Source of the DNA: Sedimentisphaerales bacterium
GTDB lineage: Bacteria; Planctomycetota; Phycisphaerae; Sedimentisphaerales; SM23-30
Reading direction: 5' to 3'
DNA: 33,012 nt
Assembly (NCBI GenBank): GCA_016934515.1
Contig: JAFGSR010000149.1
Location: 1-33,012 of the forward strand
The position numbers were made by a program, and so were the translations under genes. Positions 1 through 33,012 of the stretch are shown here, one piece after another. Numbering within the stretch: position 1 is the first letter of the stretch; every line of letters begins with the position of its first letter. Under the pieces are notes generated by a model, which was given only the letters and a program-made list of their open reading frames with translations, ran no database searches and had not been told where the DNA came from.

Positions 1-111
1 GATTTTTATTACATTGCCGGAAGTTCGAGAGATTTTCAACGCTCAGCATCGCTGCCTGAGCAAACTTTTGACGCAGGCGTCTTGATTGCTATTGCTATGG
101 GGGAAAGATAA
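1..111 (+). CDS. C-terminal end of an unidentified gene (partial)
   Basis: Frame 1 is open from the window edge to a TAA at 109-111, giving 36 codons. The peptide begins DFYYIAGSS and ends AIAMGER, and I recognise no family in it. A strong rho-independent terminator begins about 55 bases after the stop, which is what the end of a real transcription unit would look like. The open frame is short and could be chance, so this call rests mainly on the terminator. The start lies outside the window. Confidence 0.45.
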   Translation, partial: DFYYIAGSSRDFQRSASLPEQTFDAGVLIAIAMGER

Positions 112-164
112 AGGTTATAATGAGTTAGTCAATTAAATAGTGAAGATGCGGTTTGAATATGAGA

Positions 165-207
165 GAGAGACATGTTCCGCCTATGGCGGAGTTTGTCTCT
201 TTTTTTT
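165..207 (+). terminator. Rho-independent terminator before the PEP-CTERM genes
   Basis: The arms AGAGACA..TTCCGCC and GGCGGA..TTGTCTCT pair around a TAT loop, with two G-T pairs and one mismatch, and are followed by eight T. It should end transcription of the gene whose stop is at 111. It lies inside the open frame that extends the first PEP-CTERM gene upstream to 153, and so argues that translation does not start there. A TATAAT box at 116-121 sits just before it, so a short attenuated leader transcript is a less likely alternative. Confidence 0.85.
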
Positions 208-308
208 ATGCTGTTTTCGAGAAGGTCAAAGGAGGACGACCGGACGGCATAATAGTGGTCGGTTCTTTTAAGAAATGTAGTTCTTTCTCTAAGAACGGAG
301 GATGGAAA

Positions 309-1052
309 ATGTTGAAAGGAACGCGGAGTCTTATACTGGCAGGGGTGGTAGTATTGTTAATCTCGGTTCCGAGTTGGGGTGCATACGTTCGTAGTATTCA
401 GGCGGTTTTCGATTATGCGCTTTTCTATGACTACGATCCGGTCACGTACAGTCCGAATATAGGTACTTTTCAGATGAACGGAGGAGTACCGATAGCAGTA
501 GGAGAAGGTCATATCAAAGTAGCGGGAGCCGCGGATTTTGACTATAACCTGATAGACTGCACGATGACCTTCGGGAATCAATCACAGATCAATTTGGCGG
601 GAGATACCAGTGCGGGCGGATGGGCGCATGGAACTTTTTCGGCGGGGCAGACGATTGTGCTGTCAGGAAAGATTGAAGTAAAAAGTTCGGGGATAACGAT
701 TTTTGACAGTGCGGTGGATGGATCTATCCTGGAGACGTATGTAACAGATCCTTTCATGGTGGATGAGTTGAGTTGGGACGCGTTGGTAGCTCACCAGAAA
801 CTTGAAGTAACCGGTGGCGAGTTGCTCACGGGGGCGAAGACGGGGCTGATAATAATGGATCCGACTGATTTTGTGTCGGATTATGAGGCCCTGTTTTGCA
901 CCCAAGGAGTCCCGCCGTTTGTCGATAATTTTAAGGATGACATATACAACGGGGACTCAATGCAGTTGCACTTTACGGCTGAGGTTCCGGAGCCAGCTAC
1001 ACTAATGTTAATAGGTTTGGGTTCGCTGTGCGTGATGCGCAGGAAAAAATAA
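309..1052 (+). CDS. PEP-CTERM sorting-domain protein 1
   Basis: This is a 247-aa secreted protein. An N-terminal signal peptide (MLKGTRS followed by a hydrophobic stretch ending PSWGA) leads a Gly/Asp/Thr-rich, probably beta-rich body. The C-terminus is a classic PEP-CTERM tail: VPEPAT, a hydrophobic Leu/Gly helix, then MRRKK. Such proteins are exported by Sec and processed by an exosortase; no exosortase gene lies in this window. I chose ATG 309 because GGAGG at 298-302 precedes it and the signal peptide begins there; the open frame reaches back to 153 but runs through a terminator. A hairpin GTTCTT/AAGAAC (280-296) abuts the ribosome site. It resembles the next gene in layout (GTFSA.., LSGKI/SGNID, GDS.QLHF/GDSLTLT), so the two are probably paralogues. 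The biochemical function is unknown. Confidence 0.85.
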   Translation: MLKGTRSLILAGVVVLLISVPSWGAYVRSIQAVFDYALFYDYDPVTYSPNIGTFQMNGGVPIAVGEGHIKVAGAADFDYNLIDCTMTFGNQSQINLAGDTSAGGWAHGTFSAGQTIVLSGKIEVKSSGITIFDSAVDGSILETYVTDPFMVDELSWDALVAHQKLEVTGGELLTGAKTGLIIMDPTDFVSDYEALFCTQGVPPFVDNFKDDIYNGDSMQLHFTAEVPEPATLMLIGLGSLCVMRRKK

Positions 1053-1104
1053 GAGCCGAAAAAACGAGGAAAATGTACACGTTTACTTTTAGAGGAGGAC
1101 GAAA

Positions 1105-1773
1105 ATGCTAAAGAGAGTTATTATTGTATCGTGTTTGGTTGGGCTATTGGCGATGCCGGCATTTGGAGGTCTGAGTGTCAAGAAGATTGATATTGTGGTG
1201 GCAACGGGCGGCAGCACATCATTTAATAGTATGTTAGATACGCTGAGCTGGAGCCACGGAGCAGGTGGAAGGTTATACTATGATGACTGGAGTTATGTCG
1301 ATTTTGATGACAGCACTATCAGTGTAACGATGAACTCGATGACGGAGATGTCGGGCGGAACCACCAGGGCCCACGCGAAGTTTGACAGTGGGACGTTTTC
1401 GGCTACTTTTTCCAAGACCGGTTTTCCTGCGGCTCTGGTAGTCAGTGGAAACATCGATTGGTATGAAGAAGAAGAGACCGGCGTGGACACTAACGCGTTG
1501 TTTGGCAAGGGAATTTTTGAGCCAACGGCGGTTACAATAGACTTTGGTTACTTTCCTACCGGTACGGGATGGAATTATGGTGCAGACGGCAAGAGCGGAT
1601 TCCACGGATTGACGACGGGAATTAGTCCTACGCCGCTGGAAGATTACAACAGCGACTTTACGGGTGATTCGTTGACGTTGACGATTTTTGCTGATTCGGC
1701 GGATATTCCGGAGCCGGCGACCATGCTGCTATTGGGTCTGGGTTCGGTAGCATTGCTGCGAAGAAAAAAATAA
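1105..1773 (+). CDS. PEP-CTERM sorting-domain protein 2
   Basis: This is a 222-aa protein with a signal peptide of about 21 residues (MLKRVIIV..AFGG), a Gly/Ser/Thr/Asp-rich body and the tail IPEPATMLLLGLGSVALLRRKK read as motif, Leu/Gly helix and basic end. GAGGAGG at 1092-1098 gives a good ribosome site. It starts only 52 bases after protein 1 with no terminator between, so the two probably share a transcript. The body has the same element order as protein 1 (a GTFSATF strand, an SGNID strand, a late GDSLTL strand), which suggests tandem duplication followed by strong divergence. It has no recognisable enzymatic or dockerin domain. Localisation to the cell surface or extracellular matrix by exosortase sorting is inferred from the family. 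Confidence 0.87.
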   Translation: MLKRVIIVSCLVGLLAMPAFGGLSVKKIDIVVATGGSTSFNSMLDTLSWSHGAGGRLYYDDWSYVDFDDSTISVTMNSMTEMSGGTTRAHAKFDSGTFSATFSKTGFPAALVVSGNIDWYEEEETGVDTNALFGKGIFEPTAVTIDFGYFPTGTGWNYGADGKSGFHGLTTGISPTPLEDYNSDFTGDSLTLTIFADSADIPEPATMLLLGLGSVALLRRKK

Positions 1774-1990
1774 GTGATTCGCTCCGGCAAAATTTGATTT
1801 TGGCAGTCAAAAAGGCCAATGATCGTTATCCGTATGGAATTTTGTTATGGGCGAAGAGGTTTGAGTTAAGCCTGGAGCTTTTCTGTGGCCTATTGCGTCA
1901 GGTTCTGGCGATATTGTGTGCTGATAGGTTCATGGAGAGGTAGTTGGGATGTTTGGCATCTAAGGAGAAGAAGAGGTACGTGGTGAGAAT

Positions 1991-2659
1991 ATGAAAAAAA
2001 GATTGTTTTTAATGGCTTTGTCGGTCGGTTGGTTATGTGGCACGGTATCAGCGGCGATAAGCAATGATACACCCCCTGCTTGGCGTGGTGATAACAATAC
2101 CACGTCCCAAGCATGGGAATTTGCTGACAGCAGCAATCCCGCCGTGGAGGAGACGGGTGCACCTTGGGATAATCCCTACGGCAGTCCAACTGCTTCTATC
2201 CTGCAAAGTGGCGGCGGACTTGTTCCTCCTGGGGATCCCGACACAAAATGGATGAGTGCACACCCGCAATTCGGTAGTGATCAGCATTTCGGAGTGTGGA
2301 GATTTTACGGAAATGATTATCTTGAGTTGGTTATCCCAAATGATCCTGTAGAAAGAACGACGAAAGAGATATATCTTCAACTAACTTATTCTGCTTCGGC
2401 TTATCCCATATTCGAGACAACTCCAGGATTTGCGGGCATCGAATTAGTAAGTGATTACGCGTTGGATAGTAATTATGATATTCTAACGCTACTGATTACT
2501 ATTGAACCCAACCCTGATTCAGAAACAATTGAACTGCGGCCCAATGACTGTACAATGTATATAGATCAAATAATAGTGGACACTCGCTGTATTCCGGAGC
2601 CGATGAGCATGGTGTTGCTGGGACTGGGTGCGGTGGCATTGATTCGTCGAAGAAAATAA
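1991..2659 (+). CDS. PEP-CTERM sorting-domain protein 3
   Basis: This is a 222-aa protein with a clear signal peptide (MKKRLFLMALSVGWLCGTVSAA) and a PEP-CTERM tail (IPEPMSMVLLGLG.. ending RRRK). The body is rich in aromatic and Asp/Asn residues (several Trp, for example PPAWRG, QAWEF, KWMSAHPQF, GVWRF). It carries the stretch MYIDQIIVD just before the sorting signal, where a final beta strand would be expected. It does not closely resemble proteins 1 and 2. It lies 217 bases downstream of protein 2, so it may have its own promoter; AAGGAGAAG near 1962 is rather far from the ATG and no strong ribosome site is adjacent. A perfect 9-bp hairpin follows the stop. Function unknown beyond surface sorting. 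Confidence 0.83.
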   Translation: MKKRLFLMALSVGWLCGTVSAAISNDTPPAWRGDNNTTSQAWEFADSSNPAVEETGAPWDNPYGSPTASILQSGGGLVPPGDPDTKWMSAHPQFGSDQHFGVWRFYGNDYLELVIPNDPVERTTKEIYLQLTYSASAYPIFETTPGFAGIELVSDYALDSNYDILTLLITIEPNPDSETIELRPNDCTMYIDQIIVDTRCIPEPMSMVLLGLGAVALIRRRK

Positions 2660-2664
2660 TGGTG

Positions 2665-2689
2665 TTTACCAGGGCAATGACCTGGTAAA
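2665..2689 (+). terminator. Hairpin after PEP-CTERM gene 3, possible terminator
   Basis: A perfect 9-bp stem, TTTACCAGG and CCTGGTAAA with a 7-base loop, starts six bases after the stop codon. It is not followed by a T-tract, so it may be a 3'-end stabiliser or a weak terminator rather than a classic one. Confidence 0.4.
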
Positions 2690-2902
2690 GCAGCACAATA
2701 ATTTAGTGAACGTGATGGTCTATAACGGGCGTCGCGCAACTATTCTGAGGAGGAAAAGTTGTCGGCGTCCGATTTTTTTTTGCGGGTCGGGCAGCTGGGA
2801 CCAGTGCCGTTTTAGACAAATAACATTCTCTACCCCAAGCAGGTTGAGAGTGAGTCTTAAATCTTGTCATTTTGGGGCATGACCCGGATTTATAAAATAA
2901 TA

Positions 2903-2937
2903 CTGGATTCCCGTTTTCACGGGAATGACAAATCCAG
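2903..2937. repeat. Nested inverted repeat with a dRS3-like core
   Basis: The core at 2907-2926 is ATTCCC-N8-GGGAAT, which has the form of the dRS3 element known from Neisseria; similar elements occur dispersed in many bacteria. An outer pair, CTGGATT and AATCCAG, extends the stem on both sides. Translated on the - strand it gives the CHSRENGNP peptide often seen in spurious ORF calls. Only one copy with this exact core is visible in the window. Confidence 0.6.
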
Positions 2938-2980
2938 TGAACCGGGGCTAGATAGCGGGGATTGGGGGTCAGTAGTTTGA

Positions 2981-3015
2981 GGGGAATGGGAGAGAGGGGG
3001 ATTGCGGGTTTGGGG
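2981..3015 (+). other. Potential G-quadruplex upstream of dnaE
   Basis: The + strand shows four G-runs with short loops (GGGG AAT GGG AGAGA GGGGG ATTGC GGG, then TTT GGGG), inside a longer G-rich tract from 2944 to 3055. It fits the usual quadruplex pattern of four runs of three or more G with loops of seven or fewer. It lies 200-230 bases upstream of dnaE. Confidence 0.5.
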
Positions 3016-3089
3016 TTGAGTTGTGGTTGTGAGGGGGGTATTATAGCGGGGGTAAAGCAGTTGCCAGCTTTCGCTGGACCGAATTCGCC

Positions 3090-3126
3090 GCGATCCACTG
3101 GGAGTTTCGAATCTCCCGTTGGTCGC
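3090..3126 (+). other. Long hairpin upstream of dnaE
   Basis: GCGATCCA..GGGAG pairs with CTCCC..TTGGTCGC around an 8-base TTTCGAAT loop, a stem of about 13 pairs with small mismatches. A shorter hairpin sits at 3064-3077. The loop imitates a tRNA T-loop, but no acceptor or anticodon arm can be built around it. Its role could be termination of transcription from upstream or 5' leader control of dnaE; neither can be decided here. Confidence 0.4.
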
Positions 3127-3214
3127 TTAACCTGTTATAAATAAGGCAGATAAATACATATTTCTATACGTTCAAGTTGGAAATTGAATAATCTCTTAAT
3201 ATTATTGGGAAGTC

Positions 3215-6200
3215 ATGGAAGATTCAGGATTTACGCATTTACACGTGCATAGCGAATTCAGTCTGCTGGACGGACAGGCCAGTATTAAAAAGCTGGTAGG
3301 GCAGTGTCAAGAGCTGGGGATGAATTCGCTGGCGATTACGGATCACGGTAATATGTTCGGGGCGGTAGATTTTTACAGCAAAGCGCGGGCGGCGGGGATC
3401 AAGCCGATAATGGGGATCGAGGCGTACATTGCGCCGGGTGCGCGGACCGACCGTGATGCCAAGGGGATCAGCGAAGCCAGTTACCATTTGATTTTGCTGG
3501 CGGAGAACCTGCAAGGTTATCGCAACCTGTTGAAGCTGAGCAGTATCGGTTATCTGGAAGGATTTTATTATCGTCCGCGGATCGACCGTGAGGTGCTGGA
3601 ACAGTACAGTGAAGGGATAATCTGTACATCGGCGTGCATGAGCGGTGAGGTGCCTTCGAAACTGGCGGGCGGGGACATTAAGGGGGCACGGGAGACGGCG
3701 GAATATTATTTGAAGCTGTTCGGGGAAGAGCGGTTTTTTATCGAGATTCAATGGCACTGCGCGGACCAGAATGAGGTTACGCCGATGCTGGTTGACCTGG
3801 CGAGCGAGATTGGGGCGGGGCTGATAGCGACCAATGATGTGCACTTTTTGACGGAGGCCGATTACGAGGCGCACGAGGTTTTGTGCTGTATCAGTACGGG
3901 TAAGATTCTGGAAGACGAGAAACGGATGCATTATCCGCGTCAGTTGTATCTGAAGAGTCCGCAAGAGATGCATGAGACTTTTTCGCGGTGGCCTGAATCT
4001 TGCGACAATACGATGCGGATCGCAGAGCGGTGTAATGTGGAGCTGGATTTTACACAGCAACATGCGCCGGTGTATCATCCACCAAAGAAGATGGACCCGG
4101 ATAAATATCTACGGCAGTTGTGTGAAGAAGGTTTGAAGAAGCGTTACGCAGAAGTTACGTCGGAGATAACGGAGCGTCTGGACCATGAGCTGGAAGTGAT
4201 TCAGGGCAAGGGATTCAGTAGTTATTTTCTGATTGTGTGGGACTTTGTGCATTATGCGCGAGAAAAAGGGATTCCGGCAAATCCCCGGGGTAGTGGAGTG
4301 GGGACGCTGGTGGGCTATTTGCTGGAGATTTCGAACATTGATCCGCTGAAGTATGGATTGCTGTTTGAGCGGTTTATGGATCCGGAGCGGAGTGAGATGC
4401 CGGATATTGATATTGATATTTGCCAGAACGGTCGAGCTGAGGTGATCGATTATGTGCGGCAGAAATACGGGCACGTGGCCCAGATTATTACGTTCGGGAC
4501 GATGAAGGCGCGGGCGGTAATCCGGGATGTGAGTCGGGTGCTGAATGTGCCGCTGGCGGAGGCGGATAAGTTAGCTAAGCTGGTGCCGGAGAGTCTGGGA
4601 ATCACGCTGGATTTGGCATTGGAGCAGGAGCCCAAGCTGGCGGAATGGTGCGGGAACGATGAACGGATTGCCAAGGTAATCGAGATTGGTAAACGGCTGG
4701 AAGGTTTGTCGCGACATGCGTCGGTGCACGCGGCTGGGGTGGTGATTGCGGATGAGCCGCTGGAAAATTTTCTGCCGTTGTATAAGGCGACGGATTCGGA
4801 GGAGCGAATTACCCAGTTTGACGGGCCGACGGTGGAGAAGGTCGGTTTGTTGAAGATGGATTTTTTGGGACTGCGGACGTTGTCAACAATCGAGCGGGCG
4901 CGGAATTTGGTTGAGTTGGGCAAGGGGATTAACATTGATCCGAACAAGATAGATTTGACGGATCAGAAGGTGCTGGATTTATTCGGCAGGGGTGAGACGA
5001 AAGGGATATTCCAGTTCGAATCGGCGGGGATGCGGGACATGCTGCAGAAGATGCAGCCGGACCGGGTGGAAGATTTGATTGCGGCCAATGCACTGTATCG
5101 TCCGGGACCGATGCAGCTAATCGGCGATTACATTGCGCGTAAGCACGGTCAGGAGTGGTCGCTGCCACACGAGATTATGGAGAAGGTGCTGGCGGAGACG
5201 TACGGGATAATGGTGTACCAGGAACAGGTGATGCAGATCCTGAACGGTTTGGGAGATTTGCCTCTGGCCCGGGCGTATAAACTGATTAAGGCAATCAGTA
5301 AGAAAAAGCACAAGGTAATCAAGGCGGAACAGGGGCAGTTTCTTGAAGGGTGTTCGAAGAAGGGGATCGACGAGCACAAGGCCAGGGAGTTGTTCGAGCT
5401 AATCGAGCGATTTGCCGGTTATGGTTTCAACAAGAGCCATTCGACGCAATACGCGATTTTGGCGTTTCAGACGGCGTTTTTCAAGGTTTATTACCCGACG
5501 GAATTCATGGCAGCGTTATTGACGTTTGAGATGGGTTCGACGGAAAAGGTGGCGGAATACATTGAGGGATGCCGACAGATGGGGATTGAGGTGCTGCCGC
5601 CGGATGTTACGGAAAGTTTTGCGGACTTTACTGTGATTTATCAGCAAGGCGAAGGTAAGTCAGCGCTGTTGCCGAATGATAATGAAAACGGCATGAAAAT
5701 CGACAAGGAAAGCGGCAAAAATGTCGGCAAGGGCAAGGGGAAAAGCAAAAGAGCTAAGCAAGCTGATGAGGATCAATCGTCCGGAGATGGTCGGCGGGAA
5801 AGTATTCGATTTGGTTTGGCGGCGGTAAAAGGTGTGGGGGTACGGGCGGTGGAAGCGATTATTCGGGCACGGCAGGAGAACGGTGGATTCGAGAGTATTT
5901 ATGATTTTTGCCAGAAGATTGACAACCGGCAGGTGAACCGGGGAGCGTTGGAGGCGTTGATTAAGGCGGGGGCGTTGGATTCGCTGCATGGTTCACGGGC
6001 GCAGTTGATGGCGGCGTTGGATGAAGCGATAGCGATTGCCAACGATTTGCAGCGAGATGAGCAACGTGGTCAGATGACGTTGTTCGCGTCGTTTGACAGT
6101 GATGAGCAGATCAAGCAGGAGGCGGTTAAGCTGCCGGAGGTAAGTCCATGGCCTCAGCCTCAATTGCTGCAGTATGAAAAGGAAGTGCTGGGTCTTTATG

Positions 6201-6829
6201 TAACGGATCACCCGCTGGCGGAATACGCCGAGCAGATTCATTATTACAGCACGGCGCATACGAATACGCTGCGTGAAGTGGGACAAAACGCGGAAGTGAT
6301 AATCGGCGGGATAATATCGCGGATTCGGCATTGCGTTACAAAGAACGGTCGCAACCAAGGGGCGAAAATGGCGATATTTACGCTGGAGGATCTGAACGGG
6401 ACGGTGGAAGGGGTGATTTTCCCGGATTCGCTGGCTCAGTATGAGGGCTTGATGGAGAAGGACCGGATGGTGTTTTTGCGGGGACAGGTAGATTTTCGTC
6501 GTGAGGAGCCATCGATCAAGGTGAGCGCAGTTTATGAAATGGAGCGGGCGGAAGAACATCTGACGGAGATGGTTTTTGTGAAGCTGACGGAAGAAATGGC
6601 GGAAAAAGCAAAGCTGGAGCAGTTTAAGAAACTCTGTCAGAGACACCGGGGCAAGTGCCGAGTGTGTATGGAAATGCGAACGGCGGGAAATATGCAGGTG
6701 GTGATGCAGATTGAGGCTGGGGTGCGTCCGGATACGGAATTTTGTCGCAAGCTGGAGGCGTTGGTGGGACGGAAGAATTATCGTTTGCTTTCGCTGCTGG
6801 ATAAGGTTAATGGTGCCGGTGCGGCGTGA
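3215..6829 (+). CDS. dnaE: DNA polymerase III subunit alpha
   Basis: This is the replicative C-family DNA polymerase, 1204 aa, of the DnaE1 type. An N-terminal PHP domain opens with HLHVHSEFSLLDG (residues 8-20). The catalytic aspartates are visible as PDIDIDIC (D397 and D399) and LLKMDFLG (D549), matching E. coli D401, D403 and D555. A helix-hairpin-helix region (FGLAAVKGVG) and an OB fold (VIIGGIISRIRH..IFTLEDLNG) follow. About 50 extra Lys/Gly/Asp-rich residues (near 810-860) interrupt the junction between the fingers and the helix-hairpin-helix region. Translation starts at ATG 3215, a few residues before the PHP domain; GGGAAG lies just before it, a weak ribosome site. The gene is a single + strand unit that converges on the flagellar block, 57 bases from the fliS stop. 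Confidence 0.97.
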   Translation: MEDSGFTHLHVHSEFSLLDGQASIKKLVGQCQELGMNSLAITDHGNMFGAVDFYSKARAAGIKPIMGIEAYIAPGARTDRDAKGISEASYHLILLAENLQGYRNLLKLSSIGYLEGFYYRPRIDREVLEQYSEGIICTSACMSGEVPSKLAGGDIKGARETAEYYLKLFGEERFFIEIQWHCADQNEVTPMLVDLASEIGAGLIATNDVHFLTEADYEAHEVLCCISTGKILEDEKRMHYPRQLYLKSPQEMHETFSRWPESCDNTMRIAERCNVELDFTQQHAPVYHPPKKMDPDKYLRQLCEEGLKKRYAEVTSEITERLDHELEVIQGKGFSSYFLIVWDFVHYAREKGIPANPRGSGVGTLVGYLLEISNIDPLKYGLLFERFMDPERSEMPDIDIDICQNGRAEVIDYVRQKYGHVAQIITFGTMKARAVIRDVSRVLNVPLAEADKLAKLVPESLGITLDLALEQEPKLAEWCGNDERIAKVIEIGKRLEGLSRHASVHAAGVVIADEPLENFLPLYKATDSEERITQFDGPTVEKVGLLKMDFLGLRTLSTIERARNLVELGKGINIDPNKIDLTDQKVLDLFGRGETKGIFQFESAGMRDMLQKMQPDRVEDLIAANALYRPGPMQLIGDYIARKHGQEWSLPHEIMEKVLAETYGIMVYQEQVMQILNGLGDLPLARAYKLIKAISKKKHKVIKAEQGQFLEGCSKKGIDEHKARELFELIERFAGYGFNKSHSTQYAILAFQTAFFKVYYPTEFMAALLTFEMGSTEKVAEYIEGCRQMGIEVLPPDVTESFADFTVIYQQGEGKSALLPNDNENGMKIDKESGKNVGKGKGKSKRAKQADEDQSSGDGRRESIRFGLAAVKGVGVRAVEAIIRARQENGGFESIYDFCQKIDNRQVNRGALEALIKAGALDSLHGSRAQLMAALDEAIAIANDLQRDEQRGQMTLFASFDSDEQIKQEAVKLPEVSPWPQPQLLQYEKEVLGLYVTDHPLAEYAEQIHYYSTAHTNTLREVGQNAEVIIGGIISRIRHCVTKNGRNQGAKMAIFTLEDLNGTVEGVIFPDSLAQYEGLMEKDRMVFLRGQVDFRREEPSIKVSAVYEMERAEEHLTEMVFVKLTEEMAEKAKLEQFKKLCQRHRGKCRVCMEMRTAGNMQVVMQIEAGVRPDTEFCRKLEALVGRKNYRLLSLLDKVNGAGAA

Positions 6830-6886
6830 TAAAGGTGCCGGGCCAGGTGAGCAGGCGGGATGGGTGGTTTTCGCATGGCGGGGTTT

Positions 6887-7366
6887 CTAGCCTTCGAAGT
6901 TGATGGTGGCGCCGATTTCCAGGCTTTGCAGGTCGTCGGTGGACTGGCAAGCAGCAACAGTTTGTGGCTGAGAGGACCGTTCTTGGCGGAGTTTTTCCAT
7001 GAGCAGTATCCAGGTTTCGCGGATGTGCGTGAGAATTTCGAGTGATTCGTTAAGTGCGTTAAGATCTTTTTTCATATTGGCATGTACAAGTCTATCGTAG
7101 CAGAACATGTACAACCGGCGCATATTAGTACAGGTATCGGGAGCAATATCTTCCTTCATGGACAGGCACAATTCCATGACGATTTTTTCGGCTTTGGAGA
7201 TGAAGTTGTAACTTTCTTCGATTTGTTGGTTTTCGATGGCGACGCGGGCCTGTTCGCAGAAGCGGATGGCACCGTCGTAGAGCATGAGCTGCAACTGTTC
7301 GGGAGAAGCAGTGAGGACTTTGGTTTTCAGGTATTCGTTTGTGTTGCTGTTTTTGGGATTCATCAT
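6887..7366 (-). CDS. fliS: Flagellar export chaperone FliS
   Basis: This is a 159-aa four-helix-bundle chaperone that binds the C-terminus of flagellin in the cytoplasm and keeps it from polymerising before export. It shows the family signature near the N-terminus: EYLKTKVLTASPEQLQLMLYDGAIRF (in order Y, V-TASP, LMLYDGAIRF), then a helix with KAEKIVMELC and a final helix with HIRETWILLMEKLR. The roughly 25-residue tail after that helix, ending INFEG, is longer than in many FliS proteins. It is the last gene of the flagellar block, 34 bases after fliD, and they are probably co-transcribed. In many bacteria FliS also binds FliW-free flagellin, so it connects to the FliW-CsrA switch encoded upstream. 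Confidence 0.95.
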   Translation of the reverse strand: MMNPKNSNTNEYLKTKVLTASPEQLQLMLYDGAIRFCEQARVAIENQQIEESYNFISKAEKIVMELCLSMKEDIAPDTCTNMRRLYMFCYDRLVHANMKKDLNALNESLEILTHIRETWILLMEKLRQERSSQPQTVAACQSTDDLQSLEIGATINFEG

Positions 7367-7400
7367 TTTTCAAAAGGGTGGCGATATTATATTTAAATTG

Positions 7401-10400
7401 TTATCCGCCTATGCTGGACATGGAAGAAACTAAAGCGCTAAGGTTACCCAAAGCCGACTGCTGGGACTGCATGTTGGCAAGGGCCTCTTCCATAGCGTAG
7501 AATTGTTTGTATAGCCGTTCTTCCTTGTTAGCGAGGATTACGTCGAGGTATTCGATACGTTCTTCGAACATTTTTTGCTGGCTTTGCATACTGTCAACGC
7601 GGCGTTTCATGGTACTTTCGGTGTTGTCGGCCAGACTGTTGAGTTTGTCAGCAATGTAATCGCCGATACCGGTATCAGCTTTGGTAAAAAGTTCGGTAAC
7701 GGCGTCGGGATCATCTTCGAAAGCCTCGCGGAATTTGGTTTCGTCAAAAGCCAGTTTTGGAGTGGTGGCAACGGCATAATTTGAGGTTGAACCACTGGCG
7801 TCGGTGCCGGATTCGTAACTTAGCGGTGCAAAGGAAATGCCGATACTGGAGAGCATATTGTAAGGCTGTTGCAAACCGGATACGACGCGGGAGGGTAGAG
7901 TCTGGAGGATGGATTTGGCAGTGTAAACAGTGTGTTCGCTGAAGAGTAAGCCTCGTTGGAGGGTGGTGGGATTAAAGCTGGCATTGGCGTCGATATCATC
8001 CATGATGGCGTTGTAAGCTTCGACAAAGGAATTCATCTGTTCGACGATAGAGTCGAGATCCTGGGAAATGGTGACGTCCACAGGCGAATCGCTGGTGGAT
8101 TTCAGTTCGAGGGTGGTACCGTGGATGATGTTTTTCATGGTGTTGGAACTACTGGAGACGAGGAAAGCAGATTGTTCTTCGCCGCCACCCATGAGAACAA
8201 TGGCATCTTGTGCTTCGGAAAGGGTTTGTGTGTTGAGGGAGGTTTGGCCGGGATCGATGTAGATTGAGCCGGCGCGTCCAGACACTTCGCTGTTGAAGCT
8301 GATACGGTAAGGGCTGTTGGCGCTGCCGTCGTTGATAATGGAAGCCTTAATGCCGATGTCAGCGTCATTTAATCTGGATACGACGTCGTCGATAGTGTCA
8401 CCGCCGCCGACTTCAAGTTTGAATTCGAGAGAACCATCGGCCTGATAAAAACCATCGTCATTCTTTTTGACAGAAACAAGCAGGCCCAGATCGTAAGCGG
8501 CATAACCGCCATCGGCATCGGTGATTTTCAGGGGAGTTGGGTCGAGGATCGGCATTCCCTCGCTATCTTCGGCCTGATCGATAATGACCAGGCCGTCACC
8601 ATCATCGTTGATTCTGGCAATGACGGTTTCGGGAGTAACGAGATTAATTTTATCGATGACATCGCCGAGAGTTACGGCGTTGCTGATATCGACGGTGTAT
8701 TTCTGACCGGTGGCGTCGGTAATGTAAAATTCACCAAGTCTAACCCCCCCACCGTTACGATAATCATCGAGCAGGGTGGCTTCGGAGATGTATTGCAGTT
8801 GCAGATTGCCGCTGTCAACTGAGGAGACGGCATCATCAACGGTGAGATTCAATTGTTGAGCCAGAGTGCTGCCGGCGGCGTCAGCGATGATAAGGTTGCC
8901 GGAGCCGGTGGAACTGTCGGTGATTTTGATACCGTTGCCGACCTTATTGGCCGAAGCGGTGAGGTTGGTATTTTCGTCGGCATTAATAGCGTTGATGACG
9001 TCCTGAACGGTAAAGGCGTTGGTAAGATCGATGGTGGAATTGTTACCATCGCGGTCAGTGATGGTGATTTGTCCACCCTGGGTAATCTGATTTGAGCCGG
9101 CGTTGCCGCCGTTCAGGGATCGAAGCATAACGGTGTTGAGTCCGGCGATGAGTCGGCGGCCCTGCACGAGGGTTTGTCCATCGGAATCGATGAGACCCAG
9201 GTCAACGGCGGAATCGGTTTGACTGAGGAATAGGGTGCCGGAGCCATTGTAGCTGAGTACGACATTATCACCGGTCTGATCAATACTGAGTTGGACGAGT
9301 CTTTTGTCGTCACCGGTGATCGAAGAGTCCCAATTGTCCCAATGATTATTAACGGCATTGACCAGGTCGCCAAGAGTTTCCATTTTCCAGATGACTTCGC
9401 CGTGGATGTTTTCGCCGGCGATATCGTCTGCAATGCCCAGGTCGGAAGCGGCGTGGCCGCCGTCGAGGTCTTCGATGATGAAATGACTTTTGCGTTCTGC
9501 TTCGGAATCACTGCTGAAGGGTTCACTGTTATCAGTTACGGTGATATGGTCAGCGCTGCCAAAAGTAAAACCGATGTCCATGCCTTTGAAATTTGGATCG
9601 CCGGAGGGATTCAATTCAGCATTCTTTTCGGTAACTTTTTCCTGAATGAATTCCTCAACATGAGTGAGGGTAAGGGGCTTGTCCTGCATTTCGGGTTTTT
9701 GCGCTAATTCGTTGAGGTCGATGTCAACAAAGCGGCCATTTTGATCGGTGATGCGGAATTTTCCGAGTCGAATGCCTTGTCCACCGTTAAGTGATTGAAG
9801 GGTGGTGCTGTTTTCAGCACTGAATTCGCCGATTTCCTTGTACATTTTATCACGGATATCAACGGACATAAAATCATCGATACCATTGGAGAAGATGAGA
9901 TCGGCACCATAACCCAGTCCGCGGATGCCGAGGCCGTCATTGAGCTGGTCAAGTTTGGTTTCAGCAGTTAAGTAGTGAATGTCGGAGCCGATGATTTTAG
10001 TTTCTGCACCGGAGGTAGTCCCGGCGATGCCCAGGCTTTGAGCGGGTTGGCCGGTGATGGATAGAGTTCCCGTGGCAGCGGTGTTGTTGTCGGTTATAAC
10101 GATGCTGTCGCCATCGACCGAAGCAGTGACATTAACGGTGGTATCGGCATTAATTGCATCAAGGACATCGGTGACGGTCAAAACGGCGGAAAGATCGATT
10201 TCAGAAGAATTTCCGGCGCGATCGTTGATGGTGATGGTGCCGCGTTGGAAACCCTGCTGGCCATTGATGAAACTGAGATCAGTAGATTTTGTAACCTGGC
10301 CGTTGCCTATTTCGAAGGAAACGGTTCCAGTACCAAAGTTGCTGTTTAAGCTGGAATATCCTCCCGTGACGAGGTGATGGTTAGTAGCAAGTTGTTTGAC

Positions 10401-10700
10401 GCGGAAAGTGTAGGAACCCAGGGTAGCGTTCTTGTCGGCGGTAAGGGAGAGAACGTCTTCATTGGAAACATTTACGGCATTTTGCTGAAAAACCGATTCT
10501 TTGTTGAAATTTGCGGCGGACAATTGCAGGGCCATGATTTTGGCCTGAAGGGTCATGAAAGCGGTTTGCTGAGCAGTGATGGCTTCGATGCGTTGGGTAA
10601 GCAGGTCTCTTGGTCGCTGCTCAATCGCCATGAGTTGAGTAACAATGGACTCAATATCAATGCCAGACATAATACCAACGCCTGAAGTAATAGTACCCAT
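7401..10700 (-). CDS. fliD: Flagellar filament cap protein FliD (hook-associated protein 2), very large
   Basis: FliD forms the cap at the filament tip that folds incoming flagellin. The FliD N domain spans residues 5-105 (GIMSGIDIESIVTQLMAIE..) and the FliD C domain about 857-1085, ending in a long coiled coil. Between them lie about six flagellin-hook IN-type modules (near 148-225, 300-425, 437-503, 528-620, 645-740 and 755-810). Each has the pattern ITDRxGN..IDL..TVxDVIxxINAD..V.A..DGDGI.ITD, often followed by AAxDLGL. At 1099 aa it is more than twice the E. coli protein (468 aa). I start it at ATG 10700: AAAGGAG lies 8 bases upstream, whereas the open frame's upstream TTG would place that ribosome site inside the gene. 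A sigma-28-like promoter lies upstream. Confidence 0.95.
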   Translation of the reverse strand: MGTITSGVGIMSGIDIESIVTQLMAIEQRPRDLLTQRIEAITAQQTAFMTLQAKIMALQLSAANFNKESVFQQNAVNVSNEDVLSLTADKNATLGSYTFRVKQLATNHHLVTGGYSSLNSNFGTGTVSFEIGNGQVTKSTDLSFINGQQGFQRGTITINDRAGNSSEIDLSAVLTVTDVLDAINADTTVNVTASVDGDSIVITDNNTAATGTLSITGQPAQSLGIAGTTSGAETKIIGSDIHYLTAETKLDQLNDGLGIRGLGYGADLIFSNGIDDFMSVDIRDKMYKEIGEFSAENSTTLQSLNGGQGIRLGKFRITDQNGRFVDIDLNELAQKPEMQDKPLTLTHVEEFIQEKVTEKNAELNPSGDPNFKGMDIGFTFGSADHITVTDNSEPFSSDSEAERKSHFIIEDLDGGHAASDLGIADDIAGENIHGEVIWKMETLGDLVNAVNNHWDNWDSSITGDDKRLVQLSIDQTGDNVVLSYNGSGTLFLSQTDSAVDLGLIDSDGQTLVQGRRLIAGLNTVMLRSLNGGNAGSNQITQGGQITITDRDGNNSTIDLTNAFTVQDVINAINADENTNLTASANKVGNGIKITDSSTGSGNLIIADAAGSTLAQQLNLTVDDAVSSVDSGNLQLQYISEATLLDDYRNGGGVRLGEFYITDATGQKYTVDISNAVTLGDVIDKINLVTPETVIARINDDGDGLVIIDQAEDSEGMPILDPTPLKITDADGGYAAYDLGLLVSVKKNDDGFYQADGSLEFKLEVGGGDTIDDVVSRLNDADIGIKASIINDGSANSPYRISFNSEVSGRAGSIYIDPGQTSLNTQTLSEAQDAIVLMGGGEEQSAFLVSSSSNTMKNIIHGTTLELKSTSDSPVDVTISQDLDSIVEQMNSFVEAYNAIMDDIDANASFNPTTLQRGLLFSEHTVYTAKSILQTLPSRVVSGLQQPYNMLSSIGISFAPLSYESGTDASGSTSNYAVATTPKLAFDETKFREAFEDDPDAVTELFTKADTGIGDYIADKLNSLADNTESTMKRRVDSMQSQQKMFEERIEYLDVILANKEERLYKQFYAMEEALANMQSQQSALGNLSALVSSMSSIGG

Positions 10701-10768
10701 AAGCTGCTCCTTTAGGGCCAAATAAACAAAGTATCCCTGTTAGACCTGTAAACAAGGTCCTAATAAGT

Positions 10769-10796
10769 TTATCGGTCATTAAAGAAGAACACTTTA
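10769..10796 (-). promoter_or_regulatory. Sigma-28 (FliA) type promoter of fliD-fliS
   Basis: Read on the - strand: -35 TAAAGTGT, then ACCGATAA as -10, with 16 bases between TAAA and the -10 box. The FliA consensus is TAAAGTTT-N11-GCCGATAA, which has 15 bases there, so the spacer is one base longer. The -10 box matches 7 of 8 positions and the -35 box 7 of 8. The expected start is near 10760, giving a leader of about 60 bases before fliD. FliD and FliS are typical FliA-class (late) genes. Confidence 0.6.
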
Positions 10797-10933
10797 AGAG
10801 AGTTGGGTTGAGCAGGCGGGGGGCGTATCAACATAAAGCCTTTTTTTTAAAGGACTTACGCAAATACAGAGTAAGTAAGGGACAAAAAGATATTGAGAAG
10901 ATGAGTGGAAATGATGTTTTTTAGAAATAATTT

Positions 10934-11017
10934 GAAAAAAATGGCCAGGGCCTCATAGTAGGGTCAAACAAATCTGCCATGTCAGACGAAATATTTCCCT
11001 ACCAGAGGCCCGGGCCT
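10934..11017 (-). terminator. Rho-independent terminator of the flagellin 1 transcript
   Basis: On the - strand, GGCCCGGGCCTCTGGTAGGG pairs with CCCTACTATGAGGCCCTGGCC across a 30-odd-base loop and is followed by seven T. It stands about 260 bases beyond the flagellin 1 stop, so the transcript has a long 3' untranslated region unless this ends a separate small RNA. Confidence 0.7.
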
Positions 11018-11277
11018 CTATAGAAGCGACGAGAGTAACTCGAAGCCTCTTTGACCGAGTAAAGAGCAGGCCGTCTTAAAGCTCCGCATGGTTCCCGCAA
11101 TTACTCGGTTGGGGACCAGATCCGCCCGGTTCACGGACCGAGCCCCCGTTAAGTACACTACTAGGCAAAGCATGAGCCTCCTGACAACTACCGACGTGCG
11201 AGTCGAGCGCAACCAGGTATAATTGCCCGGCTGTTGACTGGCCGACTCAACTGACAAGTTAGCTGTCAGGAGTCGGC
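11018..11277 (-). ncRNA. Structured 3' UTR or small RNA candidate after flagellin 1
   Basis: This 260-base stretch between the flagellin 1 stop and its terminator has no convincing gene but several inverted repeats. A hairpin at 11241-11277 (GCCGACTC/GAGTCGGC outside CTGACA/TGTCAG) follows the stop immediately. A perfect 9-bp pair, ACCGAGTAA (11054-11062) and TTACTCGGT (11101-11109), lies further on, and another ACCGAG at 11137-11142 can pair with the same ACTCGGT strand. The two pairings exclude each other. Whether it is a processed 3'-derived RNA, an independent RNA or only a stabilising tail is not known. Confidence 0.4.
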
Positions 11278-12711
11278 TTAACCGAGCAGCGCCAGGACGC
11301 TCTGCGGCATGGAGTTGGCCAACGATAAAACTGAGGTGTTGGCCTGAACCAGGATCTGTGATCTAGTAAGCGCGGCAGTTTCGGCGGCGAAGTCGGCGTC
11401 TCTGATTGCCGATTCGGAAGCGGTTACGTTTTCGAGAGTAACACGCAGACTGTTGACATTGGTGTCAAGAATGTTCTTCTGGAACGCACCGAGCCGGCCA
11501 CGTAAAGTTGTGATATCTTTGATGGCGGCATCAACGACTCTCTGAGCGGTATAGAGATTGTCCCCACTCATAGCGTTTGCGCCGCCACTTTTTAGTGTGT
11601 TTAGGGTACCGTTACTGTCACCGAGCTGACTGGGAGCGACGCTCTGGATACCGATGGAATCGAGACCAATGGCATCTACCTTGGAGCCGATGGCAAAATC
11701 AGCCCCACCGCCGGTAACATAGAAGGTATTTGTGGCGGTAGAGAGTCCGGCAGCAGTAGTCAGATCGATTTCAGCGTCAAGCATCGCGGTACGAATAGTA
11801 AGTTTTTTACCATCACCAACCGCGGCAGAACCATTAATAGTAGCACTGTAATCACGGCCGATATTTTTGACTGTGGTGGTGCCGGTGCCGTAGGTTTTCA
11901 TAACCTGGGTGCCACCGGTTTGTGTGCCGGCAAGCACTTCGACACTGGTGTAGGCATTGGTGCCGAAATCTCTACTACGCAGCAGGGTCACGGCCCCGGA
12001 AGTACATGCAGAAACACCAGTTATTTCGACAACGGCATTAATAGCAGTTCTGACATCAGCAATGGCAGTCCCGGCGGCAAAAGTCAATTCCGTGGTACCG
12101 CGATTGGAGCCGACCTGGAGGGTTAGCTGCGCGGTTGAAACAGCACCACTGAGATAGACGATGCCGGTTTCAGCGGAATCAACGGTTTGGACATCGATGG
12201 TCATAACAGCACCATCGATCAGTTTTGCAGAGTTTACCTTGAGATCGTCAATAATAGATGTGTCGGTGGAACTGGTGACATAGGCTTTGTTTCCGTTAAG
12301 AAGTTTAAAGCCTTCGAACTCGGTGGCATTAGCGATGCGGTTGATGCTATTAATAGCAGAATCAACCTGTAACTGATTGGCGTCAACTTCTTCGGTTGAC
12401 AATGCCCCGGAGTTCGCCGAGGTAACCAGCAGCGACTTGATGTCAATTAACAGGGCTGAGATTTCATTCAAGGCGCCTTCTGCTGTCGCGATCACGCTGG
12501 AAGCCCGGATAGAGTTGTCAATAGCGGAATTGATACCTGCTATTTCCGAGCGAAGATTTTCCGAGGCTATTAATCCGGCGGGATCGTCTTTGCCTGTATT
12601 AATGCGTAACCCGGAAGAGAGACGCTGCAGGCGAGTAGTTAGATCGCTGTTGTTTGCAACCAGCTTACTGATTGCATTCATCGATGCTATGTTCGTGTTG
12701 ATACGTGACAT
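11278..12711 (-). CDS. fliC: Flagellin 1
   Basis: This 477-aa flagellin builds the filament. The N-terminal D0/D1 region (about 1-170) has the signature MSRINTN..LQRLSSGLRIN..DDPAGLIASENLR, and the C-terminal one (about 390-477) ends SAIRDADFAAETAALTRSQILVQANTSVLSLANSMPQSVLALLG. The central domain (about 170-345) contains an IN-type motif (LTLQVGSNRGTTELTFAAGT, then ADVRTAINAV). This central part is about 86 % identical to flagellin 2 by my count, while the N-terminal part is only about 62 % identical. The ribosome site CACGGAGGAT before the ATG also fits a CsrA site. The gene is probably transcribed alone, since terminators bound it on both sides. The symbol fliC is generic; hag would be the alternative. 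Confidence 0.96.
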   Translation of the reverse strand: MSRINTNIASMNAISKLVANNSDLTTRLQRLSSGLRINTGKDDPAGLIASENLRSEIAGINSAIDNSIRASSVIATAEGALNEISALLIDIKSLLVTSANSGALSTEEVDANQLQVDSAINSINRIANATEFEGFKLLNGNKAYVTSSTDTSIIDDLKVNSAKLIDGAVMTIDVQTVDSAETGIVYLSGAVSTAQLTLQVGSNRGTTELTFAAGTAIADVRTAINAVVEITGVSACTSGAVTLLRSRDFGTNAYTSVEVLAGTQTGGTQVMKTYGTGTTTVKNIGRDYSATINGSAAVGDGKKLTIRTAMLDAEIDLTTAAGLSTATNTFYVTGGGADFAIGSKVDAIGLDSIGIQSVAPSQLGDSNGTLNTLKSGGANAMSGDNLYTAQRVVDAAIKDITTLRGRLGAFQKNILDTNVNSLRVTLENVTASESAIRDADFAAETAALTRSQILVQANTSVLSLANSMPQSVLALLG

Positions 12712-13681
12712 GGCTTATCCTCCGTGACAAGACAGACATAAAATCAACTATGCGAAAAATCGGATAATATTGACTTTATGAGTCCTGTACAGTCCTGGCG
12801 ACCCCAAACAATTATTTTACATTTGGCTATTTGTTTGGGTTACACAAGCAGTATGTTCCAGCGCGAAATCACATGATTTCGCCGTCCTATGCCGGAAACA
12901 AACCGGTCTGTAAAGGTGAATTCCTTCTTTAGCCACAAGATGAAGGAATAAACAAAACACTTCTAAATAATACGGGTTTGGTTAGTACCGTGCTCAGGCA
13001 TGCGTGGTGGGTTCCACCTCACGGCAGCAGGCCGACTGTGTATGTCGGATGATCTGTCATTGGGGACAGAATCAAATCAGAAATGAGTAGCAACTCCGTT
13101 GCAAACTCCGTTTCACTTCCGACCAGATCAGGCTTAATCCAACTGAGTTCTGATCGGTGCTCATCCATGAGTCTTTTTAAGACTCGCTAAGGCGAAAAGC
13201 TTTAACAACCCGGAATTGTTTTTGGCCTTTGTTATCGCCCGTTGCTTTGAGAATTTCGACAGGTATAGCAAAAAACTTTAGTAAGGGCGATAATATTTCG
13301 AAATTTTGTCTTATAGGACGTAAAAGTCGGGCAATAGCGGTTGACGACCGACATAGAGAACCCGGGCAAAAATTTGTTTTTTTGGACGAAAAACAAGGAC
13401 GGCAGGTCCGATAATGTTATGCCGTCAGCAAAAAATTCCATGATGGATAAAATAAGAAAAAATCCGGCTTAAATGAGGTGGTAAGTAAAAACTGAGCAGA
13501 AGAACTGCCGGAACCGGTCAATTATTCTGGTAACTTTCAGAGATGTTTATGTACAGTTAAGTGGCGGGATTGGGATGCAATCGACAGGTAATAATCAAAA
13601 ATTAATTAGGCTGGTAAAGTTCAACCTGGGCTTATTGTCCAGGAAAGCAACGGACAACAAACCAGCAAAAGCGACAAGCGT
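12712..13681 (-). promoter_or_regulatory. Long structured upstream region or leader of flagellin 1
   Basis: About 970 bases separate the flagellin 2 terminator from the flagellin 1 start, with no supportable gene. The part nearest flagellin 1 is packed with perfect inverted repeats. They are CCCAAACAA/TTGTTTGGG (12803-12839), GCGAAATC/GATTTCGC with a 4-base loop (12863-12882), ATTCCTTC/GAAGGAAT (12920-12949), CCGAC/GTCGG (13032-13048), CTGTC/GACAG (13054-13069) and GAGTCTT/AAGACTC (13169-13185). If transcription begins at the candidate promoter near 13253 these would all lie in a leader of about 530 bases. From 13300 to 13681 I see only AT-rich sequence. Confidence 0.45.
13253..13280 (-). promoter_or_regulatory. 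Candidate sigma-28 promoter for flagellin 1
   Basis: On the - strand the -35 box TAAAGTTT matches the FliA consensus exactly. The -10 box GTCGAAAT matches only 5 of 8, at the same 16-base TAAA-to-box spacing as the fliD promoter. A second possible -10, GGCGATAA (7 of 8), lies downstream with a poor -35 box. The implied leader of about 530 bases is unusually long, so confidence is low. Confidence 0.3.
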
Positions 13682-13749
13682 AAAAAAAAAGTGGCCGGGC
13701 CCTACCGAGCATGCCGGAGAAGGCAAGCTCGGTAGGTAACCCGTGCCAC
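13682..13749 (-). terminator. Rho-independent terminator of flagellin 2
   Basis: On the - strand, GTGGC..CCTACCGAGC pairs with GCTCGGTAGG..GGCCAC and is followed by nine T. It begins about 44 bases after the flagellin 2 stop. The inner 10-bp stem is perfect. Confidence 0.9.
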
Positions 13750-13792
13750 ATGAATGTGCACGTCATAACCACCCAGCAAAGGTCAAAACGCA

Positions 13793-15229
13793 TTAGCCAA
13801 GCAACTGGAGGACATTTTGCGGGGCAAAATTGGCCTGAGACAGTACGCTGGTGGCAGCATTGACCAGAATCTGCGACCGTGTCATGTTGGATATCTCTGC
13901 CGCGTAATCGGTGTCACGGATGGCAGATTCGGCGGCATAGAGGTTTTCCTTGGTGATTTCCAGAGTGGAAATGTTGGTTTCAAGGGTGTTTTTCTGGAAG
14001 GACCCCAAACGACCGCGAAGAGTGGATACGTCCTTAACAGCACTGTCGACGATATTCTGAGCCGTGTAAAGATTGGTGGAACCGAGAGAGTTAGTACCAC
14101 CACTTTTCAGGGTGTTAAGATAGCCATCGGTAGAATTACCCAGATTGGTAATCGCAATATTCTGAATGCCGACAGATTCAAGACCCTGTCCTGTAACCTC
14201 CGCACCGAGAGCAAAATCAGCACCACCACCGGTAACATAGAAAGTTTCGGTGGCAGTGGACAATCCGGCAGCGGCGGTCAGATCGATCTCGGCATCAAGC
14301 ATAGCAGTGCGAATAGTCATTTTCTTGCCATCACCGGTAGCTGAAGTACCATTGATGGAAGCACTGTAATCCCGGCCGATATTCTTGGCACTGGTAGTTC
14401 CGGTAGCATAAGTTTTCATAATCTGAGTACCACCGGTCTGAGTTCCGGCGAGCACTTCGACGCTGGTATAGGCATCGGTACCGAAATCCCTACTACGCAG
14501 CAGGGTTACTGCACCGGAAGTACATGCGGAGACACCGGTTACTTCAGCAACAGCATTAATAGCCGTTCTGATATCTGCAGCAGTTGTTCCGGCCGCAAAA
14601 GTCAGTTCGGTATTACCGCGGTTTGAACCTACCTGGATGGTCAATGCGGTGGTTGAGACCGCACCACTGAGATAGACGATTCCAGTTTCTGCGGAATCGA
14701 CCGTGGTAACAGCAATCGTCATGGTGGCACCATCGATCAGTTTGGCGGCATTGACTTTGACATCGGCAATAATAGTTGAATCAACACCACTGGTGGTATA
14801 ATCCAGGTTACCGTTCAATAGTTTGATGCCTTCAAATTCGGTGGTGTTGGAGATGCGGGCGATGCTGTTGAGAATGGAATCGACCTGCAACTGATTAGCT
14901 TCGATTTCCTCGGTGCTCATCCCACCCTTGTTGGCGGCTTCGTCAAGTAAGGCCTGAAGATCGAGCAACATTGAGCTGACCTCGTTAAGAGCACCTTCAG
15001 CGGTACTGACGATGTTAATGGCACGCTCGGAATTTTTGATGGCGGTTTCGGTACCGCGAATCTGTTTTCTGAGGTTTTCCGAAGCGATCAGACCGGCAGG
15101 GTCATCGGCACCGCGATTGATCCGCAAGCCGGTGCTTAATCTTTCCAAAGAGGAGTTAAGATCCTTAGTGTTGCGATTTAATACTCGCGCACTTGTGAGT
15201 GCAGTTACGTTAGTGTTTATTCTGCTCAT
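13793..15229 (-). CDS. fliC: Flagellin 2
   Basis: This 478-aa flagellin has the same architecture as flagellin 1: a D0/D1 N-terminus (MSRINTNVTAL..LERLSTGLRINRGADDPAGLIASENLR), a central IN-containing domain and a C-terminal helix ending NAATSVLSQANFAPQNVLQLLG. I start it at ATG 15229 because GGAGGT lies nine bases upstream and the flagellin consensus begins there; the open frame continues 15 codons upstream. The central domain is nearly the same as in flagellin 1 although many third codon positions differ, which points to selection on the protein rather than a very recent copy. Its ribosome site (TTGGAGGTTA) differs from the shared CACGGAGGAT of flagellins 1 and 3, so its translation may be controlled differently. 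Confidence 0.96.
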   Translation of the reverse strand: MSRINTNVTALTSARVLNRNTKDLNSSLERLSTGLRINRGADDPAGLIASENLRKQIRGTETAIKNSERAINIVSTAEGALNEVSSMLLDLQALLDEAANKGGMSTEEIEANQLQVDSILNSIARISNTTEFEGIKLLNGNLDYTTSGVDSTIIADVKVNAAKLIDGATMTIAVTTVDSAETGIVYLSGAVSTTALTIQVGSNRGNTELTFAAGTTAADIRTAINAVAEVTGVSACTSGAVTLLRSRDFGTDAYTSVEVLAGTQTGGTQIMKTYATGTTSAKNIGRDYSASINGTSATGDGKKMTIRTAMLDAEIDLTAAAGLSTATETFYVTGGGADFALGAEVTGQGLESVGIQNIAITNLGNSTDGYLNTLKSGGTNSLGSTNLYTAQNIVDSAVKDVSTLRGRLGSFQKNTLETNISTLEITKENLYAAESAIRDTDYAAEISNMTRSQILVNAATSVLSQANFAPQNVLQLLG

Positions 15230-15584
15230 TTTTTTAACCTCCAAAAAAGGGCTTGGTGCTCGGGGCCGACTCATTTGCTGGGTATGACGGCACGATTTAG
15301 TTCACAGTTTTTTCTGCACTCAACTGTGAGTTTATTCCGTCAGTTTCGAGTCATAAATGCCTCAGGCACCTGAGTGTTTATTCAAAATCAATTTTAAACT
15401 ACTTTATGAAGCTGCAAATCTGCGGACCGCAGCCAACAATTATTAGGCCATAGGCAACCTCTCCCCGAATCGCGTAACCCTTAATAATGCTCTTTTAGTT
15501 TTGGTCATTTTCTTTACCTGTTTTTTAGCTTATTTAACTGATAGTTTTCTTACTTGTAATCAGCTTACTCTTCCTGCAAGGCTG

Positions 15585-15613
15585 TCATCGACGCGGGATT
15601 ATAGGCTACTTTA
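15585..15613 (-). promoter_or_regulatory. Candidate promoter for flagellin 2
   Basis: On the - strand, TAAAGTAG is followed after 17 bases (counted from TAAA) by GTCGATGA, which matches the FliA -10 consensus at 6 of 8 positions. A TATAAT hexamer (15598-15603) lies between the two boxes, so a sigma-70 promoter is an equal possibility. The leader would be about 350 bases. Confidence 0.27.
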
Positions 15614-15775
15614 GCATATAAAATGAGCAGGTACTTATGGGACTGACAAAAAGCTAATATCTTGAATATCTGCAAAAAACAGCGTTTTAGGTCGTTAATA
15701 AAAAATGATTTATATTTAGACAGGTCCTATAAGAAAGGCTAAATGGGTTTGTCGGACAGGTAATTATGAGCGCAT

Positions 15776-15806
15776 AAAAAGAGGCACAACTTGCCAGGGT
15801 TGTGCC
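15776..15806 (-). terminator. Rho-independent terminator of flagellin 3
   Basis: On the - strand a perfect 8-bp stem, GGCACAAC and GTTGTGCC with an 8-base loop, is followed by TCTTTTT. It lies about 205 bases after the flagellin 3 stop, behind two other hairpins. Confidence 0.9.
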
Positions 15807-16011
15807 TTGTCACAGAGGATTTTGTTTGATGCGAGCGGCGAGGAACTAAAGGACGTTAGTTCCAGCCCAAACGGGCGGCACACGCAAAAACTATATCCAA
15901 ACCAGAATGTTTATTATGTATGACCGATTTTGGCAGCAGTAACACTGACCAATCAATCGGCCGGTTTATTCATTAGTATCCTTTGTTGAGAATTTCCTTA
16001 ATCTTATCAGA

Positions 16012-17454
16012 CTATTGCAACAGCGCCAGTACTGATTGCGGGGTCTGGTTGGCAAGAGCCAGCACAGAGGTTCCGGCATTTACCAGAATCTGGCTACGAG
16101 TCAGATTGGCCGTTTCGACGGCAAAATCAGCGTCGCGGATGGCGGATTCAGAGGAAGTAACGTTTTCCAGGGTGATTCTAAGGGAGTTCATGTTAGTGTC
16201 CAGGGTGTTTTTCTCGAAAGCACCGAGTCGTCCGCGAAGAACGGATATCTGACTGATAGCTTCTTCGATGATGTCGCTGGCACTGGAAGATTCACCGGCA
16301 ACGAGTGAAGATGCACCGCCAGTACTGATTTCGTTAAGGAAGCCGGTTGAGGTGGAACCAAGCCGGCTGGCGGCAACCGAAGTGATGCCCAAGCTGGTCT
16401 GCTCAGAGGTATTGATATGGGGGCCGAGTTGGAACATGGCTCCGCCGCCGGTAACATTAAAAGTGGTGGAATTGCCGGCACCGAACTGGGCAGCAAGTTT
16501 CAATCGCAGATCAAGGCTGCCGGTGTTTAGGGTGATTTCATGGCCGCTGCCGACGGTAGTGGCACCATTGATAGTGGCAACGACATCGCGACCGGTATCA
16601 CGCTGCATAGCAGTGGCACCAGTAGAATCGTAAGCGGTAAAAGTACCGGAGCTACTTGGTAAAGCACGAACAGAAACATAGGCATCAGAGCCGTAGTCTA
16701 AACTGCGAAAGATCACACCGGAATCATGGTTACCTGCGTTTATGAAGGTTGCGGAAACCCCAATAGCGTTGGTGACAGCATTAATTGCGGAAACCATGTT
16801 CTCAGAACGGAATCCGGAAACAAAACTGAAAACTTCTACGCCGCGATTAGAGGCAACTTCCAGGGTAATCGAGTTATCCACCTGGCTGGTTTGGAATTGC
16901 AGATGTCCGCGTTGTGCGGAAAGCACGCCGGAAACGTTAACCGCCAGATAACTCTGGTCCGCAAGCATGGCGCTATAGACGTCAAGAGCGACAACAGCCG
17001 AAGTAGCAACTCCGCTGGTAATGTAATCGAGATTACCGTTAAGCAGATGGAGTCCGGCAAAGGTTGTGGCGTTGGCGATACGGGTGATACTGTCGATAGC
17101 GGAATCGACCTGAAGCTGATTGGCTTCGATTTCTTCACGACTGATAGCACCGGAGTTAGCCGCTTCGACGGTGAGTTCCTTGATGTTGATGAGCAGGTTG
17201 GCAACTTCGGCAAGGGCACCTTCGGCAGTAGCGATAACGTTTGAAGCACGTTGTGAGTTATCAATTGCCTGCGAAATGCTGGCCATTTCGGCGCGGAGCG
17301 TCTCCGAAGCAATCAATCCGGCGGGGTCATCGGCGCCTCGGTTAATGCGCAGGCCGCTGCTGAGTCTTTGCAAGGTACTGTTCATGTCGCGAGTGGACCT
17401 TGCGAGGTTTGCTTGAGCTGTAAGAGCCGGTATGTTTGTGTTAATCCTAGCCAT
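16012..17454 (-). CDS. fliC: Flagellin 3
   Basis: This 480-aa flagellin is the first of the three in the direction of transcription. The D0/D1 ends are typical (MARINTNIPALTAQ..LQRLSSGLRINRGADDPAGLIASETLR and SAIRDADFAVETANLTRSQILVNAGTSVLALANQTPQSVLALLQ). The central domain keeps the IN outline (ITLEVASNRGVEVFSFVSG, MVSAINAVTNAIGVSA, then RSLDYGSDAYVSV) but is much more diverged than that shared by flagellins 1 and 2. The leader has CACGGAGGAT as ribosome site, preceded by a perfect 7-bp hairpin, and lies 214 bases after csrA. I found no convincing sigma-28 site in that gap, so it may be read through from fliW-csrA. Confidence 0.96.
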   Translation of the reverse strand: MARINTNIPALTAQANLARSTRDMNSTLQRLSSGLRINRGADDPAGLIASETLRAEMASISQAIDNSQRASNVIATAEGALAEVANLLINIKELTVEAANSGAISREEIEANQLQVDSAIDSITRIANATTFAGLHLLNGNLDYITSGVATSAVVALDVYSAMLADQSYLAVNVSGVLSAQRGHLQFQTSQVDNSITLEVASNRGVEVFSFVSGFRSENMVSAINAVTNAIGVSATFINAGNHDSGVIFRSLDYGSDAYVSVRALPSSSGTFTAYDSTGATAMQRDTGRDVVATINGATTVGSGHEITLNTGSLDLRLKLAAQFGAGNSTTFNVTGGGAMFQLGPHINTSEQTSLGITSVAASRLGSTSTGFLNEISTGGASSLVAGESSSASDIIEEAISQISVLRGRLGAFEKNTLDTNMNSLRITLENVTSSESAIRDADFAVETANLTRSQILVNAGTSVLALANQTPQSVLALLQ

Positions 17455-17462
17455 CGTTAATC

Positions 17463-17536
17463 CTCCGTGACTAGCTGTTGAAAATAACAGCTGGCTTCAT
17501 GCCTAAAATGGGATATCCCGCGGGTCCTTCCTGCGG
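17463..17536 (-). promoter_or_regulatory. Flagellin 3 leader with hairpins and GGA motifs, candidate CsrA target
   Basis: Just upstream of the ribosome site CACGGAGGAT there is a perfect hairpin, AGCTGTT/AACAGCT with a 6-base loop (17473-17492). Further up, a small stem CCGC/GCGG (17518-17536) presents AGGAAGGA in its loop on the - strand. CsrA binds GGA in loops and at ribosome sites. In Bacillus subtilis the hag leader carries two such sites; the comparison is inference. Confidence 0.4.
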
Positions 17537-17668
17537 CATCGGAGTATTCCGACAATCCCGGTTACAATTTTTCATTACCATAACTAACATATTTGTTATA
17601 AACCATGGGCCATTTAGGGCGACAACCATTAACAAATCACTTTTAGATCTTAAGGAATTTTATCATCT

Positions 17669-17929
17669 TCATTTATCAATTTTATTTGAATCAGGTTTTT
17701 CCGAAGCAGCGGTATCTGAGGGTAATTTAGTAATATCCTCCAGAGTTACATTGGCAGCGGCCTGGTTTTCCTGTTTGATCGATTCATAAACTTCCTTGCG
17801 GTGAACAGGTATTTTTGAAGGGGCGGTAATGCCCAGTCTGACCTTATCACCACGAATATCCACAACGGTGATTTCGATATTGTCACCGATCATAATGGTC
17901 TGGTCTTTTTGTCTGCTTAGAACCAGCAT
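17669..17929 (-). CDS. csrA: Translational regulator CsrA
   Basis: This is an 86-aa RNA-binding dimer that represses translation by binding GGA motifs at ribosome sites, with flagellin mRNA the best-known target in FliW-bearing bacteria. The sequence [42 protein letters not shown] is canonical and includes the RNA-contacting Arg/Lys positions near residue 44 (VHRKEV). About 30 residues form an Asp/Ser/Thr/Lys-rich tail, a little longer than in most CsrA proteins. Translation starts at ATG 17929, after AGGAG; the open frame extends 48 codons upstream without support. It is the downstream partner of fliW, the gene for its protein antagonist. Confidence 0.96.
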
Positions 17930-18083
17930 CCTTTGCTCCTGAGCCCGTATTGGGCAGTTACCCAACTCGCTTCCCTGCGAGTGGTGGTGATAAACAAGCG
18001 TGTCAATCCACAATCCGCGAAAGACTCTCCATTCCTGATATCCAGAAGAGACCAAGAAAATCTCAGCCTGCACCAGCAGGGGA
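17930..18083 (-). promoter_or_regulatory. csrA leader rich in GGA, candidate autoregulatory region
   Basis: The 154 bases between fliW and csrA contain eight GGA triplets on the - strand, two of them at the ribosome site and start codon (AGGAGCAAAGGATG). The hairpin CTCGC-AGGGAA-GCGAG (17966-17981) presents GGA in its loop, the ideal CsrA form. A second hairpin, TTGGG/CCCAA (17950-17965), is immediately next to it. CCTGC/GCAGG (18067-18080) lies just after the fliW stop. Confidence 0.5.
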
Positions 18084-18536
18084 TTAAGCAGTTTTGGAAA
18101 TCTGCCTTTGCGGAGAATCCAGGTTGATCAGCGGATGCCTGGTACTGTATTTCTTTTCGGAGAGCACCAGTTGCCTTCCAGTTCGATTGATCGCGTTTAT
18201 CACCAAAGGCCCCTGAATATTGCCGGTGAGTGTTCTGTCCACTTTGTTGACAATAATAAGGACCTGAGCGTCATCCATGCTTTTGAGACCTATTTGTTCA
18301 CAATCCTCAGGTCGAATGGGCACCTGATAATCGGGTACAAAAAGCAATGGATCGCAGACGACAAAGGCGACATCGGACCGGTCCAGGGCCTGAAGCCAGA
18401 AGAAGTTTCCCTCATCGTTGGTTTGCAGCAGAGCGTATTCGGTTATATCAGGAAAACCGAGAACTCCGGTGGGAAACTTAAGTAGTCTGCTTTGATCCAC
18501 CTCTATCAGGCCAAAGCGTGTTGTCTGAATTTTCAT
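18084..18536 (-). CDS. fliW: Flagellar assembly factor FliW
   Basis: This 150-aa cytoplasmic protein binds flagellin or, alternatively, CsrA. When flagellin is exported, free FliW sequesters CsrA and flagellin translation is released. The family motifs are visible: [30 protein letters not shown].. (FG.IEV, F..GL.GFP), then [19 protein letters not shown] (LQS...P.LAF.V.DP in the family) and [20 protein letters not shown] near the C-terminus. GGAGGT precedes the ATG. It stands 257 bases after flgL and directly before csrA, the arrangement found in many Gram-positive bacteria, spirochaetes and planctomycetes. Confidence 0.96.
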
Positions 18537-18793
18537 TTTTTAGAACCTCCATCCCGCCCAATAGCGGGAACCATCCTGGTTATCTTGCTCTGACAAAAAT
18601 GTGCTTTCGGCCTATTTGGCCGCCGACAATCATGGTTTTTCACACAGTTTTTCAGAGCCTGTTAGATTTACGAGAATCACTATCTCGCGCCGAATCCTCC
18701 GGCATTTTTTAAGTTTCAATTTTTACAATTTATTTTTTCATCTTCCTGCTGTATTTTTTAAAATTAGCTCGGAAAATGTGATTTAAAAAATCC
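18537..18793. other. Spacer between flgL and fliW
   Basis: These 257 bases hold no gene. Three small hairpins are visible: CGAGA/TCTCG (18671-18687), CGGCC/GGCCG near 18609-18623 and CCCGC/GCGGG near 18555-18571, the last directly before the fliW ribosome site. None has a T-tract, so I cannot say whether transcription ends between flgL and fliW. Confidence 0.5.
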
Positions 18794-20749
18794 TCATCCT
18801 AAAAAGTCAAGCAGTGAAATATTAGTTAGCTGACTGCCGGTCTGGAGATTGGCTTGCAAGGCGGTGTAGAGATTTTGATAGCGGGTAATGGCTTCGGTGA
18901 AATCAACGTCGCGAATGTCGGAACGCAGGGTTTCGGTAGCCAGAACATTATCTTCCAGTTGTGTTTTTCTGTCGAGCAGAGCTCTCATCTGGGACCCGAC
19001 CGCACCGCGCATATTGCTGACGGCCTGGCGGTCGGCTTCGATGGCATTGGCGGCATCGGAAATAGCGGTATCGTCATTGCTCAACAAGGCGTCACGAAGA
19101 GCGATCAGATCGGTGAAAAGTCCGCTGGGCTTGGCAGGATTGACATCATCTCCGGTAAGGGTATTGGAACTGACTGATTTTGCCAGACCAAGCTCCTCCG
19201 CAATGAAATAACCGTTATTGTTGATTCGGGTAACGCTTAGGTTACCGGCGCCCCCGGACGAATCGGTAAGTTCGATGCCGTTACCGGTAGCAGCTAAATC
19301 GGCAGTTATCTGAACCGGAGGAATAGCAGCCAAAGCTGCTGCGTTGATAAGATCAATGACATCCTGCACTGTCACAGCGCTATCGAGGTTGACATCGCAG
19401 GAATTCCCGGCACGATCAGTAACCTGCAGGTCAGCAACACCGTTTTCGGGATGAACGCCCTTTCCGCCATTAAGATCGGCTAATTTTGTAGTGGCGTTCA
19501 TCGATCGAATACCCAGGTCGGTCGCAGTGGTGCCGCCGTTTTCGCCGATGGACATTTCCGAACCGCTGAGCAGATTGTGAATGTTGATGCCATCGCCGTC
19601 AGAATTAATCTCGGCATGAACAGCAACACCGGCGTTATTAATAGCATTAATAACATCTTCCAGAGTTTGTGCGGTTGACAGATCGATGTTCCCCGTTGAA
19701 TTCACCAGAGAATTAGTGATGATCAAGCCGGATAAATTATCGATGCCCGCCCCGCCAGCCAACGCGGTAAGCGGCGTGGCCGGCGTAAGGCGAGCATCGA
19801 CGTCCTGGCCTGTTAGTGTCGCACCGGCTCCGATATCGTCGAAGATACCCAAATCGCGTGCGGCATATCCTGAACCCAATTCTGTAATAGTAAGATTAGC
19901 ACCACCAAGGGTGGAAGTTACGGTAAATCCGTCACCACTTGCATTAATGGCTGCGGTGGTGGTGGAAACGGTGCTGTTATTTATTTTCCGAATGAGATCT
20001 CCAACGGTTACGCAGGAACTCAGATCAACGGTGTCGGAATTTACGCCATCGCTAATGGTAATGCTGCCGAGCCTGACACCCATATCCAGGCTTCCGTTAA
20101 GATCTGAAATCAGGGTATTAGCAGTAATATCCGGATCAAGATCCGCAATACCGATTACCTGGCTGCTCTGAATCCCGAAGGTTTCGTCGGGATTGATATT
20201 GAAGAAAACTTCATTGTCATCGGCAACCCGTGAGGCTAATCGATTGAGAGTGCCCGTAAAGAGCACACCGCCGCTGAAAGCTTCAAAAGGAGCAACCGTG
20301 GAATTTTCGCCGGCAAAAATGTAGCTGCCCCGGTAGGAGGTGTTGCCGATGGTAACCATCTGCTCAATAATCTGGTCGATCATCTGGGCATTAGCGGTGC
20401 GGGCGGCGTCATCGGCTCCCATGCCAATGCTTTCGAGAGCCAACGAATGGGCGTCCTCCAGCAAAGTGTTGGTCTGTCCGAAAGCGCTGTCTGCAGTAGC
20501 CAGAGCATTGTCAACGAACTCAATATTGCTAATATATTGCTGGTACTTTTCCAGCATGCTGTCCAGATGCATAATAGTGGTGGCTTCGGCGGGCGAATCG
20601 CTGGGCCGGGACAGTTTTAATCCGGATGAAAGCTGATTCTGCACTTTTAACAGGTCAACGGAATTGCTCCGGATACTGTTCATCAGCAAATCGGTTCTCA
20701 TAAGCATGGACACTCGAGCAACATTTGTCGGCCTTACGGAAGAAGGCAT
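18794..20749 (-). CDS. flgL: Flagellar hook-associated protein FlgL, enlarged
   Basis: FlgL (hook-associated protein 3) joins hook and filament. The flagellin-like N-terminal helix region carries LLKVQNQLSSGLKLSRPSDSPAEA (about residues 33-56) and a YRGSYIFAGENS motif (139-150). The C-terminus, DIRDVDFTEAITRYQNLYTALQANLQTGSQLTNISLLDFLG, is typical. Between them, roughly residues 215-522, are three IN-type modules of about 95-100 residues with the pattern ITD..GN..VDL..TV.DVI..IN..A..DGDGI....GG, then AARDLGI. The 651-aa length is twice that of E. coli FlgL (317 aa) because of these modules. AGAGG precedes the ATG. It lies 109 bases after flgK, in the same order as in most flagellar operons. 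Confidence 0.94.
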   Translation of the reverse strand: MPSSVRPTNVARVSMLMRTDLLMNSIRSNSVDLLKVQNQLSSGLKLSRPSDSPAEATTIMHLDSMLEKYQQYISNIEFVDNALATADSAFGQTNTLLEDAHSLALESIGMGADDAARTANAQMIDQIIEQMVTIGNTSYRGSYIFAGENSTVAPFEAFSGGVLFTGTLNRLASRVADDNEVFFNINPDETFGIQSSQVIGIADLDPDITANTLISDLNGSLDMGVRLGSITISDGVNSDTVDLSSCVTVGDLIRKINNSTVSTTTAAINASGDGFTVTSTLGGANLTITELGSGYAARDLGIFDDIGAGATLTGQDVDARLTPATPLTALAGGAGIDNLSGLIITNSLVNSTGNIDLSTAQTLEDVINAINNAGVAVHAEINSDGDGINIHNLLSGSEMSIGENGGTTATDLGIRSMNATTKLADLNGGKGVHPENGVADLQVTDRAGNSCDVNLDSAVTVQDVIDLINAAALAAIPPVQITADLAATGNGIELTDSSGGAGNLSVTRINNNGYFIAEELGLAKSVSSNTLTGDDVNPAKPSGLFTDLIALRDALLSNDDTAISDAANAIEADRQAVSNMRGAVGSQMRALLDRKTQLEDNVLATETLRSDIRDVDFTEAITRYQNLYTALQANLQTGSQLTNISLLDFLG

Positions 20750-20858
20750 GGTTAAAACCTCTTTTTGGGGTCAGCAGTTTGTCAGGTTAAGTTTTCGGCT
20801 GACCGGTATTTCTTTTGAACTTTTTTTTAATAATCCTTTGATTCTAATTTTGTTGCTT

Positions 20859-22580
20859 CTAAACCAGGGCGATTACCTCATCGAGCATTTCATTTATCAG
20901 GTTTATATAGCGGGAAGCTCCCTGAAAAGCCCGCTGGAAGATAATCATGTTAATGGCTTCTTCGTCGATTGAAACACCGGAGATGCTCTGTCGTTCGGCT
21001 TCGAGGGTCTGTAGAACAACATCGGCGGCAATATAATTATCCTGGGCGGCTTTTGTGTCGGCGGCAATAGTACCTATCAAGGCACTGAAGCTGTCGGAAA
21101 GGGATAGACCGTTTAGGGATTCGACACCAACGGTGCTGAGTTGGGCAATGTCGGCGGCAATATCACCGTTGCCGGCCAGGCCGTTGCCGCTGCAGGCTAA
21201 GTCTCGCGGGTTCGAGGCAAGTCCCGATCGGACCCGAATATCATTGCCGTTGGTTCCTTCAAAGAAAGTGTTGATACCCAGCACCGCTAAAGCATTGGTA
21301 GCATCGGAGGCATCTTCCGGCCCGGAAAAACCGAAGGTAAATCCGGAATCCGAGTCAATCCTCAGTCGCCCGGCGGTATCTACCGTAGCATTGATATTGG
21401 CGACAGCATCGAGAGCCGCAGCAAGATCGTTCAAAGTGGTGTCGCTTGAATCCATACCAACAGAAACGCTGATCTGGGTAGTAATAGTATTGCCGGAATT
21501 GTCTGTTACGTGAAGGTTAAACACGCCATTGGTCACCGCCCAGGGCAGTTCAGTCGCGTCGGCATCGGCCAGAGAAGCGGTGGGGTCGTCTGTAGTATAG
21601 AAACTGGATACTGCAGTGAAACCGTCGAGGCCCCGACCCAGGCTGTGACGCAGGTTAACCTCATAAATCATGGATTTAGTCCAGTCATCCACCTGGGCAA
21701 TTATCCCGCCCAGCTTGTCATCACGGGCAGTAATCAGACCGTGTACCTTACCGCTGGTCAGTTCGATGGCCTGCTGATTGTCAGAAAAAACCACCTGGGC
21801 TAGTGCAACTCCGTTCGAGTCCTGTCGTTCCACATATTCAAGGCCACGATTATCTGAATATTGAATCAGAGGATCGTTGCCGATGAACACATTAACCGCA
21901 CCGCCATCAACTTCGCGAGTTGTGATGTTGACGAGTTCACTTAACTGCTTGAGCAGATCGTCACGCTGATCACGAAGTGCCGCAGCCGAACCGGCATTTC
22001 CAGATTCGGCAGTAACCACTTGCCGATTCAGTGCAGCAATTTCGGTGGCCAAAGCATCCGCCTGATCAACCTGGAAGCGAACCTGGGCATCGAGATCAAG
22101 TTGAACACTTCTCATTTCGGAATACATTTCACGAATAAAATTAGTCAGGCCGGTTCCTTCCTGCAAAACGACGCTGCGCGAGGCAATATCCTGAGGCTGA
22201 TTTTGCAGACTGGACCAGGCCTGGAAAAAATCGTTCATCCGGCTGGATAAGTCGGACTCGGTCAGTTCGTTGAAGGTAGCTTCCACCCTGGTAAGTGCCT
22301 GCTGCTGAATAAGGCTGGAGGCGGAATCACCCACAGCGGTACGGATGCGGCCGTTCAGGGCGTCATCGACCTGCCGACGAATATCGTAAAGCGCAACACC
22401 GGTGCCGGTGTATTTACCGGGAATAACCTCGGTGTATTGAGTGGGAGTGAGATAAACACTTTGGCGGGAATAGCTGGGCGTGGCGGCATTGGCCATGTTG
22501 TTACCGGTAACGGCAAGAGCCGCTTGAGAGGCGGTTATGGCACTACGCCCGATTTGTAATGCACCATTAATTAAAGCCAC
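20859..22580 (-). CDS. flgK: Flagellar hook-associated protein FlgK
   Basis: FlgK (hook-associated protein 1) is the first junction protein above the hook. The N-terminus shows LQIGRSAITASQAALAVTGNNMANAATPSYSRQ, the rod/hook-family signature, and the C-terminus SGVSIDEEAINMIIFQRAFQGASRYINLINEMLDEVI matches FlgK. The middle has the expected coiled-coil region (about 150-200). An IN-like insert (about 355-450; LHVTDNSGNTITTQISV.. and ALDAVANINATV) resembles those of FliD and FlgL. The length of 573 aa is near normal for the family. Translation starts with GTG at 22580, supported by GAGG nine bases upstream. It follows the gene of its chaperone FlgN, with only 22 bases between. Confidence 0.95.
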   Translation of the reverse strand: MALINGALQIGRSAITASQAALAVTGNNMANAATPSYSRQSVYLTPTQYTEVIPGKYTGTGVALYDIRRQVDDALNGRIRTAVGDSASSLIQQQALTRVEATFNELTESDLSSRMNDFFQAWSSLQNQPQDIASRSVVLQEGTGLTNFIREMYSEMRSVQLDLDAQVRFQVDQADALATEIAALNRQVVTAESGNAGSAAALRDQRDDLLKQLSELVNITTREVDGGAVNVFIGNDPLIQYSDNRGLEYVERQDSNGVALAQVVFSDNQQAIELTSGKVHGLITARDDKLGGIIAQVDDWTKSMIYEVNLRHSLGRGLDGFTAVSSFYTTDDPTASLADADATELPWAVTNGVFNLHVTDNSGNTITTQISVSVGMDSSDTTLNDLAAALDAVANINATVDTAGRLRIDSDSGFTFGFSGPEDASDATNALAVLGINTFFEGTNGNDIRVRSGLASNPRDLACSGNGLAGNGDIAADIAQLSTVGVESLNGLSLSDSFSALIGTIAADTKAAQDNYIAADVVLQTLEAERQSISGVSIDEEAINMIIFQRAFQGASRYINLINEMLDEVIALV

Positions 22581-22602
22581 TTTAAAACCTCATAATTATT
22601 TT

Positions 22603-23106
22603 CTACGCAATTGCGTCAACAAGTCGGTTTTGTTCCAAAAACGCTTTTTTGCCGGCCCTCTGATAGAGACCAATATCGCATCCCGATTGTGCAAAGATGC
22701 GAAAGATGCCGTCAAAATGATTTAAGATTTTCTCCGAAGCGATGCTGTTAATCCGGTTGAGCCTTTGAACTTTTTCTGACATTTGTTTCAGCATAGCAGC
22801 CAGGGACAACAGTTGGGATCGCTGAGGCTCCGGGCAGACCCGGGCCAGTTCGCTGGCCGTCGCCAGACTGCCGCGTTTCCCAGGCACCAGCTCTTTTGTG
22901 GCAAAGCGGGCCAGATCGGTACAGCGGTTTTCCTGGGTAAGCGTATCTTGAACCAACTGCTGTTCATTTTCAGTTAGAGCTTCGAGCCGCGACAAATCGT
23001 AATGCCGCATGGCATCGAGCTTATTGTCCAGCAAAACAGCAAGGGATTGCTGACAATTTAATTCCGTTTTCATGGCATCAATAAGTTTTTTTGCTATTTC
23101 AGCCAT
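22603..23106 (-). CDS. flgN: FlgN-type chaperone for hook-associated proteins
   Basis: This 167-aa all-helical protein has the heptad-rich look of FlgN: KLIDAMKTELNCQQSLAVLLDNKLDAMRHYDLSRLEALTENEQQLV, followed by two more helices and NRINSIASEKILNHFDGIFRIF near the end. FlgN binds FlgK and FlgL in the cytoplasm and delivers them to the export apparatus. Primary-sequence conservation of the family is low, so the call leans on length, helix pattern, the N-terminal L(L)..E...L..L.......L pattern and its position between flgJ and flgK. The start is ATG 23106 with AGGAAG upstream; it begins 3 bases after flgJ ends. Confidence 0.85.
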   Translation of the reverse strand: MAEIAKKLIDAMKTELNCQQSLAVLLDNKLDAMRHYDLSRLEALTENEQQLVQDTLTQENRCTDLARFATKELVPGKRGSLATASELARVCPEPQRSQLLSLAAMLKQMSEKVQRLNRINSIASEKILNHFDGIFRIFAQSGCDIGLYQRAGKKAFLEQNRLVDAIA

Positions 23107-23109
23107 TGC

Positions 23110-23595
23110 TTAATTCTTCCTGGTTGGGGTTATCAGGCTGGTTGTCATTGCCTGCTTAGTTGCCATTGCCTGGTTTGCCGTTGCCTGGTAAGTCGCCATT
23201 GCCTGGCTAATTTGATCCATCGACCCGGCCGATTTGGACTCAAAATTATTATTGTTACCCACGCTAGAGCTTTGCCGATCAACTTGTTTGAGCAGAGCAT
23301 CCGTCAGAGGTGATTTTCCACGTTGACTGATACGTTCGATCATCATCTGGTCCAGTTGACGGACGAAAGTTTGAGAGCCGGGGCTATTGTCGAAAATAGG
23401 ATTTTTGTTAGCTTCGCGGAATTCTCTCAACAAAGTGCCCCAGAATATCTGATTTACAAACTGGTTGGCTTTCTGGACCAGTTCCGGATCAGTTTCTCGA
23501 GCAGGTTTTTCATTGCCCGTCCGAACCGGCTGAATTTGCTGTACAGCAGAGTTCCGAGCAGATATTAAACTGGCATTGTTGTTGACCGCGGTCAT
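23110..23595 (-). CDS. flgJ: FlgJ-type rod-binding protein without muramidase domain
   Basis: This 161-aa protein carries only the rod-binding domain of FlgJ (about residues 38-108; ANQFVNQIFWGTLLREFREANKN then GSQTFVRQLDQMMIERISQRGKSPLTDALLKQV). The glycosidase domain found at the C-terminus of enterobacterial FlgJ is absent, as in many other phyla, so peptidoglycan opening must be done by another enzyme. The C-terminal 30 residues are a low-complexity run (QAMATYQATANQAMATKQAMTTS) encoded by three imperfect direct repeats of GCCATTGCCTGG (+ strand, 23160-23210). It starts in TAAATG contact with the flgI stop, with ACGGAG as ribosome site inside flgI, which implies translational coupling. 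Confidence 0.88.
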   Translation of the reverse strand: MTAVNNNASLISARNSAVQQIQPVRTGNEKPARETDPELVQKANQFVNQIFWGTLLREFREANKNPIFDNSPGSQTFVRQLDQMMIERISQRGKSPLTDALLKQVDRQSSSVGNNNNFESKSAGSMDQISQAMATYQATANQAMATKQAMTTSLITPTRKN

Positions 23596-24798
23596 TTAAG
23601 ACTCCGTTCTGATCGAGGCACGCAGGGCACCGGCACGATTAATTTCATAAATAGCGTTGATCTTGTCCTGGACCGGCACGTTAAGCTTATCGAGGGCATC
23701 TATAAGTTGCTGAAGTTTCACTTCTCCGCCATCGGCAGTATCGAATTTGGTCCACTCCGTCTGAGAAAACACTGGTTGGCCCGGACGCGGGATCGGCTCA
23801 GGTTCGATTATTCGTATGGAAAGATTGTTTACATGAACTATGACGGGGGCAATTTCCACGTTCCCGGTAATGACAATCACTCCGGTTTTTTTATTGATTA
23901 CCACCACCGCTTCAGGATCGGGCAAATCAACCGGCAGGTTCATGATACGGGCGATAAAAGCCGAAGGATTACCTCCCTGTTTTTGAGGAATAAGAACTTC
24001 AATGTTTTTGGGTCCCAAAGCAATGGCGGTAGGTTCCAGTTTAGCAGCATCGGCCAGATCATCTTCCTGACCTACCCCGGGAGCTAATGCTTCTTCGTTG
24101 ATGATGTCGGCAACCGCCTTGGAAACCTGCCAGGAAGCCTGATCTTCATCAAGGACAATAGTAAAAATGGCTTTTCCTGGGTAGCTTTCCCGGTCCACGA
24201 AATTATAAAAAACGTCAGTTTCGATATCGCCCCCGGCTATAACGATGCCGCTGGTAGGACTCTGGCTGTCCGGAATGGAAATCGGCCCCTGGGCCCAACC
24301 GTAACGCCGCGGATCGGCATGATACAAACTAAGAAGTTCGGTAATAACCAGAGTACCACCTGCCAGGCTTTTGGCTTTGTCGATGCTGTGAACATTGACA
24401 TCGATTTTGTCACCGTCGCGAACCCCATGTCGTCCCAAATCAGCTGTTACCATTACATAAGCAACATTTTTCGGATTAAGATCAACCAAGTCCACAGGAT
24501 TACCCAGTTTTTCTAGCAACTCTCGCAGCGGCCGCATGGTTACCAGTGAATCACCATCACCGGTGCCGTTCAGCCCAATTACAAAACCGTGCCCGATGAG
24601 CTTGTTGTTGCGCTCACCCAATGGCCGGGAAATATCGCGTATCCGGGTCAGCCCGGCAACCGGCAATGAAACATTCAGTACCGCCAAAAGAACCAGGATA
24701 ACCAAAGCACTCCGGGGCTTGCTTGAACGTTTCAGATTGTCGCCGATCATTTCAGCCATGTTTTCAGATTCCATTGTTGTTCGCGATTTCATTCTCAT
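23596..24798 (-). CDS. flgI: Flagellar P-ring protein FlgI
   Basis: FlgI assembles the P ring around the distal rod in the peptidoglycan layer. After a long basic N-terminal region and a hydrophobic signal segment (ALVILVLLAVLNVSLPVAG) the mature part has the family signature: TRIRDISRPLGERNNKLIGHGFVIGLNGTGDGD, then VAYVMVTADL, GVRDGDKIDVNVHSI..AKSLAGGTLVITEL (typically D..VSS.GDA.SL.GG.L..T.L) and AVVVINKKTGVIVITGNVEIAPV. It is about 400 aa, slightly long because of the N-terminal extension. The start is uncertain: ATG 24798 has no clear ribosome site, and an internal ATG 42 bases downstream (MAEMIGD) is possible. An outer-membrane-bearing envelope is implied by FlgI and FlgH together. Confidence 0.95.
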   Translation of the reverse strand: MRMKSRTTMESENMAEMIGDNLKRSSKPRSALVILVLLAVLNVSLPVAGLTRIRDISRPLGERNNKLIGHGFVIGLNGTGDGDSLVTMRPLRELLEKLGNPVDLVDLNPKNVAYVMVTADLGRHGVRDGDKIDVNVHSIDKAKSLAGGTLVITELLSLYHADPRRYGWAQGPISIPDSQSPTSGIVIAGGDIETDVFYNFVDRESYPGKAIFTIVLDEDQASWQVSKAVADIINEEALAPGVGQEDDLADAAKLEPTAIALGPKNIEVLIPQKQGGNPSAFIARIMNLPVDLPDPEAVVVINKKTGVIVITGNVEIAPVIVHVNNLSIRIIEPEPIPRPGQPVFSQTEWTKFDTADGGEVKLQQLIDALDKLNVPVQDKINAIYEINRAGALRASIRTES

Positions 24799-24869
24799 CA
24801 AAATTAGCTTGTTATTCTTAACCGTTAGTAATGGTTACCCTTTAAAGTGCTAACCTTATGGCTCCGAAT

Positions 24870-25688
24870 TTAAAATATCGCCAGCCAATCTATCAATCCG
24901 GAAAGCAATCCTCTTTTGTTAGCATCACGTACTATACCTTTGTGATGCTTGCGAACGTCCAGCCGTGCTAGTTGGGTAGATATAATGGTGTTATCCACGC
25001 CGACATCCTTACTGCGACAGGTTCCGGTTAAAGTTATTACCGTTTCCTCTTCATTGGTAACGACTTTGTGGGTTGCTTCCAGAATCAGGTTGCCGTTGGG
25101 CATCACATCGATAACTTCGGCCTGAATACGCGCCGAAAGAGTGTCAGACCGCTTATTGTCACCCTTTCCTTCAAATTCCCTTTCATACGAAAGACCTATT
25201 TTGGGATCGCCGTTAGGCTGCTTATCCGGACGAAGACTGCCGGAACTGTAACGCAGCCAATCCTGCAAAGCGGCATCAATGGAATATTCTCGTTCGGATT
25301 TGGTATCTTCCTTGGAAGAGTGCTTGCTGACTTCATTAACGATAATCGTAACCAGATCATGCACCCGGACGTCCTTCGGACGCGGCTTATCAACAGCAAT
25401 CCAGGAAGCGCTTTTCCCGCTAATTCGAGGCAAATCCACTTTGTCAACATTAACCGATGAATTGCCCATCGTATTGGAGTTTCCGGAACTGTCGCCGGCA
25501 AAGCTGCGAAGTCGCTGATTACGATTTTCACTTACAGCTCGATTGTAAATACTGTTGGTCGGTGAGTCAGCAAATGAATATGTGCCGGCAATGGCAATAA
25601 TCAGTCCAACCTGAACCAATCGCCAACCTGACAACATGATCACTTCAGTCAGAAACATATTTTTAATTGTCCAGGTTTTCAGATTCAT
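24870..25688 (-). CDS. flgH: Flagellar L-ring protein FlgH, no lipobox
   Basis: FlgH forms the L ring in the outer membrane. The family core is present: RVHDLVTIIVNEVSKHSSKEDTKSERE, LSYEREFEGKGDNKRSDTLSARIQAEVIDVMPNGNLILEATHKVVTNEEETVITLTGTCRSKDV.. and NTIISTQLARLDV. E. coli FlgH is a lipoprotein with a lipobox Cys at the end of its signal peptide; here the segment LSGWRLVQVGLIIAIAGTYSFADS has no Cys, so a normal signal-peptidase-I cleavage (after SFA) is more likely. Its start overlaps the flgA stop (ATGA), with GGGAGATGA as ribosome site; a shorter start at MLSGWR is also possible. At 272 aa it is slightly longer than usual. Confidence 0.94.
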   Translation of the reverse strand: MNLKTWTIKNMFLTEVIMLSGWRLVQVGLIIAIAGTYSFADSPTNSIYNRAVSENRNQRLRSFAGDSSGNSNTMGNSSVNVDKVDLPRISGKSASWIAVDKPRPKDVRVHDLVTIIVNEVSKHSSKEDTKSEREYSIDAALQDWLRYSSGSLRPDKQPNGDPKIGLSYEREFEGKGDNKRSDTLSARIQAEVIDVMPNGNLILEATHKVVTNEEETVITLTGTCRSKDVGVDNTIISTQLARLDVRKHHKGIVRDANKRGLLSGLIDWLAIF

Positions 25689-26875
25689 TTCATCTCCCGG
25701 GCAAATGCTATTTTGCTATTCCGGCTTGCATCAACATCAGCAACTTTCTGATGTTGCCGGCCTTGCCGCTTGATCGATTGCTGTTGATCCGGCTGGTTTT
25801 CACTTTCAATAACTGCCAATTGACCCGGCCCGGTAACCCGCGCCCGAACGATGGTTTTGTTTGGACCAAAACGCACCGGAACAATTTCATTCAGACATCC
25901 ATCAGCCAAAGCCTCCCCCCGCACAGTAACGCTGATCTGACCCACTCTTGAAATAACCTCCACCGGATCATTACGCTTGATTACTCTTAACTTCCGAATC
26001 ATATCAGCAGAAATAACCGCATGTTCAGGAATATGACGGGCAACTTCGTATCCGATAACGCTCTCCAGATTCGTAAAGCCGATGTCCCGATAAGAGGTTA
26101 CCCGGCGGGGAGTAATTTTTACATCATCTTCGGTAATCACTTCCCCGGGAGTTAGCGAACGGGCGGAAACCAACGATTCACACATCAGTTGAACAGTCCC
26201 CTGAACACAAATTGATGATTTTTTCTCCGCCGTAGAACCATCGACCACTTTTGCTTCTGTCGAATTCAAGTCAACAACCTCAAATCTTACATTACCCAGG
26301 GTAGCTGTTGATCGCGGTTTTATTTCAAAACGATTTTCTTCCGCAGGCAATTGCAGAAATTCCCTCTTGCCGCACTGCCATTCAACTTTCAAGCGATCTG
26401 CCGCATAACCGGAAAGTTCCGCAACCGTTTCGGTAAGTTTGTCAGCCAAAGTCGGTCCCAACGGTTCCGTCGACACATTTTCCAGCGGTTCTACTTCGGC
26501 TATAGTGGAACTTTGCGAATCAGCCCGAGCCCCCTCGACAACCAAACGGCAAAAAGCCGCTCCGAAAATGTCCACGGTTGCTGGATTGATTTTGGCTCGG
26601 GCCAAAGCACGGGTAATTTCAAAAACGCCTATCGAATCATTTGCCAAATCAGTTGAATAAGTGTGGATAATGAGGGTTTTTAAACGGCTCTCTTGCTCGT
26701 AATTCTCAGCTACAATGCTCTCTGCAACGTCAGCAAGACAAATCGGCCCGGATTTAACTTCCGCGCAACTGCGCAAACGAATCTCAACAGCCGCCCCCCC
26801 AGCTAACCTTGACAAACCAGCCAAAATTACCGCTGCAATAATCAATATAATAATTTTATTCGAAAAGTTTTTCAT
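25685..26875 (-). CDS. flgA: Flagellar P-ring assembly chaperone FlgA
   Basis: FlgA is the periplasmic chaperone needed to form the P ring from FlgI. A signal peptide (MKNFSNKIIILIIAAVILAGLSRLAGGAA) opens the 396-aa protein. The C-terminal half carries the SAF domain (about 225-290; SARSLTPGEVITEDDVKI..GYEVARHIPEHAVISADMIRK). It is followed by the beta-rich FlgA tail (NDPVEVISRVGQISVTVRGEALADGCLNEIVPVRF, where the family has G....V.V.N..S.K.V.A.V). The last 40 residues are a polar Gln/Arg/Lys extension. The N-terminal half is longer than in enterobacterial FlgA (219 aa), as in other planctomycetes and in spirochaetes. It lies 15 bases after flgG and overlaps flgH by four bases. Confidence 0.92.
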   Translation of the reverse strand: MKNFSNKIIILIIAAVILAGLSRLAGGAAVEIRLRSCAEVKSGPICLADVAESIVAENYEQESRLKTLIIHTYSTDLANDSIGVFEITRALARAKINPATVDIFGAAFCRLVVEGARADSQSSTIAEVEPLENVSTEPLGPTLADKLTETVAELSGYAADRLKVEWQCGKREFLQLPAEENRFEIKPRSTATLGNVRFEVVDLNSTEAKVVDGSTAEKKSSICVQGTVQLMCESLVSARSLTPGEVITEDDVKITPRRVTSYRDIGFTNLESVIGYEVARHIPEHAVISADMIRKLRVIKRNDPVEVISRVGQISVTVRGEALADGCLNEIVPVRFGPNKTIVRARVTGPGQLAVIESENQPDQQQSIKRQGRQHQKVADVDASRNSKIAFAREMK

Positions 26876-26890
26876 TTTTCTTCTTGGAAA

Positions 26891-27700
26891 CTAACGACGT
26901 AAGCTGCTCACCACCTTCAAGTTTTCATCCGCGGCTTTGATGGTCTGAGAATTCAACTCAAAATTCCGCTGGGTCCGAATCATGCCGATCAATTCCTTAA
27001 CCGGATCAACGTTGCTGGCTTCGAGAAAATGCTGAGCCAGGGTACCAAATCCGGCATCGGACGGATTACCCGAAGTTGGCGATCCTGATGCTTCGGTTTC
27101 AACATAAAGATTTCCGCCCACCAGCCGCAAGCCGTGTGGATTAGGAAATGAATAAAGTTCGAACTGACCAAGGTCCTCCAGCGTTCCATCTACATTACCG
27201 GTAATGCGTCCATCACCGGTAATCGTGACGGAATTAAGATCCACTCCCTCGGGCAAGTTAATTGTCGGCTCCAGCAACGGTCCATCGGCAGTAGCCAGCA
27301 CCAAATCTCCCTCGTTGTTACTAATAAAGTTGCCCGCACGGGCATAGACCACACCACCCTCTCCAACCCCATCAAAAGTGGTTAATCGAAAAAAACCATT
27401 GCCCTGAATGGCTATATCCAGAGGCTTGCCGGTTTCTTCCAGTGAACCGGTACGCAAATCAAGCTGCGTATTCGAAACCCGCGCACCCAATCCCACAAAC
27501 AACCCCGTACTGGTTCTCTGACCCAGATTGTTCAAGGCTCCGGGCTGGCGACGCTCTTCATAAAACAAATCCTCAAAGTTCACCCTCGAAGACTTATACG
27601 CGGTGGTGCCGGAATTAGCTAGGTTGTTGGCGATAATATCCAACTGTGTGTCCATCGCTTTCATTCCGGTTGCCGCTGAATGTAATGCCGTTATCGCCAT
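26891..27700 (-). CDS. flgG: Flagellar distal rod protein FlgG
   Basis: This 269-aa protein forms the distal rod. The N-terminal rod signature AITALHSAATGMKAMDTQLDIIANNLANSGTTAYKSSRVNFEDLFYEE is complete, including NNLANSGTTAYK. The middle has GLFVGLGARVSNTQLDLRTGSLEETGKPLDIAIQGNGFF, with the (L)DLAI.G.GFF motif of the family. The C-terminal helix EASNVDPVKELIGMIRTQRNFELNSQTIKAADE is diagnostic for FlgG (SNVD.V.E...MI..QR.YE.NSK.I). The length matches the 260-aa norm, and it stands in the usual flgF-flgG-flgA order, 41 bases after flgF. Confidence 0.96.
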   Translation of the reverse strand: MAITALHSAATGMKAMDTQLDIIANNLANSGTTAYKSSRVNFEDLFYEERRQPGALNNLGQRTSTGLFVGLGARVSNTQLDLRTGSLEETGKPLDIAIQGNGFFRLTTFDGVGEGGVVYARAGNFISNNEGDLVLATADGPLLEPTINLPEGVDLNSVTITGDGRITGNVDGTLEDLGQFELYSFPNPHGLRLVGGNLYVETEASGSPTSGNPSDAGFGTLAQHFLEASNVDPVKELIGMIRTQRNFELNSQTIKAADENLKVVSSLRR

Positions 27701-27741
27701 AATTTTTTCCCGTTTATTTCTTCGTTTTACCTTTTTGCCCG

Positions 27742-28497
27742 TTAACTAACCGAACCCAATCTCGTCACCGCCATCCCCAGCGTTTGATCCTGCAACTGCA
27801 ACGTAGATATATTGGTCTCAAACGACCGCTGAGCCTTGATCATTTCCGTAAGCTGATTAATCGCATTAACTCCCGAATTCTCTAAAGCTCCCTGTTTGAC
27901 AGACGTTTTTATCGCCTGCGGCTTCTGGTTGCCCTCCAGAGAATAAATATTGTTGCCCTGCTTCCTAAGGCCCTTGGTGTCCTCAAAATCCACCACCGCC
28001 AGTCGCGCTACTACATTTCCGTTCTGGCTAACCAGCCCGGCTTCGTTGACATTCAGCGATAAAGCCGGATCAATCTCAATTGTCTGCCCCGTTTCATCCA
28101 GCACCGGCAAATGATCCGTGTTGGTTACCAGCAGATTATTCTCATCCATTGCAAACCTGCCGTCTCGCGTATATTGAACCTGACCATCATTTTGCACCTG
28201 GAAAAAACCTTCACCAGCTAGGGCTAAATCATAAGCATTGCCCGTAATATCCAACGAACCCGGTGAAAAATCGATGTGGGTTGGCAGCGCAAAAGAACCC
28301 CCGCCCAGCTTCTCCAACATTCGGTCGGTAAACTGGCGGGGACCATTCTCACTGGCCTCGGTGGGCCTTGCTTTAAACATAGCCATATCACGCTTGAACG
28401 CGACAGTGTCCGCATTGGCCAGGTTATTCGCTACGACATCCTGTCTGTAGGAATTAGCCAGCGCACCAGCGGCTGATACATACAATCCATATAACAT
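27742..28497 (-). CDS. flgF: Flagellar proximal rod protein FlgF
   Basis: This 251-aa rod protein is a paralogue of FlgG. It has the N-terminal signature MLYGLYVSAAGALANSYRQDVVANNLANADTVAFKRD, the motif YDLALAGEGFFQVQNDGQVQYTRDGRFAMDENNLLVT (family: ..DLAI.G.GFF.V...G...YTR.G.F....G.LV), and a C-terminal helix ENSGVNAINQLTEMIKAQRSFETN. The rod proteins FlgB, FlgC and FliE are not in the window. AGGGATGAG precedes the ATG. It is the second gene of a run that starts with the 66-aa orphan, 16 bases upstream, behind a sigma-54-type promoter. Confidence 0.92.
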   Translation of the reverse strand: MLYGLYVSAAGALANSYRQDVVANNLANADTVAFKRDMAMFKARPTEASENGPRQFTDRMLEKLGGGSFALPTHIDFSPGSLDITGNAYDLALAGEGFFQVQNDGQVQYTRDGRFAMDENNLLVTNTDHLPVLDETGQTIEIDPALSLNVNEAGLVSQNGNVVARLAVVDFEDTKGLRKQGNNIYSLEGNQKPQAIKTSVKQGALENSGVNAINQLTEMIKAQRSFETNISTLQLQDQTLGMAVTRLGSVS

Positions 28498-28513
28498 TGC
28501 TCATCCCTAAGCT

Positions 28514-28714
28514 TTATTGCGCCGGGAACTCCGTCCCGACAGCGGACCGCATCTCCTGAGCCGTCAAAACCATGTGCCGCGCCAGGGCCAACCGGGAGGC
28601 TTCAGCTATTCGCTGAGCAAGTCGGCCCTCGCTTAGGCTCTCCAGCAACACATCCACCTCGGACGCTTCCAGCCCCGAGGGTTTGCCGGTCATGGTTTTT
28701 TTCTCTGTAAACAT
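28514..28714 (-). CDS. 66-aa protein of unknown function at the head of the flg operon
   Basis: I do not recognise this protein. It is 66 aa, has no signal peptide or membrane segment, and after a short basic start (MFTEKKTMTGK) consists mostly of predicted amphipathic helix: EASEVDVLLESLSEGRLAQRIAEASRLALARHMVLTAQEMRSAV. Codon use is like that of the neighbours, the stop is 16 bases before flgF, and its start lies about 75 bases downstream of a strong sigma-54 site, so it is probably translated as the first gene of the operon. Its size and helix content would suit a regulator or chaperone, and FlgM-like anti-sigma factors come to mind by size, but no FlgM motif is visible. An alternative start is ATG at residue 8. 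Confidence 0.65.
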   Translation of the reverse strand: MFTEKKTMTGKPSGLEASEVDVLLESLSEGRLAQRIAEASRLALARHMVLTAQEMRSAVGTEFPAQ

Positions 28715-28802
28715 TATTTCTCGGCTCTTCTATCTAAGTTCCGGCTGCTCTCCGAACAACCCGACGAACATAATTAATGCTAATCCATCCAAATGGCATA
28801 AC

Positions 28803-28818
28803 TGCAAAGGGTGTGCCA
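28803..28818 (-). promoter_or_regulatory. Sigma-54 (RpoN) promoter of the flg operon
   Basis: On the - strand the sequence TGGCAC-ACCCT-TTGCA fits the -24/-12 consensus (TGGCAC-N5-TTGCA) at every position, with exactly ten bases between the GG and GC doublets. Transcription should start near 28791, leaving about 75 bases before the 66-aa gene. Sigma-54 drives middle flagellar genes in many bacteria. An enhancer-binding activator must exist elsewhere in the genome. Confidence 0.8.
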
Positions 28819-28988
28819 AAATGGACCTATAACCAGAATATTTTTCTTCTAATACGCAAAAATACATATAAGTCGTTACTTAATAAAGACTTACCGGATC
28901 ATGGCTTTTGCCCGCCGCAGGAAGGGTCCGATATTTATGCAATTTTTCCCCCTTTCTTGTTCGCGCAGATAATGCGCATAAATAAGCT

Positions 28989-29008
28989 AAAACCGGCAAT
29001 TTTTGCCG
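28989..29008 (-). terminator. Possible terminator after the Minf_1886-type gene
   Basis: On the - strand CGGCAA and TTGCCG pair around an AAA loop and are followed by GTTTTAG, a short T-run. It lies about 85 bases after the stop at 29091. The stem is good but the T-run is weak. Confidence 0.45.
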
Positions 29009-29090
29009 CTCAAAGTCGAAAAACTATCAAAATAGGGGAGATTTAAAATTGAAAGAAGAGGGTTTTAATATCGGGAACGATTTAGCAGTT

Positions 29091-29459
29091 TCAGGAAAAC
29101 GCTTCATCGAAGTCATAAACATTTTCGAAATCATCAATACAATCGCTGGGGGTTTTTTGCATCAAATCGTTATTAACCAGCAAAAAAACGATTTCACCAA
29201 AATCACGAGTGGCTTTGATGTTCCAACTGTTCAGCACATGCCGAGCAAGCATGCCCCAACGCTTCTGGGCCAGTTCACGCAAACCAAAACATAGCTGGGC
29301 ACCGCTGACATGGCTGGGACTATCGTCCTCTTTGGCATCCGGGTAAATCTTATCTACCGTATGGTTTAGCCCTTCGCGAACGAACTGAACAGCTTCAAGC
29401 GGGTATCGCCCGTCATCACGCAAAATCCGCTCTATAGATTTTTTTGGATTTTCCGTCAT
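29091..29459 (-). CDS. Minf_1886-type small protein (Planctomycetes/Verrucomicrobia-restricted)
   Basis: This 122-aa cytoplasmic protein has the pattern I know from the Minf_1886 family (TIGR04138): an N-terminal DDGRYPLEAVQFVREGLNHTV, then HVSGAQLCFGLRELAQKRWGMLARHVLNSWNIKATRDFGEIVFLLV and an acidic end DCIDDFENVYDFDEAF. No function is established for the family to my knowledge. It has no signal peptide, metal site or obvious catalytic motif. It follows metG by 19 bases and is probably in the ricT-metG transcript. Its presence is one of the better taxonomic hints in the window. Confidence 0.85.
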   Translation of the reverse strand: MTENPKKSIERILRDDGRYPLEAVQFVREGLNHTVDKIYPDAKEDDSPSHVSGAQLCFGLRELAQKRWGMLARHVLNSWNIKATRDFGEIVFLLVNNDLMQKTPSDCIDDFENVYDFDEAFS

Positions 29460-29478
29460 TGTATTCAGGTATTAAAGG

Positions 29479-31509
29479 TCAGTGAACACGACTGCCGGGC
29501 TCTGCTCCGTCGTCAACCGTTAAAGCAAAAACATCCTTACCGCCGGGCCCAGCCGCCAGGATCATGCCCTCAGAAACACCGAATTTCATCTTTCGCGGCG
29601 CCAGATTGGCCGCCATTACCATTTTCTTGCCTATCAGCTCCTCCGGTTCATAAGCCTGACGGATGCCCGCCAACACCGTCCGGCTTTCGCCCCCCAAATC
29701 AAGTTCCAGCCGCAGCAGCTTGTCCGCCCCTTCAACCAGCTCCGCTTTAGTAACCTGGGCAACCCGCAGATCAACCTTCATAAAATCATCAAAATTAATC
29801 TGCTCCGCAATCGGCTCGGCATCCAGCGGGCTTGCCTTGGCCGGTTCGCCTTGCTCCTGCTGTTGGTCTTCTTTGCTTTCTTCTATCATTGCTTCCACCT
29901 TCTTCGGGTCCACTCTTTCAATCAAACGCTCAAATGGCGAAACCACGCAATTTTCCAGCATTTTTTCAGAATCTTTCCAGTGCAATGGCTCAATTTGCAG
30001 AATTGCTTCAATTTTCGCAGCAAACCCCGGCAGCACCGGCTTGAGATAAATCGTCAACAGCCGCACCGCGTTCACAGTTGCGGTAATCGTCTCCAACGCA
30101 TGACCGGTATCTTCCTTAATGGCACTCCAGGGCTTACGCTGGTCAACATAGCGATTCACCTGATCCGCCAGCCCCGTTATCCGACGAACCGCCGATGCGT
30201 AATTGCAGGACTCATAATCAAACGCCACTTCATCGGCAGCCTGCTGTAACGGCCCAAGCAATTCTCGAGCTTCATCGGATAGCTGCCCCATTCCCCCATT
30301 AAACTTCTTCACCAGCATCGGCACCGACCGCGAAGCCAGGTTAGCCAACTTACCCACCAGATCACTGTTAACTCGATTAACAAAATCCTCCAGGCTCAAG
30401 TCAATATCTTCCGGACCGGAACCAAGTTTGCAGGCGTAATAATAACGCAGATACTGAGGATCCAGGTGCTTCAGATACGTAGCAGCGTTCACAAAGGTCC
30501 CGCGGGACTTGCTCATCTTCTTGCCGTTAACCGTAAGAAAACCATGGATAAAAATCCGTTTGGGAGTGTTAAAGTTCGACCCCATCAGCATGGCCGGCCA
30601 AAACAGCGCGTGAAAATAAGTAATATCCTTGCCGATAAAATGATAAATTTCACAGTCGGGATTGCACCAATAGTCCTCAAAATTACGCCCCGTCTGGTTG
30701 CAGTAATTTTTAGTGCTCGCTATGTAACCGATCGGCGCATCAAGCCAAACGTAAAAATATTTATCCGTCTCCCCCGGAATCAGAAATCCAAAATAAGGCG
30801 CATCCCGCGAAATGTCCCAGTCCCGCAAACCCTGCTCAAACCACTCCATCAGCTTATTCTGAATCTGTTCGTGAACATGACCGCCACCAATCCATTCTTT
30901 TAACTGCTCGGTAAAATCCGCCAGCTTGAAAAAGAAATGCCTCGAACTTCGCCGAACCGGGCTGTTACCGCAAACACTGCATCGCGCGTCTTTCAGGTCC
31001 ACAGTATTATAAGTCGCATGACAACTCTCACAGGAATCACCATACTGATCCTCCACACCGCACTTCGGACAGGTGCCGCGAATGAAACGGTCCGGCAGAA
31101 ACATCTCGTCATGCTCACAATAAGCCTGCTCCACGTCCCTGCTGTCAATGTGCCCGCCATCCTTCAAACGACTATAGATAAGCTCGCTGAATTGCCGGTT
31201 CTCGTCGGAATGGGTACTGTAATAACTGTCAAAAGCAACATCGAAAGCATCAAAATCGCTTCGATGCTCCTCGTGCATACGCTCGATCAGCTGCTCAGGC
31301 TTAATACCTTCGCTGCGCGCCCGAATCATAATCGGGGTACCGTGTGTATCGTCGGCACAGCAATATATACAATCGTTGCCCCGCATTTTTTGAAAGCGTA
31401 CCCAGATGTCGGTTTGAATATACTCCACCAGATGGCCAATGTGTATCGAACCATTCGCATAAGGCAATGCCGCCGTCACCAAAATTTGTCGTGCTTTAGA
31501 TTCTTTCAT
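29479..31509 (-). CDS. metG: Methionyl-tRNA synthetase
   Basis: This class I aminoacyl-tRNA synthetase charges tRNA-Met. It is 676 aa, the size of the E. coli enzyme (677 aa). HIGH is at residues 23-26 (YANGSIHIGH) and KMSKS at 331-335. The zinc knuckle Cys residues 147, 150, 160 and 163 (CPKCG.. and CESC) mark the form with an intact zinc site. The C-terminal EMAP-II-like tRNA-binding domain (about 570-676; FDDFMKVDLRVAQVTKAELVEGADKLL..) is joined by a Gln/Glu-rich linker. It starts at ATG 31509, 42 bases after ricT, and is followed by the Minf_1886-type gene, so the three likely form one housekeeping operon. Confidence 0.98.
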   Translation of the reverse strand: MKESKARQILVTAALPYANGSIHIGHLVEYIQTDIWVRFQKMRGNDCIYCCADDTHGTPIMIRARSEGIKPEQLIERMHEEHRSDFDAFDVAFDSYYSTHSDENRQFSELIYSRLKDGGHIDSRDVEQAYCEHDEMFLPDRFIRGTCPKCGVEDQYGDSCESCHATYNTVDLKDARCSVCGNSPVRRSSRHFFFKLADFTEQLKEWIGGGHVHEQIQNKLMEWFEQGLRDWDISRDAPYFGFLIPGETDKYFYVWLDAPIGYIASTKNYCNQTGRNFEDYWCNPDCEIYHFIGKDITYFHALFWPAMLMGSNFNTPKRIFIHGFLTVNGKKMSKSRGTFVNAATYLKHLDPQYLRYYYACKLGSGPEDIDLSLEDFVNRVNSDLVGKLANLASRSVPMLVKKFNGGMGQLSDEARELLGPLQQAADEVAFDYESCNYASAVRRITGLADQVNRYVDQRKPWSAIKEDTGHALETITATVNAVRLLTIYLKPVLPGFAAKIEAILQIEPLHWKDSEKMLENCVVSPFERLIERVDPKKVEAMIEESKEDQQQEQGEPAKASPLDAEPIAEQINFDDFMKVDLRVAQVTKAELVEGADKLLRLELDLGGESRTVLAGIRQAYEPEELIGKKMVMAANLAPRKMKFGVSEGMILAAGPGGKDVFALTVDDGAEPGSRVH

Positions 31510-31551
31510 TGGAAAATTTAACTACTAAACCAAAAGAAAACAGGAATCATT

Positions 31552-32862
31552 TTAATTGCCTTCTCCGCCAGATGCGGAATTACCGTTGCCCGACCGACCT
31601 GGGCTCTGCGAATCACCTCCGCCAGACCGCTTTTTCTTTTTCCTTCGGCGGCGACGCTTCTTCCGTGGCTGTTCACCGGATTGGTCACTTGATTGGCCGC
31701 CTGATTGGGCACCTGATTGATTATCTGGTTGATTATTTTGTTGATTACCCGATTGATCTCCTGATTTTTCTTTTAATTGCTCTTGTGATTGTTCTTTTGA
31801 CTGCTCGCCCTGCTGATCTCTCCTGGACTGATCATTATCCCGCTGTGCCAACTCACCGACACCGTTGGTTTTTTTCAGTTCCTGTCGTTGTGTTTTTTCG
31901 CGGAAAGTCTGCTGTTCGACAGGACTGGGCTGTTGCAGATTCCTTTCCAGAATTTCTTCCACACTTATCGCAATAATTTTTCCCGATTCAAGTCTCATTT
32001 TCACCAGTTGAGTAATCACCTGGGTTTCCAAAACCTGACCGATGCCCTGCTCGGTTCTCACCCAACTGTTGCTTCTGGGAAGTTTTTTATTAAGCTCGGT
32101 ATATACTTCATCTTCATAACGCAGGCAGCATTTCAGCCGACCGCAACGACCAGAAATTTTCGTCGGATCCAACGTCGCTTTCTGAAGCTTGGCCATACGC
32201 ATGTTGACCGGCTGCAGAACTTTCAGAAAATTTTTACAGCAGCACTGTCGCCCGCACGTTTCATAATCGCCCACCAGCCGCGCTTCATCACGCGCACCAA
32301 TCTGTCGCATCTCGATACGAGTCTGATATTGCTGGGCCAACTCCTTAACCAAATCTCGAAAATCAACCCGACCTTCCGCCATAAAATAATATATAATCCG
32401 GTCCCCACCAAAAAGATGCTCCACAGAAACCAGATGCATTGGCAACTTATGTTTCTCTATCAGATCCCGGCAATAATTCGCCTCTTCCCGGGCATTTTTA
32501 TCCAGGTGTCGCTGCTCGTTAAGATCCTGATCGTTAGCATAGCGAACAAAACGACCCTGACTTGTAAATGGATAGTTGGGACCACTCTTCTCAAAATAAG
32601 AGTCAATTTTCTCTTTCGGAATAGAGCACTGGCCCCGACGGTGATAAAATGGACACACCATTTGCCCAATCTCCAGGCCCCGTTCGGTGTGGACTACTAC
32701 ATATTGATCTGTTGGGGGAATTTCTCTTTCCGCGTGCCTGAACGAACCAAGCAATCCCATTTTACCATATCGGACCAGCATAGTTCGTTCCCGGGTTCGG
32801 GATGTTCCGCCCGATGGCGGGCGAACTTGGGATTCTTTGGGAGTGGAAAAATCTTCTGTCAT
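31552..32862 (-). CDS. ricT: PSP1-domain protein, RicT (YaaT) family, with a long disordered tail
   Basis: The PSP1 domain (about residues 28-260) has all the family marks: VVVHTERGLEIGQMV, FGGDRIIYYFMAEGRVDFRDLVKELAQQYQTRIEMRQIGARDEARLVG, and the two cysteine motifs CGRQCCC (203-209) and GRCGRLKCC (239-246). In Bacillus subtilis RicT works with RicA and RicF in a complex that binds iron-sulfur clusters and affects RNA maturation by RNase Y; a role here is inference. Residues after about 305 are a disordered tail, Gln/Ser/Asn-rich and then strongly basic (KKRRRRRKKKKR). An ATG at 32781 (MLVRYG) begins the conserved part and may be the true start, since the 27 codons before it contain a GC-rich hairpin and no ribosome site is clear. 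Confidence 0.88.
   Translation of the reverse strand: MTEDFSTPKESQVRPPSGGTSRTRERTMLVRYGKMGLLGSFRHAEREIPPTDQYVVVHTERGLEIGQMVCPFYHRRGQCSIPKEKIDSYFEKSGPNYPFTSQGRFVRYANDQDLNEQRHLDKNAREEANYCRDLIEKHKLPMHLVSVEHLFGGDRIIYYFMAEGRVDFRDLVKELAQQYQTRIEMRQIGARDEARLVGDYETCGRQCCCKNFLKVLQPVNMRMAKLQKATLDPTKISGRCGRLKCCLRYEDEVYTELNKKLPRSNSWVRTEQGIGQVLETQVITQLVKMRLESGKIIAISVEEILERNLQQPSPVEQQTFREKTQRQELKKTNGVGELAQRDNDQSRRDQQGEQSKEQSQEQLKEKSGDQSGNQQNNQPDNQSGAQSGGQSSDQSGEQPRKKRRRRRKKKKRSGGGDSQSPGRSGNGNSASGGEGN
31676..31800 (-). repeat. Degenerate tandem repeats coding for the Gln/Asn-rich tail of RicT
   Basis: On the + strand GATTGG or GATTGA recurs at roughly 12-base steps (for example GGATTGGTCACTTGATTGG), which reads on the - strand as repeated DQSG, NQ and SGxQ units. 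The phase is kept throughout, so the repeats are translated. Confidence 0.6.
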
Positions 32863-32933
32863 AATATAACTGTCTATCTAACAGGAACTAACGTCAAAAA
32901 CGTCTGGTTCCTTATCATTAATTTTGAACTTAT

Positions 32934-33004
32934 CCCGGCTTCGCCGGGGACTGTACCGCCGCCGTCCCGGCGGCAATTGTCCAACTAGCCGGCGAGACGC
33001 CGGC
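32934..33004. repeat. Cluster of three GC-rich hairpins (REP-like) upstream of ricT
   Basis: Three perfect short-loop palindromes follow one another: CCCGGC-TTC-GCCGGG (32934-32948), GCCGCCG-TCC-CGGCGGC (32958-32974) and GCCGGCG-AGA-CGCCGGC (32988-33004). Each has a 3-base loop and a 6-7 bp stem, at spacings of 25 and 30 bases. The sequence continues past the window edge, so the array may be longer. A related palindrome, CCGCC-CGAT-GGCGG, is near 32809-32822. Confidence 0.65.
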
Positions 33005-33012
33005 GATACAAA

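Follow-up and report, generated by a model that had tools for sequence, protein, structure and literature searches.

Two neighbouring planctomycete flagellin genes, here called F1 and F2, very probably owe the close match of their outer domains to recurrent, domain-limited gene conversion, a form of concerted evolution. Comparisons across the host's family show that the gene centres share a history within the genome, that the two ends have separate histories, and that the sharing recurs. The first-pass annotation of this DNA had offered two readings, an earlier copying of the central domain between the genes or an unusual constraint on the exposed domain; region-specific trees, AU tests and silent sites support the former and extend it across the family.

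The window, a stretch of 33,012 nucleotides, belongs to the MAG of an uncultured Sedimentisphaerales-type planctomycete, and a scan of named genomes places its nearest relatives among uncultured Sedimentisphaerales/Phycisphaerae MAGs. The features used below are as follows.

11278-12711, minus strand: flagellin F1, 477 aa, core type 1 (Pfam Flagellin_N 4-142, Flagellin_C 392-476)
13793-15229, minus strand: flagellin F2, 478 aa, core type 2 (Pfam Flagellin_N 4-141, Flagellin_C 393-477)
16012-17454, minus strand: flagellin F3, 480 aa, third paralogue, with no part in the exchange (36-37% central identity to F1/F2; a single clade in each of the three regional trees)
11692-12276, minus strand: putative shared tract in F1, the predicted outer domain, residues ~146-340 (maximum-scoring paralogue-over-orthologue segment, permutation p<=0.001)
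14210-14794, minus strand: putative shared tract in F2, the predicted beta-rich outer domain, residues ~146-340, between the D0/D1 helices (same segment scan and AlphaFold)
12712-13240, minus strand: conserved F1 leader with ACGGA/AGGAC motifs (ten-genome alignment and RNAalifold), given as context and outside the exchange

The three flagellin genes sit between fliD/fliS and csrA-fliW-flgL-flgK, as identified by Pfam within the window. All exceed the Pfam cut-offs for Flagellin_N and Flagellin_C, with one domain at each end, and by both domain and fold they are bacterial flagellins of the FliC/Hag type. F2 begins with an ATG at 15229, with GGAGG just upstream. The nearby FliD (7401-10721, minus strand) is very large, at 1106 aa, its FliD_N lying far from FliD_C; it also has a Flagellin_IN motif and, centrally, a large insertion. 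Adjoining the flagellar cluster, three successive proteins with C-terminal PEP-CTERM motifs are encoded at 153-2659 on the plus strand, two of them 222 aa each. An additional, more distant solo flagellin lies on a separate contig of the same genome.

All genomes compared are draft MAGs. The F1-F2-F3 trio occurs in 10 of 12 further genomes of the host's family, with the order F3-F2-F1 retained wherever contigs allow; F1 has orthologues in 10 other genomes, and F2 orthologues are present within the family. In the remaining two, G007 has F3 plus only a contig-end stub of F2, and G005 has a solo flagellin only, a more distant one. Eleven genomes thus carry both F1 and F2, namely the window's genome (G000) and 10 relatives, including its congener G001 and G011 from the nearest other genus. 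F1 and F2 lie at contig ends in G006 and G012, and one of the genes is truncated by a contig end in G009 and G004.

Inverted identity between F1 and F2

F1 and F2 share 336 of 478 residues overall, distributed as 105/170 at the N terminus, 148/172 in the centre and 83/136 in the remainder (N terminus versus centre, Fisher p 3e-7). The N-terminal and central counts reproduce exactly those first reported for this pair, and a MAFFT alignment keeps the disparity, with 57% identity over residues 1-100, 67% over 101-160, 82-88% over 161-350, 59% over 351-380 and 63% over 381-478. F3 displays the ordinary flagellin pattern against F1 and F2 (centre 36-37%, N-terminal about 60-64%), so that the reversal noticed earlier is real and specific to the F1-F2 comparison.

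Silent sites vary along the pair in the same sense. Fourfold-degenerate positions mismatch at 52/99 (0.53) in the centre versus 48/65 (0.74) in the termini (p = 0.0086), and a silent tract spans codons 185-337 (p = 0.009). Third positions do differ often in the shared centre, as had been remarked, and the longest run of identical DNA is only 20 bp, which indicates, in agreement with the earlier reading, that the copying seen in the window is not recent. The two centres are ~15-25% different at the DNA level. Assembly collapse is rejected for the window, G001, G002, G008, G010 and G011, in which both genes lie on one contig; the DNA difference between the window's centres also speaks against it there.

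The segment over which the window's paralogues resemble each other more than they resemble orthologues runs from residue 146 to 340. Across lineages its left end falls at 102-163 and its right end mostly at 329-352; diagnostic residues near the left end are few and give mixed signals on the direction of transfer. The AlphaFold model of F2, of moderate confidence (mean pLDDT 69, pTM 0.48), has helices at 7-34, 44-100, 106-129 and 386-477 and strands within 154-340, and a Foldseek search with it matches solved flagellar filaments (best 8sug, E 6e-17). F2 is thus predicted to comprise a helical D0/D1 core with an inserted outer domain. Since the segment overlaps the modelled strands, the exchanged tract corresponds, within the precision of the method, to the predicted outer domain.

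Separate histories of core and outer domain

We built trees of the F1, F2 and F3 sequences for three parts, residues 1-140, 165-345 and 381-478. The N- and C-terminal trees arrange the sequences by gene, with F2 and F3 each forming a single clade at 100/100 and F1 as one clade not rejected (AU p 0.44 for the N terminus). F1, F2 and F3 are therefore orthologous across genera, and the duplication that gave rise to F1 and F2 predates the split of the species compared. The divergence of the D0/D1 ends noted at the outset is real and old, the three genes being separate at both termini in all genera; the ends may, as suggested there, make different protofilament contacts. Separate recent duplications in each genome are rejected, the termini being orthologous.

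The central tree keeps F3 as one clade and sorts F1 and F2 by genome. Each genome's F1 and F2 pair as sisters with 98-100% bootstrap in G002, G004, G006, G008, G009, G011 and G012, and the two congeners G000 and G001 form a four-gene clade. Enforcing an all-F1 or an all-F2 central clade is rejected (AU p 3.7e-33 and 5e-54, respectively) at a cost of >820 lnL; conversely, pairing F1 with F2 by their N termini is rejected in G006 (AU p 2e-4) and G002 (AU p 1.5e-6). The number of independent groupings in the central tree, by genome or by genus, suggests independent conversion in at least eight lineages. The same identity pattern is indeed seen in orthologous pairs, an outcome that the first-pass annotation, in combination with uniform synonymous divergence, took to rule out conversion; with centres that group by genome instead of by gene, it is what recurrent conversion predicts.

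Identities tell the same story. Within genomes the F1-F2 centres are on average 78% identical (77-89% in 9 of 11 genomes), compared with a mean of 54% between genera, and in the same proportion of genomes each resembles the other more than it resembles orthologues from other genera; inside the window's own genus, central orthologues are slightly closer than paralogues. The termini show no such effect, with F1-F2 identity within genomes (~61% N-terminal, ~67% C-terminal) equal to that between genera. Central lengths of F1 and F2 co-vary by genus (248/248, 256/256, 256/256, 246/246 and 257/257) and do not track F3, whose centre is mostly near 246. In G003 and G010 both genes are present with centres just 50-52% alike, which shows that the pair need not be homogenised and that divergence is tolerated. 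F3 takes no part in the exchange. F3 outer domains are also more conserved between genera (mean 65%) than those of F1 and F2 (54-56%) and, unlike them, nearly constant in length, which suggests that F3 may hold a different position or role in the filament.

Pooled over the nine matching pairs, 382/853 (0.45) of central and 349/543 (0.64) of terminal fourfold sites mismatch within genomes. Between-genera orthologues mismatch at 0.65-0.66 in the centre and 0.62-0.64 in the termini, and this central silent divergence, as high as that of the ends, argues against any special codon constraint. The centre has the lower silent mismatch in eight of the nine genomes, G004 being the exception, and individually significantly so in G000, G002, G008, G011 and G012. 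Silent tracts, each with p = 0.0005, cover codons 130-294 in G002 (93% matched), 125-335 in G011 and 111-291 in G012. With synonymous sites near saturation, the test falls short of significance in G001 (p 0.08), G004 (p 0.68), G006 (p 0.16) and G009 (p 0.35), and for these four it is the amino-acid tree that supports conversion. G003 and G010 show no reduction in central silent divergence, as expected of unconverted pairs.

The ages of conversion appear to differ, from recent in G002, G011 and G012 through old in G000, G006 and G008 to very old in G004. Identical DNA runs reach 86 bp in G002, 47 bp in G011 and 41 bp in G012, and G002 mismatches at only 10 of 102 fourfold sites in the centre; G004 combines 77% central identity with a nearly saturated silent mismatch of 0.71. 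For the window, the F1-F2 central pS of 0.55 lies below the values against G011 (0.74-0.76) and above those against the congener G001 (0.35-0.49), which would place its last major copying later than the split from G011 and, for the most part, earlier than that from G001. As a gauge of conversion after the two congeners split, the centre in the G000/G001 quartet holds 7 third-position changes shared by paralogues and 5 of the null pattern. As a separate observation, the F1 centre (11692-12276) compared with L036 of G001 has 48/106 fourfold changes and the F1 ends 19/126, and the excess in the centre is much smaller for F2 and F3 of the congeners. One F1 centre may possibly have been replaced after the two congeners split.

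Proposed recurrent conversion, its rivals and known systems

We propose that the tandem paralogues F1 and F2 are ancient, having parted before the family split into its genera, and that the cores of the two (D0/D1, residues 1-~145 and ~341-478) have each followed their own orthologous line from then on. The outer domain (~146-340) would have been copied repeatedly between the two genes by homologous recombination inside the genome, probably involving adjacent direct repeats separated by about 1 kb. Between copying events it would diverge fast among genera, leaving the pair alike inside most genomes and unlike across genera. Conversion may be confined to the centre both through selection against chimeric cores and because core DNA, at ~45-65% identity, has diverged too far to recombine.

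A repeated horizontal import, in which an outside outer-domain cassette entered both genes separately in lineage after lineage, is very unlikely. It would suit the strong differences between genera, and the excess silent change in the window's F1 centre could reflect such an outside replacement; yet it demands two near-identical cassettes per genome many times over, and the F1 and F2 centres are mutually closer than either is to any other sampled genus. A single import followed by intragenomic conversion is possible and compatible with the recurrent copying proposed here. We give still less credence to convergence or co-evolution, in which selection from a shared lattice or shared glycosylation pulls the outer domains together without DNA exchange. 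The nearly saturated silent sites of G004 would fit it, but an old conversion accounts for them, and the eight other matching genomes, with their reduced central silent mismatch and identical DNA runs of up to 86 bp, contradict it. Least credible is unusual purifying constraint on the exposed domain, for example by a binding partner, with diverging ends and no exchange: the low central dN/dS of the pair (0.096/0.99) points to purifying selection since copying, but the centre is the fastest-changing part of F1 between genera (mean 54% F1-F1 identity versus 81-83% in the termini; silent mismatch 0.65 versus 0.62-0.64), differs in length by genus and clusters by genome, and protein-level constraint cannot bring about the pair's lower silent divergence there.

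Why conversion would persist is less certain. We consider the chances about even that matching outer domains are favoured since F1 and F2 both coat the same filament; passively, recombination may simply persist where homology remains. Selection for matching coats is plausible given that flagellin outer domains can form dimers between subunits (PMC8931119), that outer-domain chimeras engineered between species mostly do not support motility (PMC12445082) and that paralogous flagellins can take different segments of one filament (PMC6299084). A more speculative and rather doubtful extension treats the outer domain as an exchangeable module, with conversion spreading a new surface to the second gene and so keeping two core-specialised subunits of one filament matched. 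Were that true, the surface could change fast under phage, protist or surface pressure, and the composition of the filament core could vary under one uniform coat. Recurrent conversion would separate two demands within one protein, a core kept different and a surface kept the same, and this leads to a testable claim, that F1 and F2 lie in one filament with outer domains that interact or are seen as one surface. Full-length flagellin gene trees would blend these two conflicting histories.

Campylobacter flaA and flaB are alike across most of their length. F1 and F2, by contrast, have cores only ~60% identical and distinct across genera, with apparent exchange in the outer domain only, and whole-gene homogenisation of the flaA/flaB kind was not found in termini that are ~61% (N) and ~67% (C) identical within genomes. 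The likeness is that adjacent flagellin paralogues swap sequence within a genome by recombination, as outlined for the concerted evolution of flaA/flaB in PMC5126078 (citing Meinersmann and Hiett 2000; Harrington 1997; Wassenaar 1995). Alteromonadales fla genes likewise undergo long-lasting, recurrent concerted evolution, revealed by within-genome clustering (Wang and Chen 2018, PMC6053082), although apparently at gene level; F1 and F2 do so in one domain only, and in Planctomycetota. Roughly half of all flagellated species have more than one flagellin gene, for reasons that are largely not understood (PMC6299084). Shewanella putrefaciens also has two adjacent flagellin genes, whose functionally distinct, spatially arranged products have demonstrated roles in one multi-flagellin filament (PMC6299084); F1 and F2 are known here from genes, and they are most alike in the variable region, where FlaA and FlaB mostly differ. 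Concerted evolution of flagellin paralogues is therefore known from Campylobacter and Alteromonadales, and within the open literature we found none described that is confined to the outer domain and leaves the cores distinct throughout a family.

Leaders and candidate promoters of the flagellin genes

The F1 leader comprises several hundred bases, patchily conserved in ten genomes, and includes AACGGAGTTGC. The ten-genome alignment conserves a GGTGGAACCCACC hairpin, and RNAalifold on the same genomes finds an AGGACG-containing helix with compensatory changes in 10/11 pairs. At the start site, the hairpin CUUGUC-ACGGAG-GAUAAG (12714-12731, minus strand) places the SD and ACGGA in its loop. Rfam returned no credible match in the flagellin region, this leader included. 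With csrA and fliW nearby, the F1 leader looks like a CsrA-controlled flagellin leader. A GTCACGGAGGAT start-site motif is common to F1 and F3 (~17455-17475, minus strand), and F2 is without it.

A scan for sigma-28 and sigma-54 promoters gave no convincing consensus match. F2 has a conserved TAAAGT...CGATG element ~375 bases upstream (~15590-15620, minus strand), which is perhaps a candidate sigma-28-like promoter of unusual spacing.
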